Source: Virgibacillus sp. NKC19-3 (GTDB lineage: Bacteria; Bacillota; Bacilli; Bacillales; Amphibacillaceae). From it: DNA of 64,000 nucleotides. The notes beneath the pieces are model-generated. The model had not been told where the DNA came from. It saw only the letters and a list, made by a program, of their open reading frames with translations, and searched no databases. Numbering within the stretch: position 1 is the first letter of the stretch; the number at the start of each line of letters is the position of its first letter. The stretch lies in the NCBI RefSeq assembly GCF_019837165.1, contig NZ_JAGYHC010000001.1:1550001-1614000 (forward strand), in the 5' to 3' direction. This document shows, piece by piece, positions 1 to 64,000 of this stretch. The position numbers and the translations under genes were made by a program.

Positions 1-235
1 AAATAATTTCTCCTTTTTCTCTGTCTACAATACCTGCTGTACTAATACCAATACCATTTATATCAGGGTTGGTGCGGAGAGCTTCAGCAGTAATCTCTTC
101 TGTTTGCTTTAGAATAGCGTTATCTTCATTTTCTTTGGTCGGAATTTTACTATAGTGCTTAAGCTGATGCAGACTGTTAATGACAGCGTATTTAATATAA
201 GTTCCGCCAATGTCAATGGCTAGAAATTCTGCCAT
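1..235 (-). CDS. ROK family sugar kinase, N-terminal part (ManNAc kinase candidate)
   Basis: The reading frame begins at 235 and runs off the left edge, so only about 78 residues are visible. The N-terminus reads AEFLAIDIGGTYIKYAV, the phosphate-binding DIGGTxIK motif of ROK kinases, followed by a region ending in GIGISTAGIVD, also typical of the family. A GGAGG site lies a few bases upstream, just before the end of the upstream regulator gene, so the two are probably one operon. In the context of an N-acetylneuraminate lyase and a symporter transcribed divergently, N-acetylmannosamine kinase is the likely role; glucokinase or another ROK sugar kinase cannot be excluded from this fragment. 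Confidence 0.85.
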   Translation of the reverse strand, partial: MAEFLAIDIGGTYIKYAVINSLHQLKHYSKIPTKENEDNAILKQTEEITAEALRTNPDINGIGISTAGIVDREKGEII

Positions 236-248
236 AAATCAATGCCTC

Positions 249-923
249 CTAATAATCCCTTGTTTTTTTGATATGATCTGTCAGCAATTTCTTGGCTTGT
301 TCTGCCTGTCTGTTACTGATCGCCTTAACGATATGATCATGTTCATTGTTAGCTCTTTGATATTCTTCCGGAGACAACTGAATATGAATAATATCAAAGA
401 AGTAAGTTGTAATCATATGGGTCATCTGAATAAACAGCTTGTTATTCGTTGTGTGCAGCAACTGTTTATGGAATGAGATATCGGCTTGTTTATATTCCTC
501 TTCGGTTTCAGCCTGTTTACCGTCTTCGACTGTCTTTTTCAGCTGGTCAAGGTCAATTTGCTTATGGTCACGAATAATATCATCGATCGCACTGCATTCA
601 AATATGACCCTTAAACTTTGAATATCGCGGACACTGCCGCCGTTGATTTGCCATAAAAAGAAAAAACTGTTTAGTAAGGTATCAATATTGGATTCATTTA
701 AAAAGGCACCTTGCCCCTGCCGCACGCGGATAACATCTGTGTTTTCCATATAGCTTAATGCTTCGCGTACAACTGATCTGCTGACACCAAACATTTCCGT
801 AAATTTTCGTTCGGTCGGTAATTTGTCACCAGCTTTCAGGCCGTTATCAATGATGTACGTTTTGATTTCCTGGATAACTGTTTTTTTTAATGATTTTCTT
901 TCTGAGCTTGTAATGGGTTCCAT
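249..923 (-). CDS. FadR-type GntR transcriptional regulator (first of two)
   Basis: A 224-residue regulator when started at ATG 923, which has GGAGG at 936-940; the longer open frame upstream has no such site. Residues about 5-70 form a GntR winged helix (GDKLPTERKF, then VSRSVVREAL), and the remainder is an all-helical FCD-type ligand domain. The start codon lies one base beyond the stop of the upstream paralogue, suggesting translational coupling. It probably senses a sialic acid intermediate and acts on the divergent nanA promoter; ligand and operator assignment are inference. Why two related regulators lie side by side is unclear; they may form heteromers or bind different ligands. Confidence 0.85.
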   Translation of the reverse strand: MEPITSSERKSLKKTVIQEIKTYIIDNGLKAGDKLPTERKFTEMFGVSRSVVREALSYMENTDVIRVRQGQGAFLNESNIDTLLNSFFFLWQINGGSVRDIQSLRVIFECSAIDDIIRDHKQIDLDQLKKTVEDGKQAETEEEYKQADISFHKQLLHTTNNKLFIQMTHMITTYFFDIIHIQLSPEEYQRANNEHDHIVKAISNRQAEQAKKLLTDHIKKTRDY

Positions 924-924
924 A

Positions 925-1617
925 TTAAATTGTTTCCTCCATCTGTTCGATAAACGTAAAAATTGGTTCAAAATGGACTGCCATAATCTGTTGTGCTGCG
1001 GTTAAGTCATTATTTTCAATCGCGTCCAGCATTGCTGCATGCTCCTGATAGGATTGCAGTAATTCATCTTCTTGCCGGATCAAGTCAATCTTAACCAATG
1101 AAAAGTATTCTTTAATAATTTCACCGAATGTATAAAAGGTGTTATTGGCTGTTTCTTTCATCAATTGTCGATGAAAAGCCTGGTCATACATTTTAATATC
1201 GCCATTGTTGATAATAGCGTTATAGTAGTCTTTATTAATTTGTTTGAGATACGTGAGATCAATGTTCTCTTCTTTTTCAATGATTAACCTCAACGTACCA
1301 AGTTCAATGATTTTACGTGTTTCAATTAATTCTTTTATTTTTACACCATAGGTATCGTAATGGTGCTTTAAAATGGTTTTAATCGAATTCAGGTTTGGAT
1401 TGTCAATATAGATGCCTCCACCTGTCTTAATTGTTAGTATACCGACCGACTGTAAAGTGATTAAAGCTTCTCTGACAACAGTTCTGCTGACTTGTAATTG
1501 GTCTGTAAGTTCTTTCTCCGTTAAGAACTTATCATTTGGCTTTAAGTTATTCTCTTGAATATACTGCTTGATCCGTTCCGTTGCAACATCCACGAGTGAT
1601 GTTTTCTCCATCGCCAT
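925..1617 (-). CDS. FadR-type GntR transcriptional regulator (second of two)
   Basis: A 230-residue protein from ATG 1617, preceded by GGTGG at about 1624-1629; a start at 1611 is also possible. The winged-helix domain covers roughly residues 5-72 (NDKFLTEKEL, VSRTVVREAL) and an FCD-type helical effector domain follows. It shares domain layout and several stretches with the downstream regulator but is clearly diverged, so it is an old paralogue and not a recent duplication. It is first in the leftward operon that ends in the ROK kinase and is divergent from nanA, the usual position for a local repressor of sialic acid catabolism. Confidence 0.85.
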   Translation of the reverse strand: MAMEKTSLVDVATERIKQYIQENNLKPNDKFLTEKELTDQLQVSRTVVREALITLQSVGILTIKTGGGIYIDNPNLNSIKTILKHHYDTYGVKIKELIETRKIIELGTLRLIIEKEENIDLTYLKQINKDYYNAIINNGDIKMYDQAFHRQLMKETANNTFYTFGEIIKEYFSLVKIDLIRQEDELLQSYQEHAAMLDAIENNDLTAAQQIMAVHFEPIFTFIEQMEETI

Positions 1618-1780
1618 AAGAACCACCTCTGCTTGGCAGATAAAAAAGTATAAATCTGTCTTATCTGCATTTGTTCGGGCTTTGTCTTTTGCTGTATAGG
1701 TATGGCAAAAGACAAATTTTCTAATGTCCATCTTACCATAACTTGTCAGTAATTTTTCTAAAAACCCTTACATGAAATGG

Positions 1781-1809
1781 TTGACTTTTTCTATTTGGGC
1801 TTTTATCAT
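1781..1809 (+). promoter_or_regulatory. Predicted sigma-A promoter of nanA
   Basis: TTGACT at 1781-1786 and TATCAT at 1804-1809 are separated by exactly 17 bases, each one mismatch from consensus. The predicted start point is near 1816, about 73 bases before the nanA start codon. Confidence 0.6.
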
Positions 1810-1825
1810 ATTAATTAGCAACAAA

Positions 1826-1837
1826 TTGGTCTGACAA
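1826..1837. promoter_or_regulatory. Candidate GntR operator
   Basis: TTGGTCTGACAA contains the GTC-N-GAC core found in many FadR-subfamily operators. It sits just downstream of the predicted nanA start point, where a bound repressor would block transcription. Which of the two adjacent regulators binds is not known. Confidence 0.45.
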
Positions 1838-1888
1838 TATTATAAGTCTAATATACAGATGAAGCAACTTTTTAAGGAGGAATTTTTA

Positions 1889-2758
1889 ATGAAGGGATTA
1901 TTTTCAGCGTTACTTGTACCTTTTGATGAAAGCGGAGACATTAAAGAACAGGGATTACGAGAAGTAGTTAGGCAAAACATTGATGAGCAAAAAGTAGACG
2001 GTTTATATGTAAATGGCAGCTCTGGTGAAAATTTTATGATGAGCACAGCACAAAAAAAAGATGTCTTTCGAATTGTAAATGAAGAAAATAATGGGGCAGT
2101 GAAGTTAATAGCTCAAGTTGGTTCGATTAATCTAGATGAATCGATTGAGCTTGGACAATATGCAACACAGCTCGGATATGACAGTTTATCTGCTGTGACA
2201 CCATTTTATTATCCATTTTCATTTGAAGAGATAAAATCGTACTATGAGACAATTATCGATAAGACGGATAATAATATGATTATTTATGCGATTCCGGCAT
2301 TGACTGGTGTGTCAATGAATATGGAACAATTTGATACACTCTTACAACATGAAAAAGTTATCGGTGTTAAATACACAGATGGGGATCTTTTTAAATTGGA
2401 ACGTCTTCGTAAGCGATTCCCAGATAAACTCATATATTTCGGTATTGACGAGATGCTTGTTCACGGGCTTGTTGCCGGAGCAGACGGTGTAATCGGCAGC
2501 ACATACAATATTAATGGGAGCAATGCACGAAAAATCATGAATTTACATGAACAGGGCAAGGTTGATGAAGCGTATAATGTCCAGCATGAAACCAACGACT
2601 TGATTGAACAACTTATTGATTTAGGGATATATCAATCATTGAAGGAAGTATTGAATACAAAAGGAATTGATGCTGGCACATGTAAAAAGCCGATGCGTGC
2701 GTTTAATCCAGATAAAAAGGAAATCGTTAAACAGCTAGTTGGAAAATATAATCTATAG
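1889..2758 (+). CDS. nanA: N-acetylneuraminate lyase
   Basis: A 289-residue class I aldolase of the DHDPS/NAL family, the usual length. The start at 1889 has AAGGAGG at 1874-1880; an upstream in-frame ATG at 1859 lacks a site. Residues 43-47 (GSSGE, followed by NF) match the lyase signature, Tyr133 sits in YAIPALTG and the Schiff-base Lys161 in GVKYTDGD. The enzyme splits N-acetylneuraminate to N-acetylmannosamine and pyruvate in the cytoplasm. Its neighbours, a sodium:solute symporter downstream and a ROK kinase divergently, support sialic acid use over 4-hydroxy-tetrahydrodipicolinate synthesis. NanE, needed to complete the route, is not in the window. Confidence 0.9.
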   Translation: MKGLFSALLVPFDESGDIKEQGLREVVRQNIDEQKVDGLYVNGSSGENFMMSTAQKKDVFRIVNEENNGAVKLIAQVGSINLDESIELGQYATQLGYDSLSAVTPFYYPFSFEEIKSYYETIIDKTDNNMIIYAIPALTGVSMNMEQFDTLLQHEKVIGVKYTDGDLFKLERLRKRFPDKLIYFGIDEMLVHGLVAGADGVIGSTYNINGSNARKIMNLHEQGKVDEAYNVQHETNDLIEQLIDLGIYQSLKEVLNTKGIDAGTCKKPMRAFNPDKKEIVKQLVGKYNL

Positions 2759-2782
2759 CAAACTGTTTAAATAAGTTTTTTA

Positions 2783-2811
2783 ACAGGGCTTTACACTAGT
2801 CCTGTCTTTTT
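2783..2811 (+). terminator. Rho-independent terminator or attenuator after nanA
   Basis: ACAGGGCT and AGTCCTGT form an 8-bp stem (one G-U pair) followed by CTTTTT. It lies between nanA and the symporter gene, so it may set their relative expression if they are cotranscribed. Confidence 0.65.
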
Positions 2812-2892
2812 CACCATTTATGCAAGCGTATTCCTTAATCGTGAGTATGGCATGATAGTGGTAATTTAACTATATTTAAGGGAGAATTTAAG

Positions 2893-4398
2893 ATGGATAT
2901 TGGTTTTGGAGCCGGAAATTGGGCAGTACTCATTATTTATTTATTAGCAACTTTGGGTATTGGTGTATATTTTACAAAGAGTGCCGGAAAAGATACAAAA
3001 TCTTTTTTTACCGCAAGAGGGAAAATCCCTTCATGGGTTGCGGGTTTCAGTATTTATGCGACAACTCTAAGTGCGATTACGTTTATGTCAACACCTGAGC
3101 AGGCTTTTTTGACAGATTGGTCCTACTCCTTCGGTAATTTGACGATATTCTTAATTGTACCCATCTTGATTTATTTTTATATTCCGTTCTTTCGGAAGTT
3201 GAATGTTACGACAGCGTATGAATATCTGGAAAAGCGTTTTGGGGTTTCTATTCGTTCAATAAGCAGTCTTTTATTCGTTTTGTTTCATATAGGCCGTATA
3301 GCAATCGTCATTTATTTGCCGACTTTAGCCATCACTTCAGTATCATCCATTAATCCAATGCTCGTTGCTTCGGTAGTAGGCGTTTTATGTATTGTTTATA
3401 CATTTCTGGGAGGCATGGAAGGTGTCATTTGGAGCGACTTTATCCAGGGAATTATTATTCTTGGCGGTGGTGTAGCTATCATCTTAGTTGGTGCTAGTTA
3501 TATAGATGGTGGACTTGCTACGGTAATCAGTGATGGGATTTCTGATGATAAATTTATATCTTCTGCTAACTTTAGCTTTACAACCGGTGCGGCGGCTATT
3601 CCGATTATTTTTCTGGGGAATATATTTAATAACTTGCACCAATACACAGCTAGTCAGGATGTAGTGCAGCGTTATTCCACAACTAAATCGTTAAAGGATA
3701 CGAATACATCACTTTGGACCAATGGAATTTTAGCACTAATTACTATTCCAATTTTCTTTGGGATGGGCACAGTTCTTTATAGCTTTTATACTAATGTGGA
3801 AATTCTACCAGAGGGTTTTAATTCATCTGCGTTAGTGCCGTATTTTATACTCTCAGAGTTTCCGGTTGGTGTAGCAGGTGCCTTGATTGCAGCAATTTTT
3901 GCAGCGTGTCAATCCACGATTTCGTCAAGTTTAAATAGTCTATCAGCCTGTGTCACTACTGATTTTAAACAACGGTTTTTTGGTACGAAAAATGAGCGTC
4001 ATGATGTTTGGTTTGCGAGAATTATCATTATAATCGCGGGTACAATAGGCATGTTTGCTTCACTTTATTTAATTTCAACGAACCGTGATGAGACGTGGAA
4101 CTTGTTCTTAGATATCACCGGGTTATTCGGAGTTCCAATTGCAGCGATTTTTGCATTGGGAATTTTTACGAAACGTGCTAATGTACCTGGTATCTTAATT
4201 GGTTTGGTGTTCAGTGCAGTATTAGCCATGTTCATTCAGCAAACTGATTTCACACCATTTGCTGTCAGTTCAATTTCGTTTGTTGTTTCATTTATTGTTG
4301 GTTATCTGGCAAGTTTATTGTTTCCGAACTACAGAAAAGATACAACCGGTTTAACAATTTATACAAAAGATGAAGCATATGTTCAACCAGGAGAATAA
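2893..4398 (+). CDS. Sodium:solute symporter, probable sialic acid transporter
   Basis: A 501-residue integral membrane protein of the SSS family with about 13 hydrophobic segments. The first helix region carries GVYFTKSAGKDTKSFFTARG, the conserved loop after the first transmembrane segment, and the second begins with ATTLSAITFMS, typical of SSS proteins. The ATG at 2893 follows AAGGGAG at about 2878-2884. It lies directly behind nanA on the same strand, which makes sodium-coupled sialic acid uptake the best assignment; SSS transporters of this kind (NanT/SiaT type) accompany nan genes in several Gram-positive bacteria. Substrate is inferred from context only. Confidence 0.8.
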   Translation: MDIGFGAGNWAVLIIYLLATLGIGVYFTKSAGKDTKSFFTARGKIPSWVAGFSIYATTLSAITFMSTPEQAFLTDWSYSFGNLTIFLIVPILIYFYIPFFRKLNVTTAYEYLEKRFGVSIRSISSLLFVLFHIGRIAIVIYLPTLAITSVSSINPMLVASVVGVLCIVYTFLGGMEGVIWSDFIQGIIILGGGVAIILVGASYIDGGLATVISDGISDDKFISSANFSFTTGAAAIPIIFLGNIFNNLHQYTASQDVVQRYSTTKSLKDTNTSLWTNGILALITIPIFFGMGTVLYSFYTNVEILPEGFNSSALVPYFILSEFPVGVAGALIAAIFAACQSTISSSLNSLSACVTTDFKQRFFGTKNERHDVWFARIIIIIAGTIGMFASLYLISTNRDETWNLFLDITGLFGVPIAAIFALGIFTKRANVPGILIGLVFSAVLAMFIQQTDFTPFAVSSISFVVSFIVGYLASLLFPNYRKDTTGLTIYTKDEAYVQPGE

Positions 4399-4410
4399 AG
4401 GCATGCTTGA

Positions 4411-4455
4411 TAACGTAGGGGCAAAGGTTTAGATCTTTGCCCTTACGTTATTTTA
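4411..4455 (+). terminator. Rho-independent terminator of the nanA-symporter unit
   Basis: TAACGTAGGGGCAAAG pairs with CTTTGCCCTTACGTTA (one mismatch) around an 8-base loop and is followed by TTTTAT. It is a strong stem closing the sialic acid unit. Confidence 0.85.
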
Positions 4456-4503
4456 TGAAGTTATCATTTCAGCTTTGATAAAAATAAGACATATGAACGG
4501 GTA

Positions 4504-4821
4504 GGCGGTGTATTGGAGACATCACAGCCTGAACGGCTGTACAGGATGTTAACAGATTTGGGTGTTTTTTCTATATCCAAGAACTATCAAAAGAAATGAT
4601 GCTCAGAAAGGAAGGTTAGGAACGATTTAAATGTGATACTAAAAGAAAGAGCGGACGATGATTATCTGAGAATCCTGCAAATCCTGTCACGTAAGTTGAT
4701 GGATGACTCATTTCGGGAGCAATTGCTAAACACTGGAACAAGAGCGGAAGCAATAAATTACTTGGTACAATTCAATAAGGAACTAGATGGAGCCAGTTTA
4801 GGAGCCTGTTTCTATCCATGA
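4504..4821 (+). pseudogene. Remnant of a PTS fructose-family EIIA domain
   Basis: The 62-codon frame at 4633-4821 reads DYLRILQILSRKLMDD then FREQLLN, which resembles the C-terminal helix pair of PTS EIIA-fructose domains (the HLxILxxLARxLxDxxFRExLL pattern). There is no active-site histidine region, no good ribosome site, and the ATG two bases upstream runs straight into a stop. An adjacent frame at about 4516-4599 (LETSQPERLYRMLTDL) is also open and then stops. I read the stretch as a decayed gene. The similarity is by eye and short. Confidence 0.45.
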
Positions 4822-4933
4822 TGTAACTTCCCTTATTTATGACAAGTATATGATAGCACGGTACATAAGTGATTTTTTTGCTATAATGAAGACAGATATA
4901 TTCGAATGCAGAATTAGAACAGGAGAGGTATCC

Positions 4934-5890
4934 ATGTATAACGAACCAATTTTTTTACAGCCCATTTTTCAAGAAAAGATCTGGGGAGGCAATAAATTAA
5001 AAACAGTTTATCATTATGACATTCCATCAGAGCGAACGGGGGAGGCCTGGGTGATTTCGGCGCATCCAAACGGATCAAGCGTGATTGAAAATGGCCCATT
5101 AAAGGGGAAAACATTAGCGGAAGCCTGGGACGCTCATGGTGAACTTTTCAATAAATCAGTAGATAGGGAGGAAGCATATCCGCTACTCGTCAAAATATTG
5201 GATGCGAATGATGATCTGTCGGTACAGGTACATCCAGATGATGCCTTTGCTCGTGATGTAGAGGGCGTTCCATATGGGAAAAGTGAATGCTGGTATGTAC
5301 TGGACGCAGAGCCTGGTTCGGAACTCATTCTGGGACATCACGCTGAAACGAAGCAACATATGGAGAAGCTGATGTCTGATGGGGAATGGGACCAGCTTTT
5401 GAGGCGTGTGAAGGTGCAACCTGGTGATTTTATTTATGTGCCAAGTGGCACTATTCATGCCATTGGTGGCGGTATTGTCATCCTGGAAACACAACAGAGC
5501 TCCGATACGACCTACCGTGTTTATGACTACGATCGGACGGATAGAGATGGTAATAAACGGGAGTTACACCTTGAAAAGGCTGTAGCGGTGACATCCGTTC
5601 CGCATCAGAATCCCCAGTTGAATCAGGAAGAAACAGTTTCTGGCGATTTGACGAAAACGAAACTCGTGGAAAACGACTATTTTGGTGTGAGTAAATGGGT
5701 GCTGACGGGATACGTAGAACAGACAATGACAACTGATTTTTTGCAAGTTAGTGTGATTCAAGGAAATGCTATCCTTACCGTAGACGGAAAACGGTTTGAA
5801 ATGGAGAAAGGTACGAATTTTATCATGCCCCATGGAATTGGTAAATACGAGCTTTCAGGCGAGGCGGCGTTTGTGGTGTCGTGGGTTTAA
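4934..5890 (+). CDS. manA: Mannose-6-phosphate isomerase, class I
   Basis: A 318-residue zinc isomerase, the standard length for the Bacillus ManA type. ATG 4934 has AGGAGAG at 4920-4926; the open frame extends upstream without a better site. Zinc ligands are visible as QVH at 98-100 (followed by PDD), Glu118 in KSECWYVLD and His175 in GTIHAIGGG. It interconverts mannose 6-phosphate and fructose 6-phosphate in the cytoplasm. It follows the PTS remnant and stands alone between terminators. Its closeness to the sialic acid genes may be accidental, since that route enters metabolism through N-acetylglucosamine 6-phosphate. Confidence 0.93.
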   Translation: MYNEPIFLQPIFQEKIWGGNKLKTVYHYDIPSERTGEAWVISAHPNGSSVIENGPLKGKTLAEAWDAHGELFNKSVDREEAYPLLVKILDANDDLSVQVHPDDAFARDVEGVPYGKSECWYVLDAEPGSELILGHHAETKQHMEKLMSDGEWDQLLRRVKVQPGDFIYVPSGTIHAIGGGIVILETQQSSDTTYRVYDYDRTDRDGNKRELHLEKAVAVTSVPHQNPQLNQEETVSGDLTKTKLVENDYFGVSKWVLTGYVEQTMTTDFLQVSVIQGNAILTVDGKRFEMEKGTNFIMPHGIGKYELSGEAAFVVSWV

Positions 5891-5903
5891 TGAATATTGT
5901 AGG

Positions 5904-5938
5904 ACAACAGTCGAAGGCCCTAAGCCGGCTGTTGTTTA
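5904..5938 (+). terminator. Terminator after manA
   Basis: ACAACAG and CTGTTGT form a 7-bp stem with an 18-base loop that can pair further, followed by a short weak T stretch. Confidence 0.5.
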
Positions 5939-5939
5939 T

Positions 5940-6339
5940 CGAGGAAAATAAGGGGACGCGGCTGTATAAATGTGCATGATTATGATGTGATTGTGGTAAA
6001 ACAGAGCTGTCTTTTCGATGAACTAAGCGTTGTATCCAAACTGAATATTCATGCTATAACAACTGAATTCACTTATCAACTGGTAACTGGTTGATTATAT
6101 TGATTATAAAAGCCTTACGAAGCCTAATTATTCGATGGGTATCGAATAATTTCGTGCTGCTTCCATAAATATTGTTATTGGGATTAAGGTTAAAGACTAT
6201 AGGAAAAGGATGTCTGCTGGAAAGTTAGGCATCCTTATTAATATAGAAAAAAATTGTTGATATAAACAAATTAAAAATCTGATTATTGTCTATTAAAACA
6301 TAATACTATATGATATGCGTATCATTATATTTAAAAATA
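5940..6339. other. Intergenic region with inverted repeats, no gene
   Basis: No supported reading frame is present. A perfect 11-bp inverted repeat, AATTATTCGAT/ATCGAATAATT with loop GGGT, lies at 6126-6151 and has no T-run. A second weaker hairpin (AAGGATG/CATCCTT) is near 6207-6237. The function is unknown. Confidence 0.6.
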
Positions 6340-6384
6340 AGCAGCTAAGCCAATAAATTATAATCACCGTTAGCTGCTTTTTTT
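6340..6384 (+). terminator. Hairpin with T-run upstream of the PucR gene
   Basis: AGCAGCTAA at 6340-6348 pairs with TTAGCTGCT at 6370-6378 and is followed by TTTTTT. It is either a terminator for upstream transcription or an attenuator in the leader of the regulator gene, whose start is 58 bases further on. Confidence 0.6.
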
Positions 6385-6442
6385 AGGATATAAATTAAAT
6401 CGTTATAAAGTAGAGAGAAATATTAAACATGGGGTGAAATTA

Positions 6443-8035
6443 ATGGGAATAACATTAGAAAATGCCATGAAAATAGGTGGTTTAAAAGAATGCCGTATTT
6501 TAGTAGGAGGAGAAGGTTTATCGAAGAACATTAATAATGTAACGATTATGGAAGTTCCCGACGTTACACGTTGGTTGAAAGGGAAAGAACTATTGATCAC
6601 CAGTTTTTTTGCTAAAAATGAGCCATCTGATCAACGACGGTTCATACAGCAACTTTCTGCTATTAATACCTCAGCTCTAGCCATTAAACCATATCATTAT
6701 TTAGGTGAAATTCCTGCATTCATACTGGAAGAAGCAGAAAAGTTTGGTCTTCCGATCATTGAAATACCTGAAAAAGTGAGTTATCTGGATATACTATCTC
6801 CCGTTATGAGTGCCATTTTTAATGATAAAGCCTTACTTCAGGACGATATGGAACAAGCACACAAAATTCTTAGGGAAGTTTCCATCAATGGTGGAAAAGT
6901 GAATGATTTTATTGAGGCATTAGAATTCCTTACTAAAAGGACTGTTACGCTAGAAAGTTGGTTACCTTTTATAAATCTCCCAAATCTAAATGTTGAAATC
7001 ACATCTATAACGGAAGAAGAGATGAGAGAGCTGGAACTAATCAAACATCCTATTCGCTTCAAACGTAAATGTAATGGGGAAGAATTTCCGTGTATTGTTG
7101 CACCTATCTTGTTAGATGGTGTGATGTATGGGTGTGTCACGAGCTGGGGGTATAGAATGGAAAACTTACAATTGGACATATCGATACTAGAACAAGCTTC
7201 CGTCTTTTTATCCCTTGAATTTTTAAGACTTAAAGTAAAACATGATGTAGAGCAACAGTATAAAAATGATTTCATTCAGGAATTGCTGTTCAATAACTCC
7301 ATGAATTTCCAGGATCTCATTGAAAAGGGGAAGAAATATCAATTTGACAATGACACAATGTATACCTGTATGCTAATAACGACGGGGCATAAGGAACATA
7401 AAAACAAGAATGTAGACGCGACGAAAATAAGCAGGGTTGACTACATGATCCGACAGCAGTGGCCTGATGCTATTATAGGCAACATTCGTGATTATATTTG
7501 CATCATCTTTCCCGTACATGATAGCACGAAAACAGCGTGGAAGGAACAATGCAATGCATTATGCAATTATTTAAATGCTTATGTTGAGCGTCAATTTGTA
7601 TCTCGCATGGGTGTTGGACTAACTCACGCAGGAATAACAGGACTACGAGAAAGTTTTATTCAGGCAGAGCATGCGCTTAAATTAGGAAGTTATTTAATCC
7701 GCTCTAATACAATCACTTTTTATGAAGATTTGGGTGTATACCGTCTGCTTGGAGAAATGATTGGAAGTAAAGAGCTAACAGAATTTTTTAGTAAAACGGT
7801 AGGGAAATTGATCGCATATGATGAATCACATCATTTAAAACTCCTGGAAACTTTGGAGGCTTATTTTAAACACAATGAAAATCTCAAAGAAACAGCTCAC
7901 TTCTTATTTATTCATGTGAATACATTGAAATATAGAATTCGAAAAATCGCGTCTATAACGGGATACTCTTTGCATGATACAGATGGAAAAATGATGTTAT
8001 ACCTTGGATTAAAAATAAATGAATTGTCGATATAG
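6443..8035 (+). CDS. PucR family transcriptional regulator
   Basis: A 530-residue regulator. ATG 6443 is preferred because GGGGTG at 6431-6436 sits six bases upstream; GTG 6434 is the alternative. Residues about 5-125 are the PucR N-terminal ligand domain (the VPDVTRWLKGKELLIT stretch is characteristic), a GGDEF-like middle region follows, and the C-terminus ends in a PucR-type helix-turn-helix (about 475-515, FIHVNTLKYRIRKI). Family members control purine, hydantoin and related nitrogen catabolism. It lies directly upstream of and in line with the carbamoylase/dihydroorotase-like operon, so it is the probable activator of that operon. The ligand is unknown. Confidence 0.9.
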   Translation: MGITLENAMKIGGLKECRILVGGEGLSKNINNVTIMEVPDVTRWLKGKELLITSFFAKNEPSDQRRFIQQLSAINTSALAIKPYHYLGEIPAFILEEAEKFGLPIIEIPEKVSYLDILSPVMSAIFNDKALLQDDMEQAHKILREVSINGGKVNDFIEALEFLTKRTVTLESWLPFINLPNLNVEITSITEEEMRELELIKHPIRFKRKCNGEEFPCIVAPILLDGVMYGCVTSWGYRMENLQLDISILEQASVFLSLEFLRLKVKHDVEQQYKNDFIQELLFNNSMNFQDLIEKGKKYQFDNDTMYTCMLITTGHKEHKNKNVDATKISRVDYMIRQQWPDAIIGNIRDYICIIFPVHDSTKTAWKEQCNALCNYLNAYVERQFVSRMGVGLTHAGITGLRESFIQAEHALKLGSYLIRSNTITFYEDLGVYRLLGEMIGSKELTEFFSKTVGKLIAYDESHHLKLLETLEAYFKHNENLKETAHFLFIHVNTLKYRIRKIASITGYSLHDTDGKMMLYLGLKINELSI

Positions 8036-8094
8036 AATTGTCCATATAGACAATAGAATAATTAAAATCATGTATAAAAAGACAAAGAATTTTT

Positions 8095-8113
8095 TGAAAC
8101 GTTTTCATATAAT
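8095..8113 (+). promoter_or_regulatory. Promoter -10 element overlapped by a cre-like palindrome
   Basis: TATAAT at 8108-8113 is preceded by TGAAACGTTTTCA at 8095-8107, a near-palindrome resembling a CcpA site but one base shorter than consensus. No convincing -35 box is seen, which fits an activator-dependent promoter. Carbon catabolite control is only suggested. Confidence 0.35.
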
Positions 8114-8171
8114 AGAGTTAGCATCAAGTGAAACAACAAAAGGATATTTATGAAAACTGTTGGGGAGATAC

Positions 8172-9428
8172 ATGATGAGTATTCGTCGGATTGAACAAAC
8201 ACTAAAGCAATTTAATAAGATAGGTTACACAGAAGACGGCATCAATCGGTTGGCATATACGGAAAATGAACGCAAAGCAAAAGAAATTTTTAAAGAAATA
8301 TGCGAAGGTGAGAATTTAAGTGTGCGAATGGATTATGCAGGTAATATGATTGCACGTAGAGAAGGAATAGATCCAACATTACCCCCTGTTTCGACTGGTT
8401 CACATCTTGATACGGTTATTAATGGAGGTGAGTACGACGGGACTGTTGGCGTTGTTACTGCAATTGAATTAATTCGTCGTCTAAACGAACAACAGATACA
8501 AACCAAGCATCCGGTTGAGATCATTTGTTTTACTGCTGAGGAGTCATCAAGGTTTGGGGTGTCCACAATTGGAAGTAAATGCATGGCTGGAAAGTTAGAA
8601 CAGCATAATGTCCAAAACGTAAAAGATAAATGTGATATAAGTTTAAAAGATGCCTTTTCACAGGTAGGACTAAATTTAAGTCAAGCTGGAGACGCATGTA
8701 GAGAAAACGAAACGATCAAAGCATTTTTTGAAGTTCATATTGAGCAGGGGCCTGTATTAGAGAGGGAGCAATTGGATATTGGGGTTGCAACGGGAATTGC
8801 AGCACCAACTCGCTTAAAAGTAACGGTGCAAGGTAAAGCATCACATTCCGGCACAACACCGATGAATTTACGAAAGGATGCATTTTTAGGTGCTTCCGAA
8901 ATCGGTTTAGCCGTCGAACAAGCGGCAATGATCGAGGCGCAGAAAGGGACGGTTGCAACTGTAGGAGATTGTACTGTTGCTCCCGGTGTCATGAATGTTG
9001 TTCCGGAACAAGCGGAGATGAAAATTGATATTCGCAGCATTAACATGGCTTCAAAACAAACGGTGATGAAACATATAAAGGACACGATTAAGTATGTAGA
9101 AAGTAAAAGAGAACTATTGGTACATTCCGAATTACTTACGAATGATAAGCCTATATTATTAGAACAGGAAGTTACTTCCTCCATTTCGCAAACATGTGAA
9201 CAATTAGGTGTTTCATATAGGAAAATGCCGAGTGGGGCGGGACATGATGCGATGCATATGGCAAAACTTTGTCCAACGGGATTGATTTTTATTCCTTGCA
9301 GGGATGGTTTAAGCCATCACAAAGATGAATTTGCCTCATTTGAAGCCATTGGAATCGGTTGTGACGTGTTGGAAAAGGAAGTATTAAAATGGGCCGTACC
9401 AAAGAAGGCTGAGGCAATTTCAAAATAG
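8172..9428 (+). CDS. M20 family amidase (N-carbamoyl amino acid / ureidosuccinate hydrolase candidate)
   Basis: A 418-residue Zn amidase of the hydantoinase/carbamoylase branch of M20. Starts at 8172 or 8175 both follow GGGGAG at 8162-8167. Metal-site residues are seen in TGSHLDT (His78), YDG (Asp89), TAEESSRFG, HIEQGPVLE and GAGHDAMHM. Relatives hydrolyse allantoate, N-carbamoyl-beta-alanine or N-carbamoyl-L-amino acids, releasing ammonia and CO2. Sequence alone does not separate these. Because the next genes encode PyrK-, PyrD- and dihydroorotase-like proteins, N-carbamoyl-L-aspartate is the most economical substrate, giving aspartate. It is first in an operon with gaps of 12 bases or less through the PyrD-like gene. 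Confidence 0.88.
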   Translation: MMSIRRIEQTLKQFNKIGYTEDGINRLAYTENERKAKEIFKEICEGENLSVRMDYAGNMIARREGIDPTLPPVSTGSHLDTVINGGEYDGTVGVVTAIELIRRLNEQQIQTKHPVEIICFTAEESSRFGVSTIGSKCMAGKLEQHNVQNVKDKCDISLKDAFSQVGLNLSQAGDACRENETIKAFFEVHIEQGPVLEREQLDIGVATGIAAPTRLKVTVQGKASHSGTTPMNLRKDAFLGASEIGLAVEQAAMIEAQKGTVATVGDCTVAPGVMNVVPEQAEMKIDIRSINMASKQTVMKHIKDTIKYVESKRELLVHSELLTNDKPILLEQEVTSSISQTCEQLGVSYRKMPSGAGHDAMHMAKLCPTGLIFIPCRDGLSHHKDEFASFEAIGIGCDVLEKEVLKWAVPKKAEAISK

Positions 9429-9440
9429 TGGGGGTATATC

Positions 9441-10226
9441 ATGAAAGATTATCATTTGACAGTATTGTCCAACCGCCAAGTAAGTGACCGTTATTGGCAT
9501 ATGATAGTAGATTCGTCTGTTGTGGAAGAACGCATTGAACCAGGTCAATTCTTTAATATCAAACCTACGAATCACGAGACCTATTATCCTTTATTAAGAA
9601 GACCATTCAGTATTTACTTGATCAATGAGGATACACTCGAGTTTCTTTATAAGGTTGACGGTCCGGGAACGAGGCAACTAGCCAGGTATAAACCAGGTGA
9701 AAAAATCAACTTGCTTGGCCCCGCAGGAGTTCCTTTCACCATGTCAAAAGACTGTAATAAGGTATTGCTCTTAGCAAGGGGTGTCGGCATTGCTACTCTT
9801 GCTGCACTTGCTCAAAAAGCCGCTCGAATGAACATTGAAATATATGCCATTTTAAGCGCCCGAAAGCAGGATGATCTATTAGCCACGAAGACAATGGAAA
9901 AATATTGTACAAACGTTTACTGTGTGACAGAAGAAGATGGAACAAGTGATGTGGAACATGTACGTGAAATGATTCGTGATTTAATGGAGACATATCCTAT
10001 TCATGCGGCGTACACATGTGGATCAAGAAGGCTATCGATGCTACTGCAGAAAATGTCAAAAGGAAATGGAATCACTGGTCAGGTTGCTTTAGAGGAATAC
10101 ATGGCGTGTGGAATGGGAGTTTGTTACTCGTGTGTATGTGACGTAAAAAGGCATGGTGTAACACAAACCGTTAAATCTTGTGAAGACGGACCGGTTTTCC
10201 CGCTTGAAGAGGTGGTGTTTGAATAA
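9441..10226 (+). CDS. PyrK-like electron transfer subunit (catabolic paralogue candidate)
   Basis: A 261-residue flavin/iron-sulfur reductase of the DHODB electron-transfer subunit family. RRPFS at 53-57 is the FAD-binding motif and Cys222, Cys227, Cys230 and Cys246 (MACGMGVCYSC ... KSCEDGPVF) are the [2Fe-2S] ligands. The loop usually written GGGIGxAPL is here ARGVGIATLAAL, an unusual change at the nucleotide-binding site. Its stop overlaps the PyrD-like start by one base. In biosynthesis this subunit links dihydroorotate oxidation to NAD; here, among degradative enzymes, it could drive the reverse reaction, feeding NAD(P)H electrons to reduce orotate. That direction is inference. Confidence 0.85.
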   Translation: MKDYHLTVLSNRQVSDRYWHMIVDSSVVEERIEPGQFFNIKPTNHETYYPLLRRPFSIYLINEDTLEFLYKVDGPGTRQLARYKPGEKINLLGPAGVPFTMSKDCNKVLLLARGVGIATLAALAQKAARMNIEIYAILSARKQDDLLATKTMEKYCTNVYCVTEEDGTSDVEHVREMIRDLMETYPIHAAYTCGSRRLSMLLQKMSKGNGITGQVALEEYMACGMGVCYSCVCDVKRHGVTQTVKSCEDGPVFPLEEVVFE

Positions 10227-11167
10227 TGAAAAAGGGATTGAAGATGGCCGTAGATATTGGTGGAATGACAATAGCAAATCCTGTTATGCCTGCTTCAGGA
10301 GCTTTCGGAGAGGGGATGGATAAGCTTATTGATTTTAATCTCCTTGGTGCACTGGTACCGAAAAGTATTACAAAATATCCCCAAAGAGGTAACAGAAATC
10401 CACGGGCGTGTGAAACCCAGGGCGGGATGATTAACTCAATAGGTATTCAAAGTAAAGGAATTGATCATTATTTACAAGAAACCATTCCTTATTACGAGCA
10501 GTACTGTGCACCACTTATATCCAGTATTTCTGCCGAATCCATTGATGAATTTGTCGAGATGTCCAATATCATTGCATCGGTCCCAAGCGTGGTTGCCTTG
10601 GAATTAAATATATCGTGTCCGAATTTAAAAAATAATGGTCAGGCGTTTGGAATGAGTGACGCTATCACCTATCAATTGGTTGATAGAGTACGAGAGACTA
10701 CAGATAAACCAATTCTTGTTAAACTAACGCCAAATGTTACGGATATTCAATCAATTGCTTTAGCTGCGGAAAGGGCTGGAGCCGATTCGTTGGTCGTGGC
10801 CAATACCCCTTTAGCCATGGCGATTGATATTCATTCCCGACGACCTAAAATCGGCAACGTTATGGGTGGATTATCAGGTCCAGCCATTAAACCCATCATT
10901 GTTAGACAAATATATCAGGTCCATGAAGTATCGCGGCTCCCCATTATTGGCTGCGGTGGAGTCATGACAGCTAATGATGCAATTGAAATGATGCTGGCTG
11001 GTGCTTCAGCAGTGCAAGTAGGAACGGCAAACTTTGTATCCCCAACAGCTATGATTGATATCATACAGGGCATTCAAACCTATATGGAAGAACACCAATT
11101 GTATCATATTGATAAATTAATCGGCGGAGTTATGGTCCGTAATCAATGGGAAAAGGATTATATCTAA
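10226..11167 (+). CDS. PyrD-like dihydroorotate dehydrogenase B catalytic subunit (orotate reductase candidate)
   Basis: A 313-residue FMN TIM-barrel enzyme of class 1B. Cys131 in ELNISCPN is the class 1 catalytic cysteine, Lys166 in VKLTPNV and the GGLSGPAIKP loop bind FMN and phosphate. Length and motifs match biosynthetic PyrD, and there is no C-terminal ferredoxin domain as in dihydropyrimidine dehydrogenases (PreA/DPD), which argues for orotate over uracil as substrate. The pyr biosynthetic genes (pyrB, carAB, pyrE, pyrF) are absent from the window; the neighbours are amidohydrolases and a transporter. Orotate plus reductant to dihydroorotate is the proposed activity, as in classical orotate-fermenting bacteria. 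Confidence 0.87.
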   Translation: MKKGLKMAVDIGGMTIANPVMPASGAFGEGMDKLIDFNLLGALVPKSITKYPQRGNRNPRACETQGGMINSIGIQSKGIDHYLQETIPYYEQYCAPLISSISAESIDEFVEMSNIIASVPSVVALELNISCPNLKNNGQAFGMSDAITYQLVDRVRETTDKPILVKLTPNVTDIQSIALAAERAGADSLVVANTPLAMAIDIHSRRPKIGNVMGGLSGPAIKPIIVRQIYQVHEVSRLPIIGCGGVMTANDAIEMMLAGASAVQVGTANFVSPTAMIDIIQGIQTYMEEHQLYHIDKLIGGVMVRNQWEKDYI

Positions 11168-11189
11168 GTAAAAGAAAGAGGGATTACGG

Positions 11190-12644
11190 ATGGTAGAATG
11201 GGATCATATCATTAAAAATGGAAAAATTACAACGGCAGATGATTGTTATGACGGAAATATTTATATAAAGGATGGAAAAGTTGCAGCCGTTACGTCCGAG
11301 GAATTACCAGGGGAAGCAGACGAAACGACAGATGCCAATGGCTGTTACGTATTGCCTGGATTAATGGACACGCACGTTCATTCGAGAGATCCAGGATCCA
11401 CGCATAAGGAGGACTTTTACCACTCTACCTTAGCAGCAGCTGCTGGTGGAATCACACTTGTATTTGAGATGCCGAATACAAATCCACCTATCAATAACGT
11501 GGAAAATTTTGAGAATCAAGTTGATAATCTATCAAAAAAAGCGAACGTTGATTTTGGTGTTTGGGGAATTTGTTTAGGGAACTTAAATTTAGATAGTATT
11601 CAGTCACTTGACGAATCGGGGGTGATAGGTTTTAAATTTTTCTGGGGATATGCTATAAAACGAGATACGTATGAATTGGTTTATAATTATAGTTCGGAAA
11701 TGAAAGATATTATTCCTCCTCTTGATGATGGTGAGGTCTATAAAATATTCAGAGAGGTTTCCAAGACGGGCAAAGTTTTAGCAATTCATGCAGAAAATAA
11801 TGAATTAATCCACCAGTTGACAAATGAAGTACAAAATGAGGGGGGTAAAGATTATGAGGCTCTTGTTGAAGGAAGACCGGGTCTTGCTGAACTGACAACG
11901 ATTCAAACTGGAATTGCTTTTTCCAAACATACAGGAGCACGACTACATGTACTTCATATTACTTCTGCAGCGGGAGTAGATGCAGTTAGAAGCGCGCAAG
12001 AAAAGGGAGATAATATAACTGCAGAGACTTGTCCTCACTTTCTCTTTTTGAATACGGATGACTACAAAGCTATTGGTCCGATGATGAAGGTTTATCCGCC
12101 GGTGAAATACAAAAAGGATCAGGATAAACTTTGGGAGAGTATTGAAGATGGTACCATTTCGATTGTTTGCTCTGATCATGCGCCACATACGGAAGAAGAA
12201 AAAGATGGTGATTTATGGTCAATCCCAGCCGGCATGTGCGGTGTGGAAACGACCGTACCATTAATGCTGAACGCGGTAAATGAAGGGAAAATCACAATCC
12301 AGCAATTGGTTGCATTGCTATCTACGAACCCGGCTAAACAATTTGACCTTTATCCAAGAAAAGGTTCTTTGGAGATTGGTTCAGATGCAGATATCACGAT
12401 TGTCGATCTAAAGCAGCCGTTTGAAATAAAAAGAGAGCAATTGCATAGTAAAAGTAAAGTTACCGCTTTTGATGGCTTTCAGGGAAAGGGGAAACCGCTC
12501 GCAACCATTGTTCGTGGCAAAACCATTATGAAAGAGGGCCAAATCGTTAACGATCATCAGGGTCAATGGACGAAACCGGTTAGTAAAAGTACAACGTCGG
12601 TGGAACCTGGGCTATGTCATCCCCCGATGTATTACATGACCTAA
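11190..12644 (+). CDS. Dihydroorotase/allantoinase-type cyclic amidohydrolase
   Basis: A 484-residue binuclear metal amidohydrolase. Visible ligands are His62 and His64 (HVHSRDPG), Lys149 in GFKFFWG as the probable carbamylated lysine, His200 (AIHAEN), His256 (HVLHITS) and Asp329 (CSDHAPH). The family includes dihydroorotase, allantoinase and dihydropyrimidinase. It is longer than the usual Bacillus PyrC of roughly 430 residues, with a C-terminal tail after residue 450. Between an orotate reductase candidate and a carbamoylase in one operon, ring opening of dihydroorotate to N-carbamoyl-aspartate is the best fit. Allantoinase is the main alternative because the regulator is PucR. Confidence 0.85.
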   Translation: MVEWDHIIKNGKITTADDCYDGNIYIKDGKVAAVTSEELPGEADETTDANGCYVLPGLMDTHVHSRDPGSTHKEDFYHSTLAAAAGGITLVFEMPNTNPPINNVENFENQVDNLSKKANVDFGVWGICLGNLNLDSIQSLDESGVIGFKFFWGYAIKRDTYELVYNYSSEMKDIIPPLDDGEVYKIFREVSKTGKVLAIHAENNELIHQLTNEVQNEGGKDYEALVEGRPGLAELTTIQTGIAFSKHTGARLHVLHITSAAGVDAVRSAQEKGDNITAETCPHFLFLNTDDYKAIGPMMKVYPPVKYKKDQDKLWESIEDGTISIVCSDHAPHTEEEKDGDLWSIPAGMCGVETTVPLMLNAVNEGKITIQQLVALLSTNPAKQFDLYPRKGSLEIGSDADITIVDLKQPFEIKREQLHSKSKVTAFDGFQGKGKPLATIVRGKTIMKEGQIVNDHQGQWTKPVSKSTTSVEPGLCHPPMYYMT

Positions 12645-12669
12645 AAGCATATAGATTTAATTTGTACGC

Positions 12670-13109
12670 ATGGGTAAACAACCATACATTGGGTTAGTTC
12701 AGTCTGTGCGCTTGAAAATTTTCCTATCACCGAAATCCCTGTTCATAAAGAGTTGATTTTCGCGCTTGCAGAGGTAAAAAAGCAGCAACACTCGCCAATA
12801 TACATACAGAGATGTTGTAAGAAACGAGTGGAAGAGCTATTGTCAGTTCGATTACTGGTCTTCGGGAAATTAATCTCCCAGTGAAGCAGCCTGGATCGTC
12901 CATTATGCTTATGTGGAGAAAAGCTGTAGCATAATCCCTGCATTGAATTTCCATTTGGGGTACGAAACGGCTGTAAAAGTAGTCAAGCAGGTAACTGAAA
13001 CAGGGCTAACTATCAAAGAAGTTTGTAAGAAGAATTGGATATCATTTTGGCCCCGCGTGAGATAACCACGCTGAGTATTGCTGGGAATGAGCTTTTAACA
13101 CATCAGTAG
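12670..13109 (+). pseudogene. Decayed aspartase (aspartate ammonia-lyase) gene
   Basis: Several frames in succession resemble aspartase. Near 12690 a YxGxVQSVR stretch is followed, after a frame change, by LENFPITEIPVHKELIF then ALAEVKK. After an internal deletion GLREINLPVKQPGSSIM appears at about 12855-12910, the fumarase/aspartase signature, but it then runs into a stop. The C-terminal LGYETAVKVVKQVTETGLTI and a tail resembling the family end (PREITTLSIAGNELL) lie at about 12955-13106 in two frames. The gene has at least two frameshifts, a lost signature continuation (PGKVNPV) and a large central deletion. It sits exactly where an aspartate-consuming enzyme would complete the operon's pathway to fumarate. 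Confidence 0.75.
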
Positions 13110-13239
13110 TGGGTTGCCCGTCACCTTCACTATATTTAGTGTTAAAATACTTAGTTGTTTCCCTTATTTTTGTTATCATCATTTTCGTAAATAAAATGGT
13201 TTACTTTGATAAAGTATTGATGTGAAGGAGTTTATAGTT

Positions 13240-13980
13240 ATGGAAAATATACATTTGAAGTCAATCAGTCCAGCCGATTTAGGCGAGGTAACTTTATTAG
13301 TAGGTGATCCGGGCCGCGTGGAACTTATTTCAAATAGCTGGGAAAATACAAGACTTCTTTTAAAAAATCGCGAATTTATTTTGGTCGCAGGTACATGGAA
13401 AGGTAAAAATGTTTCGATCTGTTCTACCGGAATAGGATTGGGGTCTACAGAGATCGCTGTTATTGAGCTGATTCAAAGTGGTGCAAAGAAACTGGTGCGC
13501 TTAGGGGGGTGTGGTACTTGGAGAAAGGATTTAGCTCCGGGGGATATTATGCTGAATCACGCGATGGCACGTAATCATGGCGTATTATCTGAATATGTCA
13601 GTGATGTATATCCTGCGGTTGCAGATTTTGATCTCTTACAAAAGATTAAATCTAATGTCACAAGTGTTGGTTTTCATGTTCATACGGGCATTGGGATGAC
13701 AACACAAAGTTACTATCTTGGTCAAGGACGTGATCATGCTATTACGAATGGGCCGAAACCTGACTCATCCTTTATGAATTATTGGCAGGACAGACATATT
13801 ACCAACTTTGAGATGGAAACTGCTGTTTTATACCTTTTGGCAGCTTTATACCAAATTCCTGCTGCAAACTGTCTAGTTATTCATGTCAATCGATTCAATG
13901 ATCAATGGGTATCAGATGACAATTATAAAGTTCTTCATGCAAAAGCAGCTAAAGCTATTCTCAATGCTTGTATACATTAA
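13240..13980 (+). CDS. Uridine phosphorylase-like nucleoside phosphorylase
   Basis: A 246-residue member of the PNP/UDP phosphorylase family. ATG 13240 follows AAGGAG at 13225-13230. The phosphate-binding GDPGRV is near residue 27, RLGGCGTW forms the central loop and NFEMETAVLY near residue 197 corresponds to the ribose-binding ExE region seen as EMES in uridine phosphorylases. Such enzymes cleave nucleosides with phosphate to a base and ribose 1-phosphate. Placed between pyrimidine-degrading enzymes and a transporter, pyrimidine nucleoside cleavage is likely. Whether it accepts uridine, or an unusual substrate such as orotidine, cannot be told from sequence. Confidence 0.82.
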   Translation: MENIHLKSISPADLGEVTLLVGDPGRVELISNSWENTRLLLKNREFILVAGTWKGKNVSICSTGIGLGSTEIAVIELIQSGAKKLVRLGGCGTWRKDLAPGDIMLNHAMARNHGVLSEYVSDVYPAVADFDLLQKIKSNVTSVGFHVHTGIGMTTQSYYLGQGRDHAITNGPKPDSSFMNYWQDRHITNFEMETAVLYLLAALYQIPAANCLVIHVNRFNDQWVSDDNYKVLHAKAAKAILNACIH

Positions 13981-14025
13981 GTCGTACCAAAACTATCTAA
14001 ATTTTACTTGAGAAGAGGGAAGAAT

Positions 14026-15270
14026 GTGAATAATATGCATAAAGTCAATCAGCAAGAAGACGGGTATAAAAAGAAAGTACTTGGCTCATCTATGCTTGGA
14101 TTAGGATTAGAAGGCATGGATATAATGTTTCTTTCGTTTGTGTTAACCAGTATAATCGCAGAATTTAACATTTCATCTGCCGCAGGCGGGGCTATCTCTT
14201 CCGTTACTAATATTGGAATGCTCCTTGGAGGAATTGGTTTTGGAATTCTTGCGGATAAATTTGGCCGGATTCGTGTGTTCACTTACACTATTTTTTTATT
14301 TGCCATTGCTACGGCATTAATGGCGTTTTCAACGAACATATATATGATTTATATTTTTCGTTTTCTCGCTGGTGTCGGTGGAGGTGGAGAATTTGGAATA
14401 GGAATGGCTTTAGTAGCGGAGGCTTTTCCAAAAGAAAAACGGGGGAGAATGACCTCCTGGGTAACCGTTGGCGGTCAGGTCGGGTCGATTCTAGCCGCTG
14501 TAGCAGCAGCAATCATTATTCCTTTAGGAGGGTGGAGAGCCTTATTCATTATTGGTATTTTACCGGTATTTCTAGCTTATTATGTCAGAAGAAATTTAGA
14601 TGAAACGGAGGACTGGAAGAAAGCAAATCGACAAACAAAAGAAAAGAAAGAAAAAGCTACTTTATCTTTGCTGTTTAATTCACCCAAAACAACGTATGTT
14701 ACCATTGCATTAACAATTATGTCTAGTGTGCAAGTTGCGGGATATTTTGGTTTAATGAACTGGCTACCATCTATTTTGCAAGAGCAAATAGGACTTAGCG
14801 TATCTAATTCTTCTTTGTGGATGATTAGTACCATTATAGGCATGTGCTTGGGTATGTTACTATTTGGTCAAATATTAGATCGGTTTGGGGCAAAATGGTC
14901 TTATAGTATCTTTCTAATTGCATCAGCTGTTTCCGTGTTTATTTATGTGTATGCGGATAGTGCTGTAACAATATTAATTGGTGGGGTGGTTGTAGGATTT
15001 TTCGCTAATGGTATGAACGCGGGATATGGTGCATTAATTAGTAGCTTTTATCCAACTAATGTTAGAAGTACTGCCAATAATGTTATTTTTAATACTGGAA
15101 GAGCAGTTGGCGGATTGTCTCCAATAGCTATTGGTTTCTTCTTAGACAAGTTTAGTATCACTGCAGCAATGTCATTTTTATCGATTATATATATTATTTC
15201 ATTGATCGTTATTTTGACACTACGCGATGTCCCATTAAAAGGAAAAAGGAAGGCTGTAAAAGTAGAGTAG
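14026..15270 (+). CDS. MFS transporter, aromatic acid/carboxylate type
   Basis: A 414-residue 12-helix permease. GTG 14026 is chosen because GAGGGA ends five bases upstream; ATG 14035 is possible. Typical features are LGLEGMDIMFLSFVL in helix 1, ADKFGRIR in the loop between helices 2 and 3 and a glycine-rich FLAGVGGGGEFG in helix 4, giving the look of the AAHS (acid:H+ symporter) group that takes up benzoate-like acids. Orotate is a heteroaromatic acid, so this is a sensible orotate importer for the operon. It is the last gene before a strong terminator at 15362. Substrate is inference. Confidence 0.8.
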   Translation: MNNMHKVNQQEDGYKKKVLGSSMLGLGLEGMDIMFLSFVLTSIIAEFNISSAAGGAISSVTNIGMLLGGIGFGILADKFGRIRVFTYTIFLFAIATALMAFSTNIYMIYIFRFLAGVGGGGEFGIGMALVAEAFPKEKRGRMTSWVTVGGQVGSILAAVAAAIIIPLGGWRALFIIGILPVFLAYYVRRNLDETEDWKKANRQTKEKKEKATLSLLFNSPKTTYVTIALTIMSSVQVAGYFGLMNWLPSILQEQIGLSVSNSSLWMISTIIGMCLGMLLFGQILDRFGAKWSYSIFLIASAVSVFIYVYADSAVTILIGGVVVGFFANGMNAGYGALISSFYPTNVRSTANNVIFNTGRAVGGLSPIAIGFFLDKFSITAAMSFLSIIYIISLIVILTLRDVPLKGKRKAVKVE

Positions 15271-15361
15271 GATAAACAAAATTGCTCAGGTACATTTACT
15301 ATTATGATTTGTATATAATTCCAGATTAAGCCCCACGTATAACATAGGGACATGGGAGAAG

Positions 15362-15400
15362 CTGTTGCACAATTCGATAATCGATTGTGCAACAGTTTTT
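15362..15400 (+). terminator. Strong terminator closing the pyrimidine-catabolic operon
   Basis: CTGTTGCACAAT and ATTGTGCAACAG form a long nearly perfect stem whose centre can also pair (CGAT/ATCG), followed by TTTTTG. Confidence 0.92.
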
Positions 15401-15714
15401 GTGTACAAAAACAGATCACAAAGGGTATGTTCTCGTGTATTATAAACCATTAATATAAACTTAATACGCTAACTGCTGCAATTATCTATTATATGTACCA
15501 ATCTATTTGTGGGAATCTGATTTAGTCTCTTATTCTGTATTTGCGTATTGGGAAACAGCTCAAGAAAATATCCAACCAAAACGGGCATGGGTTTATTATA
15601 AAAAATTTAAAAAGAGAAGGCTTATTTAAGTGCGTTAAAAAACGATCTATTTTCCTTATTCTCTTTTTTCTATGCTTTGTTTCTTACCTTATTCAATATA
15701 TCATATGTACTATT
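15401..15714. other. Intergenic stretch, nothing recognised
   Basis: This AT-rich space separates the end of the MFS unit from the convergent LysR gene. A 64-codon open frame on the plus strand (15541-15735) has no ribosome site and overlaps the LysR 3' end, so I do not call it a gene. Confidence 0.5.
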
Positions 15715-16599
15715 TTAAATCGTAAACGATTTTGACATAGCAATAAATTCACGTACAGCGAACGGTAAGTACGTGTTCTTTCTCCAGACCATGCCTAACT
15801 CCAAATTAACGATAGGTCTGTTAAAAGGAATGGCGATAATTTTTTCATTGTTAATCTGGTTACAAATTTTACTTGGTAATAAAGCAACACCTAACTTTGC
15901 TTCAACCATTTCAATCATGAAATCTTTTTGTGAGCTTTCACAGACGATATTTGGATAAAAACCTTGTTTTTCGCAAGCTTCAATAATACTATCATGCAGG
16001 GAAAAATCATTCCGATATAAAATAAATGCTTCTTTTCTGATATGAGAAAAGTCAATGGATCTTTTCTTCGCTAAAGGATTGTCTTTCTGTACAATAAGCA
16101 TTAGGGGGTCCTTTAATAGTTTAACGGTTTCAAAGTTTCCTTTTTGAATGGGGATATTACATACTAATCCAATGTCAAGCGTTCCTTCGTCAACACCATG
16201 TTTGATTTTGTTACTACCAACTTCCGTTAAGAGCAATTCAATGGAAGGATGGGCTTCTTTGTATTGACTGATTAATTTGGAAAAAAATGCAGCACCGATA
16301 ATCGGGGGAATTCCAATTTTAATTTCCCCTTTTTTCAAATCAATGACATCATTGATTTCAGATGTTAAGTTCTCAAACGCGTGCAGAACCTGTTTGGCAT
16401 TAACGAGAAGGGCTTGACCAGCATCAGTTAGCTCTAATTGATTAGCCCCTCTATAAAAAAGCGGAGCACTGAGTTCGGACTCCAGGTTTTTAATTGTCTT
16501 GCTTAATGATGGCTGGGAAATATGAAGGATGGATGCTGCTCTTGTAAAGTTCAACTGTTTCGCAACTTCTGCAAAATATTCTATCTGTCTTATGTCCAT
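15715..16599 (-). CDS. LysR family regulator, CidR-like, of glycolate genes
   Basis: A 294-residue LysR regulator. ATG 16599 follows GGAGAGG with nine bases of spacing; the ATG three codons upstream abuts that site. The N-terminal helix-turn-helix covers about residues 1-60 (FTRAASILHISQPSLSKTIKNLE) and the co-inducer domain starts near residue 88 (KGEIKIGIPPIIG). It resembles the CidR/YwbI group. Divergent from malate synthase G and the glycolate oxidase genes, it is the likely glycolate- or glyoxylate-responsive activator of them. The shared 157-bp gap holds a LysR-type T-N11-A box at 16643-16658. Confidence 0.88.
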   Translation of the reverse strand: MDIRQIEYFAEVAKQLNFTRAASILHISQPSLSKTIKNLESELSAPLFYRGANQLELTDAGQALLVNAKQVLHAFENLTSEINDVIDLKKGEIKIGIPPIIGAAFFSKLISQYKEAHPSIELLLTEVGSNKIKHGVDEGTLDIGLVCNIPIQKGNFETVKLLKDPLMLIVQKDNPLAKKRSIDFSHIRKEAFILYRNDFSLHDSIIEACEKQGFYPNIVCESSQKDFMIEMVEAKLGVALLPSKICNQINNEKIIAIPFNRPIVNLELGMVWRKNTYLPFAVREFIAMSKSFTI

Positions 16600-16642
16600 G
16601 ATAGGCATCCTCTCCAGACAATAACGTGTAATTATGCTTCAT

Positions 16643-16658
16643 TATACTACAAGGTATA
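16643..16658. promoter_or_regulatory. Candidate LysR box between lysR and glcB
   Basis: TATACTACAAGGTATA is a dyad with 5-bp arms and matches the T-N11-A pattern of LysR sites. It lies midway in the divergent intergenic region. Confidence 0.45.
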
Positions 16659-16756
16659 GCTAAAAGGAATAACGATCATGCAAAAAATGTATTTTTGTTT
16701 CTACGCTACGTTGTAATAAAATGAAGAGTAGAAAAACGGAAGTGGAGGTATGATGA

Positions 16757-18940
16757 ATGGTGGATTACGTAAAAGTGGGCAATCTTCAGGTGGCAAAGGA
16801 ACTTTATGATTTCGTGAATATGGAAGCGTTGCCAGATACAGGTCTTGACAGCGAGAAATTTTGGACGGACTTAGGGAAGCTTGTTGCTGATTTAACACCA
16901 AAAAATAAAGCATTATTAGTAGAACGTGAGGAAATCCAAAACCAAATTGATGCTTGGCATAAAGAAAATAAGGTATTTGACTTTGATTCATACAAAGTAT
17001 TCTTGGAGCGTATAGGCTATTTGGAGCCGCGTGTTGACGATTTTAACATAACGACAGAGGATGTTGATGATGTCATTACACGTCAAGCTGGACCACAGCT
17101 TGTTGTACCGGTTGACAATTCGCGCTATGCAATCAATGCTGCTAATGCACGCTGGGGTTCGCTTTATGATGCATTGTATGGAACGGATGCAGTAAGTGAA
17201 GAAGGAGGAGCCGAGAAAAAAGATTCCTATAACCCTGTGCGTGGTGAAAAAGTCATTGCTTTTGCTAAACATTTCCTTGATGAACATGCACCGCTTAACT
17301 TTTCATCCCATACAGAAGCAACAAAATATACAATCGTTAAGGGTAAATTAGAAGTCACACTAAAAAATGGTGAAACAACGGGACTTAAAGATGATTCTAA
17401 ATTTGTCGGTTACCAAGGGCAACCACAAGAGCCCGGTGCTGTCTTGCTGAAAAATAATGGATTACATTTTGAAATTCAAATCGATCCAAATCACTCGATT
17501 GGAAAAACGGATGAGGCGGGTGTGAAGGATATTTACTTAGAGTCTGCAACTTCTTCTATTATGGATTGTGAAGATTCTGTTGCCGCTGTAGATGCTGAGG
17601 ATAAAACACTTGTATATCGCAATTGGCTTGGTCTTAATAGAGGGGATTTAACATCTGTATTCACAAAAGGCGGAAAAGAAGTGACACGTACACTGAACTC
17701 TGACCGCACTTACATAGGTCCGGACGGCGAAGAAGTTATACTATCCGGCCGAGTGCTTATGTTTATACGTAATGTTGGTCACTTAATGACAAACAATGCG
17801 ATTCTGGATGAAAACGGCGAAGAAGTTCATGAGGGTATTATGGACGGTGTCTTTACAAGCCTGATGGCGAAACATAGTCTTCTCGGAAATGGTCCATTGC
17901 AAAATTCGAAGGAAGGCTCTGTTTATATTGTTAAACCGAAAATGCATGGGTCAAAAGAAGCTGCTTTCGCGAATGAATTATTTAATCGTGTAGAAGATAT
18001 GCTTGATATGAAACGTTATACACTTAAAATAGGTTTAATGGATGAAGAACGACGTACGAGTTTAAATTTGAAAAATAGTATCAAAGAAGTAAAAGAGAGA
18101 ATTGTTTTCATTAATACAGGCTTCTTAGACCGAACAGGTGACGAAATTCATACCTCAATGGAAGCAGGTCCAATGATTCGCAAAGGCGAGATGAAATCCT
18201 CTATTTGGCTGAATGGCTATGAGAAAAATAATGTACGCGTCGGCTTAGATACAGGTTTAAAAGGAAAAGCGCAAATAGGTAAAGGAATGTGGGCCATGCC
18301 AGATTTGATGGACGCCATGCTTAAGCAAAAAGGAAGTCATTTACAAGCAGGTGGGAACACCGCCTGGGTTCCATCACCAACAGCAGCAACACTGCATGCG
18401 CTTCACTACCATGAAATTGATGTAAGAAAAGTCCAAGAGGAGCTAGCAAAAGAAGTGAAAGATTATCGCGATGAGATTTTGCAAATTCCAGTTGCAGGAA
18501 ATATAAACTGGTCAGCTGAAGCAATACAGGAGGAACTTGATAACAGTACACAAACATTGCTTGGTTATGTAGTCCGTTGGGTTGAGCAAGGTGTCGGCTG
18601 TTCTAAAGTTCCTGATATTAACAATGTTGCGCTTATGGAAGACCGAGCAACATTACGCATTTCTAGTCAAATGATAGCGAATTGGTTGTACCATGGTATT
18701 TGTACAGAGAAGCAAATATTAAATACGCTGAAGCGAATGGCTAAAATTGTTGATGAGCAAAATGCAGGAGATCCATTTTATCGTCCAATGGCTCCTGAAT
18801 TTGATGACTCGATTGCATTCCAAGCAGCTTGTGATCTTGTATTTAAGGGGAGAGAGCAGCCAAGTGGTTACACGGAGCCAATTCTGCACCGTCGCCGTCT
18901 CGAAGTAAAAGAAAGAGATTATGCTGTAAAATCGAGATAG
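16757..18940 (+). CDS. glcB: Malate synthase G
   Basis: A 727-residue protein, close to the 723 residues of the E. coli enzyme. The ATG at 16757 is preceded by GGAGG at 16744-16748. Family hallmarks include [15 protein letters not shown] and [13 protein letters not shown] in the catalytic barrel and the late catalytic region around [17 protein letters not shown]. It condenses glyoxylate with acetyl-CoA to malate in the cytoplasm. It is divergent from the LysR gene and followed by glycolate oxidase subunits, so it consumes the glyoxylate they make. A gap of about 300 bases with its own promoter separates it from glcE. Confidence 0.96.
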
Positions 18941-19067
18941 AAGAGTAGTATAGTAGGATAGTTTCCCATTGTAAGGGCGGTAGAAGACTGTTGTGCTTAG
19001 AAGGCATTTTAGTCTGATACTGCTCTATACATCTATGTAAATATTTCTGATTTTTTAAAACAGTGTG

Positions 19068-19096
19068 TTGACTTTGGTGTAGGACAGTGATTTAAT
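19068..19096 (+). promoter_or_regulatory. Predicted sigma-A promoter of the glcE operon
   Basis: TTGACT at 19068-19073 and TTTAAT at 19091-19096 are 17 bases apart. The predicted start point is about 19103. The rest of the 18941-19067 gap holds nothing recognisable. Confidence 0.6.
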
Positions 19097-19110
19097 ATAA
19101 TAAATAAACA

Positions 19111-19126
19111 CCATAAAGAGTTATGG
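19111..19126. promoter_or_regulatory. Small palindrome downstream of the glcE promoter
   Basis: CCATAA-AGAG-TTATGG is a perfect 6-bp inverted repeat just after the predicted transcription start. It could be an operator or a 5' leader hairpin. Confidence 0.3.
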
Positions 19127-19244
19127 TAACGAATCAATGAAACCGATTTCAAAAGTGGCGTTGTGGGGTTTATATTTTAGTATTATAGTCATTTATATGA
19201 GTTATACGGTTTCTCAAGCAATGACAAATGGGGGGGGTGTTAAT

Positions 19245-20561
19245 ATGGCTTCTTCGGATCTAATAGAGGTTTTGCCAAAAATACAAATGAAGCAAAACCA
19301 TGAAGAACGTCATCCACTTGGCAATGGCGGTATGCAAATGATGGAGGCACATTCCGAAGCAGACATTTCAAAAGTTCTTGGATACGCGAATAAATATGAT
19401 AAAACGGTCAACATTGTTTCAGGTGGAACAAAGCGAGGATATGGCGGGGTGATTGAACAAGCAGATATTCTATTGTCGCTTGCCGAATACAAAGGGATTA
19501 TAGATCATTCAGTTGGAGATCTGACATTAACGGTGAGACCTGGAACGACGTTAAAAGAAATTACAGATGAAATAGGCAAAAAAGGGCAACATGTGGCACT
19601 TGACACTCCTTGGCCTGAAATGGCAACGATCGGAGGAATTATTGCAGCGAATGACAGTGGAGCGAAACGGCTGCTCTATGGATCTGCTAGAGATTTGGTT
19701 ATCGGTACGCGAATCGTGTATGCAGACGGAAAAGTTATCCGTACAGGCGGTAAAGTTGTGAAAAACGTTGCGGGTTATGACATGAATAAACTTTTTATTG
19801 GGTCAATGGGAACGCTTGGCGTCATTAGCGAAATCACGATTAAATTGCGTCCGCTCCCAAAATATGAGGGGTTGTTTCTTCTGCATTTCCCTAAAGGTAA
19901 TGAACAAGCGATTCGTGAATTTTCTGTGCTTATACTCGATTCAATGATGGAACCAGTATCACTTGAAATTTTAACCCCTTTTGTTGCTAAAAAGATGACT
20001 GGCGAAGATCATTATACACTTGCCATTGCATTTGAAGATCGGGAAAATGCCGTTCTCGACCAGGAGGATTGGGTAGAGAGGCATGTGCCAAAAGGTATTA
20101 AGCATTTTGTGTTACATGCGGAAGAGGCAAGGCACTGGTGGGAGAGATTCAGACATATCGGACCCAATGGATACAATGACGAAAAAGGTGAAGCTAAAAC
20201 GCAAGCAGCATTGAAAATTGGCAGCAATAATTTAGATGTTCTCCTTATTCTGAAAGCAGCTGACAGACTTGCTGAGGAATATCATGTTTCAGTTGAAGCC
20301 CATGGTGGCCTTGGCCATGGCATTTCGAGAGTATATGTCAAAGGGTTCCCTGAAGCTATTGTTTCTTATATAAAGGCATTGAGAGCAAAAGTAGAAGAAA
20401 AACAAGGCTATGTTGTGTGTACACATCTGCCATTTATCCTAAGAGAAACGATTAGTGTTTGGGGAGAAAGACCGAACTACTTTGCTTTATTAGAAGGCAT
20501 TAAACGGACGAACGATCCAAAGCGAATCTTAAACCGCCAACGTTTTGTAGGAGGTATATAA
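19245..20561 (+). CDS. glcE: Glycolate oxidase FAD-binding subunit GlcE
   Basis: A 438-residue FAD-binding type 4 protein. ATG 19245 has GGGGGTG six bases upstream; the frame stays open back to an ATG at 19137, which would add a hydrophobic stretch (VALWGLYFSIIVIYMSY) but lacks a good site. The FAD domain covers about residues 30-210 (SGGTKRGYGG, PEMATIGGIIAANDSGAKR, GGKVVKNVAGYDMNKLF). It forms the GlcDEF complex that oxidises glycolate to glyoxylate. At 438 residues it is longer than E. coli GlcE (about 350). It sits one base before glcF, so expression is coupled. Confidence 0.9.
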   Translation: MASSDLIEVLPKIQMKQNHEERHPLGNGGMQMMEAHSEADISKVLGYANKYDKTVNIVSGGTKRGYGGVIEQADILLSLAEYKGIIDHSVGDLTLTVRPGTTLKEITDEIGKKGQHVALDTPWPEMATIGGIIAANDSGAKRLLYGSARDLVIGTRIVYADGKVIRTGGKVVKNVAGYDMNKLFIGSMGTLGVISEITIKLRPLPKYEGLFLLHFPKGNEQAIREFSVLILDSMMEPVSLEILTPFVAKKMTGEDHYTLAIAFEDRENAVLDQEDWVERHVPKGIKHFVLHAEEARHWWERFRHIGPNGYNDEKGEAKTQAALKIGSNNLDVLLILKAADRLAEEYHVSVEAHGGLGHGISRVYVKGFPEAIVSYIKALRAKVEEKQGYVVCTHLPFILRETISVWGERPNYFALLEGIKRTNDPKRILNRQRFVGGI

Positions 20562-20562
20562 C

Positions 20563-21945
20563 ATGAGTGAGGATGAAAATAGCTTAACAAAATTATTAAA
20601 TAAAGAAACATCCGATCTTCCTTGTCATACGAAGAGCCTGGGTAACTACTTGGGAGAGGATATCCCTGATGAAACGAAGTGGGCAGACTGTGTTCACTGT
20701 GGCATGTGTCTTGAAGCTTGTCCAACGTATCAGGAAACAGGAGAAGAGCAACATTCACCAAGAGGTCGTGTTTATTTAATTGAAGCAGTTGGCAAAGGCA
20801 AAATAGATATTAATGATGCTTTTTCTAAACCCATCTTTGACTGTCTAGATTGTCGCGCTTGTGAAACAGCCTGCCCGGCAGACGTCCAAGTTGGTGGACT
20901 GATTGAAGAAGCTCGTGGACAAATTCGCCAAGCAATGCCTTTAACAGGTCTTACAGGTACACTTAGTAAGACAGCATTGAACGGATTTTTCCCGTATCAG
21001 AATCGTATGAATATGCTTGGGTCTTTCATGCGATTTTATCAAAAAAGTGGTATACAGCGTATTGTGAGAACAACAGGCTTATTAAATATAATGCCAACAC
21101 ATTTGAAAGATATGGAGTCCATTCTCCCGAAAGTTGAAAAACCTGTGTTGGGAAGATACCCAGAAATTGTGCCAGCAGAAGATGAAAAGAAAGAAAGGGT
21201 TGGAATGCTGACAGGGTGTATCATGGACGTCATGTTCAGTGATGTTAACGAAGCGACTATTCGTGTTCTCACACATAATGGATTTGAAGTTGGCCTGCCG
21301 AAACAACAGGGATGTTGCGGAGCTCTTCATGTTCACGCTGGTGAAAGAGAAACTGGAAAGGAACTCGCCAAACAGAATATGGAAGCCTTTAAAGATTATG
21401 ACAAAGTCCTTGTAAATGCTGCAGGCTGTGGATGTGCACTTCAGGAATATAATGAATTATTCAGAAATGATCCTGAAATGCTCCCTTTAGCGGAGGATTT
21501 TTCGGCGAAAATTGAAGATGTTTCTAAATTTCTATATGATAATGATTTTAAACGTCCAAAAGCAGAAGTAAACACAAAAATTACGTACCATGACGCGTGT
21601 CATCTAGCTCACGGACAGGGGGTACGTTTTGAGCCTCGTCAACTTTTAAATGAAATACCAGGTGTGGAAATGGTTGATTTACCAGATGCAGACAGATGCT
21701 GTGGAAGTGCAGGAATCTACAATCTTACACACCCCGAAATGGCAGGGGCTCTTCTGGAGCGTAAGGTGGAAGATGTACCTGAAAATATTGATATGATTTC
21801 AATGGGTAATCCCGGTTGTATGCTGCAAATCGCAATGGGGATAAAAAAATATGGTAGAAGTGAAAAGGTCGTTCACACCGTACAACTACTTGACTGGGCA
21901 TATGAAAAAGAAAGAAGAGAGCAGGCTCGACTAGTGAAATCGTAA
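20563..21945 (+). CDS. glcF: Glycolate oxidase iron-sulfur subunit GlcF
   Basis: A 460-residue protein with two N-terminal ferredoxin-type [4Fe-4S] motifs (CVHCGMCLEACP near residue 46 and CLDCRACETACP near residue 96) and two C-terminal CCG domains (QGCCGALHVHAG and DRCCGSAGIYN). It passes electrons from the flavin subunits to the membrane quinone pool. The start at 20563 follows GGAGG at about 20550-20554. Position between glcE and glcD gives an E-F-D order instead of the D-E-F order of E. coli. Confidence 0.94.
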   Translation: MSEDENSLTKLLNKETSDLPCHTKSLGNYLGEDIPDETKWADCVHCGMCLEACPTYQETGEEQHSPRGRVYLIEAVGKGKIDINDAFSKPIFDCLDCRACETACPADVQVGGLIEEARGQIRQAMPLTGLTGTLSKTALNGFFPYQNRMNMLGSFMRFYQKSGIQRIVRTTGLLNIMPTHLKDMESILPKVEKPVLGRYPEIVPAEDEKKERVGMLTGCIMDVMFSDVNEATIRVLTHNGFEVGLPKQQGCCGALHVHAGERETGKELAKQNMEAFKDYDKVLVNAAGCGCALQEYNELFRNDPEMLPLAEDFSAKIEDVSKFLYDNDFKRPKAEVNTKITYHDACHLAHGQGVRFEPRQLLNEIPGVEMVDLPDADRCCGSAGIYNLTHPEMAGALLERKVEDVPENIDMISMGNPGCMLQIAMGIKKYGRSEKVVHTVQLLDWAYEKERREQARLVKS

Positions 21946-21963
21946 TCAAAAGGATGTGAAAGA

Positions 21964-23421
21964 GTGCTTGGAAAAAGGCATAAAAAACAAAAACCTGATG
22001 CTGTTGCTCAACAATTAATCAATATAGTTGGCGAAGGTGAAGTTCTTTATTTGAAAGAAGATCTCATTTCATATGAATGCGACGGCTATACGATGTCAAA
22101 AGGGATGCCAAGAGCGGTTGTTTTTGTGCGGAATACTAAACAGGTTTCAGATGTTGTGAAATACTTAAATAAAGTGGAAATTCCTTATATAGCGCGTGGG
22201 GCTGGAACAGGTTTGAGCGGAGGGGCGACCCCGCTTGGAGGTGAAGTTCTAATTAGTTTGGTTCGGATGAAGAAGATGCTCCATCTTGATTTGGAAAATA
22301 GAAAAGCAGTTGTTGAGCCTGGTTATATTAATTTAAAGTTGACACAATCTATTTCAGATAAAGGTTACTATTACGCACCAGATCCTTCAAGCCAATATGC
22401 ATGTACAATCGGTGGCAATGTTGCCGAAAACTCGGGAGGGGCACATTGTCTTAAATATGGTGTTACAACAAACCATATCTTGGGTCTTGAAATTGTTCTT
22501 CCTAGCGGTGAAATTATTGAAATAGGAGAAGACGGGGTTCCGGATCGCCCGGGATACGATTTACTCGGGCTTTTGACCGGTTCAGAGGGAACGCTTGGCA
22601 TTGTGACAAAAGTTACCGTAAAGGTTTTAAAAACTCCTGAGGGTAAGAAAACCGTTCTTGCTTATTATGATGATATTAATGATGCAAGCCAAGCTGTTTC
22701 AGATATTATTGCCGCTGGTATTATTCCAGCTGCACTTGAAATGATGGACTCTATAGCCACCGAGGGTGTTGAATCTGCCGCTTATCCAGTCGGGCATCCG
22801 AGAGATATTGCTGCGTTCTTACTTATTGAAGTCGATGGAATTGCCGCTGGAATTGATGATCAAATCGATGAAATACTTGATGTTTGTAAAAATAATAATG
22901 TGCGAGAGGTAAAAGTGGCTAAAGATGAAGCAGAACGAGGACTTTGGTGGGCAAACCGCAAAATGGGCTTTGGCGCAATGGGAGCAATCTCTCCCGATTA
23001 TCTCGTACAAGATGGGGTTATTCCTAGAACTCGTTTGCCTGAAGTACTGGCAAAAATCTCTGAAATTAGCATGAAGTATGAGCTTCGTATTGCAAATATT
23101 TTCCATGCAGGGGATGGGAATTTGCATCCACTTATTTTATTCGATGCAAGTATTCCTGGACAAAGTGAACGAGCTTCAAAAGCGGGTTCCGAATGCTTAA
23201 AGGTTTGTGCAGATGTTGGTGGCTCAATTACTGGTGAACATGGTGTGGGGATCGAAAAATCGGCAGAAATGCGTTTTATCTTCAGTGATGAGGAAATGGC
23301 CGCGCAAACGGAAATTCGTGCTGTTTTTAACCCCGAGGATCTACTAAATCCCGGAAAATTATTTCCAAGTCCCGGTCGTTGTGTAGAAGTAAAGCAAGAG
23401 TGGAAGACAGTAGAAGTATAA
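21964..23421 (+). CDS. glcD: Glycolate oxidase catalytic subunit GlcD
   Basis: A 485-residue FAD-binding oxidase with a GTG start at 21964. The PCMH FAD domain (about 50-230) shows ARGAGTGLSGGA, PDPSSQYACTIGGNVAENSGG and LTGSEGTLGIVTKV. The C-terminal FAD-oxidase domain carries IFHAGDGNLHP and TGEHGVGIEK, whose histidines line the active site of this family. It oxidises glycolate (D-lactate is a possible alternative) to the 2-oxo acid. Association with malate synthase G and an LctP-type permease favours glycolate. It follows glcF by 18 bases. Confidence 0.94.
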   Translation: MLGKRHKKQKPDAVAQQLINIVGEGEVLYLKEDLISYECDGYTMSKGMPRAVVFVRNTKQVSDVVKYLNKVEIPYIARGAGTGLSGGATPLGGEVLISLVRMKKMLHLDLENRKAVVEPGYINLKLTQSISDKGYYYAPDPSSQYACTIGGNVAENSGGAHCLKYGVTTNHILGLEIVLPSGEIIEIGEDGVPDRPGYDLLGLLTGSEGTLGIVTKVTVKVLKTPEGKKTVLAYYDDINDASQAVSDIIAAGIIPAALEMMDSIATEGVESAAYPVGHPRDIAAFLLIEVDGIAAGIDDQIDEILDVCKNNNVREVKVAKDEAERGLWWANRKMGFGAMGAISPDYLVQDGVIPRTRLPEVLAKISEISMKYELRIANIFHAGDGNLHPLILFDASIPGQSERASKAGSECLKVCADVGGSITGEHGVGIEKSAEMRFIFSDEEMAAQTEIRAVFNPEDLLNPGKLFPSPGRCVEVKQEWKTVEV

Positions 23422-23482
23422 AGCCTGAGAGATGGGCCACATAATCCATCTCTCAATCATGAGAGTACAAGGAGTGAAAATA

Positions 23483-24247
23483 ATGAAATTCGCTAGATTT
23501 AAAAAACAGAAAGAAACAAGCGTTTTGTATGGTATTGCAACAGACAGTGGTATTCAACAAATTGAAGGAGACATATTTACAGGATGGAATTTAACAGAAA
23601 AAATCTATAATGTTTCTGACATCCAATTATTGGCACCACTCACACCAAAACATGTAATTGGTATCGGAGCAAATTATGTTGCTGAAACTAATGATTTACC
23701 CTCTGAATTACCTGATATTCCTGTATTTTTTTATAAACCGATTTCCTCTGTTATTGGAAATGGGAAAGCTATTGTTATACCAAGAGAAGTTGAAGAAGTG
23801 AAATTTGAATCAGAACTTGCCGTAGTAATCGGTCAACGTGCAAGTAACCTCTCTGAAGAAGAAGTAACAGAGTCTATATTTGGCTATACGATAGCCAATG
23901 ATGTAACAGCGCCACAATATTTCCATGAAGACGGACATTGGATGGTAGGAAAATCATTTGACACATTTACACCGCTCGGACCATATATCGAAACGGAACT
24001 CGATCCTGATAAAGTTAACGTTGAAGCATACTTAAACGGTAATAAGAAACAGGATAGCTCAACGGCACTTATGATCTTTTCCATGAGAAAGATGATCGCG
24101 TATTTATCCAGTGTAATGACATTGGAAGCGGGTGATATTATTTTAACTGGAAGTCCGCTAGGCGCTGAAATGATGAAAGACGGGGATGAAATCAACTGTA
24201 AAATTGCTGGAATTGGTGAGCTTCGTAACTCTATAAAACAAAGTTGA
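23483..24247 (+). CDS. Fumarylacetoacetate hydrolase (FAH) family protein
   Basis: A 254-residue protein started at ATG 23483 behind AAGGAG at about 23470. The FAH catalytic domain (about 60-250) shows IGANYVAE near the start of the fold, a divalent metal site in KFESELAVVIG and the conserved stretch YTIANDVTAPQ, then GPYI and ILTGSP. Members cleave or decarboxylate beta-keto or acylpyruvate-type compounds, and some are oxaloacetate decarboxylases. Its role in a glycolate operon is not obvious; trimming oxaloacetate or a related keto acid produced with the malate made by GlcB is one option, which is inference. Confidence 0.85.
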   Translation: MKFARFKKQKETSVLYGIATDSGIQQIEGDIFTGWNLTEKIYNVSDIQLLAPLTPKHVIGIGANYVAETNDLPSELPDIPVFFYKPISSVIGNGKAIVIPREVEEVKFESELAVVIGQRASNLSEEEVTESIFGYTIANDVTAPQYFHEDGHWMVGKSFDTFTPLGPYIETELDPDKVNVEAYLNGNKKQDSSTALMIFSMRKMIAYLSSVMTLEAGDIILTGSPLGAEMMKDGDEINCKIAGIGELRNSIKQS

Positions 24248-24343
24248 CTTTATTTTAGGTTAATAGATATAACTAAATTCCTGTTTGCTATGTGCACATA
24301 TGTATATGGTTTAAAAAAAAATATATAAGGAAGGGTTTTAAAA

Positions 24344-26107
24344 ATGGGTAATGGAATATTAGCTGTGCTGGCCGTCCTTCCAATTATTGTTGTTGCTATT
24401 TTTCTAGTTGGGCTTAAATGGCCAGCGAGTAAGGCCATGCCGCTTTCCTATATTGTCACTGTTTTATTAGCTCTATTCGTTTGGAATGTAGCCTTCCCCA
24501 AAGTAGCTGCTGCATCTGTTCATGGTTTGATCGTTGCTGTTACACTTTTATTTATTATTTTTGGCGCAATTTTACTATTAAATACGCTGCAAGAAAGTGG
24601 GGGGCTTCATACTATTCGTCGTGGTTTTACAGATATTACCCCCGATCGGCGTATTCAAGTCATTATCGTTGCATGGCTTTTTGGTTCATTTATTGAAGGT
24701 TCAGCAGGGTTTGGTACACCTGCAGCAGTTGCAGTACCATTATTGGTCGGACTTGGGTTTCCAGCGATGGCAGCTGTTGTCTCCGGTATGGTTATCCAAA
24801 GTACTCCGGTATCCTTTGGAGCAGTCGGAACGCCCATGACTGTGGGAGTGGGTACAGGAGTTGAGTCGCTCACCCAAATCACTGATATTTCAAGCTTTGT
24901 ATTTGGTGTTGCTGGGAAGGTGGCCTTGCTTCATACCATCGCAGGATTACTAATTCCGTTATTTTTAGTAGCCATTTTAACACGTTTTTTTGGGAAGAAT
25001 AAATCATTCAGTGAGGGGTTAAAGGTTTGGAAGTTCGCAATCTTTGCTTCCGTGGCGATGACGATACCATATGTTATTGTTGCAAATTTATTAGGACCTG
25101 AATTCCCTGCAATGATTGGCGGCTTAGTTGGATTGGCAATTGTAATTCCGGCAGCGAAAAAGGGCTTCCTCATGCCAAAGGAAGACGAAATTTGGGATTT
25201 CGAATCAAAAGACCGGTGGGATCCAACGTGGACCGGGAGGGTTGAGCTTAAACATAGTGAGATTTATGCAGGCAAAATAAGCATGTGGCGTGCATGGGCA
25301 CCATACGTATTGATTGCTATTCTATTGCTCATTTCCAGACTAACTATAGTAGGGGATTGGCTTCAATCTGCTACAATTACATTACCACATATTTTTGGGA
25401 CAGAAATATCCTCTAGTTGGGAAATTTTGTTTTCACCAGGATTCATTTTTATCGTCGTTGCCGTATTCACCTATTATATGCATGGGATGAGGGTTCAAGA
25501 ATTTGCTAGAGCTTGGAAAGACTCCGGGAAAACAATGATTGCAGCTGGGTCAGCTCTTGTCTTCACTGTTCCTATGGTGCAAGTATTTCTTAACTCAGAC
25601 GGCGGAGCGGCTGGTTATCAAGAAATGCCGCTAGCTTTAGCAGAAGGTGTTGCAAATCTTGCAGGATCGTTGTATCCAATCTTTGCAACGTTCGTTGGAG
25701 GACTTGGTGCATTTGTAGCTGGTAGTAATACTATTAGTAACATGATGTTCTCGCTTTTCCAATTCGGGGTCGGCGAACGCATCGGCGGTGATGCGACTTG
25801 GATGGTTGCGCTTCAAGCAGTTGGTGGAGCAGCCGGAAATATGATTTGTGTCCATAATGTTGTCGCAGCATCAGCAGTTGTTGGACTTGTAGGGAAAGAA
25901 GGACACATTATTCGAAAAACGCTTCTTCCATTTCTCTATTATTCATTGCTGTTAGGATCTATAGGTTATTCGATTATGTGGACTGCCGAAAAGGGAATAT
26001 TTAACATCGGGTCTATTATTGCGGTTATTATTTGGGTCATCGCTATTTACATTATTGTGACAAACAACAAGCGTTTAGACGTTATACAACGTCGCGCTGC
26101 TTCTTAA
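24344..26107 (+). CDS. LctP-family permease, probable glycolate/lactate transporter
   Basis: A 587-residue integral membrane protein with about 13-14 hydrophobic segments. The family pattern is clear in GSFIEGSAGFGTPAAVAVPLLVGLGF and in AFVAGSNTISNMMFSLFQFGV. E. coli GlcA and LldP of this family import glycolate and lactate by proton symport. It is the last gene of the unit and is followed by a terminator, so it most likely imports glycolate for GlcDEF. The ATG at 24344 has AAGGAAGG about 10 bases upstream. Confidence 0.9.
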   Translation: MGNGILAVLAVLPIIVVAIFLVGLKWPASKAMPLSYIVTVLLALFVWNVAFPKVAAASVHGLIVAVTLLFIIFGAILLLNTLQESGGLHTIRRGFTDITPDRRIQVIIVAWLFGSFIEGSAGFGTPAAVAVPLLVGLGFPAMAAVVSGMVIQSTPVSFGAVGTPMTVGVGTGVESLTQITDISSFVFGVAGKVALLHTIAGLLIPLFLVAILTRFFGKNKSFSEGLKVWKFAIFASVAMTIPYVIVANLLGPEFPAMIGGLVGLAIVIPAAKKGFLMPKEDEIWDFESKDRWDPTWTGRVELKHSEIYAGKISMWRAWAPYVLIAILLLISRLTIVGDWLQSATITLPHIFGTEISSSWEILFSPGFIFIVVAVFTYYMHGMRVQEFARAWKDSGKTMIAAGSALVFTVPMVQVFLNSDGGAAGYQEMPLALAEGVANLAGSLYPIFATFVGGLGAFVAGSNTISNMMFSLFQFGVGERIGGDATWMVALQAVGGAAGNMICVHNVVAASAVVGLVGKEGHIIRKTLLPFLYYSLLLGSIGYSIMWTAEKGIFNIGSIIAVIIWVIAIYIIVTNNKRLDVIQRRAAS

Positions 26108-26119
26108 ATCCGTGTAATG

Positions 26120-26150
26120 AAACTCCTTCTATATAGAGGGAGTTTTTTTT
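26120..26150 (+). terminator. Terminator of the glycolate operon
   Basis: AACTCC and GGAGTT with inner pairing around CTATATAG form a stem followed by eight T residues. Confidence 0.88.
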
Positions 26151-26322
26151 GGTTTACTAAAAAGAATTAATGATTGAAGGAAGAATAAGAACAAACACCT
26201 GTTAATAACAAATCGAATAAATAACGGTACATCCATATATACAATAGACGGAGCGTTACAACGACGTATTCAGAATAGAATATAATAATTTAAGTATTAA
26301 CAAAAATAATCATTAATACAAA

Positions 26323-26359
26323 ATGAGCACATATAAATAATAATGAGCATAAATGAGCA
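26323..26359. promoter_or_regulatory. Three direct ATGAGCA repeats upstream of the TarJ-like gene
   Basis: ATGAGCA occurs at 26323-26329, 26343-26349 and 26353-26359, the last two 10 bp apart (about one helical turn). A GTATTAA/TTAATAC dyad lies just upstream at about 26293-26319. They may be operator half-sites for the DeoR regulator of this cluster. Confidence 0.35.
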
Positions 26360-26376
26360 TGGTGAGGAGTGGAGGT

Positions 26377-27468
26377 ATGAGTAATAAAGAAATTGTACAG
26401 TCAAGAGCTTATCGACTGATTGCACCGGAAACGTTTGAAGAAGTTGTACTTCAACATTCCATTGATAATAATCAAGTTGTGGTACAGCCAAGTTTAGCAA
26501 GTATATGTCATGCAGACACTCGTTATTACACTGGTCAACGAAGAAAGGAGGCTTTACAAAGTAAACTTCCTATGGCCCTGTTTCATGAAGGAATTGGCCA
26601 TATAGTAAAGTCGAAGGATGAAACTTTTGATATAGGTCAGCGTGTCGTTATTGTTCCTAATATCCCTGCAAGACGATTACAAGCTAATACAATAAATAAT
26701 AAATCATCCCCTAACAGTCGAGTAGTAAAGGATAATTATTTGCCGCAAAGTGTTTTCTTAGGCAGTGGTTACGATGGGATTGGACAACAGAATTTGGTAC
26801 TTCCAAAAGAAAATGTAATAGCCATACCCTCTAATGTTCCTGATGAAATTGCCGTTTTAGCGGAATTGACTTCCGTATCCTTACACGCTGCAAATCATGT
26901 AAGCGATTACTTTAATGATGGAAAAGTAGCTGTTTTTGGAGATGGGCCGGTTGGTTATTTAACGGCAGCAACATTACATCATGTTTTTGGCATATCAAAA
27001 GAGGACCTGTTAGTCTTTGGTGCTATAAGCGAAAGGTTGGTGCATTTTGATTTTGCCACAACGTATCTTGTACAAGATTTCAATTTTAGAAAGGAGGAGA
27101 ATGTTGTAGCGGTAATTGAATGTACAGGAGGAACATTTAGTGAAAAGGCTATTAATCAAGCAATTGATTTAATCGAGCCTCAAGGAAAAATAACCTTAAT
27201 GGGTGTATCCGAAGAACATGTACCTCTGAATACAAGAGATATTCTTGAGAAGGGGTTGACGATTTACGGAAGTTCTCGAAGTACAGCTGAGGAATTTCAA
27301 ACACTAATGCATGCTTTTCAAAGTCAAGCGTATCAGCGTACATTGGAGAAGCTTTTACCGAATCAAAAAGAATTAATTAGGGATGCTAAGGATTTAGAAA
27401 AGTCGATGAATAAGGCTATAAAAAATAAGGGCTGGGGAAAGATTTTCTTGTCCTTTGAATGGGGTTAA
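26377..27468 (+). CDS. TarJ-like polyol-phosphate dehydrogenase (MDR superfamily)
   Basis: A 363-residue zinc-type medium-chain dehydrogenase. Started at ATG 26377, it shows SICHADTRYYTGQR near residue 43 and HEGIGHIV near residue 69, matching the metal site of ribulose-5-phosphate reductase TarJ, plus GDGPVGY in the nucleotide fold and GSSRST near the C-terminus, also TarJ-like. TarJ makes ribitol 5-phosphate for teichoic acid with TarI, but no tarI is here; the neighbours are an ABC importer, a DeoR regulator and a secreted glycerophosphodiesterase. I infer the opposite direction, oxidation of an imported polyol phosphate, though a biosynthetic role remains possible. Confidence 0.75.
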   Translation: MSNKEIVQSRAYRLIAPETFEEVVLQHSIDNNQVVVQPSLASICHADTRYYTGQRRKEALQSKLPMALFHEGIGHIVKSKDETFDIGQRVVIVPNIPARRLQANTINNKSSPNSRVVKDNYLPQSVFLGSGYDGIGQQNLVLPKENVIAIPSNVPDEIAVLAELTSVSLHAANHVSDYFNDGKVAVFGDGPVGYLTAATLHHVFGISKEDLLVFGAISERLVHFDFATTYLVQDFNFRKEENVVAVIECTGGTFSEKAINQAIDLIEPQGKITLMGVSEEHVPLNTRDILEKGLTIYGSSRSTAEEFQTLMHAFQSQAYQRTLEKLLPNQKELIRDAKDLEKSMNKAIKNKGWGKIFLSFEWG

Positions 27469-27577
27469 TAAAATGGTGTTTTATTTTTAAAGCAATCCAT
27501 AAAACTTACAAATCGGTTTAATGCGGCTATTATTTTTTGAATATTAATAAATCTTATCAAAAAAGGAGGAAATGAAG

Positions 27578-28636
27578 TTGAAAAAAGTCTTGACGTTTAT
27601 TCCTATTATTTGTGCATTAATGCTAGTTGCTTGTGGAAATGATGATACATCAAGTGGAGATGATGGCTCAAATGGTAAATTAACGATGTATACTCCGATG
27701 CCTGAAGAAAACGCAGAAGCATATGTAAGTAAATTTGAAGAAGATACTGGAATTGAAGTGGATTATACCCGTCTTAGTACAGGAGAGATTCTTTCAAAAC
27801 TAAAAGCTGAAGAAGGAAGTAGCGATGCAAGTATATGGTTTGCGGGGCCATCTGATAGCTTCATAGAAGCAGATGAAGAAGGGTTCTTAGAAAAATACGA
27901 CACTGATAATTTGGATAATCTCGATAAAATCGATGAGAATGCAATGGTAGAAGATGCTAGTTGGCTTCCTATTTATCAAGGGCCTATAGCTTTTGCCTCC
28001 AATGAAGAGTGGTTAGAAGAAAACGGTGTTGAAGCCCCAACAAGCTGGGAGGATTTATTGAAGCCGGAATTTGAAAACAATATAATGTTGGCCCATCCTG
28101 GAGCGTCAGGAACCGGATATCAATTTGTATCTACACTTGTGCAAATCATGGGGGAAGAAGAAGCATTTGATTATTTAAAGAAATTTGATGAGAATGTGAA
28201 ACAATGGACGAAAGGAGGATCAGCTAACGCACAATTTATTGGGATAGGAGAAGTTGGCACTGGACTTGCTTTTGCTCAGGATCTGTTACCGCTCAAAGAG
28301 GAGGGGTATCCTATTAAAATTACTTACCCGGAGGATGGTGTATCAGTAGCTGTGGAAGGAGCGGCTAAAATAAAAGGGGGACCGGAACAAGAAAAGGAAA
28401 ATGCAACGAAATTTATGAATTGGATAAATAGCGTGGAAGGGCAAAATGTCTATGCGGATACTGGATACTATCATTTACCAGTAATATCAGATGCCAACAT
28501 ACCGGAAGGAGCCCCAGATTTGAATGAATTTAATGTAGCGGATACGGATAACATTTGGGCTAGTGAACACCGCGATGAGATTGTTGATAAATTCGAACGG
28601 CAGATTGAATCAGAGGAAGAAGCTAGTGATGGATAA
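27578..28636 (+). CDS. ABC transporter substrate-binding lipoprotein (AfuA/FbpA type)
   Basis: About 352 residues. TTG 27578 lies eight bases after GGAGG (27565-27569), while the ATG at 27572 is only two bases away, so TTG is preferred. A lipobox LVAC with the cysteine near residue 19 ends the signal peptide, followed by an acidic linker. The mature part is a type 2 periplasmic-binding fold (TMYTPMPEENAEAY, DASIWFAGPSDSF), as in the FbpA/FutA/AfuA and 2-aminoethylphosphonate binding proteins. AfuA-type proteins bind hexose phosphates. Given the TarJ-like and glycerophosphodiesterase neighbours, a phosphorylated polyol or glycerophospho-compound is the likely ligand, rather than ferric ion. 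Confidence 0.85.
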   Translation: MKKVLTFIPIICALMLVACGNDDTSSGDDGSNGKLTMYTPMPEENAEAYVSKFEEDTGIEVDYTRLSTGEILSKLKAEEGSSDASIWFAGPSDSFIEADEEGFLEKYDTDNLDNLDKIDENAMVEDASWLPIYQGPIAFASNEEWLEENGVEAPTSWEDLLKPEFENNIMLAHPGASGTGYQFVSTLVQIMGEEEAFDYLKKFDENVKQWTKGGSANAQFIGIGEVGTGLAFAQDLLPLKEEGYPIKITYPEDGVSVAVEGAAKIKGGPEQEKENATKFMNWINSVEGQNVYADTGYYHLPVISDANIPEGAPDLNEFNVADTDNIWASEHRDEIVDKFERQIESEEEASDG

Positions 28637-28647
28637 CTAGTTATTCC

Positions 28648-28690
28648 AAAATAGGCTTCACCTAGCATGAAACTATGTGAAGTCTATTTT
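28648..28690 (+). terminator. Hairpin between binding protein and permease genes
   Basis: AAAATAG-CTTCAC pairs with GTGAAG-CTATTTT and is followed by AAAAAGG, so the T-run is part of the stem itself. Such hairpins often allow excess synthesis of the binding protein over the membrane part. Confidence 0.6.
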
Positions 28691-28764
28691 AAAAAGGTAT
28701 TCTATAAAACGTTCTAACTGAGATATGTAAATGACTTTCGACGATTTTTAATGGGGTGTTATGA

Positions 28765-30438
28765 TTGGCTAATTCAAATATAGTTAAAAAACCGTTAAAA
28801 CGTAAATGGAAAGCAATAGGAGAGAACCCATATCTATTTGGTTTAATCATTTTGGTATTAATATCGCTTTTTTTATTTTCCATTTACCCTATGTATAGTA
28901 TCTTGAAAACAATCTTTGTCGGTGAAAGTGGATTGGATTTTAAAGCCGTGCAAGAAATCTTTGATAAGCCTCGTATATATCAAACTATCTGGAACAGTCT
29001 GAAACTGGGCATTTCATCAGCGATAATTAGCACTTTGATCGGTTTCATATTTGCTTATTCAGTAACAAGGACTCACATGTTTGGTAAGAAATTTTTTAAT
29101 TTTATTGCAGTTTTTCCAGTTGTTTCACCACCTTTCGTTTTAGCATTAGCTATGATTCTACTCTTTGGGAGTTCCGGATTAATTTCTAAAGAAATACTTG
29201 GGATGCAGAGCACGGATGTTTTTGGTTTTAATAGCCTATTAGTTATTCAAGCTATGTGCTTTTCACCTATTGCATATCTAAACTTAAAAGGTGTACTTGA
29301 AACAATGGATGCTTCATTGGAGGATTCTGCTTTTAATCTAGGAGCATCTAGGTGGAAAGTGTTTTATACGATAACTTTACCATTAGCAATGCCGGGCGTA
29401 TTTAGTTCTTTGCTTTTAACATTTATTAAATCACTTGAAGATTTCGGAAATCCGATGATTATTGGTGGAGATTACTCCGTTTTAGCCACAGAAGCATATA
29501 TGACAATTACGGGTAGAAATGACTTAAGGACAGGTGCTTTATTAGCAGTTTCCATGTTGATTCCGGTTTTAACTGCATATTTGGTTCAAAAGTATTGGGT
29601 CAATAAAAAATCATATACGACAGTAACAGGAAAAACTTCGCAGGGATCCGTAATTATTAAAGATAAAAAGGTGGTTGTACCTTTATTTATAACTTGTTTA
29701 TTGATAACGGGGACAATCGTTTTATTTTACGGAACGATTATTGTGGGTGCTTTTGTCGAGATATGGGGAGTAAATTACGCATTATCCTTGAAACATTTTC
29801 AATACGTCTTTGACACAGGATTAGGTACAATCAAAGATACTGTAATTATTGCTGTTATTGCTACTCCGATAATGGTTTTATTAGGTATGATCATTTCCTT
29901 TTTAACAGTGAGAATAAGTTTCCCAGGAAAAAAGTTAGTGGAAATAGGTTCAATATTATTATTTGCTGTTCCTGGAACAGTCGTTGGTATTGGATATCTC
30001 TTATCGTTTAATAGCCCGCCATTAGCTATTACAGGAACGGCAGCTATCTTAGTTTTAGTACTTGTTTTCCGATATATGTCTTTAGGCATTGAGGCAGGAA
30101 CGAACGCTTTAATGCAAATAGATTCATCGCTTGAGGAAGCATCTAAATCACTAAATGCTAATGGGTTTACTACTTTTTGGAAAATAACCTTTCCGTTATT
30201 GAGATCTGCATTATTTTCAAGTGCAATATATGCATTCACTCGAGCGTTAACTTCCATAAGTGCTGTCATCTTTTTGGTTTCTGCAAGTTGGAACCTGATG
30301 ACGGTGGCAATTTTGTCAGCTGTTGACTTTGGCAAATTAGGTGTTGCTGCTGCTTATTGTGTCATCTTATTTGTCATTATATTGATTGCGTTCACTGGCT
30401 TGAATTTATTGTTAAAACAAAATGAAAGGTCGATGTAA
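28765..30438 (+). CDS. ABC transporter permease with two fused BPD domains
   Basis: A 557-residue membrane protein with a TTG start at 28765, six bases after GGGGTG; the ATG at 28761 is out of frame and stops at once. It contains two complete binding-protein-dependent permease domains (about 60-280 and 335-545), each with an EAA-like loop (EDSAFNLGASRWKVF and EEASKSLNANGFTTFW). This fused layout is typical of FbpB/AfuB transporters. It is preceded by the binding protein gene and directly abuts the ATPase gene. Confidence 0.9.
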   Translation: MANSNIVKKPLKRKWKAIGENPYLFGLIILVLISLFLFSIYPMYSILKTIFVGESGLDFKAVQEIFDKPRIYQTIWNSLKLGISSAIISTLIGFIFAYSVTRTHMFGKKFFNFIAVFPVVSPPFVLALAMILLFGSSGLISKEILGMQSTDVFGFNSLLVIQAMCFSPIAYLNLKGVLETMDASLEDSAFNLGASRWKVFYTITLPLAMPGVFSSLLLTFIKSLEDFGNPMIIGGDYSVLATEAYMTITGRNDLRTGALLAVSMLIPVLTAYLVQKYWVNKKSYTTVTGKTSQGSVIIKDKKVVVPLFITCLLITGTIVLFYGTIIVGAFVEIWGVNYALSLKHFQYVFDTGLGTIKDTVIIAVIATPIMVLLGMIISFLTVRISFPGKKLVEIGSILLFAVPGTVVGIGYLLSFNSPPLAITGTAAILVLVLVFRYMSLGIEAGTNALMQIDSSLEEASKSLNANGFTTFWKITFPLLRSALFSSAIYAFTRALTSISAVIFLVSASWNLMTVAILSAVDFGKLGVAAAYCVILFVIILIAFTGLNLLLKQNERSM

Positions 30439-31566
30439 ATGAACCCGATATATACAGAATCTAATGTTGTAAAGTTGAAAATCGAAAACGTAGTAAAAGC
30501 ATTTCCATCCCGTAATAAGAAACAAGATGTTTTTACTGCTGTCGATAATGTTTCTTTAAATTTTAAACAGGGAGAGTTAACAACATTATTAGGCCCTTCT
30601 GGATGTGGCAAAACAACAACATTACGGATGTTAGCAGGATTTGAGTTTCCTACAAGTGGCGAAGTAATTGTTGATGGAGAGAATATAACAAATCAACCTC
30701 CTAATAAACGTGATATGGGCATGGTATTCCAAAATTATGCTTTGTTTCCTCATCTTACCGTTTATGAAAATGTATCGTATGGGTTGAGAATAAAAAAAGT
30801 GGATAAAGAAGAAATAAAAAGTAGGACAGAAAAAGTATTATCACTTATGGACTTAGAAGAATTGAAAGATCGTAATCCTTCACGAATTTCAGGGGGACAA
30901 CAGCAACGTGTTGCAATTGCAAGAGCAATTATACTTGAGCCTAAAATACTGTTATTTGATGAGCCTCTTTCTAATTTAGATAGTAAACTTCGTCAGTATA
31001 TGAGGACTGAGATTCGAAATTTACAACGCAGGCTTGGTATTACTAGCATATATGTAACACATGATCAGGAAGAAGCTATGGCTATTTCTGATCAAGTAGT
31101 AATTCTAGATGAGGGCAAAATTCAACAAGTAGGTTCGCCACTGGACATTTATTTAAATCCAGTTAATCGTTTTGTAGCAAACTTCATAGGTGATTCGGAT
31201 ATATTAATGGCTACGGTAGCTGACATCAACGAGGAAACTGTACGGTTAAAACTTGAAGAAACGACTATTCAGGTGAAAAATTCCCCTGATTATAAACTTC
31301 AAAAAAATGATGTAGTTCATTGTGTCATGAAGCCAGAGTTCTGGTCAATTACTGATCAAGGAAATTTTTTAGTTGAAATAACGCAAGCTATATTTTTAGG
31401 ATCCCATATGGAATATATCGTACAGATAGGCAATCAGTCATTTAAATTTTTTGATTATTATCATTATGAAAACGGGCAAAAAGAAGTAGGATCGAAAATA
31501 CGATTACAATTAAGAAGTGATTTAGTTAAAATTTTGGATAACAGCATTGAAAAGGAAAAACTATAA
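30439..31566 (+). CDS. ABC transporter ATP-binding protein
   Basis: A 375-residue ATPase whose ATG directly follows the permease stop codon. Walker A GPSGCGKTT is near residue 55, the Q-loop follows, the signature ISGGQQQR near 148, Walker B ILLFDEP near 170 and the switch histidine in THDQEEA. The C-terminal 130 residues form a TOBE-type regulatory domain as in FbpC/PotA/UgpC. It energises import by the adjacent permease and lipoprotein. The family also includes ferric and spermidine importers; substrate is inferred from neighbours. Confidence 0.92.
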   Translation: MNPIYTESNVVKLKIENVVKAFPSRNKKQDVFTAVDNVSLNFKQGELTTLLGPSGCGKTTTLRMLAGFEFPTSGEVIVDGENITNQPPNKRDMGMVFQNYALFPHLTVYENVSYGLRIKKVDKEEIKSRTEKVLSLMDLEELKDRNPSRISGGQQQRVAIARAIILEPKILLFDEPLSNLDSKLRQYMRTEIRNLQRRLGITSIYVTHDQEEAMAISDQVVILDEGKIQQVGSPLDIYLNPVNRFVANFIGDSDILMATVADINEETVRLKLEETTIQVKNSPDYKLQKNDVVHCVMKPEFWSITDQGNFLVEITQAIFLGSHMEYIVQIGNQSFKFFDYYHYENGQKEVGSKIRLQLRSDLVKILDNSIEKEKL

Positions 31567-31573
31567 AAAATGG

Positions 31574-31587
31574 ATTCATGCATGAAT
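31574..31587. promoter_or_regulatory. Perfect 14-bp palindrome upstream of deoR
   Basis: ATTCATGCATGAAT is a perfect palindrome in the gap between the ATPase and the DeoR gene. It is a candidate operator for autoregulation. No assigned binding protein. Confidence 0.3.
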
Positions 31588-31670
31588 TTAGAAAATACGA
31601 AAGTAGAGAAACAAAATAATGAACAAATGTTAACCAACCTCAACAGAAAAAACGGAAAAGAGATGATGTA

Positions 31671-32432
31671 ATGCTACCACTAGAAAGACAAAAAGGGTTA
31701 CTAGAATTCCTAAAACAAAATCATGTATCGACTGTATCAGAACTTGCTTCCCATTTTCAGGTTCATGAGGCAACGATCCGGCGTGATCTCACAATGCTGG
31801 AGAAAAAAGGGCTAATGAAGCGGACGTATGGTGGTGTGATGCTGGAGGAAGAAGTTCATTCCGAACCCTCCTTTCAAGACAGAGAGTTCGCTCAATATGA
31901 GGAAAAAGAAAGAATCGGCAGGCGTGCGGCCGAACTTATAGAAAACGGAGATAATATTATTCTGGATTCGGGAACAACAACATTACACATTGCAAAGTCA
32001 ATCATAAATAAGAAAGATTTAACAGTCGTTACAAATGACATCAATATTGCAGCAACATTACGCTTTTCCAAGTCCATTCAAGTAATCGTAACAGGTGGTG
32101 TACTCTTTCCTGAAAGTTACATGCTAAATGGAATGATTACCGATGAAACATTAAGTACCGTAAATATTCAAAAAGCATTTATCGGAACACCGGCTTTTCA
32201 TTACGAAAAAGGTCTTACTCATTTCGACGAATATCTTGTTCCAGCAAAACGGGGAATGATTCGCGCAGCTAAGCGAGTTATTGTCACAGCTGACCATACA
32301 AAAATTGGTCGAGTTTCTATTCATGCTGTTGCCGGTATAGATAAAATTGATGATCTGGTGATTCGACAAGAACTTGAAGAAGTTGATCTAAGAAGAGTGC
32401 AAAACGCAGGTATTCAGGTACATCTCGCGTGA
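31671..32432 (+). CDS. DeoR family transcriptional regulator
   Basis: A 253-residue DeoR repressor. The N-terminal helix-turn-helix (about 5-58) has the family signature VSELASHFQVHEATIRRDL, followed by KKGLMKRTYGG, and the C-terminal DeoRC sensor domain (about 76-235) includes ILDSGTTTLHIA, the sugar-phosphate binding region. Members respond to phosphorylated sugars or polyols. It is downstream of the ABC genes and upstream of the glycerophosphodiesterase, so its ligand is probably an intermediate of the imported compound, which fits the TarJ-like dehydrogenase. Confidence 0.9.
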   Translation: MLPLERQKGLLEFLKQNHVSTVSELASHFQVHEATIRRDLTMLEKKGLMKRTYGGVMLEEEVHSEPSFQDREFAQYEEKERIGRRAAELIENGDNIILDSGTTTLHIAKSIINKKDLTVVTNDINIAATLRFSKSIQVIVTGGVLFPESYMLNGMITDETLSTVNIQKAFIGTPAFHYEKGLTHFDEYLVPAKRGMIRAAKRVIVTADHTKIGRVSIHAVAGIDKIDDLVIRQELEEVDLRRVQNAGIQVHLA

Positions 32433-32590
32433 CTGGCCGCAAAACTACGAAAATGTTAATTGACAAATACATCCTATCGTTAGAACTCAAGTTTTATTGG
32501 AGGTGATACATGGATATAGTTACGTAAGGAAACAAAACGGTTCGAGATAACAAATAGTTACGAGGGAAGATTAGGAGCGGGAGGAGTATC

Positions 32591-33685
32591 ATGATAAAAT
32601 TTAAATTTTTAGTACTTTCCATTTTAAGTATTTTTGTACTATCTTTTGCATTTGATCATGTAGGTTATGCAGAATCAGCTGATAAGACCGATGATTGGTT
32701 GCGCAGTGATAAAACAGAAATAAGTGCCCACCGCGGTGCCCATGTAGCTGTCCCGGAAAATACAGCCGAAGCAATGAAATGGGCAGGTTTATTAGGGTAT
32801 GGTTTTGTTGAAATTGACATACAGGAAACAAAAGATGGTCAGTATGTACTAATGCATGACGAAAACATCGACCGCACTACAACGGGTTCCGGAAAAATAG
32901 AAGATATAACCTTAGAAGAAATGAAGAGCTATAATGTTCTAGACGCTGATGGAAACGAGACCAATTATAAAGTGCCAACACTTCAAGAAGCATTAGAAGA
33001 AGCTGATAAGTATAACGTTGGAGTCAATTTTGACGGTTCAAAAGGAGAATGGGAGAATAAGGAGTTTGTGGATGGTATCATGGAGATTGCTGAACAAAAC
33101 GATGTCTTGGACCATTCTTTTTTTGTATTAAGCGATAGAGAAATACGAGACCAATTTCATGCTTGGTATCCAGAAGCAACAGTAACTTTTCTTGGGAATG
33201 CCTTAGAAGATTTGGATGAAGATATCAAAGAATTAAAGAAATATGATCGTGCGATTTATACAACATCCATTAACAATATTGATAAAGCAGCTGCAGAAAA
33301 AATTGATGAAGAAGGGCTAAGATTACATGTTTATCAAGTGAACACAGCAGAAACATACGCGAAAGCTAAAAAAATAGAGCCGCGATTAATAGAAACAGAC
33401 GTGATTGTGCCAGATGGAGCGGGTAGACTAGCGGATCTTGTGGAGCAGTTACGTAAGGAAGAAGGAATAAAAAACGATCAAGCTGCACATGCTTTGTTAA
33501 TGCATCTGAAGGCGATAGAACATTTCGAGGCATCAGAACAAAGGGACAAGGTCGTTAAACATTTGGAGAACTTTAAGAAATTGTTAGAACATCAAGAACG
33601 CAAAAATTTGATTACAGAAAAAAATTATAATACATTGAGTATTAATGCAACTAAATGGATCGATAAATATGGAACTGGTAGATAG
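32591..33685 (+). CDS. Secreted glycerophosphodiester phosphodiesterase with C-terminal FIMAH-like domain
   Basis: A 364-residue exported enzyme with a signal peptide (about 1-27, cleavage after YAE-like residues). The GDPD barrel shows SAHRGAH near residue 46, PENT, VEIDIQETKDGQYVLMHDE and a later catalytic glutamate, the metal site of GlpQ/UgpQ enzymes. It releases glycerol 3-phosphate from glycerophosphodiesters, including glycerol teichoic acid. After about residue 285 an unrelated helical segment of about 75 residues (ALLMHLKAIEHFEA, KHLENFKKLLEHQ, LITEKNYNTLSINATKWI) resembles the FIMAH domain of Bacillaceae extracellular proteins. GGGAGGAG stands before the ATG. Confidence 0.9.
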   Translation: MIKFKFLVLSILSIFVLSFAFDHVGYAESADKTDDWLRSDKTEISAHRGAHVAVPENTAEAMKWAGLLGYGFVEIDIQETKDGQYVLMHDENIDRTTTGSGKIEDITLEEMKSYNVLDADGNETNYKVPTLQEALEEADKYNVGVNFDGSKGEWENKEFVDGIMEIAEQNDVLDHSFFVLSDREIRDQFHAWYPEATVTFLGNALEDLDEDIKELKKYDRAIYTTSINNIDKAAAEKIDEEGLRLHVYQVNTAETYAKAKKIEPRLIETDVIVPDGAGRLADLVEQLRKEEGIKNDQAAHALLMHLKAIEHFEASEQRDKVVKHLENFKKLLEHQERKNLITEKNYNTLSINATKWIDKYGTGR

Positions 33686-33722
33686 TAGCAGCTTTGACTA
33701 AAAGCCTAAAAAACGACTAAAA

Positions 33723-33749
33723 AAAGCGAACAGGCCAACTGTTCGCTTT
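33723..33749 (-). terminator. Terminator of the first tatA cassette (works best leftward)
   Basis: AAAGCGAACAG and CTGTTCGCTTT form a perfect 11-bp stem with loop GCCAA. On the minus strand it is followed by a long T-run, so it ends the tatA operon; it may also stop the plus-strand phosphodiesterase transcript. Confidence 0.85.
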
Positions 33750-33762
33750 AAATATACATCTT

Positions 33763-33975
33763 CTAATCTGTCCTCTCAGTCTGAGGATCATACTTCTCGT
33801 CTTCAGTGCGTCCCGATTCATCGTCTTCCATAAGATTTGTGGCAGATTTCTTAAATTCTGACAGCGTCTGTCCAAAAGCGGACCCGATTTCGGGAAGTTT
33901 CTTTGGTCCGAAAATAATCAAGGCAAGGAGAACAATGAGAATTAAGCCCGGGATGCCTATATTTGTAAAGCTCAT
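33763..33975 (-). CDS. tatA: Twin-arginine translocase subunit TatA (copy 1)
   Basis: A 70-residue TatA. ATG 33975 follows GGGAG at eight bases; a longer frame begins six codons earlier without support. A single N-terminal membrane helix ([14 protein letters not shown]) is followed by the hinge [10 protein letters not shown] and an amphipathic helix with [12 protein letters not shown], then an acidic tail. It is the last gene of a cassette whose first gene has a Tat signal, so it probably serves export of that enzyme. No tatC is in the window. Confidence 0.93.
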
Positions 33976-34001
33976 ATTGCTATCTCCCTTCAATCAAAAT
34001 G

Positions 34002-35756
34002 TCAGGCATTTTTGGTTACCTTGCTGTTTTTCTTCCCTTGTACCAATTGACCGTCTTCTTCTCTGAATTGCATGATCCCCTCGGTTGCGCGGTATGCTAG
34101 TGCTCCGACTGTACCTGTAGGATTATAGCCCCCATTATGCGCGAACGCAGAAGCTCCAATGACGAATAGATTGTCCACATCCCACATTTGGGAGTAATTA
34201 TTAACCGCTGATGTTTCAGGATCATCTCCCATGATAACGCCACCGGTATTATGCGTTGTTTGATATGGGACAATATTATAATGGTCTGTCATTTCACTTT
34301 TTTCCACTCTATCTGCCCCCATCTCTTCCATAATACCTACAGCTTTTTCAGCAATATAGTCGTGCAGGTTTCTATCTTGCTCGGTATAGTCGTATGTTAA
34401 GCGGAGAAGAGGATATCCAAATGCATCCTTGTAATCTGGATCCAAACTTAAGTAATTGTTTCGATGGGGCATGGATGCACCTTCACAACCTATAGATAAC
34501 GTACGGTGAAAGTATTTTATGGATTGGGATTTGAATTCCTGCCCCCAATTTGGTGTGTCGTTCGGGACAACATTGCTATTGATAGGACGTTGCCCGGTTT
34601 GGGTAACATTGAGCACGCCACCGTGTATAAAATCTAAATCAGCATGATCGAAGTTATCCCCATTGTAGTCATCTACAGCAGCTCCAAGTGCTCCTGCGCC
34701 CATATACGTATTGAATTTTTCATCTTCAAAGAATCCTGTAGCACCTGGTTGGATCTGATAGCAATAATTTTTACCGATTACCCCTGATCTTGTTTCTGGA
34801 TCGTAGGGAGTACCTATATTAGAGTTTAACAGGAGACGTACATTATTCATTACATAGCTTGTCAGCACAACGATATCTGCTGGTTGGATAAATTCTTCTC
34901 CCGTTTGCAGGTCTACATACTTGACACCAGTGGCTCGATTTCCATCGTACATCACTTCCGTTACATTTGCATGGGTTCGTAAATCGAAATTTCCTGTTTC
35001 CTGAGCAGTGGGGATAACGGTAACATTTGGCGAAGACTTGGCGCCATATTCACAACCGAAACGCTCACAGAAACCACAGTACTGACATTGTGCGATGGTT
35101 TGACCATCCGGATTTTCATAGGCTTCTGACAGATTGCCTGAAGGAATATGAAAAGGGTGCAAGTCTAAATTGTTTGCCGCATCTTTAAATCGTTGTGTGA
35201 TTGGTGTTTCCTTCATTGCTGGTGTAGGATATGGTTTGTTTCTTGGTGCACTCAGTGGCATTGAATCCCCGTCTCCACTGATACCGGCCATTTCTTCAAA
35301 TTTATAAAAATAGGGTTCTAATTCATCATAGGATATACCCCAGTCTTGAAGGGTGTAATCTTCCCCTAGTTTATTTTCTCCGTATTTCTCGTCAGTCATA
35401 GTCTTAATTTCAAGATCATATGGCAGGAAGCGCCAAGTCATCCCATTCCAATGGACACCAGCACCGCCAACTCCTTCACCAAGCAGGAAAGATCCTAACT
35501 GACGCATAGGGAGTGCACGTTCATCTCTATTATTCCTAAAGGTTATCGTTTCCTTGGATAGATCCTGCATCAAACCATAACGAATCGCATATCGATATTC
35601 ATCGTGAATATGTTGGAAATTTTCTGTTGATCTGTCTTGCCCCCGTTCAAGTCCAACGACATTTATTCCTTGCTTGGTAAGCTCAGCAGCAACTATTCCC
35701 CCGGTCCAACCAACGCCTACTGTAACTACTTCTACCTTGTCTAATTCTTTCGCCAT
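34002..35756 (-). CDS. GMC oxidoreductase, gluconate/sugar dehydrogenase large-subunit type (copy 1)
   Basis: A 584-residue flavoprotein. The N-terminal FAD site is a variant dinucleotide motif (VVTVGVGWTGGIVAAEL, then GLERG). Cys224, Cys227, Cys230 and Cys235 form C-x2-C-x2-C-x4-C, probably an iron-sulfur site as in bacterial FAD-dependent glucose and gluconate dehydrogenases. The catalytic His/Asn region is HNTGGVIMG and NPTGTVGALAYRA near the C-terminus. It has no signal peptide and is probably carried out through the Tat system by the neighbouring subunit 3. Substrate is likely an alcohol, sugar or sugar acid; no cytochrome subunit is nearby. Confidence 0.87.
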   Translation of the reverse strand: MAKELDKVEVVTVGVGWTGGIVAAELTKQGINVVGLERGQDRSTENFQHIHDEYRYAIRYGLMQDLSKETITFRNNRDERALPMRQLGSFLLGEGVGGAGVHWNGMTWRFLPYDLEIKTMTDEKYGENKLGEDYTLQDWGISYDELEPYFYKFEEMAGISGDGDSMPLSAPRNKPYPTPAMKETPITQRFKDAANNLDLHPFHIPSGNLSEAYENPDGQTIAQCQYCGFCERFGCEYGAKSSPNVTVIPTAQETGNFDLRTHANVTEVMYDGNRATGVKYVDLQTGEEFIQPADIVVLTSYVMNNVRLLLNSNIGTPYDPETRSGVIGKNYCYQIQPGATGFFEDEKFNTYMGAGALGAAVDDYNGDNFDHADLDFIHGGVLNVTQTGQRPINSNVVPNDTPNWGQEFKSQSIKYFHRTLSIGCEGASMPHRNNYLSLDPDYKDAFGYPLLRLTYDYTEQDRNLHDYIAEKAVGIMEEMGADRVEKSEMTDHYNIVPYQTTHNTGGVIMGDDPETSAVNNYSQMWDVDNLFVIGASAFAHNGGYNPTGTVGALAYRATEGIMQFREEDGQLVQGKKNSKVTKNA

Positions 35757-35775
35757 ATTTTAGCCTCCATTCTAA

Positions 35776-36540
35776 TCAAGATGACATATGTGATCGTAAA
35801 GCTTTTGGTTCTTTTTCAATAAATTCTTCTTCTTCCATTTCATCAATGTAACTCATATAATTACCCGGATACTCCTTCATCACCCAACCTTGCATATTTC
35901 CATTACCGCCGTAAAGGGGGTCTGAATACGCCCCTTCTATGGTTGCTGATCGCAGTAGTTCGAAGAAGGTAGTTGGCGTAACCCCTTTCATATCTACTTC
36001 GTCGTCTTGGAATTTTTGTAATATCTCATCTTGTTGCTCGCCCTCGAGATCCAAAAAAGATGCGTTAAATTCATTTTGGCTTTCTCGCTGGATGGCCTGA
36101 ATGCCTACATCAAAAACGTCGCGTCTTTTTAATCTTGTCTGATATCCTTGAAAATCGGACCCGGGGTAAAATGGACCTTGCATATACTCCCGATCATTAT
36201 TACCATAGCCTCCAGCCAATTGGTGATCGATGAAAAAAGGAACACCTAACTCTATTGCACCAGGACCATTATCATCTTCCGGAAAAATTCGCTCGGTTGC
36301 TGCACTTAGTACATCGAAATCCTCTTGTCTAGTGAAATACATCAGTGCACGATTAAAGTTATTCGCTTCATCTGTAGATTCTGGTGCCGTTTGTTGCTGA
36401 TTCCCATCCAGAAAATTGGTGCCGAGAATCGAACCAAGAATACCACCACCAATTGCTCCACCAGCTACATAACCAGTATTTTTTATAAACTTCCGCCGTG
36501 ATATTTCAGATTGTTGCTTATCATTTTTTTCATCTGCCAC
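35776..36540 (-). CDS. Gluconate 2-dehydrogenase subunit 3 family protein with Tat signal (copy 1)
   Basis: A 254-residue protein starting at GTG 36540, eight bases after AAAGGAGG; the long upstream open frame is an artefact, and the paralogue begins at the same residue with ATG. SRRKFIKN followed by a glycine-rich hydrophobic segment (VAGGAIGGGILGSILG) is a twin-arginine signal. The mature domain (PEDDNGPGAIELGVPFFIDHQLAGGYG, FYPGSDFQGYQ) is the subunit 3 fold that partners GMC dehydrogenases. It probably carries the folded GMC subunit across the membrane and stays attached to the outer face. Confidence 0.88.
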   Translation of the reverse strand: MADEKNDKQQSEISRRKFIKNTGYVAGGAIGGGILGSILGTNFLDGNQQQTAPESTDEANNFNRALMYFTRQEDFDVLSAATERIFPEDDNGPGAIELGVPFFIDHQLAGGYGNNDREYMQGPFYPGSDFQGYQTRLKRRDVFDVGIQAIQRESQNEFNASFLDLEGEQQDEILQKFQDDEVDMKGVTPTTFFELLRSATIEGAYSDPLYGGNGNMQGWVMKEYPGNYMSYIDEMEEEEFIEKEPKALRSHMSS

Positions 36541-36722
36541 TACTATTCCTCCTTTATCTGCAGATACTGCCGAATTATGGATATTATGTGCAGTTATTTT
36601 GGAAATATACTTAAATAAATTGTCCTTCATTACGCTAACGCGATTAGCGAACACGCTGCTAAACATCCATAAAAAAGGCGTAAGTATTTTGGATTTTACA
36701 CAATAATGGAGACTTGACTGAT

Positions 36723-36890
36723 ATGAGCGCCCGAAAGCAGTCTTTCGAAGCAGGGAACGGTCACTCATGAGTGCGATGAGTGACCAAAAGAAGGATTTTG
36801 AAGCCAGAACGGTCACTCATAAAGGATATGAGTGACCGAAAGCAGTACTTCCAAGCCCAGAATAGTACTCATAAGAGAAGTGAGTCTTTG
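36723..36890. repeat. Tandem 52-53 bp repeats with palindromic cores
   Basis: Three degenerate units begin at 36723, 36776 and 36828. GGTCACTCAT and ATGAGTGACC form perfect 10-bp arms with 7-base spacers at 36759-36785 and again at 36811-36837, at the junctions of the units. Each unit also carries a GAAAGCAGT-type and an AAGCcagaA-type segment. No coding potential is seen. Confidence 0.7.
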
Positions 36891-36983
36891 TATCCATCGG
36901 CACATCAAATAGATGGTATGGGCCCATCTTCGGCAGTTGATTATTTTATCGCAATGTAACTGGCTGTAAGGCTTTCACTTGAG

Positions 36984-37371
36984 CAAAGGCGCAGGGCGCC
37001 CGGGTTGCAACGTACAAACTGGAACACTTCGCAGTGAGATTAGATGAACTTGACTTATCACCAGTAGTGGTGAAAGTCAAAGTGAATCTTATGCTTGGAA
37101 AGCGAAAAGGAAACATGCCCCTGCATCAGGGGAGCCGTGCGTTGGCCAGCAAGGACGTTCTTAGTCGGCCTTCCTTTGTTAAGTGCGACTTATCGTAATG
37201 GAGAAGTGTGAAGTTTGGGACTGCGCTAAAGCTCGCCCCACCAAAGGACTTGGGACTGCGCGGATGCTCGTCCCACCAAAAGACTTGCTATTGCTGGGCG
37301 CTGGAGCCGGATGTGGCTACTTTTGGAAATCAAGTTATGTCCAAGCAAATAATTTTATAATTTCCTAGGCA
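36984..37371 (+). repeat. Dispersed intergenic repeat, copy A
   Basis: This stretch shares long near-identical blocks, in opposite orientation, with 54304-54640: AAAGGCGCAGGGCGCC at the start, a strong hairpin at 37052-37078 (GACTT-TCACC arms), a GTGAAGTTTGGGACTGCG block with a GGGAC/GTCCC hairpin, and an AATTTTATAATTTCCTA end. Copy A has an extra GC-rich segment (about 37115-37180) and a tandem duplication of the roughly 35-bp GGGACTGCGC block. Short open frames through it are not credible genes. The 36541-36722 gap upstream holds nothing else recognised. Confidence 0.8.
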
Positions 37372-37377
37372 ACAAAA

Positions 37378-37406
37378 AAGTGAACAGCACTAAGTACTGT
37401 TCACTT
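37378..37406 (-). terminator. Terminator of the second tatA cassette
   Basis: AAGTGAACAG and CTGTTCACTT form a 10-bp stem with a 9-base loop; on the minus strand it is followed by a T-run. Confidence 0.85.
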
Positions 37407-37423
37407 CTTAAAATATCTATATA

Positions 37424-37642
37424 CTAATCTGTCTTCTCAGCTTGAGGTTGAGTTGGATTAGCATCTTTTTCATCTGTTGTCAACTCTTCATCACTTATCA
37501 GTCCGGTGGCAGATTTTTTAAATGATGAAAGGGTTTGTCCAAAGGCAGACCCGATTTCCGGAAGCTTCTTTGGCCCGAAAATAATTAAAGCAAGGATGAC
37601 AATGAGAATTAACCCCGGAATGCCTATATTTGCAATGCCCAT
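37424..37642 (-). CDS. tatA: Twin-arginine translocase subunit TatA (copy 2)
   Basis: A 72-residue TatA starting at ATG 37642 with GGGAG upstream. The membrane helix ([14 protein letters not shown]), hinge [10 protein letters not shown] and amphipathic [12 protein letters not shown] nearly match copy 1, while the acidic tail differs. It terminates the second dehydrogenase cassette. Retention of tatA in both copies suggests it is functionally tied to the dehydrogenase. Confidence 0.93.
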
Positions 37643-37678
37643 TTTGTTATCTCCCTTCATTTTTACGTGAGCGGTGTT

Positions 37679-39424
37679 TTACGTTACCTTCGTATTCTTC
37701 TTACCTTGTACCAGTTGGCCATTTTCTTCTCTGAATTGCATAATACCCTCGGCTGCTCGGTAAGCTAGTGCTCCCACAGTACCTGTGGGATTATAGCCGC
37801 CATTATGTGCAAAAGCAGAAGCACCGATGACAAATAGATTATCTACATCCCACATTTGGGAATAATTATTGACTGCTGATGTTTCAGGATCATCACCCAT
37901 AATAACGCCTCCGGTATTATGGGTTGTTTGGTATGGCACTATGTTATAATGATCAGTCATCTCACTGGCTTCAACATGATCTGCTCCCATTTCCTTCATG
38001 ATTTCCACAGATCTCTCCGCCAGATATGCATGCAGGCTTCTATCCTGATCGGTATAGTCATAGGTTAACCGAAGCAGTGGATAACCATTCGAATCCGTGT
38101 AATCGGGATCCAAGCTCAGGTAATTGTTCCGATGGGGCATGGATGCACCTTGGCTTCCAACAGTTAGTGTACGATAAAAGTATTTGAGTGACTCGGATTT
38201 AAATGTCTGTCCCCAGTTTGGTGTATCGTTTGGCACAACATTATTGTTAATTGGACGCTGCCCTTGTTGGTTAACTGTAATCACGCCACCATGTATGAAA
38301 TCTACATCGGAATGATCAAAATTATCTCCATTATAATCATCTATCGCTGCTCCAAGTGCTCCGGCTCCCATGTAGGTATTGAACTTTTCCTCCTCAAAGA
38401 AACCTGTCGCAGTAGGGCGCATTTGATAGCAATAATTTTTGCCAATGACACCTGACCGTGTCTCCGGATCATAAGGGCGGCCAATTTCTGAATTTAGCAA
38501 CAAGCGGGTGTTATTCATGACCCAACTTGTAAGCACGACGATATCAGCAGGTTGAATAAACTCTTCACCTGTCTGTAAATCTACATATTTTACACCATTG
38601 GCTTTGTCTCCATCGTATAACACTTCTGTTACGTTGGCGTTCATGCGTAACTCGAAATTATCCGTTTCTTGGGCAGTAGGAATAACGGTAACATTCGGTG
38701 TGGATTTGGCACCATATTCACAGCCGAAACGTTCACAAAAACCACAATATTGACATTGCTGGATGTTTTGACCATCCGGATTTTCATAGGCTTCAGACAA
38801 ATTGGCTGAAGGGATATGAAAGGGATGAAGGTCTAAATTACTCGCTGCATCTTTGAAACGCTTGGTTACCGGTGTTTCTTTCATTCGCGGGGTAGGGTAC
38901 GGATTATTTCGCGGTGCACTCTGTGGCATCGAGTCCGCATCTCCACTAATACCAGTTGTTTCTTCAAACTTGTAAAAATAAGGCTCTAATTCATCATAGG
39001 ATATGCCCCAGTCCTGCAGGGTATAATCATCTCCCAGTTTATCGGCCCCGTACTTCTCATCTGTATGTGTTTTAATTTCAAGGTCATATGGTAAGAAACG
39101 ATATACTTGCCCATCCCAATGCACACCTGCACCTCCCAAGCCTTCACCCATAAGGAATGAGCCTAATTGACGCATGGGAAGTGCGCGTTCATCGCGGTTA
39201 TTTCTGAATGTAATTGTTTCCTTTGATAAATCTTGCATTAAATCATAGCGGATTGCATATCGATACTCATCATGAATATGTTGAAAATCCTCGGTATCTC
39301 TGGGTTTTCCTCGCTCTAATCCAACAACCTGAACTCCATTTTTGGCTAGTTCTGCAGCGATTATTCCGCCTGTCCAACCAACGCCAACAGTAACTACTTC
39401 TACTTTATCTAACTCCGTTGCCAT
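37679..39424 (-). CDS. GMC oxidoreductase, gluconate/sugar dehydrogenase large-subunit type (copy 2)
   Basis: A 581-residue close paralogue of the enzyme at 34002-35756, alignable end to end without long gaps. The variant FAD motif, the C-x2-C-x2-C-x4-C cysteines (CQYCGFCERFGC) and the catalytic HNTGGVIMG and NPTGTVGALAYRA regions are all kept. Differences concentrate in short surface stretches. It lies 20 bases after its subunit 3 gene and is followed by tatA. The conserved catalytic residues suggest both copies are active, possibly with different substrates or expression. Confidence 0.87.
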   Translation of the reverse strand: MATELDKVEVVTVGVGWTGGIIAAELAKNGVQVVGLERGKPRDTEDFQHIHDEYRYAIRYDLMQDLSKETITFRNNRDERALPMRQLGSFLMGEGLGGAGVHWDGQVYRFLPYDLEIKTHTDEKYGADKLGDDYTLQDWGISYDELEPYFYKFEETTGISGDADSMPQSAPRNNPYPTPRMKETPVTKRFKDAASNLDLHPFHIPSANLSEAYENPDGQNIQQCQYCGFCERFGCEYGAKSTPNVTVIPTAQETDNFELRMNANVTEVLYDGDKANGVKYVDLQTGEEFIQPADIVVLTSWVMNNTRLLLNSEIGRPYDPETRSGVIGKNYCYQMRPTATGFFEEEKFNTYMGAGALGAAIDDYNGDNFDHSDVDFIHGGVITVNQQGQRPINNNVVPNDTPNWGQTFKSESLKYFYRTLTVGSQGASMPHRNNYLSLDPDYTDSNGYPLLRLTYDYTDQDRSLHAYLAERSVEIMKEMGADHVEASEMTDHYNIVPYQTTHNTGGVIMGDDPETSAVNNYSQMWDVDNLFVIGASAFAHNGGYNPTGTVGALAYRAAEGIMQFREENGQLVQGKKNTKVT

Positions 39425-39444
39425 TATTATCCTCCATTCTTTTA

Positions 39445-40206
39445 CTACGATGATATATGTGATTGTAAAGCCTTTGGCTCTTTTTCTATAAATTCTTCTT
39501 CCTCGATTTCATCGATATAACTCATGTAGTTACCAGGATATTCCTTCATTACCCAGCCTTCCATATTGCCATTTCCGCCGTAGAGTGGATCGGCATATGC
39601 TCCTTCAATCGTAGCAGAGCGCAATAGCTCGAAAAAGGTGGTGGCTGTTACCCCTTTCAAATCAACATCGCCATCTTGAAATTGTTGTAAAATCTCGTCT
39701 TGTTGCTCTCCCTCGAGATCAACAAAAGAAGCGTTAAAATCATTCTGGCTTTGCTTTTCGATAGCCTGGATACCTACATCAAATACCTCGTGGCGTTTGA
39801 GCCGTGTTTGATATCCTTGAAAATCCGATCCGGGATAGAAAGGGCCTTGCATATATTCTCTATCATTATGTCCATACGCTCCAGCTAATTGGTGATCAAT
39901 AAAAAAAGGGATGCCTAATTCTATTGCACCGGGTCCATTATCATCTTCCGGAAAAATTCGCTCGGTTGCTGCACGAAGGATGTCGAAGTCAGATTGTTTG
40001 GTAAAATACATCAGAGCACGATTAAAATTGTTTTCTTCGTTTGTATTTTCCGGGGAAGTTTGCTGGTTATCACCTAAAAAATTAGTGCCAAGCAGAGAAC
40101 CAAGTAACCCTCCACCAATTGCCCCACCAGCTACATAACCAGTATTCTTCATGAATTTACGCCGGGACATCTCTGACTGTTTTTTCGCATCTTTTTCATC
40201 AGCCAT
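39445..40206 (-). CDS. Gluconate 2-dehydrogenase subunit 3 family protein with Tat signal (copy 2)
   Basis: A 253-residue paralogue of the protein at 35776-36540, starting at ATG 40206 with AAAGGAG upstream. The Tat signal is SRRKFMKNTGYVAGGAIGGG, followed by a Thr/Asn/Gln-rich linker and the subunit 3 domain (NGPGAIELGIPFFIDHQLAG). It begins the second cassette. Comparison of the two N-termini supports the GTG start chosen for copy 1. Confidence 0.9.
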   Translation of the reverse strand: MADEKDAKKQSEMSRRKFMKNTGYVAGGAIGGGLLGSLLGTNFLGDNQQTSPENTNEENNFNRALMYFTKQSDFDILRAATERIFPEDDNGPGAIELGIPFFIDHQLAGAYGHNDREYMQGPFYPGSDFQGYQTRLKRHEVFDVGIQAIEKQSQNDFNASFVDLEGEQQDEILQQFQDGDVDLKGVTATTFFELLRSATIEGAYADPLYGGNGNMEGWVMKEYPGNYMSYIDEIEEEEFIEKEPKALQSHISS

Positions 40207-40299
40207 TTTATTACTCCTTTCATTGTCTATTGATTAGTATTTGTGATAATTATTTCACTATACCATAAATAAACATTTCTTGACAATATTGTCGAAACT

Positions 40300-40334
40300 A
40301 AAAGGCGAACAGTGCCAGGCACTGTTCGCCTTTT
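40300..40334 (-). terminator. Near-perfect 35-nt palindrome, terminator of the stress protein gene
   Basis: AAAAGGCGAACAGTGCC and GGCACTGTTCGCCTTTT are exact inverted repeats around a single base. T-runs at both ends make it a potential bidirectional terminator; it lies just after the leftward stress-protein gene. Confidence 0.85.
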
Positions 40335-40348
40335 AAGGATTTATATGA

Positions 40349-40768
40349 TTAATCTCGTCGCATGGCTGTTTCTTCCATTGTTACCGTATCACTGGTTGCA
40401 TCATTTCCCATTTTTAATTGATCATCTGCTACAATCAAAATATTTCCAGACTTTATTTCGTCAGTAAGTTTTTTGGCTTGAAGTTCTGATACGCCAGCAT
40501 TTACTAATTTTCCGTGTAATTCAATATGGGAATCTGTATCTGTATGCTCCGTAAAAACTTTTTTTACCTTATCCATAAAGGATTCTTCATCTTCTGTAGT
40601 GGCATCACTTTTTACCTTCACATCAGTTTGTCTGTCCATATCCTCAGCATGATCGCTATTTGCAAAGATTGTAATGTTTTTAGCGATATATCCTTTAAGT
40701 TCTAATCGTTGTACCACGCTCACTGCTTCATCTCTAGAGGAATAGGATCCAATGATTTCTTTGGCCAT
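40349..40768 (-). CDS. General stress protein, YflT (GSP17M) family
   Basis: A 139-residue protein started at ATG 40768, six bases after GGAGGTG. Residues about 4-100 match the heat-induced stress protein YflT domain (IIGSYSSRDEAVSVVQRLELKGY, then SGNILIVAD). The N-terminal part is an alpha/beta fold; the C-terminus is acidic and threonine-rich. In Bacillus such genes belong to the sigma-B regulon, and a sigma-B-like promoter is seen upstream. The molecular function is not known. Confidence 0.85.
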   Translation of the reverse strand: MAKEIIGSYSSRDEAVSVVQRLELKGYIAKNITIFANSDHAEDMDRQTDVKVKSDATTEDEESFMDKVKKVFTEHTDTDSHIELHGKLVNAGVSELQAKKLTDEIKSGNILIVADDQLKMGNDATSDTVTMEETAMRRD

Positions 40769-40805
40769 TTCAAACACCTCCATAGCAATAATCGTTTATT
40801 ATGTT

Positions 40806-40831
40806 CTTCCCAAGGATAAAGACTTTAAAAC
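40806..40831 (-). promoter_or_regulatory. Sigma-B-like promoter of the stress protein gene
   Basis: On the minus strand GTTTTA (40831-40826) and GGGAAG (40811-40806) are 14 bases apart, resembling GTTTAA-N12-15-GGGTAT. Both boxes deviate from consensus, so the call rests partly on the gene family. Confidence 0.4.
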
Positions 40832-41018
40832 TTTTTTCTATTGCGTTGAGGCATTTTTATTACATCGATAAATTTGAAAATTACTTTAACATCTGATATT
40901 CAACGTATTTAATATTGGAAACGGTTTTAATTGGCTGTTATAATGAAAAAAGATAATTATAGAAGTTTTTCATTCAAATAATGAATAAAGGTAACTTATA
41001 AAAGGGAGGCGAGGTAGC

Positions 41019-41855
41019 GTGAATAAAACAATAAGTGAGAAAAACCAAAAGCTAGGTGTGATCCTTTCAGGAATGAACCGGGTTATGGTAGCCTTTTCCG
41101 GTGGTGTTGATAGTACATTGGTATTAAAGCGCGCACAACAGGAGTTGGGTGAAGCTAATGTGCTTGCAGTAGTTGTTGCATCCGAATTATTCCGTAAAGA
41201 AGAATTTGAAGGAGCAGTAAAACTTGCGGAGAAAATGGGGATTCGAGTCTATCAAACAGAAATAAAAGAACTGGAAGACGCAAATATTGTAGCTAACACA
41301 CCTAATAGTTGGTATTATAGCAAAAAATTGCTCTATACCCATTTAAATCAGCTTGCTTGGGAAATGGGATATGATGAGGTGCTGGACGGTATGATTATGG
41401 ATGACGTGGATGATTTCCGTCCTGGATTGAAGGCAAGAACAGAAGCAGGCGCGCGTAGTGTACTGGAAGAAGCAGGCTTTTTCAAACAAGAAGTTCGTGC
41501 GCTTACCAAAGAGCTTAATATTCCTGTATGGAATAAACCAGCATCTTGCAGCTTGGCATCCAGGATTCCTTATGGTATTAAACTGGATAAGCAAAAAATT
41601 AACCAAGTTGATCAGGCAGAGAAATTTATTGTAAGATTGGGATTTGATATGGTACGGGTACGTCACCATGAGGGTGTTGCCAGAATTGAAGTGACTTCAG
41701 AAGAAATTACCAAATTACTGGAACACCGCGAGGAAATCCAGCTAAAACTTGAGTCACTTGGCTTCAACTACGTATCATTGGATCTTCGTGGCTATCGTAC
41801 AGGAAGTATGAATGAAGTATTACCAGCAGATGAATTGCAGACGGAAGTAAGTTAA
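41019..41855 (+). CDS. larE: ATP-dependent sacrificial sulfur transferase LarE
   Basis: A 278-residue PP-loop ATPase with a GTG start at 41019 behind GGGAGG. FSGGVDSTL near residue 27 is the PP-loop; KPASCSLASRIPYG near residue 175 contains the cysteine in the position of the LarE sacrificial cysteine. LarE converts the dicarboxylated pyridinium precursor to the thiocarboxylated nickel-pincer precursor used by lactate racemase and relatives. No larA, larB or larC is in the window, so it serves enzymes encoded elsewhere. A terminator follows. Confidence 0.9.
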   Translation: MNKTISEKNQKLGVILSGMNRVMVAFSGGVDSTLVLKRAQQELGEANVLAVVVASELFRKEEFEGAVKLAEKMGIRVYQTEIKELEDANIVANTPNSWYYSKKLLYTHLNQLAWEMGYDEVLDGMIMDDVDDFRPGLKARTEAGARSVLEEAGFFKQEVRALTKELNIPVWNKPASCSLASRIPYGIKLDKQKINQVDQAEKFIVRLGFDMVRVRHHEGVARIEVTSEEITKLLEHREEIQLKLESLGFNYVSLDLRGYRTGSMNEVLPADELQTEVS

Positions 41856-41868
41856 TATTTTTATATCT

Positions 41869-41907
41869 AAGCCTTGCAGATGCCAATACATTTCTGTAAG
41901 GCTTTTT
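41869..41907 (+). terminator. Terminator after larE
   Basis: AAGCCTTGCAGA and TCTGTAAGGCTT form a 12-bp stem with one mismatch, followed by TTTTC. Confidence 0.88.
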
Positions 41908-42043
41908 CTAGCGAAGAAGAAGCACCACGCCTCGAATTTTAGTAAATAATAGGATTTCTTTTTTCCCTTTTTGAAAAGAAACGGTGGAAGTATGAACAGA
42001 GCGGAAATCTTAGATACATAAACAGGATAGAATTGTTTAAATC

Positions 42044-42256
42044 ATGTACAAGAGAGAGATGCTCAAGTATATGAGTAAGGAAAAAAGGCATGATCATGTA
42101 CCAGAGATAGGTTCTCTGACACATGAGCGGGCAAAATCAGCGTATCTATGTATGATAGCCAGACACAATAATCCAAACCACAAAGAATTACAGCTATACG
42201 GAGACTACAGCAAATGCGCACCTCATCTTATTGATGAGTATAAAGAAGATAAATAA
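42044..42256 (+). CDS. Short hypothetical open frame, doubtful
   Basis: A 70-codon frame (internal ATG at 42071 would give 61 residues) with a charged, histidine-rich product. The ribosome-binding region is weak (GAGAGAG) and I recognise no family. It might be a small gene or a remnant. The surrounding 41908-42278 stretch otherwise holds nothing identified. Confidence 0.25.
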   Translation: MYKREMLKYMSKEKRHDHVPEIGSLTHERAKSAYLCMIARHNNPNHKELQLYGDYSKCAPHLIDEYKEDK

Positions 42257-42278
42257 TTTGAAATTCTTAATATCTTTA

Positions 42279-42308
42279 TTGACAAAGAATAATGGGCTGA
42301 ATTATGAT
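42279..42308 (+). promoter_or_regulatory. Predicted sigma-A promoter of the doeA unit
   Basis: A consensus TTGACA at 42279-42284 and TATGAT at 42303-42308 are 18 bases apart. The predicted start near 42315 implies a leader of about 250 bases before doeA; no structured RNA was recognised in it. Confidence 0.6.
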
Positions 42309-42322
42309 GGGAATAAATAAAG

Positions 42323-42338
42323 ATGTCGACAATCGGCA
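42323..42338. promoter_or_regulatory. Candidate GntR operator upstream of doeA
   Basis: ATGTCGACAATCGGCA contains the perfect palindrome TGTCGACA and is identical over 16 bases to 44954-44969 in front of the gntR gene. In both places it starts 13-14 bases after the predicted -10 box. Confidence 0.6.
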
Positions 42339-42567
42339 TAGAATAAATCGTTCCAATCGCTATAATGGAGGCATAAAATACAGGGAGGAGACTACTCTAC
42401 ATTATTTCCTTATAGGTCTGCGTTCAAAAACAGCATGGCCTACTATTTTATCTTATATAGGTAAGCGCTTTCAAAAGAGGATTTCATAAAAAGGAGGGGT
42501 TGCTAAAGGGTGGGTTCTTTAACAGTGCGTTACGCTGAAAGGTGTAAATTTAGGAAGAGGGGAAGGG

Positions 42568-43761
42568 ATGGCTATGTTAAGATTTCCGGTTTTGGAGTAT
42601 CATGAGCGAATGGCCAAAACGAAGCAACGGATGGCGACTGAAGGGATAGATGTTTTATTAGTGACAGATCCAGCGAATTTGAATTATTTAAGTGGTTATG
42701 ATGCATGGTCGTTTTATGTTCATCAGCTTCTAATCGTTATGATAGAAGACGATCAGCCGTACTGGATTGGCCGTGGTTTAGACGCGAATGCCGCGAGACA
42801 TACCAGTTGGTTGGATGAAGATCATATTTTCCCATATGCCGATCATTATGTTCAATCAACGATTCGTCATCCGATGGACTTTGTAGTTGATTTCCTGAAA
42901 GATAGAAAGTGGGATAAGAAGACGATTGCGATGGAGTTTGACAGCTATTATTTTACGGCGAAGTCACATATTCAGCTGACAAAAGGACTACCGGATGCGA
43001 GATTTAAAGATGGCACAAACTTGGTTAATTGGATCCGTATTATCAAATCGAACCAGGAAATTGATTATATGAAAAAAGCTGCCAGGATTTCTGAAAAAGC
43101 AATGGAAGCAGCTTTTGATATTTTAAATGAGGGCACCCGGGAAAGTGATGTTGTTGCAGGGATATCATATGCGCAAATACGTGGAACGGAAGAATTTGGT
43201 GGTGATTATCCAGCCATTGTTCCATTAGTGCCAAAGGGAGAAAAGACTTCTGCATGCCATTTGACATGGACAGATGATGTTTTTCAAGCAGGAGAGCCTG
43301 TAATTATCGAATTATCCGGTTGTTATAAGCGTTATCATGCTCCACTTGCTCGTACGGCCGTGGTGGGCACACCGGATGAAGAGATACAACGTTTAAGTGA
43401 GGTTGTTACGGAAGGAGTTAACAGTGCACTTGATATTGTGAAACCAGGTATTACCTGTGAAGAAGTTGAATTGGCATGGCGACAGTCGATTGAAAGAAAT
43501 GGAATTAAAAAAGAGTCTCGAATTGGTTATTCCATGGGTCTTAATTACCCACCGGACTGGGGAGAGCATACTGCAAGTCTCAGGCCGGGAGACCGTACCA
43601 TACTCGAACCGAATATGACCTTCCATATGATACCAACGATTGATTTAGGCCATGCCGGAATGGAGATTAGTGAATCATTCCGGGTGACAGAAACCGGAGT
43701 TGAATTATTCAATAATTTTCCGCAAGAACTTTTTGTGAAACCGAACATCCGGTTAGCTTAA
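42568..43761 (+). CDS. doeA: Ectoine hydrolase DoeA (M24 peptidase family)
   Basis: A 397-residue pita-bread-fold hydrolase. The N-terminal creatinase-like domain carries VTDPANLNYLSGYDAWSFYVHQ, a stretch I associate with ectoine hydrolases (DoeA/EutD), and the C-terminal M24 domain (about 165-385) is metal-poor, as the usual Asp/His/Glu ligands are largely replaced (for example IELSGCYKRYHAPLAR). That fits DoeA, which opens the ectoine ring to N-acetyl-2,4-diaminobutyrate without the classic dinuclear centre. Neighbouring aminotransferase, semialdehyde dehydrogenase and EutB-like genes support this. Proline dipeptidase is the less likely alternative. The start is 42568 or 42574. Confidence 0.82.
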   Translation: MAMLRFPVLEYHERMAKTKQRMATEGIDVLLVTDPANLNYLSGYDAWSFYVHQLLIVMIEDDQPYWIGRGLDANAARHTSWLDEDHIFPYADHYVQSTIRHPMDFVVDFLKDRKWDKKTIAMEFDSYYFTAKSHIQLTKGLPDARFKDGTNLVNWIRIIKSNQEIDYMKKAARISEKAMEAAFDILNEGTRESDVVAGISYAQIRGTEEFGGDYPAIVPLVPKGEKTSACHLTWTDDVFQAGEPVIIELSGCYKRYHAPLARTAVVGTPDEEIQRLSEVVTEGVNSALDIVKPGITCEEVELAWRQSIERNGIKKESRIGYSMGLNYPPDWGEHTASLRPGDRTILEPNMTFHMIPTIDLGHAGMEISESFRVTETGVELFNNFPQELFVKPNIRLA

Positions 43762-43772
43762 GGAAATGAATA

Positions 43773-43806
43773 GACGTAAAGGCAGTTTTCTAGCTGCCTT
43801 TACGTC
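43773..43806. other. Hairpin between convergent doeA and dehydrogenase genes
   Basis: GACGTAAAGGCAG and CTGCCTTTACGTC are perfect 13-bp arms around an 8-base loop. The stop codon and last codons of the leftward dehydrogenase gene lie inside it. There is no T-run on either side, so its terminator activity is uncertain. Confidence 0.6.
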
Positions 43807-44778
43807 GTCGATCCCATACCTCTGGATCGATCAAATTCGGTGGTTTTTCATCATTTAACCCCTTTTCGAGGTTGATTGCAGCAAGTTCAGACATCTTTAA
43901 TTCTGTCTCGTGTGTGGATGAGCCCACATGGGGAAGGGTGACTGTATTTTTCATTTTTAGGAGTGGGTTGTTCGGATCGGTTGGCTCATTTTCAAATACG
44001 TCTACTCCTGCTGCAGCGATGTCGCCATCTTTAAGGGCATCAATTAAATCCTGTTCCACGATCGTCTTACCTCGGGATCCGTTAATAAAAATCGCCGATC
44101 GTTTCATTAGCTCAAATTCCCTTTTGCCAATCATTCCCTTCGTTTCCGGTGTTAACGGGGTAATGAGACAAACAAAATCAGACACAGACAGCAATGTGTC
44201 GAGATTGGTATACGTTGCGTTATATTTTTTTCTACATCTGGCTTACGTGTACGACTGTGATAGACAATATCCATATCAAAACCAAAATGAGCCCGCTTGG
44301 CAATTGCTTGACCAATTCGTCCCATTCCGATGATACCTAATACTTTATGGTGGACATCTATACCGAAGTGATCAGATTCAACCGATTGCTTCCACTGGCC
44401 ACTTTTAACAAACTGATCTAACTCTGGAATGCGTCTGGCTGTGGCAATGAGAATGCCAAATATCGTATCAGCCACTGTATCTGTTAATACGCTTGGCGTG
44501 TTGGTTGCCAAAATGTGATGTTTGCTTAATTGTTCAAGGTCGAGATTATTATAGCCAACAGAGACATTGCTCACAATTTTCAGATTAGGGGCTTTTTCCA
44601 GTAATTCATGATCAACTGGCAAATCCAATCCGATGATACCTTCTGCCTGATATAAGTATTCCAAGAATTCGGGATCAACTTTTGGGTCTATATTTTTAAA
44701 AAATCGAACATCGTGTTTTTTCTGCAAGTTTTCTAGTACAGGCTTCTCGACACGTTCATATGCAATAATTTTTTTCAA
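43790..44778 (-). pseudogene. D-2-hydroxyacid dehydrogenase (GyaR/GhrB type), frameshifted at a T7 run
   Basis: Two overlapping frames together give a full 2-hydroxyacid dehydrogenase of about 325 residues. The first part (from TTG 44778, seven bases after GGAGG) holds the NAD-binding GIIGMGRIGQAIAKRA; the second holds the catalytic Arg region NGSRGKTIVEQ, the Glu region and the His in PHVGSSTHET. The break is at 44225-44231, a run of seven T (A on the coding strand): one more base restores the sequence DVEKKYNATYTNLDTLLSVSD. It reduces glyoxylate or hydroxypyruvate if active. This may be a real frameshift, transcriptional slippage or a sequencing error. Confidence 0.8.
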
Positions 44779-44811
44779 ATCACAGACCTCCATTTTTTGG
44801 TGGATGCGGCT

Positions 44812-44838
44812 GGGACAAGGTTCCTGTCCCCATGTCCC
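44812..44838. repeat. GGGACA hairpin repeat, copy 1
   Basis: GGGACA-AGGTTCC-TGTCCC followed by CATGTCCC. Related copies are at 59794-59848 and 60133-60159. Confidence 0.65.
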
Positions 44839-44911
44839 TCTTCCAAAATAGCCATAAATATGGCAAAAGTCAATGTAAAAATAAATAATTTTAAATTATG
44901 GAATAATTGTA

Positions 44912-44940
44912 TTGACTATTTGGAATAGGTATTTTAAGAT
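44912..44940 (+). promoter_or_regulatory. Predicted sigma-A promoter of gntR-doeD operon
   Basis: TTGACT at 44912-44917 and TAAGAT at 44935-44940 are 17 bases apart, with the predicted start near 44947. Confidence 0.5.
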
Positions 44941-44953
44941 AAAGGTAGAATTA

Positions 44954-44969
44954 ATGTCGACAATCGGCA
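44954..44969. promoter_or_regulatory. Candidate GntR operator upstream of gntR
   Basis: ATGTCGACAATCGGCA, identical to the site in front of doeA and at the same distance from the -10 box. This fits autoregulation by the encoded repressor. Confidence 0.6.
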
Positions 44970-45016
44970 AAAAACATGGTATTGCAAGTTATGAATATAA
45001 AAGGAGATTCCCACAT

Positions 45017-45670
45017 ATGGATGATGATACTATGATTGTGCAAAAGCCGTTGAGTGAGCTTATCGCAGAACAACTAAGACAGCAAATATGGGATCGGGAG
45101 CTTGAATTCGGTGAACGTTTGCTGGAAGTAGAGCTGGCAGAAATGTTTGATGTGAGTCGGAGTACACTACGGGAAGCATTGAAAATGCTTGAACAAGAAG
45201 GATTGGTGATAAGTAAAGCACGAAAAGGTACGTATGTTGCACAGTTTTCAAACAAGGATTTAAAAGAGATTATCGAACTTCGAACATTGGTAGAGGATCA
45301 TGCCTTTACGGATGCGTTATCTAATCTAAGCGAGGAACATTTTCAGAAACTCGAAGCGATTATCAATCAAATGAAGGAGGAAGTAGAACGAAAAGATTGG
45401 AATGCGCTATTTGATTTAGATATGCAATTTCATAGCTATGTCGTGGGTTTATGCAATAATTCCCGAATTATCAAAATTTATGACTCTATTCAAGTACAAA
45501 TTCGGGCATATCTCGTACATCTTGATCAATATTATTCTAGTCATCAGGAATTTTATGAAGAGCATAAGGAATTATACAACGCCTTAGTAACCAAAGACGC
45601 TAAAGTCGTATACGGACGAGTGAGGGATCATATTGCATATGTTGGGGAGAACTTACTTGGGGTCAAATAA
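45017..45670 (+). CDS. GntR family (FCD type) regulator of the ectoine cluster
   Basis: A 217-residue regulator started at ATG 45017, ten bases after AAGGAG; an upstream open frame covers the promoter and operator and is not used. The winged helix (about 10-75) shows FGERLLEVELAEMFDVSRSTLREALKMLEQEG, and the FCD ligand domain follows (FDLDMQFHSYVV, a metal/ligand-binding histidine region). Ectoine clusters of Proteobacteria are usually controlled by EnuR (MocR type) or AsnC-type regulators, so an FCD regulator is a different solution. It is 19 bases upstream of the aminotransferase gene. Confidence 0.85.
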   Translation: MDDDTMIVQKPLSELIAEQLRQQIWDRELEFGERLLEVELAEMFDVSRSTLREALKMLEQEGLVISKARKGTYVAQFSNKDLKEIIELRTLVEDHAFTDALSNLSEEHFQKLEAIINQMKEEVERKDWNALFDLDMQFHSYVVGLCNNSRIIKIYDSIQVQIRAYLVHLDQYYSSHQEFYEEHKELYNALVTKDAKVVYGRVRDHIAYVGENLLGVK

Positions 45671-45689
45671 AATGTAGGGAGGTTAACAA

Positions 45690-47042
45690 ATGAATAAAAA
45701 ATTTGCGAACGTACAAACAGAATTGCCGGGACCAAAGGCGAAGGCATTACTTGAGCGGAGACATGCGATTGTTCCGGACGCGGTCAGTTATGGGATTCCA
45801 ACTTTTGTAGAATCAGCAAAAGGTGCATTGCTTAAAGATGTGGATGGAAATCAGTTTATCGATTTCGCTGGGGCCATTGGAACGATAAACGCAGGGCATA
45901 GTCATGAATTAGTAACAGATGCATTACATGATCAGATTGATCGCTATATCCATACCGGGTTTAATGTCATGATGTATGACCCATATATTGCATTCGCCGA
46001 GAAAATTGCTGCCCTGGCTCCTGGAAATGGTGGAAAAAAAGTGATGTTTTTAAACAGTGGGGCGGAGGCGATCGAAAATGCGGTGAAAGTGGCTCGAAAA
46101 TATACGAAACGTCAAGCTGTTGTTTCTTTTTCCGGTGGTTTTCATGGCAGGACATTATTGTCTATGTCTTTAACCGGAAAGGTGAGGCCATACAAATATG
46201 AATACGGTCCATTTGCTGCTGAAGTTTACCATGCCCCGTATCCTTATTTTTACCGCCGTCCAGAATCCATGAATGAAGAAGAATATTCCGCGTTTTTACG
46301 TCATGAAATGGAGGATTTTTTCATTAAAGAAGTCGCTCCTGATCAGGTTGCAGCGGTTATTATGGAGCCTGTCCAAGGAGAAAGCGGATTCATCATTCCG
46401 GATAAAGCATTTGTGCAGGGGATAAGTGATGTATGCAGGAAATATGGGATTCTTCTCATTGCAGATGAGATTCAAACAGGTTTTGGACGTACAGGAAAGT
46501 ATTTTGCCATGGAACATTTCGAAGTGGAACCGGATCTAATTACGATTTCCAAATCCATGGCTGCAGGACTACCGATTAGTGGTGTGATTGGAAGCAGAGA
46601 AATCATGGACGAAGCAGGTGCAGGAGAACTTGGGGGAACGTATTGCGGGAGTCCGCTTGGCTGTCGTGCTGGGCTTGCGGTGCTGGATATAATGGAGAAG
46701 GAAAACCTGAACGGGCGCGCAGATTTGATTGGTCAACAGGTCATGACAAAATTTAAGCACATGCAAGCGCGTTTTGACGTGATTGGAGATGTAAGAGGAA
46801 TGGGAGCTATGTGTGCACTGGAGTTTGTTACAGATCGAGAAAGCAAAACACCAGATAGGCAAATCACGGATCAGATCCTAAAAGAAGCGCAGCGGCGGGG
46901 CGTTGTCGCGCTTAAAGCGGGTGTTTACGATAATGTTGTTCGCTTGTTGATGCCGCTCGTGATAACCGATGAGCAGCTGCAGGAGGGATTGGATATATTG
47001 GAAGAATCCGTAGAGGCGGCTCTTACTGTCTCTGCAAAATAG
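45690..47042 (+). CDS. PLP class III aminotransferase (DoeD-like, diaminobutyrate transaminase candidate)
   Basis: A 450-residue GabT-type aminotransferase. The cofactor-binding NSGAEAIENAVKVAR lies near residue 112, FHGRT near 153, the PLP-stacking DEIQTGFGRTG near 254 and the Schiff-base lysine in ISKSMAAGLP near 282. The family covers 4-aminobutyrate, ornithine and 2,4-diaminobutyrate transaminases. Between doeA and a semialdehyde dehydrogenase gene it would convert L-2,4-diaminobutyrate to aspartate 4-semialdehyde (DoeD step). GABA use with the following GabD-like gene is the alternative. Confidence 0.85.
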   Translation: MNKKFANVQTELPGPKAKALLERRHAIVPDAVSYGIPTFVESAKGALLKDVDGNQFIDFAGAIGTINAGHSHELVTDALHDQIDRYIHTGFNVMMYDPYIAFAEKIAALAPGNGGKKVMFLNSGAEAIENAVKVARKYTKRQAVVSFSGGFHGRTLLSMSLTGKVRPYKYEYGPFAAEVYHAPYPYFYRRPESMNEEEYSAFLRHEMEDFFIKEVAPDQVAAVIMEPVQGESGFIIPDKAFVQGISDVCRKYGILLIADEIQTGFGRTGKYFAMEHFEVEPDLITISKSMAAGLPISGVIGSREIMDEAGAGELGGTYCGSPLGCRAGLAVLDIMEKENLNGRADLIGQQVMTKFKHMQARFDVIGDVRGMGAMCALEFVTDRESKTPDRQITDQILKEAQRRGVVALKAGVYDNVVRLLMPLVITDEQLQEGLDILEESVEAALTVSAK

Positions 47043-47109
47043 AGGGAGCATCAAATGAAGCTATGTTCTTCACACTTACTATCTATATGAAATACGGAGA
47101 GGAGAAAAA

Positions 47110-48543
47110 ATGATGAAACACTACTTGATGCATATCAATGGATTCGCTGTTGGAGACAATTTAAAGAAACAGGATGTTACCAATCCGGCAACAAATGAAA
47201 TCGTCGGCACCGTTCCTGTGGGCGGAGAAGAAGAGGCAACACAGGCAATTGATGCAGCCCATGATGCACTCCAGGAATGGTCCGCATTGACTGCATATGA
47301 TCGGGCCGGTTATTTAAAGCGGTTCCATGAACTTATGTTAGGAAATCAGGAAGATCTTGCGCATACGATGACAATTGAGATGGGTAAACCAATTCAGGAA
47401 TCTAGAGGAGAAGTGAAATATGCAGCTTCTTTTATGGAATGGTTTGCAGAAGAAGGCAAGCGTATTTACGGCGAAACGGTTCCAACACATATCTCAGGTA
47501 AGCGTCTGCAGGTATGGAGAAAACCGATTGGTGTTGTGGCAGCAATCACCCCATGGAATTTTCCAGCTGCTATGTTGACGCGTAAGATGGGTCCAGCACT
47601 TGCCGCAGGTTGTACGATTGTGATTAAACCATCAAGTGAAAGCCCATTAACTGCTATGAAATTAATGGAGTTAGCCAAAGAGGCAGGTTTTCCTAAAGGT
47701 GTCATTAATCTGGTTACAGGTTCTTCATCAAAAATTGCTAGCACCGTTATGGAAAGTGAAAAGGTTCGTAAAGTAACGTTCACCGGCTCCACGGAAGTTG
47801 GGAAAATATTAATCAAACAAAGTGCTGATACGGTGAAGAATTTGTCACTGGAACTTGGGGGACACGCGCCGCTGATTGTTCTGGATGATGCAGATGTTGA
47901 TGTGGCCGTTAAAGGGGTGATGGCTTCGAAATTTAGAAATGCCGGGCAGACGTGTATTTGTGCCAATCGTGTGTACGTTCAATCCGGTGTTTACGATGAA
48001 TTTATTCAAAAGTTTGCACAAGCCGTAAATGAGTTGAAAGTCGGAAATGGAGAGGACGAATCGGTCGATGTTGGCCCACTCATCAATCAGGCAGGTCTGG
48101 AAAAAGTGAATCATCATGTGCAGGATGCAATCAATAAGGGCGCTTCGATCGTCAGTGGAGGAGAGCCAGCAATAAGCGAAGGGGGCGTCTTTTTCAAGCC
48201 CACTGTTATTGGTGAGGTGGATTCGTCGATGGTGATAATGCAGGAAGAAACTTTTGGTCCTGTAGCTCCTGTCCAAAAAGTAGAAACAGAAGACGAAGCG
48301 ATCGCCCTTGCGAATGATACGCCGTATGGCTTGGCAGCTTATGTTTTCACGGACAGTGTAGGAAGGGGCACACGTGTTATTGAACAGCTGAACTTCGGTA
48401 TTGTCGGTTGGAATGAAGGGGCGCCATCGGCTGCACAAGTTCCTTTTGGTGGCATGAAAGAAAGTGGCATTGGCAGAGAAGGTGGCCATGATGGCATTGA
48501 TGCGTTTTTAGAAACGCAGTACGTGGCAATCGGAATGGAATAA
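47110..48543 (+). CDS. Aldehyde dehydrogenase, GabD/DoeC-like semialdehyde dehydrogenase
   Basis: A 477-residue NAD(P)-dependent aldehyde dehydrogenase. Catalytic Glu in LELGGHAP (about 254) and catalytic Cys in GQTCICANRV (about 288) are present, with the cofactor motif FTGSTEVGK. The sequence resembles succinate-semialdehyde dehydrogenases. In the ectoine route DoeC oxidises aspartate 4-semialdehyde to aspartate, a substrate of nearly the same shape as succinate semialdehyde plus an amino group. The start is 47110 or the adjacent ATG 47113, behind GAGGAG. It follows the aminotransferase by 67 bases. Confidence 0.88.
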   Translation: MMKHYLMHINGFAVGDNLKKQDVTNPATNEIVGTVPVGGEEEATQAIDAAHDALQEWSALTAYDRAGYLKRFHELMLGNQEDLAHTMTIEMGKPIQESRGEVKYAASFMEWFAEEGKRIYGETVPTHISGKRLQVWRKPIGVVAAITPWNFPAAMLTRKMGPALAAGCTIVIKPSSESPLTAMKLMELAKEAGFPKGVINLVTGSSSKIASTVMESEKVRKVTFTGSTEVGKILIKQSADTVKNLSLELGGHAPLIVLDDADVDVAVKGVMASKFRNAGQTCICANRVYVQSGVYDEFIQKFAQAVNELKVGNGEDESVDVGPLINQAGLEKVNHHVQDAINKGASIVSGGEPAISEGGVFFKPTVIGEVDSSMVIMQEETFGPVAPVQKVETEDEAIALANDTPYGLAAYVFTDSVGRGTRVIEQLNFGIVGWNEGAPSAAQVPFGGMKESGIGREGGHDGIDAFLETQYVAIGME

Positions 48544-48643
48544 TATTAAAAAGGGAGCTTGCCAATAGAAGCGAATTATACAAATTCCTTTTTGAAAGTG
48601 TGTAGACAATGGTTTGACCCTGGATGATCAAGGGGGGTTTTAC

Positions 48644-49861
48644 TTGGTTGCTGTAAATAATGAGATGAAAATTAAAGCAAAAGAAATGCGAATGCAGTTA
48701 GTCGAGTGGCGACGTAAGTTTCATGCGAATCCGGAATTAAGCTTTCAAGAAATGAAAACCTCTCAGATGGTTGCTCGAATTCTGGAAAACATGCCAGGTA
48801 TGCACGTCCAAAGGAATGCGGGATATCCGACTGCGGTTGTTGGTACCCTTTCTTCTGGGAAAGGACCGACATTCGCGATCCGTGCAGATATGGATGCTTT
48901 ACCGATTCAAGAAGCAAACATACATGAATACAGGTCGCAAAACTCTGGAGTCATGCATGCTTGTGGGCATGATGCGCATATGTCAATTGGGCTTGGAGTA
49001 GCTCATCTGTTAAGTAAAGCTTTTAAACATGGAGAAATGCAGGGAACGGTTAAATTTCTATTTCAACCTGCGGAAGAACGTGCAGATGAACATGGCTCTA
49101 CAGGGGCTCCGTATATGATTCAAACAGGTGTGTTGGATGATGTAGATGCTGTCATTGCACTTCATATGAGTCCTGAACATCAACTAGGTGAAGTGCTGGT
49201 TCACGATGGATATAGTATGGCTAACGTGGATGTATTTGATGCAAAAATTTTGGGAACTGGTGGGCACGCAGCCTATCCGCATCAGGGATCAGATCCTGTC
49301 TGGATGCTTAGCCCTGTTCTGGCTGCAGTGTACGGGATTACAGCACGACGCATATCTCCGCTTGAATCCGCTGTGATTAGTATTGGAGCTATTCACAGCG
49401 GATCTGCTAACAATATACTTCCATCTGAAGTAGCAATCAGCGGGACGATTCGAAGCTATGGACCTGATGTTCGCAAACGCCTGCACAAGGAACTGGAGAA
49501 GGCATTTTCCATGGTGAAAGTCTGGCAGGGAGACTATGCTTTAAAAATTTCCCCTGAAGACCCCGCACTTGAAAATGATCCTAGAATCAATCGCTTCATT
49601 AAACGTACGATTCGCGGTCTTTATCCCGATTTTCATATACGTGACATGCCGTTTGGTCTAGGTGGAGAAGATTTCGCACATATGACGAGGAGAATTTCGG
49701 GCGCGATGTTTTTCCTTGGCTGCGCGGTTAATGATGGGGTGTCTCGAAACCTGCATACACCAACGTTTGATATTGATGAAAGAAGCTTACCAGTTGGTGT
49801 ATCCATTATTGCTGAAACAGCAAGACGTTATTTAATGAAAGAAGAAGGTGGGGAAGTGTAG
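48644..49861 (+). CDS. M20D amidohydrolase, candidate N-acetyl-diaminobutyrate deacetylase
   Basis: About 405 residues from TTG 48644, six bases after GGGGGG; ATG 48665 is another option. The dinuclear metal site is visible as HACGHDAHM near residue 105, PAEE near 142, HMSPEHQLG and a late His region (FGLGGEDFAHM). M20D enzymes deacylate N-acyl amino acids. Known ectoine clusters use DoeB/EutE, an unrelated M14-type (AstE/AspA-like) deacetylase, which is missing here; this gene is well placed to replace it by removing acetate from N-acetyl-2,4-diaminobutyrate. The replacement is inference. It nearly overlaps the EutB-like gene. Confidence 0.85.
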   Translation: MVAVNNEMKIKAKEMRMQLVEWRRKFHANPELSFQEMKTSQMVARILENMPGMHVQRNAGYPTAVVGTLSSGKGPTFAIRADMDALPIQEANIHEYRSQNSGVMHACGHDAHMSIGLGVAHLLSKAFKHGEMQGTVKFLFQPAEERADEHGSTGAPYMIQTGVLDDVDAVIALHMSPEHQLGEVLVHDGYSMANVDVFDAKILGTGGHAAYPHQGSDPVWMLSPVLAAVYGITARRISPLESAVISIGAIHSGSANNILPSEVAISGTIRSYGPDVRKRLHKELEKAFSMVKVWQGDYALKISPEDPALENDPRINRFIKRTIRGLYPDFHIRDMPFGLGGEDFAHMTRRISGAMFFLGCAVNDGVSRNLHTPTFDIDERSLPVGVSIIAETARRYLMKEEGGEV

Positions 49862-49862
49862 C

Positions 49863-50858
49863 ATGACTCGCCAAATACAACCAATAACATTCGAAGATAT
49901 TCAAACAGCCCATAAGCGAATCACTCCCATCGTAAAGAAGTCTCCTTTGATTTATTCACCTGTGCTATCAGAAATCACGGGAACACCAATTTATTTAAAA
50001 TTGGAAAATCTGAATGTGAGTGGTTCTTTTAAGATTAGGGGAGCAGCAAATAAAATGTTAGGTTTGACTCCAGCACAACAAAAACGAGGAGTAACTACAT
50101 TTTCTACTGGTAATTTTGGAATGAGTGTCGCTTATCTGGCTAAAACGCTAGGAATGAAAGCAATTATTTGCATATCAGGTCGTGTTCCGAAAGCAAAAGT
50201 GAATCTAATTCGGGATATGGGCGCACAAATTGAAATTATTGGTCAGTCCCAAGATGATGCACAGCAACGTTCATATCAATTGGAAAAAGAACATGGTTTG
50301 ACGGTGATCCATCCTTTTGATGATCCGGAGGTGATTGCGGGCCAGGGAACAATTGGTTTGGAATTGCTGGAAGATTTGCCTGAAGTTGATACCGTTATTG
50401 GGGGACTTTCTGGTGGCGGGATGCATTCCGGTTTAGGTGTTGCTTTAAAAGCTATCGAACCTCATGTACAGCTTTTAGGAGTTTCGACTGTAAAGGGGGC
50501 AACGATGTATGAAAGTATTAAGCAAGGGAAACCTGTTGCCGTAGAGGAACAAGATACATTGGCTGATAGTTTGCTAGGGGGAATTGGGGATCATAATCAG
50601 TACACCTTTAAGATGATTCAACAATATGTAGATGAAATCATGTTGCTTGACGAAGAGGAGATTGCTGATGGAATGTACTTTATGCTAAAGAACCATCAGA
50701 TGATAATTGAAGGTGCAGCAGCGTCCGGGATTGGAGCCATTTTGCATGAAAAGGCAAATTTAGGCACTTGCGTTGCGATTATTATTAGTGGCTGCAGTGT
50801 AGATACATCCGTCATCATGGACATTGCGAATCAGTATCAGTCGAAAAGTTTCAAATAA
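49863..50858 (+). CDS. Threonine dehydratase-like PLP enzyme (EutB / hydroxyaspartate dehydratase-like)
   Basis: A 331-residue fold type II PLP enzyme. The PLP lysine is in SGSFKIRGAANKM near residue 57, the phosphate-binding loop is LSGGGMHSG near 183 and the STGNFGMS loop replaces the common SSGNHAQ. Members include serine/threonine dehydratases, EutB of hydroxyectoine utilisation and BhcB of the beta-hydroxyaspartate cycle. With doeA upstream the most plausible substrate is a hydroxylated diaminobutyrate or 3-hydroxyaspartate formed from hydroxyectoine, losing water and ammonia. The start at 49863 is one base after the upstream stop. Confidence 0.82.
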   Translation: MTRQIQPITFEDIQTAHKRITPIVKKSPLIYSPVLSEITGTPIYLKLENLNVSGSFKIRGAANKMLGLTPAQQKRGVTTFSTGNFGMSVAYLAKTLGMKAIICISGRVPKAKVNLIRDMGAQIEIIGQSQDDAQQRSYQLEKEHGLTVIHPFDDPEVIAGQGTIGLELLEDLPEVDTVIGGLSGGGMHSGLGVALKAIEPHVQLLGVSTVKGATMYESIKQGKPVAVEEQDTLADSLLGGIGDHNQYTFKMIQQYVDEIMLLDEEEIADGMYFMLKNHQMIIEGAAASGIGAILHEKANLGTCVAIIISGCSVDTSVIMDIANQYQSKSFK

Positions 50859-50869
50859 CTGATGTTAGA

Positions 50870-51030
50870 GCACCGGGTTTGGAATTGGATATCTAAGCTT
50901 CGGTGTTCAGCGCTCGGAGTTCGGGGTTCGCGGATCCGAATTCGGCATTGGCTGCCTCGTATACGGTATGGATGAGTTCGAGTTTGGCATTCGTTATTTC
51001 CGAATTTTGAGCCCGGAGTTCGGGATTCTA
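50870..51030. repeat. Degenerate GAGTTCGGG/ATTCGG low-complexity repeat
   Basis: The gap between the EutB-like gene and dat is filled with imperfect short repeats of the type GGAGTTCGGGGTTCG, GAGTTCGAGTTTGG and CGGAGTTCGGGATTC. There is no reading frame. The composition differs from the flanking genes. Confidence 0.6.
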
Positions 51031-51046
51031 ATTAGGAGGTTTTGCA

Positions 51047-51895
51047 ATGGCTAAAATGTTGTTTCATGATCAAATAATAGAAAGGGAAAGTCGTGTCAAT
51101 ATAGAAGACCGGGCATATCAATTTGGTGATGGAATTTATGAAGTCATAGGGGTTTATGACGGGAAGCCATTTATGATGGATGAACATTTGGACCGACTCA
51201 AGCGTAGTGCGAATGAAATTCAGCTAAAGCTACCTTATCAGATGGATGATTTCCGGTCCAATTTGGAAGAATTAGTGGAAAACAACGAACTTTATGAAGG
51301 TATTATTTACTTGCAGGTATCCAGAGGTGTTGGACCACGGTGGCATGAATTTCCGGATCCAGATGTATCCCCGGTCACTGTTGCTTATACTAGGGCAGAG
51401 GAACGAAAGACTGACCTGGAGGAAAAGGGTGGAGTGGCTGTGCTTACAGAGGATATTCGCTGGTTGCGTTGTGATATTAAGACACTAAACTTGCTTCCGA
51501 ATGTGTTGGCCAAGCAAAAAGCAGTGGAACATAATGCGGTTGAAGCGATTCTACATCGGGATGGTATTGTGACAGAGGCAAGTGCCTCAAATGTGTTTAT
51601 GGTGAAAGATGGAACACTTTACACTCACCCTGCAAATAACTATATTCTTAATGGTATTACGCGACAAAAAATCATAGAACGTTGTGATGCATTAGACATG
51701 AAAGTGAATGAAGAGCCATTTACCGTTGATGACATGCTAGCTGCTGATGAAGTGTTTATTACTGCAACAAAATCGGACATTATTCCTATTTTACAAATTG
51801 ATAATCACAAAATCGCTGCAGGCGTTCCTGGAGCAATGACATTACGTATTTTAGAGGAATTTCGCTCGCTGATACGAGAACTGACAGAAACATGA
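51047..51895 (+). CDS. dat: D-amino acid aminotransferase
   Basis: A 282-residue fold type IV aminotransferase, the length of Bacillus Dat. The substrate-binding YQFGDGIYEV is near residue 25, the Schiff-base lysine in DIKTLNLLPNVLAKQ near 145 and EASASNVF near 178. It interconverts D-amino acids and 2-oxo acids. The AGGAGG site is nine bases before ATG 51047. Standing between a EutB-like dehydratase and an alanine racemase-family gene in an ectoine cluster, it probably handles D-configured intermediates of hydroxyectoine breakdown; a cell wall D-alanine or D-glutamate role is the alternative. Confidence 0.9.
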   Translation: MAKMLFHDQIIERESRVNIEDRAYQFGDGIYEVIGVYDGKPFMMDEHLDRLKRSANEIQLKLPYQMDDFRSNLEELVENNELYEGIIYLQVSRGVGPRWHEFPDPDVSPVTVAYTRAEERKTDLEEKGGVAVLTEDIRWLRCDIKTLNLLPNVLAKQKAVEHNAVEAILHRDGIVTEASASNVFMVKDGTLYTHPANNYILNGITRQKIIERCDALDMKVNEEPFTVDDMLAADEVFITATKSDIIPILQIDNHKIAAGVPGAMTLRILEEFRSLIRELTET

Positions 51896-51946
51896 TGGTA
51901 GCCTCCTCCATCGCAGGGGGAAATAAAAGGGAGGAGGAAATCTGTT

Positions 51947-53080
51947 TTGATTTATTCACCAACATTAGCCGCCTATCATCCTACCACTGCAGAAATAGAC
52001 CTTGCAGCATTTCATGAAAATATAAGGAATGTTAAACGCATCATAAATAAAAGCATACTGCTGGCGGTAATAAAAACAAATGCTTATGGTCATGGGACGG
52101 TTCGGATAGGGAAAGAAGCGGTTCGTGCCGGAGCAGATCGCCTGGGTGTGACCACCGTTGAAGAAGGGGCACTGCTTCGCGAGAATGGTATCCAAGTTCC
52201 GATCCATGTTTTAAATTCAATCATGCCCGCACAAGCGGCAGATATAGCCCGTTATAAACTGACAGCATCGGTATTCTCGTATAGGTTAACGCGAGCAATC
52301 AGCGAAGCAGCAACAAAGCAACAACGTGAGATTCCCGTACATGTTAAAGTAGATACAGGTCTGCATCGTTTTGGTTTAGAACCTCATGAAGTGATCCCGT
52401 TTTGTACGTCCTGTTATAAACTGCCGGGCCTTCGGTGGGAAGGTATTTACACGCATTTTTCCAGTGCGGATGAGGGGGACATGGGCAAGACAGAAAAGCA
52501 GTTTCGCTTATTTTTAGAGGTGGTGGAAAAGCTTTACAAACAAGGATTTACGTTTCCTATTCGTCACGTTGGTGGTTCCACGATTGCAATGGAAAGACCA
52601 GATCTTCATTTAGAGATGGTGAGACCAGGTTTGGCATTGTTTGGATATCCCCCCGCGTTGCGTCAACGGGATATTCTGACCTTAAAACCTGTTATGACAT
52701 TGAAGTCAACATTGATTCATGTGCGCCATTTACCACCAAATACACCAGTTGGCTATGGTGGTAGCTATGTTACCACGACACATGAAAAAATAGCTGTTGT
52801 ACCGATTGGACACGGGGATGGATACAGTAGAAGATTATCAAATAAGGGAGAAATGCTTGTAAGAGGACATAGGGCCAAAATAGTTGGGAAGTTATCACTT
52901 GATCAAACATTGATTGATGTAACAACAATACCGGATGTTGCCAAAGGCGATGAAGTAATTTTAATTGGCAGGCAAGGAGAAGATGAAATTTCAGCCTATG
53001 ATGTCGCGGAATGGATGGATAGTATTGTAGATGAAGTAGTGTCGAGTTTAACAGAGCGAATTAGAAGGGTGTATGTTTGA
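51947..53080 (+). CDS. Alanine racemase family protein
   Basis: A 377-residue PLP racemase with a TTG start at 51947, nine bases after GAGGAGG. The Schiff-base lysine is in AVIKTNAYGHG near residue 44, the R in HRFGLEP near 137 and the catalytic tyrosine in the C-terminal domain in PVGYGGSYV near 268. The fold and motifs are those of alanine racemase. Linked to dat and a DmlA-type gene, it may racemise alanine for the D-amino acid transaminase or act on a 3-hydroxyaspartate-like amino acid. Chromosomal alr genes usually sit elsewhere, beside acpS or ndoAI, so this is probably a second, catabolic copy. Confidence 0.88.
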   Translation: MIYSPTLAAYHPTTAEIDLAAFHENIRNVKRIINKSILLAVIKTNAYGHGTVRIGKEAVRAGADRLGVTTVEEGALLRENGIQVPIHVLNSIMPAQAADIARYKLTASVFSYRLTRAISEAATKQQREIPVHVKVDTGLHRFGLEPHEVIPFCTSCYKLPGLRWEGIYTHFSSADEGDMGKTEKQFRLFLEVVEKLYKQGFTFPIRHVGGSTIAMERPDLHLEMVRPGLALFGYPPALRQRDILTLKPVMTLKSTLIHVRHLPPNTPVGYGGSYVTTTHEKIAVVPIGHGDGYSRRLSNKGEMLVRGHRAKIVGKLSLDQTLIDVTTIPDVAKGDEVILIGRQGEDEISAYDVAEWMDSIVDEVVSSLTERIRRVYV

Positions 53081-53107
53081 TATTCACACAATTCAAGGGG
53101 GATGGCA

Positions 53108-54184
53108 ATGAAGCATTTTAATATAGCGCTAATACCAGGGGACGGAATTGGACCGGAAGTAGTTTCTGAAGGTGTGAAAGTTTTACAAGCGATTGAAGAC
53201 ATGGATCCGGAGATATCCTTTTCATTTCAGACATTTCCATGGGGATGTGAATATTATCTGAAGCATGGGAAAATGATGGATGATGCTGGTATGGAGCAAT
53301 TAAAGTCTTTTGATGCTATTTACTTGGGGGCTGTTGGTTATCCGGGTGTACCTGATCATATTTCATTACGGGATCTCCTATTGAAAATACGAAAGGGTTT
53401 TGATCAATATGTAAACGTGAGACCTATTACACTCCTGCATTCAACCTTAACTCCATTGAAAGCCAAAACGGAAAAAGATATCGATTTTCTAGTGATTCGC
53501 GAAAATAGTGAAGGAGAGTATGCAGGAGCAGGGGAATGGTTGTACAAGGATAAACCGGAAGAAGTTGTCATGCAAACGGGTGTATTCTCTAGGAAAGGTA
53601 CACAGCGAATCATCCGATATGCGTATGAAGAGGCACGCAAAACGAACCGAACACTAACCAGTGTGAGTAAGGGTAACGCTTTAAATTATTCCATGGTTTT
53701 TTGGGATGAGGTGTTTGAAGAGGTTGGAAAAGAATATCCGGATGTAAAAACATATTCTTATTTAGTCGATGCTGCTAGTTTATATTTCGTAGCCGACCCG
53801 AAACGATTTGAAGTTGTTGTCACATCTAACCTTTTCGGCGATATTTTAACAGATATTGGTGCAGGTATTACCGGTGGATTAGGTCTGGCAACAGGAGCAA
53901 ATGTGAATCCCGAAAAGGAATACCCTTCGATGTTTGAGCCTGTACATGGATCAGCTCCGGACATAGCCGGTAAGGGAATTGCAAATCCAATTGCAGCAAT
54001 TTGGTCTGTGAGTCAGATGATGGATTTCTTCGGGGAAACCGGGTGGGGAGAAGCAATTCTCTCGTCAATAAAATCGCTTCTCACTGAAACGGATCAATTA
54101 ACTCCTGACTTAGGAGGGACGGCTTCAACAGCAGAACTCGGGTGTCGATTTGTGGAGCTACTTCAGGAACATAGATTTACATAA
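53108..54184 (+). CDS. Tartrate/D-malate dehydrogenase-type beta-decarboxylating dehydrogenase
   Basis: A 358-residue member of the isopropylmalate/isocitrate dehydrogenase family. ATG 53108 has GGGGG six bases upstream, whereas ATG 53102 abuts it. IALIPGDGIGPEV opens the protein, VRPITLLHSTLTPLK carries the substrate arginine region, and FLVIRENSEGEYAGAG resembles TtuC/DmlA tartrate and D-malate dehydrogenases. The metal aspartates are in NLFGDILTDIGAG. It would oxidise and decarboxylate D-malate or tartrate with NAD. In this cluster it may process a 2-hydroxy or dihydroxy C4 acid derived from hydroxyectoine carbon; that link is inference. Confidence 0.85.
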   Translation: MKHFNIALIPGDGIGPEVVSEGVKVLQAIEDMDPEISFSFQTFPWGCEYYLKHGKMMDDAGMEQLKSFDAIYLGAVGYPGVPDHISLRDLLLKIRKGFDQYVNVRPITLLHSTLTPLKAKTEKDIDFLVIRENSEGEYAGAGEWLYKDKPEEVVMQTGVFSRKGTQRIIRYAYEEARKTNRTLTSVSKGNALNYSMVFWDEVFEEVGKEYPDVKTYSYLVDAASLYFVADPKRFEVVVTSNLFGDILTDIGAGITGGLGLATGANVNPEKEYPSMFEPVHGSAPDIAGKGIANPIAAIWSVSQMMDFFGETGWGEAILSSIKSLLTETDQLTPDLGGTASTAELGCRFVELLQEHRFT

Positions 54185-54274
54185 AAAACAGGTGAGGTGG
54201 GTAATGGCGCCTGATTCGCTATGGGTCTGGTGTTTTTATTTCTAGGCAGGGATTGCAAATAATACCAAAAAAGG

Positions 54275-54299
54275 ACCGGACGCTTTTTGTCCGGTTTTT
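54275..54299 (+). terminator. Terminator of the ectoine cluster
   Basis: ACCGGAC and GTCCGGT form a 7-bp stem with loop GCTTTTT, followed by TTTTCT. Confidence 0.85.
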
Positions 54300-54303
54300 C
54301 TAA

Positions 54304-54640
54304 CTGCATAGGAAATTATAAAATTTTGAGGTTGTGGATAATTCACTGGCCAAACAAGCCTCATCCGGCTCCAGTGCCCAGCAATAGCAAGTCTTTTGGT
54401 GGGACGAGCATCCGCGCAGTCCCAAACTTCACACTCCTCCATTACGATAAGTCAACATCGGCTCGTACCTCGCTGTGTTTCCTTTTCGCTTTCCAAGCAT
54501 AAGATTCACTTTGACTTTCACCACTACTGGTGATAAGTCAAGTTCATCTAATCTCATTGCGGAGTGCTCCAGTTTGTACGTTGCTAACCGGGCGCCCTGC
54601 GCCTTTGTTCCTGCATAGGAAATTATAAAATTATTTGCTT
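54304..54640 (-). repeat. Dispersed intergenic repeat, copy B, flanked by 22-bp direct repeats
   Basis: An inverted copy of the element at 36984-37371. The hairpin is at 54513-54539, the GGGAC/GTCCC block near 54400-54422 and the GGCGCCCTGCGCC end near 54588-54605. A perfect 22-bp direct repeat (CTGCATAGGAAATTATAAAATT) bounds it at 54304-54325 and 54611-54632. The second of these continues into a stretch like the 3' end of copy A, suggesting a partial second unit. No coding potential. The 54641-54772 remainder holds no recognised gene. Confidence 0.8.
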
Positions 54641-54772
54641 GGGCATAACGTATTATTGATTAATGGCTACGTCCAGCTACAAGCGCCAAAAACGAGAAGA
54701 TAACACGAGAGCTCCAATCTCTACGTTTTTAATCAAGCGCTTTTCGCTTTTGTTCTCAAGTGCACCAGCTTC

Positions 54773-54814
54773 CCTATTAATGTTACTATAAAAATAGAAT
54801 GCAACATTAATAGG
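54773..54814 (+). promoter_or_regulatory. 12-bp inverted repeat touching the exonuclease ribosome site
   Basis: CCTATTAATGTT and AACATTAATAGG are perfect arms around an 18-base loop. The right arm runs directly into the GGGGGAAA ribosome-binding region of the next gene, so a folded stem could limit translation, or it could be an operator. Confidence 0.5.
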
Positions 54815-54826
54815 GGGAAATTACAT

Positions 54827-55441
54827 ATGCATTTTGTTTCCATCGATTTTGAAACCGCTAATGAAAAGCGTTTCAGTCCATGTGCGATCGGTGTGGTTGT
54901 CGCGAATGAGCATGAGATTTTGGATGAATTTTATAGTTTAATTAATCCGCTTATGGGATTTTCGTCATTTCATACAGATATACACGGTATTACAAAGAGT
55001 GACGTGGTACATGCACCAACATTTCCTCAAGTTTGGCCGACACTTCATGAGTATCTATCACAAAAGGTTGTCATTGCGCATAATGCGAGTTTCGATATGA
55101 GTGTGCTCAGGCAAACGCTTGATTATTTTAATTTGAGTTACCCTGATATGGACTACCTTTGTACGGCAAATATTTCTAAAAGAGTATGGCCAGGCTTGAC
55201 CAATCATAAACTAAACACTCTTGCCATGCATCACGGTATTGCATTTGAACATCATCATGCGCTGGAGGACGCGCGGGTTGCTGCAGAGATATTGAGAAAG
55301 GCTTTGTCTGCATATCAGGCAGAATCCCTGGACCCATTTTTGGAAAAATGCAAGATGACCAAGGGAAGAATCTATGAACACGGGTATGTCCCGCCACGTG
55401 CGAAGAAACCAACGAAGCGTAAACGAAAATTATATTTTTAG
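54827..55441 (+). CDS. DnaQ-like 3'-5' exonuclease
   Basis: A 204-residue DEDDh exonuclease. Motif I is FVSIDFETA at residues 3-11, motif II HNASFDMSVL near 85 and motif III HHALEDAR near 146, with the catalytic His two to five residues before the final Asp. It lacks polymerase or helicase domains, so it is a stand-alone epsilon-like exonuclease. The C-terminal 30 residues are very basic (RAKKPTKRKRK), probably aiding nucleic acid binding. GGGGG stands eight bases before the ATG. Confidence 0.9.
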   Translation: MHFVSIDFETANEKRFSPCAIGVVVANEHEILDEFYSLINPLMGFSSFHTDIHGITKSDVVHAPTFPQVWPTLHEYLSQKVVIAHNASFDMSVLRQTLDYFNLSYPDMDYLCTANISKRVWPGLTNHKLNTLAMHHGIAFEHHHALEDARVAAEILRKALSAYQAESLDPFLEKCKMTKGRIYEHGYVPPRAKKPTKRKRKLYF

Positions 55442-55458
55442 GAATGAGGGTATTTATA

Positions 55459-55749
55459 TTGAGAAAATTAGCCATCCTTGGCGGGGTGCTAGGAGTTGTG
55501 ATTTCTTTAGCCACCCAATTATTTGCTGTAATAGATGATTCCTATACAATTGGAAATAGTGGACTTCTAGGTGCTTTGGCTGGCGTGATTGGTATCGTTT
55601 GTGGTTATCAAATGGATAAAAAAACTGATTTTGCTCTAATTGGATTGGGGATTGCGATTATTCTAGGTACAGTCGCATTATCTTTCCTGTATCTTATACC
55701 TACTGTCCTCATGATGATACCTTTTGTTTACATATTTAAAAATCGCTGA
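55459..55749 (+). CDS. Small membrane protein of unknown function
   Basis: About 96 residues with three hydrophobic segments (LAILGGVLGVVISLAT, LLGALAGVIGIVCGY, IGLGIAIILGTVALSFLYLI). TTG 55459 is preferred because GAGGG stands eight bases before it; ATG 55444 gives five more residues. The gene starts within 20 bases of the exonuclease stop and may be cotranscribed. It resembles the DUF4064-like small membrane proteins of Bacillaceae by length and topology only. The function is unknown. Confidence 0.7.
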   Translation: MRKLAILGGVLGVVISLATQLFAVIDDSYTIGNSGLLGALAGVIGIVCGYQMDKKTDFALIGLGIAIILGTVALSFLYLIPTVLMMIPFVYIFKNR

Positions 55750-55772
55750 GAATAACGAAGGAGGAACAAAAA

Positions 55773-55994
55773 ATGGCTGAATTAAAGTATGAAATCGTGG
55801 AAAACATTGGTGTGCTTTCCGAATCACCAAAGGGCTGGACGAAGGAGTTGAATGTAGTCAGTTGGAATGGGCGCAGTCCAAAATATGATTTGCGAGATTG
55901 GGCGCCTGGGAAAGAGAAGATGGGCAAAGGTGTAACGATGACTGCGGACGAGGTAAAGCAGCTGAAGGATATTTTACACAATAGAGATAAATAG
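55773..55994 (+). CDS. YdbC family PC4-like nucleic acid-binding protein
   Basis: A 73-residue protein with GAAGGAGG before the ATG. The sequence (IGVLSESPKGWTKELNVVSWNGRSPKYDLRDW then a C-terminal helix with TADEVKQLKDIL) matches the YdbC family, homologues of the transcriptional coactivator PC4 that bind single-stranded DNA as dimers. It lies between a membrane protein gene and sppA. Confidence 0.88.
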   Translation: MAELKYEIVENIGVLSESPKGWTKELNVVSWNGRSPKYDLRDWAPGKEKMGKGVTMTADEVKQLKDILHNRDK

Positions 55995-56035
55995 TGTATG
56001 ATTTGATTATCATTTACATAAAGGAGACGCTACAT

Positions 56036-57031
56036 ATGAACAGTAAACGTTGGATTGCACTCATTGTTGCAGTGGTTTTACTTGTGTTTTCATTAGGGTT
56101 TCGAATGATGACAAGTATAGCTTCAACCGACTTTGAGGAAATGTTTAATTTTCAGGATAATAAATTCCAGGAAAATGTTATTGAGGAAGGTGCTGGAACG
56201 AATCAGATTGCTGTACTAAATTTGGATGGCGTTATCCAAGATAGTGGTCAAAGTTCAGTGCTTGATACAGGTGGATATAACCATGAACGATTTTTGGAAT
56301 TGCTTGAGCAAGCTGGATCGGATGGTACAGTGAATGGGATTGTTTTACGTGTGAATTCTCCTGGTGGAGGTGTCGTTGAAAGTGCAGAGATTCATGATAA
56401 AGTAGTAGAAATACAGGAGGAGTATGACAAACCTGTTTATATATCGATGGGTAATACGGCAGCGTCCGGTGGTTATTATGTAGCTGCGCCAGCTGACAAA
56501 ATTGTAGCACATGAAGCAACGTTGACCGGTTCTATTGGAGTTATTATGGAGAGCTTCAATTTCGCTGAATTTGCGGATGAGCATGGCATTGATTTTAATA
56601 CCATTAAAAGTGGTGAATACAAGGATATTATGTCGGCCTCCCGTGAAATGACGGATGATGAACGTGACATTTTGCAAGCGATGATTGATGATATGTATGG
56701 AGATTTCGTGGACGTGATTGTTGATGGACGTGACATGCCTGAAGATGAGGTAAGGGAATTAGGCGATGGTCGGGTTTATACTGGATCACAAGCGAATGAC
56801 AACGGTTTGGTAGATGACCTTGGTTCTATGGATGACACGATTGCTATGATGAAGGAAGACTATGACTTAGGTGATGCTCGCGTTATTGAATATCAAAATG
56901 GCTTTGAAGTTAATCAATGGTTAGGTGGATCTGTCCAGAACTTGTTTGAATCCGAACCTGATGTAACTGGAATCAAAGACATGTTAAGAGAATCCAATAC
57001 GCCGCGTGCGATGTATTTATATACAAAATAA
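56036..57031 (+). CDS. sppA: Signal peptide peptidase SppA
   Basis: A 331-residue membrane-anchored serine protease started at ATG 56036, nine bases after AAGGAG. An N-terminal transmembrane helix (WIALIVAVVLLVFSLGF) is followed by the Clp-fold protease domain with the nucleophile Ser in MGNTAASGGYYVAA near residue 144 and the general-base Lys in IKSGEYKDIMS near 199. It degrades signal peptide remnants at the membrane. The following yteJ-like gene reproduces the Bacillus sppA-yteJ pair. Confidence 0.94.
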   Translation: MNSKRWIALIVAVVLLVFSLGFRMMTSIASTDFEEMFNFQDNKFQENVIEEGAGTNQIAVLNLDGVIQDSGQSSVLDTGGYNHERFLELLEQAGSDGTVNGIVLRVNSPGGGVVESAEIHDKVVEIQEEYDKPVYISMGNTAASGGYYVAAPADKIVAHEATLTGSIGVIMESFNFAEFADEHGIDFNTIKSGEYKDIMSASREMTDDERDILQAMIDDMYGDFVDVIVDGRDMPEDEVRELGDGRVYTGSQANDNGLVDDLGSMDDTIAMMKEDYDLGDARVIEYQNGFEVNQWLGGSVQNLFESEPDVTGIKDMLRESNTPRAMYLYTK

Positions 57032-57043
57032 GGGGGCGCGAAC

Positions 57044-57517
57044 ATGAGTGAAGAAGAAATTGAATATACCACAGAAGCAACACAAAGTTCCCTGCCAAGG
57101 CGGTATGCCGGCTTCTGGATGCGGTTTTGGGCATATTTGATTGATTTAATCGTCCTATTTAGTATAAATGGTATCTTGCTAAGCCCGTTTAAATTTGTAA
57201 ACGATGGTGCCCCTATCGATGTCGGGTTTTGGACCTTAACAGGTATCCTTGGAGCGGTCGTTTTTTATGTGTATTTTCTGTTGATGACAAAGTTTTTTAA
57301 TCAGACGGTAGGTAAAATGATTCTTGGTTTAAAAGTGATCCGAAATGACTTAGGCCCACTGCAATGGAGTGATCTACTTTTTCGGGAATTGGTTGGAAGA
57401 TTTATTTATCGCGTTTTTTTCTTTATGGCACTTCTCTATATCGTAGTGGCATTTACACCAGAAAAACAAGGGTTACATGATATGATTGGAAATACGAGAG
57501 TAGTGTTCGTGAAATAA
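57044..57517 (+). CDS. yteJ: RDD family membrane protein YteJ
   Basis: A 157-residue protein with the RDD domain: YAGFWMRFWAYLIDLIVLF near residue 20, then two further membrane segments (VVFYVYFLLM and IVVAF-containing) and the conserved QTVGKMILGLKV. An acidic N-terminal cytoplasmic stretch precedes it. It follows sppA by 12 bases. B. subtilis YteJ is reported to modulate SppA, and the conserved pairing supports the same link here. A terminator follows. Confidence 0.9.
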   Translation: MSEEEIEYTTEATQSSLPRRYAGFWMRFWAYLIDLIVLFSINGILLSPFKFVNDGAPIDVGFWTLTGILGAVVFYVYFLLMTKFFNQTVGKMILGLKVIRNDLGPLQWSDLLFRELVGRFIYRVFFFMALLYIVVAFTPEKQGLHDMIGNTRVVFVK

Positions 57518-57520
57518 GGT

Positions 57521-57565
57521 AATCAGGGTTTTCTGCTTGAATTTGCAGGAGATCCTGATTTTTTT
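57521..57565 (+). terminator. Terminator after yteJ
   Basis: AATCAGG and CCTGATT enclose a further partly paired segment (TTTTCTGC/GCAGGAGA) and are followed by a T-run. Confidence 0.85.
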
Positions 57566-57668
57566 AGGTTTTCTTCTATAAATTGGTTGCTTTGGGTACA
57601 AAAGATAGAAACTACGATGGTTTTAAAGCAATTGTACTTATGGAAAAGGCGCTTTTTACAATACAAAT

Positions 57669-57696
57669 AAGAGGATCGCTAAGTAGCGATCCTCTT
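57669..57696 (-). terminator. Hairpin terminator of the glutamine-rich gene
   Basis: AAGAGGATCGCT and AGCGATCCTCTT form a perfect 12-bp stem with a 4-base loop, 19 bases past the stop of the leftward gene. Confidence 0.8.
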
Positions 57697-57714
57697 TACA
57701 TGTATGTTTTTACA

Positions 57715-57993
57715 TTATTGTTGATTATTTTGTTGCTGTTGAGCTTGGGTTGCTTGTTGACGTGCTTCTTGAAGCTGTTGCTGTGCTTGTTGGATTTGCG
57801 GATCTTGTTGTGCACTAGCACCTGCTTGGGTTTGTGCATTTTGTAATCCTTGTTCAGCTTGCTGCAATTGCTGTTGCGCCTGCTGAATTTGTTGTGGGTC
57901 TGCACTAGCTTGAGCCTGTTGTACGGCTTGCTGTGCTTGTTGTGCCTGTTGAACAGCTTGTTGAATTTGCTGTTGTGCGTTTTGCTGAGCCAT
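57715..57993 (-). CDS. Glutamine/alanine-rich low-complexity protein
   Basis: A 92-residue protein in which about half of the residues are glutamine (47 by my count) and about a quarter alanine. It is built from imperfect AQQ, AVQQAQQ and QAQQQLQ repeats with two DPQ breaks (near residues 32 and 63), and has no cysteine or aromatic residue. GGAGG about ten bases before ATG 57993 and a dedicated terminator support a real gene. The spacing of alanine and glutamine suggests a helical or coiled-coil form. I recognise no family; a spore-associated or structural role is possible. Confidence 0.75.
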   Translation of the reverse strand: MAQQNAQQQIQQAVQQAQQAQQAVQQAQASADPQQIQQAQQQLQQAEQGLQNAQTQAGASAQQDPQIQQAQQQLQEARQQATQAQQQQNNQQ

Positions 57994-58201
57994 AATGAAA
58001 TAACCTCCATGAAAGTTTTATTGAGCTGGTTTGCATGCTCTGTACATAGCGTGTCACAGTAATCCTTTGCTTATGTATTATTTACCAATTTTTTTAGAAA
58101 AACGTAAATGGTACTGCTTGCCATCCTTAGATATCTGAAATAAAATAAAAAAAGGAATATTCAACAAGGCGTACATCCAAATTCATTGGAGGAGTGGGAG
58201 A

Positions 58202-59863
58202 ATGAGCAGAGAAGCAAATGTACAGGATGGTCTTGACAGGATCTTGGAAAGGGCACGTCGTAATACATTAGGAGATTTACTGGCAAGAACCCGCGGGCGG
58301 ATGCCGGATAAATTTGCATTCGCTTACAATGGCCAACGTTTAAATTATGCAGAATTGGATGACTTGGTTAACCAGATGGCACATGCGTTTTTAGAGGATG
58401 GAATGGAAAAAGGGGATAGGGTTACAGTCATGTCTAAAAATAGTTTGGACTTTGTTGTGGTAACTTTTGCTTTGGCACGCATTGGAGCAGTTATGATCCC
58501 CATCAACTATATGCTAACAACTGAAGATGTTCAATATATTTTGGAGCATGCTGAAGTTAGCGGTTTCATTGCTTCGGAGGAATATGCCCCTTTACTTGAT
58601 CAGTCAGCTAGTAGATTAGAGATAAAACAACGGTACTTGATGGAAGTTTCTGTTACTTGTACTGATGAGTTAGTCGAATGGAAGCCATTAGCTACTGCTC
58701 GTGCTGGACAGCCTATTGATTTCGTGGAAGCGGAAATTGCTGACGATGACCTTGTTCAAGTATTGTATACGAGTGGTACAGAATCGCGTCCAAAGGGAGT
58801 GATGCTTTCCCATAAAAGTATTGTTGGGGAGTATGTGAGTTCCATTGTTGACGGAAAAATGGATGCAGGTGATGTGGCCATTCATGCAATGCCGCTTTAT
58901 CATAGTGCACAGCTCAATGTGTTTCTTGGTCCCAGTGTGTATGTCGGCTCAAGTGGGATCATCTTAAGTGCGGCAAATCCCGCGTTAATTTTAAAAACAA
59001 TTGAAGAAGAAGGAGCGACACAGCTATTTTGTCCACCGACTGTATGGATTGGACTACTTCGTCATCCGGATTTTGATAAACGCGATTTATCAACGTTGGA
59101 GAAATGTTATTATGGAGCTGCCATTATGCCAAAAGAAATTTTAAAAGAACTCATGGAACGCTTGCCTAACGCACGTTTCTGGAATTTTTATGGGCAAACG
59201 GAAGTTGCTCCACTTGCAACTGCGCTTCAACCTGAGGATCAATTACGAAAGCTTGGTTCAGCAGGAGTTGCGACATTAAATGTGCAGACGAAAATTGTGG
59301 ATGATGAAGATATAGAAGTACCCCGCGGGCAAATAGGTGAAATTGTTCATCGAACATCCCATGCGATGAAGGGATATTTGCATGACCCGGAAAAAACGGC
59401 AAAAGCTTTTAAAAATGGCTGGTTCCATAGCGGAGACTTCGGTGTGATGGATGAGGAGGGCTACGTAACGATTGTTGATCGGAAGAAAGATATGATAAAC
59501 ACAGGTGGCGTGAATGTTTCAAGCAGGGAAGTTGAGGAGACGATTTATCAGTTGGATGGCGTGTCTGAAGTCGCTGTTGTCAGTATCCCTGATACGTATT
59601 GGATTGAAGCAGTAGCAGCGGTTATTATTTTAAAAGACGGGATGAAATTAACGAAAGAAGAGGTTATCACCTTTTGTAAAGGTAAATTATCGACATTTAA
59701 GGTTCCGAAATATGTCGATTTTGCCGATGAATTACCAAAGAACCCGAGTGGAAAAGTTATGAAGCGAGCGTTGCGAGATCAGTATGGGGACGGGGGACAG
59801 GTTCATTGCCCCAGTGAGAATGGGACACAGGGACAGGTTCATTGTCCCACTCCTCTCGCGTAG
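58202..59863 (+). CDS. Long-chain fatty acid-CoA ligase-type acyl-CoA synthetase
   Basis: A 553-residue AMP-forming ligase. Motifs are YTSGTESRPKGVMLSH near residue 193 (P-loop), YGQTE near 330, GWFHSGDFGVMDEEGY near 405 and the C-terminal catalytic lysine in NPSGKVMKR near 518. It activates a carboxylate, probably a fatty acid, to acyl-CoA. GGAGGAGTGGGAG precedes the ATG. The last roughly 25 residues (GGQVHCPSENGTQ, GQVHCPTPLA) are encoded by two copies of the GGGACAGGTTCATTG repeat, so the natural C-terminus was probably near residue 528. No partner genes are nearby. Confidence 0.9.
   Translation: MSREANVQDGLDRILERARRNTLGDLLARTRGRMPDKFAFAYNGQRLNYAELDDLVNQMAHAFLEDGMEKGDRVTVMSKNSLDFVVVTFALARIGAVMIPINYMLTTEDVQYILEHAEVSGFIASEEYAPLLDQSASRLEIKQRYLMEVSVTCTDELVEWKPLATARAGQPIDFVEAEIADDDLVQVLYTSGTESRPKGVMLSHKSIVGEYVSSIVDGKMDAGDVAIHAMPLYHSAQLNVFLGPSVYVGSSGIILSAANPALILKTIEEEGATQLFCPPTVWIGLLRHPDFDKRDLSTLEKCYYGAAIMPKEILKELMERLPNARFWNFYGQTEVAPLATALQPEDQLRKLGSAGVATLNVQTKIVDDEDIEVPRGQIGEIVHRTSHAMKGYLHDPEKTAKAFKNGWFHSGDFGVMDEEGYVTIVDRKKDMINTGGVNVSSREVEETIYQLDGVSEVAVVSIPDTYWIEAVAAVIILKDGMKLTKEEVITFCKGKLSTFKVPKYVDFADELPKNPSGKVMKRALRDQYGDGGQVHCPSENGTQGQVHCPTPLA
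59794..59848. repeat. GGGACA hairpin repeat, copies 2a and 2b, inside a coding region
   Basis: GGGACAGGTTCATTGCCCC at 59794-59812 and GGGACAGGTTCATTGTCCC at 59830-59848 are tandem copies of a palindromic repeat. They are translated as the C-terminal tail of the acyl-CoA synthetase. Confidence 0.8.
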
Positions 59864-59982
59864 GTACACCGGCTCCTTTGTCCTATTTGGTGTTTGGGTA
59901 ATGGATAGAGAACTTTCCTTATTTCCTGCCTTAGGCATATAATTATTTATTTTTGAAACACTAATGCATGGAGGTGGTCTTG

Positions 59983-60129
59983 GTGGCTAAAAAGAAGAAT
60001 ACAAACCGAGATAAGGAAAGCGTGAAAAATTCTAGTTTAAATCCTCAAGGCTTGTCTGAAGATGTTGCAGACCAGCAACCAAAATCCCAGCTGGAACAAC
60101 GAGCTAAAAAGAAGAATACGAAAATTTAG
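59983..60129 (+). CDS. sspL: Small acid-soluble spore protein SspL
   Basis: A 48-residue protein from GTG 59983, five bases after GGAGGTGG (59970-59977). The sequence begins MAKKKNTNRDKES and ends PKSQLEQRAKKKNTKI, with NPQGLSED in the middle. B. subtilis SspL has the same plan (basic start, TPQG, PKTELEERAKKSNTK end), so the call is confident for so short a gene. Such proteins are made in the forespore under sigma-G; a GCATA element stands at about 59936 but the promoter is not convincing. It indicates an endospore former. Confidence 0.82.
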   Translation: MAKKKNTNRDKESVKNSSLNPQGLSEDVADQQPKSQLEQRAKKKNTKI

Positions 60130-60132
60130 AAT

Positions 60133-60159
60133 GGGACAGTAAGCCTGTCCCTATGTCCC
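60133..60159 (+). repeat. GGGACA hairpin repeat, copy 3 (after sspL)
   Basis: GGGACAG-TAAGC-CTGTCCC followed by TATGTCCC, starting four bases after the sspL stop. It may serve as the 3' hairpin of the transcript, although no T-run follows. Confidence 0.65.
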
Positions 60160-60190
60160 ACGGTCAACCGGATGAGGGTAAATTTCCCAT

Positions 60191-60219
60191 TGAATTTTCA
60201 CTACACCTGATATATAATA
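60191..60219 (+). promoter_or_regulatory. Sigma-A promoter of the 6S-like RNA
   Basis: TTGAAT at 60191-60196 and a consensus TATAAT at 60214-60219 are exactly 17 bases apart. No coding region follows for 350 bases. Confidence 0.7.
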
Positions 60220-60225
60220 TGGTTA

Positions 60226-60456
60226 CAAGCTACGATGTGCGTATTTAAATAAGTTTTAACCTCTAACAGATGAATAGGGAGTTTTATATAAAAATTGGAA
60301 TGTCGGGCCGTCAATGTGTAGCGGAAGACAGGAATGTTTTTGCAAACACCCACTTGGAGAAGTGGTGGTTTAAAACTTTTTATATCAAATACGGCAATTG
60401 TGGCCTGTAACTCTATTAATGTTCAAGACCAGCTTCTTATGGAGGCTGGTCTTTTA
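60226..60456 (+). ncRNA. ssrS: 6S (SsrS)-like small RNA candidate
   Basis: A stand-alone transcription unit of about 230 nt lies between a near-consensus promoter and a terminator (GACCAGC/GCTGGTC then TTTT at 60426-60455). GTATTT and AAGTTTTAA on the 5' side pair with TTAAAACTT and AAATAC near 60372-60404, closing a long rod with a large internal bubble. An apical hairpin, CCCACTT-GGAG-AAGTGG, is at about 60350-60367. Rod, bubble and size fit 6S RNA, and the AAGUUUUAACC segment is what I recall of Bacillus 6S-2 template regions. The family assignment is from memory and shape. Confidence 0.55.
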
Positions 60457-60566
60457 ATATGGGAAAGTATAAGTAAAACCTGCGGAAAGTGATTGTATTT
60501 TTGTATTATGCGTGTTGGATGTGTGGTGATATGATCAGCTTAGACACATAAAAGGAGCTGGATAGG

Positions 60567-60935
60567 ATGAATTTTTACTATGAAGCAATTGATCATGTAC
60601 AACTTGCAGCACCTGTAGGCAGTGAAGATGAAGCACGAGGATTTTTTCGGAATGTATTAGGTTTTGATGAAATGGAAAAACCTGAAACTTTACAGGGAAG
60701 AGGCGGAGTGTGGTTTCGCTCTGGAACTGTACATGTACATATAGGATCAGATAAATCCTTTACACCAGCTAAAAAGGCTCATCCTGCTTTTCAAGTAAAA
60801 AATTTAGAGATAATGAAGGATCACTTAGCGGCGAAAAACGTTGACTTTCGGGTTGATGACCGTTTGCCTGGGGCGAATCGCTTTTATGTAACTGATCCTT
60901 TTGGAAATCGGATTGAGTTTCTGGAGTGGGTGTAG
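60567..60935 (+). CDS. VOC superfamily (glyoxalase/bleomycin resistance-like) protein
   Basis: A 122-residue single vicinal-oxygen-chelate domain. IDHVQLAAP at residues 7-15 supplies the first metal-ligand region, HVHIG near 53 and HPAFQVKNLE near 71 follow, and NRIEFLEW closes the domain with the conserved Glu. Such proteins act on lactoylglutathione-like, bleomycin or fosfomycin-type substrates, or none known. AAGGAG lies nine bases before the ATG. No neighbour hints at a substrate. Confidence 0.85.
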   Translation: MNFYYEAIDHVQLAAPVGSEDEARGFFRNVLGFDEMEKPETLQGRGGVWFRSGTVHVHIGSDKSFTPAKKAHPAFQVKNLEIMKDHLAAKNVDFRVDDRLPGANRFYVTDPFGNRIEFLEWV

Positions 60936-60992
60936 GCTCTGAGGTTCAACTTAAACTGCCACTTTGCTGAGCACGCCTGAACCACCCGTAGC

Positions 60993-61040
60993 GCTAAGCG
61001 CAGTTTGTACGTTGCTCACCGGGCACCTTGCGCCTTTGTT
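60993..61040 (-). repeat. Dispersed intergenic repeat, fragment C
   Basis: The reverse complement reads AACAAAGGCGCAAGGTGCCC then GGTGAGCAACGTACAAACTG, matching the start of copies A and B over about 40 bases with a few changes. The rest of the element is missing. Confidence 0.7.
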
Positions 61041-61105
61041 CTTTCAAATATGTTAAAATAATGTAAAGGATTAATAGTAAGGGAATTTACAAGGGGGGAT
61101 GTACA

Positions 61106-62053
61106 TTGAAAAAAAGAATATTACTTATTTCCGGAATTATTGTTGCTTTACTTCTTGTTGCCGTTTTTCTGGTAACGAATTATTTTTACGGGGAAGCGGT
61201 AAAGCGAGGGAATGAGGTTGAATTACACAGTGAAGAAGTGGAGACGGTTGCGAGCAGACAGGATCAATCGATCGTAGAAGAAGCTGAGGAGTGGTTCGGA
61301 GAGCAAGATACACAGGTCGTTGAACAGAGTTCGTATGATGATTTAACCTTAAAAGCCATTTACATAGATAATGAAGCATCAACCGGTAAAGCTGTTATTC
61401 TTGCTCACGGGTTTCGCGGAGTGAAAGAGGATATGGATGAATTGGTGAAATTTTATTATGATCAAGGGTTTGATATATTAATGCCGGATGCTCGCGGACA
61501 CGGGGAAAGTGAAGGTGACTATATTGGCTATGGTTGGCATGACAGGCTTGATTATCAACAATGGGTTGACATGTTGATCGAGGACCATGAGGCTGAAGAA
61601 ATATTTCTCCATGGAAATTCGATGGGGGCTGCGCTCGTTTTAATGACTAGTGGAGAGGATCTTCCTGCCGAGGTGAAAGGAATTGTGGAAGATAGCGGCT
61701 ACACGACGGTTAAGGAAGAATTAACACATCAGCTGAACCATTTGTATAATCTTCCGGCTTTTCCATTACTTGATATGACAAGTGTGATGACCAAGGTGAG
61801 GGCAGGATTTACCTTTGAAGAAGCCTCTGCGATTGATCAGGTGAAAAATAATACACGTCCGTTATTCATTATTCACGGGGAAGAAGATGAACTTGTCCCA
61901 ACAGAGATGGCTCATGAACTGTATGAGGCAGCCGGTGGTGACAAAGAAATTTGGATTATTCCGGAAGCAGGCCATACAGATGCGTATACGGTTGCTACGG
62001 CTGAATTTCAAGATCGGTTGCAGGACTTTATAGATAGGGCTTTGGAGGATTAG
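61106..62053 (+). CDS. Membrane-anchored alpha/beta hydrolase
   Basis: A 315-residue hydrolase with a TTG start at 61106, seven bases after GGGGGG. An N-terminal helix (ILLISGIIVALLLVAVFLVTNYFY) anchors or exports it. The alpha/beta domain (about 90-312) has HGFRG for the oxyanion region, the nucleophile Ser in LHGNSMGAAL near 171, an Asp in HGEEDELVP near 262 and His in EAGHTDAY near 292. It is similar in plan to YqkD-type hydrolases of Bacillus. The substrate is unknown. Confidence 0.87.
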   Translation: MKKRILLISGIIVALLLVAVFLVTNYFYGEAVKRGNEVELHSEEVETVASRQDQSIVEEAEEWFGEQDTQVVEQSSYDDLTLKAIYIDNEASTGKAVILAHGFRGVKEDMDELVKFYYDQGFDILMPDARGHGESEGDYIGYGWHDRLDYQQWVDMLIEDHEAEEIFLHGNSMGAALVLMTSGEDLPAEVKGIVEDSGYTTVKEELTHQLNHLYNLPAFPLLDMTSVMTKVRAGFTFEEASAIDQVKNNTRPLFIIHGEEDELVPTEMAHELYEAAGGDKEIWIIPEAGHTDAYTVATAEFQDRLQDFIDRALED

Positions 62054-62059
62054 GTATGG

Positions 62060-62089
62060 AAACTGCTACTTTAGGGGGTAGCAGTTTTT
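62060..62089 (+). terminator. Terminator after the alpha/beta hydrolase
   Basis: AACTGCTAC and GTAGCAGTT form a 9-bp stem, followed by TTTG. In 62090-62365 a weak AAAAAGCTC/GAGCTTTTT hairpin at 62245-62288 is the only structure seen. Confidence 0.85.
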
Positions 62090-62365
62090 GTCTTCTGAGA
62101 TGGACCGCTATCTACTGATTCAAACGTGCCCTCTCCTATTGCAAGAAATTAACTGTTGATCGGAGGAAAATTGATTATCAATCCACTTCAACGAAAGTTC
62201 TATTAATCCTAGCATATCGATCGAAAAGAGAAAATGAAATTGTAAAAAAAGCTCTATTTTATCTGTTATCATGAAATTGGAGCTTTTTCACATGAAAAAT
62301 ACGAAATCGTTGCAGGAAGATAGGCTTTTATGGCGAATCTTTATAATAGGAATTTGGAGGACAAA

Positions 62366-63334
62366 ATGACAAGCATAAGCATAAAGCATACATTAATAGA
62401 TGAAACATCAATCCTAGATTTATTACAAGGGTATCATTTGGGGCCAATTAGCCAATGCAGATTTTTAACAAGAGGGTTAAATGATACCTATCTTATTACC
62501 ACACCAAGAAAGTACTATATTTTTAGGGTTTATCGTCATGGCTGGAGGAATGAAGAGGCAATTAAGTTTGAATTGGATGTACTAAACCATTTACATGCAA
62601 AAATGTATCCGGCTTCTTATCCGATCGCAAAACGTGATGGAACTTATTTGAGTGCAATAGATGCGCCTGAAGGACGCCGTTACGGTATGCTGTTTACATA
62701 TTCAAAAGGGGAGAGACCTGCCATAAATGTTGAGAATGCGAAATTAATCGGGGAGTCATTGGGCCATTTACACCGTGTAACCGATGATTTTCATTCGGAT
62801 CATAGACGCGGATTTGCATTAGATCTTACGCATATATTGGATGAACCAACTTCGCGCGTTTTGCCGGTTGTTCGCAGGGTTTTAGGCAAGGAAATAGAAG
62901 GAGATATGCACGAGATTGTGGAAAACATCAAAACCACATTGGGTCATAAAAATTTGGAACTGGGTTTCTGTCATGGTGATTTTCATAATCATAATATGCA
63001 TATGAATAATGGAGTATTAGAAATTTTTGATTTTGATAGTGGGGCAATGGGATTCAGGGCGTATGATGTTGCAGTATCCTGGTGGAATTTGCTCACGAAC
63101 TATGGGAAGCAGGAAGAAGAATGCTGGGATGTTTTTCTAAATGGTTACTTTTCTCAACGGAGGCTGGACAAAGACGATGTTGACAGCTTACCCATATTTA
63201 TAACTGCGAGAAGATTTTGTTTACTAGGTACAATGTTGCAAAATGATGATGTATGGGGAACGAACTGGATCAATAAACAATCTTTAGAATTATTCGTATT
63301 GCAGGTTAAGACAGATATGATACGGGAGATTTAA
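62366..63334 (+). CDS. Aminoglycoside phosphotransferase (APH) family kinase
   Basis: A 322-residue protein kinase-like phosphotransferase. ATG 62366 is set by GGAGG at 62356-62360; an upstream ATG at 62330 is less likely. The N-lobe carries the nucleotide-binding lysine region (YYIFRVYRHGW), and the catalytic loop is FCHGDFHNHNMHMN near residue 205, with the metal-binding IFDFDSG near 225. The family includes homoserine, choline and stress-response (SrkA) kinases and antibiotic kinases. No antibiotic resistance role is indicated. It precedes a membrane protein gene by 11 bases. Confidence 0.85.
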   Translation: MTSISIKHTLIDETSILDLLQGYHLGPISQCRFLTRGLNDTYLITTPRKYYIFRVYRHGWRNEEAIKFELDVLNHLHAKMYPASYPIAKRDGTYLSAIDAPEGRRYGMLFTYSKGERPAINVENAKLIGESLGHLHRVTDDFHSDHRRGFALDLTHILDEPTSRVLPVVRRVLGKEIEGDMHEIVENIKTTLGHKNLELGFCHGDFHNHNMHMNNGVLEIFDFDSGAMGFRAYDVAVSWWNLLTNYGKQEEECWDVFLNGYFSQRRLDKDDVDSLPIFITARRFCLLGTMLQNDDVWGTNWINKQSLELFVLQVKTDMIREI

Positions 63335-63345
63335 GAGGTGAGAAA

Positions 63346-63750
63346 ATGGAGGCATTGCCAAAGGGCTTATGGGCTATGTATTATTTAATTCTTTTGTTAA
63401 CCTTAATCAGCGCCATTTATAGTTGTTTTCGATTCAGAATGCTATATTGGGCTTATACATGCATCATCGTATCATTACTGATTCCGATCGTTGGTTTATT
63501 ATTCATTGCGCAGCGGGCAGAGGGTACTAATAAATTGGGATATCTTTTTTCTCAACTGGCTAAGGGTGACTTCTGGGCAGTATTGATTATATTGTGTTTA
63601 GCGTATATCGGGACCTGGTGGTTTCTATTCATTCGGGAAGAGATAAACATGGACGTGATTATCAGAAGACTACAAGCATTAAGGGAAACGGTGAAAAAGT
63701 GTTTTTATAAGCTAAATAATAAAATTGGTAGAAAGAAGGAACGTTCATGA
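63346..63750 (+). CDS. Membrane protein of unknown function
   Basis: A 134-residue protein with three hydrophobic helices (YYLILLLTLISAIYSCF, YTCIIVSLLIPIVGLLFIA, FWAVLIILCLAYIGTWWFLFI) and a basic C-terminal tail of about 30 residues. GAGGTGAG stands before ATG 63346. Its stop overlaps the start of the next gene (ATGA), indicating translational coupling. I do not recognise the family. Confidence 0.75.
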   Translation: MEALPKGLWAMYYLILLLTLISAIYSCFRFRMLYWAYTCIIVSLLIPIVGLLFIAQRAEGTNKLGYLFSQLAKGDFWAVLIILCLAYIGTWWFLFIREEINMDVIIRRLQALRETVKKCFYKLNNKIGRKKERS

Positions 63751-64000
63751 TTTATGAAGCAGATCTTCATGTGAGAAAACAGCTATTTCCAATGTTTGAA
63801 GATATGAATGACACGATTATCCTCTCATGTCTTCAAGGCCATATGGGGAGCGCTTGGGTAGATGACGTTGAAAAACCAACTGTCTGTCAAGTGCTGGTAG
63901 GAGATTTTGTATTCTATGCCGGAAATCCTCATGCAAAAGAGGCTGACACTTTATTATATCATTTGCCTGAAAATATACTAGCAATTGTTCATACAGATGA
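63747..64000 (+). CDS. GNAT-type acetyltransferase, N-terminal part
   Basis: The frame begins at ATG 63747, overlapping the upstream stop, and continues past the window edge, giving 84 visible residues (MIYEADLHVRKQLFPMFEDM, TIILSCLQGHMGSAWVDD, QVLVGDFVFYAGNP). The pattern resembles the GNAT_acetyltran (ZmaR-like) family of Bacillaceae. The acetyl-CoA motif lies outside the window, so the assignment is provisional. Confidence 0.6.
   Translation, partial: MIYEADLHVRKQLFPMFEDMNDTIILSCLQGHMGSAWVDDVEKPTVCQVLVGDFVFYAGNPHAKEADTLLYHLPENILAIVHTD

Follow-up and report, generated by a model that had tools for sequence, protein, structure and literature searches.

Organization of the locus

The window is a stretch of 64,000 nucleotides from Virgibacillus sp. 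NKC19-3. Between positions 33763 and 40206 its minus strand carries two tandem copies of a cassette of three intact ORFs in identical order: S3 (a small subunit of the Gluconate_2-dh3 family), GMC (an FAD dehydrogenase subunit), and TatA. Five repeat segments of 146–300 nt, 77–86% identical between the copies, recur at a constant spacing of 3666–3669 nt. The intact ORFs and the repeat segments confirmed the preliminary description, which had proposed a tandem cassette duplication on one strand with a TatA gene in each copy. The features are listed in order along the minus strand.

40292..40336, minus strand: terminator-like hairpin belonging to the YflT-like gene upstream, resembling the cassette hairpins
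40257..40286, minus strand: sigma-70-like promoter with extended −10, 5' of copy 1, TTGTCA-18-TATAGT (consensus match only)
39445..40206, minus strand: S3 copy 1; Tat-type signal SRRKFMKNTG, no cysteine
37679..39424, minus strand: GMC copy 1; no visible signal peptide; CX2CX2CX4C formed by C224, C227, C230, and C235
37424..37642, minus strand: TatA copy 1 (ORF, Pfam); start at 37642 preferred, the listed start at 37660 being one that would span the likely ribosome-binding site
37372..37412, minus strand: terminator-like hairpin 3' of copy 1 (folding energy)
36600..37370, no strand: inter-copy region, largely an intergenic repeat with 75 matches genome-wide
35776..36540, minus strand: S3 copy 2; no cysteine; GTG start behind AAAGGAGG (the 346-aa ORF as listed begins too early)
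34002..35756, minus strand: GMC copy 2 (ORF, Pfam)
33763..33975, minus strand: TatA copy 2 (ORF, Pfam)
33716..33752, minus strand: terminator-like hairpin 3' of copy 2 (folding energy)

All six proteins were assigned by Pfam above the curated cut-offs (PF13618, PF00732/PF05199, and PF02416). Each TatA gene is followed by a terminator-like hairpin (−14.7 and −20.1 kcal/mol; z −4.4 and −6.8), so the similar hairpins that had been described at the cassette ends were found; a third like them lies 3' of the upstream YflT-like gene (−27.9 kcal/mol; z −7.3). Promoter-type matches in the scanned region numbered 18, against 19.8 expected. At the gathering threshold, Rfam gave no known RNA at the cassettes, the sole match in the window being 6S RNA at 60224–60410. 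Much of the approximately 0.8 kb that separates the copies consists of the genome-wide intergenic repeat, a feature that the preliminary description did not mention.

Subunits of the dehydrogenase and its electron acceptor

Two samples of related cassettes were used. The family sample contained 81 cassettes, 6 of 87 GMC hits (shorter than 480 aa or lacking S3) having been left out of the 81-row tree. The named loci were the best 80 of 346 matches; they are biased because the query alignment itself held TatA–TatC cassettes, and several are probably genomes already in the family sample, which is the less biased of the two.

Both S3 proteins of the window matched PF13618 (109.8 and 106.8 bits; gathering cut-off 23.4). 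The twin-arginine (RR) motif was present in 79 of 82 S3 proteins of the family sample and in all 81 S3 frames of 200–300 aa at the named loci (best 80 of 346 matches). Cysteine, absent from both window copies, is usually absent from S3 in the family. Compared by sequence with solved chains, S3 gave no match except a Tat signal (E 0.32). Its predicted fold (mean pLDDT 74) gave nothing at E 0.001 with Foldseek (30 matches up to E 10, best 2.0) and a best Z of 2.5 with VIA-align over 302 chains ranked by Foldseek. With these sequence and fold comparisons giving no significant match to the gamma subunit of the Burkholderia glucose dehydrogenase (BcGDH), S3 may or may not belong to that family.

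Both GMC domains, PF00732 and PF05199, scored above the Pfam cut-offs, and the predicted fold is that of a GMC protein. The nearest proteins by sequence were the iron-sulfur fructose and glucose dehydrogenases (E 1.7e-35 and 1.1e-22), as they were by predicted fold (Foldseek E 7e-35 and 5e-31). The CX2CX2CX4C motif was found in 79 of 81 and in 82 of 82 GMC proteins, and the two exceptions have CX2NX2CX4C. Three of its residues (C224, C230, and C235 in copy 1) align with three of the four fructose dehydrogenase cysteines and are kept in both CX2N variants; the cysteine spacing of fructose dehydrogenase is that given for the BcGDH 3Fe-4S motif in a passage of PMC6719666. The match to known ligands leads us to infer that the GMC subunit carries an iron-sulfur cluster. 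By homology, the candidate substrate is a sugar, a polyol, or a sugar acid; the ORF lists of eight loci, inspected by eye, contained no substrate clue among the neighboring genes.

The preliminary description had noted the absence of a cytochrome partner. This holds at the window locus, where no cytochrome c subunit was present among the ORFs and no CXXCH ORF of 80–220 aa occurred within 2.5 kb downstream; some relatives do carry one. A lipoprotein-like one-heme cytochrome gene lies downstream in 6 of the 81 cassettes (all 81 counted), all six being among the 10 cassettes with both TatA and TatC, and PF13442 was found in both of the two such cytochromes tested. A homologue with a lipobox and CXXCH (40% identity) is encoded elsewhere in the window genome, at 2848017. 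These findings narrow the electron acceptor, which had been called unknown, by inference to a candidate, a small lipoprotein cytochrome c.

TatC in the genome and in related cassettes

The genome search for tatC and other tatA genes that the preliminary description had proposed found a single TatC and eight TatA proteins, together with eight S3/GMC pairs. The gene for the sole TatC is not with TatA and cargo at the window locus but in a separate, housekeeping tatA-tatA-tatC locus. Each of two congeners also has only one TatC, and one S3-bearing genome (G106, 80% complete) gave no TatC match. With TatC proteins as queries, tblastn (E 0.001; window positions 26000–47000) found no TatC remnant near either TatA gene.

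A cassette of the form S3–GMC–TatA–TatC is widespread in Bacillaceae and Caryophanaceae. TatC lies downstream in 11 of the 81 family-sample cassettes; among the named loci (best 80 of 346 matches), 62 have TatC and 61 have both TatA and TatC, one of these (L238) in the order TatC–TatA. In the TatC tree, which carries a long-branch warning, 12 of 13 cassette-side TatC proteins fell on one side of a branch with starred support of 99, opposite 41 housekeeping TatC proteins; the thirteenth (L103) fell on the housekeeping side.

The cassettes of the window's genus group inside TatC-bearing cassettes, and forcing the 10 TatC-bearing cassettes into one clade gave p-AU 0.014 and was seen in 0% of 200 bootstrap trees. 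Our preferred reading is that the window's genus once had a dedicated TatC and lost it. The ancestral-state models lower the odds of such a loss because they disagree (P 0.23–0.98): two-rate models gave a probability of ancestral TatC presence of 0.97 and 0.98 on two trees, whereas other fits on the same trees gave 0.37, 0.68, 0.71, and 0.23.

The alternative is that the TatA-only cassette is the older state and that the window's genus underwent no loss, TatC having been gained twice, once in a Sediminibacillus-type group and once in a Salibacterium/Thalassobacillus/Halobacillus-type group. In most rows immediately outside the 14-row clade no TatC follows the cassette, so that gain plus loss and two gains are equal in steps locally; two of the six fits favor absence (0.23 and 0.37), two are undecided (0.68 and 0.71), and the window holds no TatC remnant. 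However, two fits speak strongly for presence, and the seven cassette TatC proteins nearest the window form one group (support 96, starred), each positioned identically behind TatA; under two gains, one kind of TatC would have had to enter at an identical site on two occasions. For the 10 close cassettes, the TatC tree had no resolved branching. We regard two gains as a possible history, with the balance somewhat against it.

TatA as a member of the cassette

Both window TatA proteins belong to PF02416 (63.5 and 60.2 bits; cut-off 21) and have an FG hinge after the transmembrane helix. In the family sample, TatA lies downstream in 46 of the 81 cassettes and is absent within 1.5 kb downstream in 35, two of which (L038 and L100) have it just upstream; among the named loci (best 80 of 346 matches) it is downstream in 72 of 80. 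Placement beside the cassette by chance was rejected, approximately 0.06 such cases being expected (a rough estimate).

Distances between TatA proteins were correlated with those between GMC proteins (r 0.67 for 45 of the 46 cassettes, one with a short TatA core being left out), whereas housekeeping TatA gave 0.24 and 0.38 against GMC. All 48 genomes with S3 have TatA, compared with 46 of 72 without S3 (Fisher p 1.9e-7), and the mean number of TatA per genome was 3.67 in S3-bearing genomes versus 2.17 in the other Tat-bearing ones; among S3-bearing genomes the numbers of S3 and TatA were not correlated (rho 0.15, p 0.30). The frequent downstream TatA and the correlated distances support the conclusion that TatA is a recurrent, co-inherited member of the cassette. 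In the TatA tree (63 columns), the window TatA proteins joined those of TatA–TatC cassettes (SH-aLRT 92, not starred), and a single clade of all cassette TatA, a possible grouping, was not rejected (p-AU 0.137). By sequence, cassette TatA is largely a distinct type.

The linked TatA could nevertheless be a generic, additional TatA that does not favor the enzyme of its cassette, kept because cassettes move and pass to descendants as units or because extra TatA aids any large Tat cargo. Four of the eight S3/GMC pairs in the window genome manage without a TatA. Constraint on cassette TatA is looser (dN/dS 0.12–0.31; 0.19 between the copies) than on GMC and S3 (0.04–0.09); housekeeping TatA gave 0.04–0.09 and the YflT-like neighbor 0.16–0.36, roughly like cassette TatA (3 of the 21 sequences in this run, retained in the analysis, carried a warning for a wrong start codon). 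A passage of PMC4148689 reports that tatA2 of the C. jejuni nap operon is not specifically required for NapA, and one in PMC3068169 that at high salt TatAd joins TatAy and TatCy in YwbN export in B. subtilis. Against a generic TatA stand the largely distinct type of cassette TatA, which follows its own GMC better than housekeeping TatA does, and its retention in each tandem copy and each of the two congeners despite the absence of a cassette TatC. We consider a generic role rather doubtful.

The preliminary description had suggested a co-evolved export unit. The co-inheritance of TatA bears this out in part; since the window's genus lacks the cassette TatC of many relatives, the unit found in the window is incomplete.

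Relationship of the two copies

Whole-gene DNA identity between copy 1 and copy 2 was 80% for S3, 78% for GMC, and 77% for TatA. One congener (G029) has a single cassette, and another (G066) has a single cassette plus a 105-aa GMC remnant. In the tree, copy 2 falls together with the gene of G029 (support 93/91), and dS for GMC, which is near saturation, was 0.96 against G029 and 2.2 between copy 1 and copy 2. On these sequence comparisons, the cassettes are not recent duplicates. The shared architecture and motif, the high similarity, and the single copies of the congeners would suit redundant duplicates with no separate roles; the age of the copies and the strong constraint on GMC and S3 in both (dN/dS about 0.04, with dS near saturation) argue otherwise, and we think redundancy unlikely.

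Proposed export pathway

We propose that the locus encodes a Tat-exported FAD/iron-sulfur dehydrogenase that has kept a dedicated TatA, has lost its TatC, and shares the sole TatC of the cell, a model that as a whole we consider moderately probable. It builds on the tandem structure, the protein families, the co-inheritance of TatA with GMC, the single TatC, and the grouping inside TatC-bearing cassettes, all of which were computed.

Each cassette would encode a two-subunit enzyme acting outside the cytoplasm. GMC would fold with its cofactors inside the cell and bind S3, and the Tat pathway would carry out the complex by means of the S3 signal peptide. Such hitchhiking of the signal-less GMC on S3, already suggested in the preliminary description, fits the precedent of the Burkholderia glucose dehydrogenase, BcGDH, whose Tat-signal small subunit is thought, according to a passage of PMC6719666, to carry the catalytic subunit out. 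The third gene may represent the TatA half of a cargo-encoded TatA–TatC translocase. Its TatC is missing in the window's genus, loss being likelier than two gains in relatives; the dedicated TatA would have been retained, in the window species in two tandem cassettes. With the dedicated TatC missing, the cassette TatA must use the only TatC of the cell, to which it would be supplied upon cassette expression. From FAD, electrons would probably travel via the iron-sulfur cluster to a small lipoprotein cytochrome c whose gene lies elsewhere.

In the window genome, four TatA genes lie in dehydrogenase cassettes and one beside a Tat-signal phosphoesterase. A bolder proposal, which we regard as speculative and improbable, is that a single TatC is served by cargo-tuned TatA adaptors, specificity having shifted from TatC to TatA, and that a four-cysteine [4Fe-4S] cluster stands where BcGDH has [3Fe-4S]. 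If true, the four-cysteine group would represent a new variant, in its electron transfer, among the enzymes under study for glucose sensors. Three kinds of cassette (with both TatA and TatC, with TatA only, and with neither) constitute a natural experiment, the last two kinds occurring here in one cell, and bear on how Tat picks and fits differing folded cargo.

Comparison with known systems

The association of S3/GMC genes with Bacilli tatC is already published: the legend of Figure 3 in PMC3827258 (2013) names gluconate 2-dehydrogenase subunit 3 and a flavoprotein among the genes beside tatC. Section 14 of that paper does not discuss these dehydrogenase genes, and TatA-only cassettes and tandem copies are not met in that section. 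A word search of a limited set of papers pairing S3 with TatA found none, and such searches can miss papers (PMC3827258 spells the enzyme without a hyphen).

Like BcGDH of Burkholderia cepacia and the fructose dehydrogenase (FDH) of Gluconobacter, the cassette enzyme has a cysteine cluster in its GMC catalytic subunit and, as a passage on BcGDH describes, a Tat-signal small subunit beside it. Unlike both, it lacks a multiheme cytochrome subunit and has CX2CX2CX4C; CCX4CX3C occurred in none of the 163 GMC proteins counted. Its small subunit differs from that described for BcGDH: it is a PF13618 protein that mostly lacks cysteine, leaving no counterpart to the Cys213–Cys152 bond described there.

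The B. subtilis pairs TatAd–TatCd (PhoD) and TatAy–TatCy (YwbN/EfeB), as presented in passages of PMC3827258 and PMC3068169, are likewise of the minimal TatA–TatC type with Tat genes close to their cargo; the window cassettes, in contrast, have TatA only, and the window genome has one TatC. A lone TatA-type gene in a redox-enzyme cluster is also described, in a passage of PMC4148689, for C. jejuni tatA2 in nap and P. stutzeri tatE in nos. The cassettes described here differ from these in that many relatives have a TatC partner within the cassette (61 of 80 among the best 80 of 346 matches).

Results

In the preliminary description the window was said to carry a tandem duplication of a cassette consisting of S3 (a Tat-signal small subunit), a GMC-type FAD dehydrogenase subunit (GMC) and TatA. 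The pair is real. Both copies contain the same families with Pfam scores over the cut-offs (PF13618 for S3, PF00732/PF05199 for GMC, PF02416 for TatA), their repeat segments are 77–86% identical at a constant offset of 3666–3669 nt, and each ends in a terminator-like hairpin.

Features of the window
37424–40206, minus strand: copy 1, S3-GMC-TatA
36600–37370: gap between the copies, largely a modular intergenic repeat
33763–36540, minus strand: copy 2, S3-GMC-TatA
54305–54649: intergenic repeat
60224–60410: 6S RNA (Rfam RF00013)

The intergenic repeat has 75 matches in this genome, and no Rfam family matched it at the gathering threshold. Pieces of it were found in 8 of the 21 genomes searched (the window's own counted); G066, a congener, has 78 matches, and six further genomes have some.

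Both congeners share this locus, with a YflT-like gene upstream. Congener G029 has one cassette; G066 has one and, upstream of it at the place of copy 1, a GMC remnant of 105 aa. Copy 2 clusters with the G029 gene (tree support 93/91), so either the duplication predates that split or copy 1 changed faster. In Salipaludibacillus neizhouensis (L168:8753–11639) a shortened GMC frame comes after S3-GMC-TatA, and behind it lie a second TatA and a single TatC. Genome G091 (L074:4563–11841) has three consecutive S3-GMC pairs, with another S3 where the contig ends; no TatA lies there.

The proposed search of the genome (4.05 Mb, 99.7% complete) for tatC and other tatA genes yielded eight TatA but a single TatC, which is in none of the cassettes. 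Both congeners likewise have a single TatC each.

TatA genes of the genome
Ahead of the single TatC: two TatA
Window cassettes: two TatA
Near 3217 kb and 3549 kb: two TatA, in other S3/GMC cassettes
L032:2836–3694: lone TatA, facing a moaC gene
L033:2730–4662: TatA without TatC, with a Tat-signal metallophosphoesterase upstream of it; the esterase gene reads as overlapping frames of 194 and 297 aa

Bacilli tatCy loci often adjoin moaC, according to a TatC survey (PMC3827258); by that adjacency, the moaC-facing TatA may be another left without its TatC. S3 genes number eight in the genome and GMC genes nine, of which all but one are paired with S3. No other genome of the 120 in the family sample reaches eight S3 or eight TatA; the next highest counts are six and seven.

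TatA is a member of the cassette. S3 occurred in 48/120 family-sample genomes, all 48 of which had TatA, and in none of the 26 TatA-less genomes. Sequence around each of the 78 S3 places outside the window's genome was retrieved, in 74 stretches. The analysis covered 81 S3-paired GMCs of at least 480 aa. TatA lay within 1.5 kb downstream in 46/81 of these cassettes, and TatC within 2.5 kb in 11/81. The TatA tree was weak; cassette TatA distances correlated with those of their own GMC (r = 0.67, 45 cassettes), above housekeeping TatA from the same genomes (r = 0.24, n = 30; r = 0.38, n = 37). A tatA in the cassette is a recurrent feature that tracks GMC, but not a general one: 4/8 S3/GMC pairs of this genome have TatA downstream and the other 4/8 do not.

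TatC was absent from the window's two cassettes and from the single full cassettes of the two congeners. Among named relatives (the best 80 of 346 matches, including Salibacterium, Thalassobacillus, Halobacillus, Sediminibacillus, Planococcus, Sporosarcina, Lysinibacillus and others), S3 was upstream in 80/80, TatA present in 72/80, TatC in 62/80 and both in 61/80. The TatC-less cassettes nest among TatC-bearing ones, and constraining the ten TatC-bearing cassettes to one clade gave a p-AU of 0.014; one loss or two gains would account for this. In the TatC tree, which carries a long-branch warning, a branch with support 99 separated 12/13 TatCs in or beside cassettes from all 41 housekeeping TatCs; the TatC of locus L103 fell with the latter. 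The six ancestral-state fits disagree, the probability that TatC was present being 0.37 and 0.97 for the family sample, 0.68 and 0.98 for downstream TatC in the best 80 of 346 matches, and 0.71 and 0.23 for any TatC within 3.5 kb in those 80. Our preferred reading is a probable loss of TatC in the window's genus, because the TatCs concerned cluster together and occupy a single position.

The GMC subunit is nearest to Gluconobacter fructose dehydrogenase (FDH) and Burkholderia cepacia FAD glucose dehydrogenase (BcGDH) in sequence and predicted fold (pLDDT 76.6, pTM 0.85). In BcGDH a 3Fe-4S cluster is described as held by Cys212, Cys218 and Cys222, and Cys213 as bonded to the small subunit (PMC6719666). 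The motif CX2CX2CX4C was found in 79/81 and 82/82 GMCs; in the two exceptions asparagine replaces the second cysteine. Aligned with FDH, C224, C230 and C235 lie opposite cysteines and C227 opposite asparagine, and the position of BcGDH Cys213 is a glutamine here. No cysteine was present from the RR motif onward in 76/82 S3 frames of the family sample, and 77/81 S3 frames from the best 80 of 346 matches had none. The BcGDH-type disulfide is therefore absent as a rule, which would leave the second motif cysteine available as a fourth cluster ligand. GMC lacks a signal, its FAD-binding segment beginning almost at once, and by the BcGDH precedent it would be exported by hitchhiking.

A lipoprotein-like protein (123–132 aa) with one CXXCH is encoded downstream in 6/81 family-sample cassettes, all six among the 10 having TatA and TatC; its gene follows TatC, about 1.05–1.09 kb downstream of GMC. 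Both proteins tested matched PF13442. A homologue elsewhere in the window's genome is a 117-aa frame with a lipobox and CXXCH (40% identity). SCO1/SenC-like genes lie beside 3/8 S3/GMC pairs of the genome, and the one tested matched PF02630.

SCO1/SenC-like genes
L028:2137–2769
L029:5215–5802
L030:1243–1839

These two kinds of gene point to a cytochrome c branch of respiration as a candidate electron acceptor.

Discussion

The tandem pair belongs to a recurrent cargo-plus-TatA cassette type and lacks the TatC present in the cassettes of many relatives. The value of such cassettes is that TatA specificity becomes testable. A figure legend in the 2013 TatC survey places gluconate 2-dehydrogenase subunit 3 and a flavoprotein beside Bacilli tatC loci, and the survey also reports phoD and efeB near their own tatC (PMC3827258). 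In Collimonas mineral weathering, TatA/TatB and a GMC oxidoreductase with a Tat-signal small subunit are said to be essential (PMC12542777). Operon-linked TatA without TatC is already known, and was reported to be non-specific in C. jejuni (PMC4148689). In B. subtilis at high salt, TatAd is reported to participate alongside TatAy and TatCy (PMC3068169), and by this parallel it is plausible that one TatC is shared by several TatA here.
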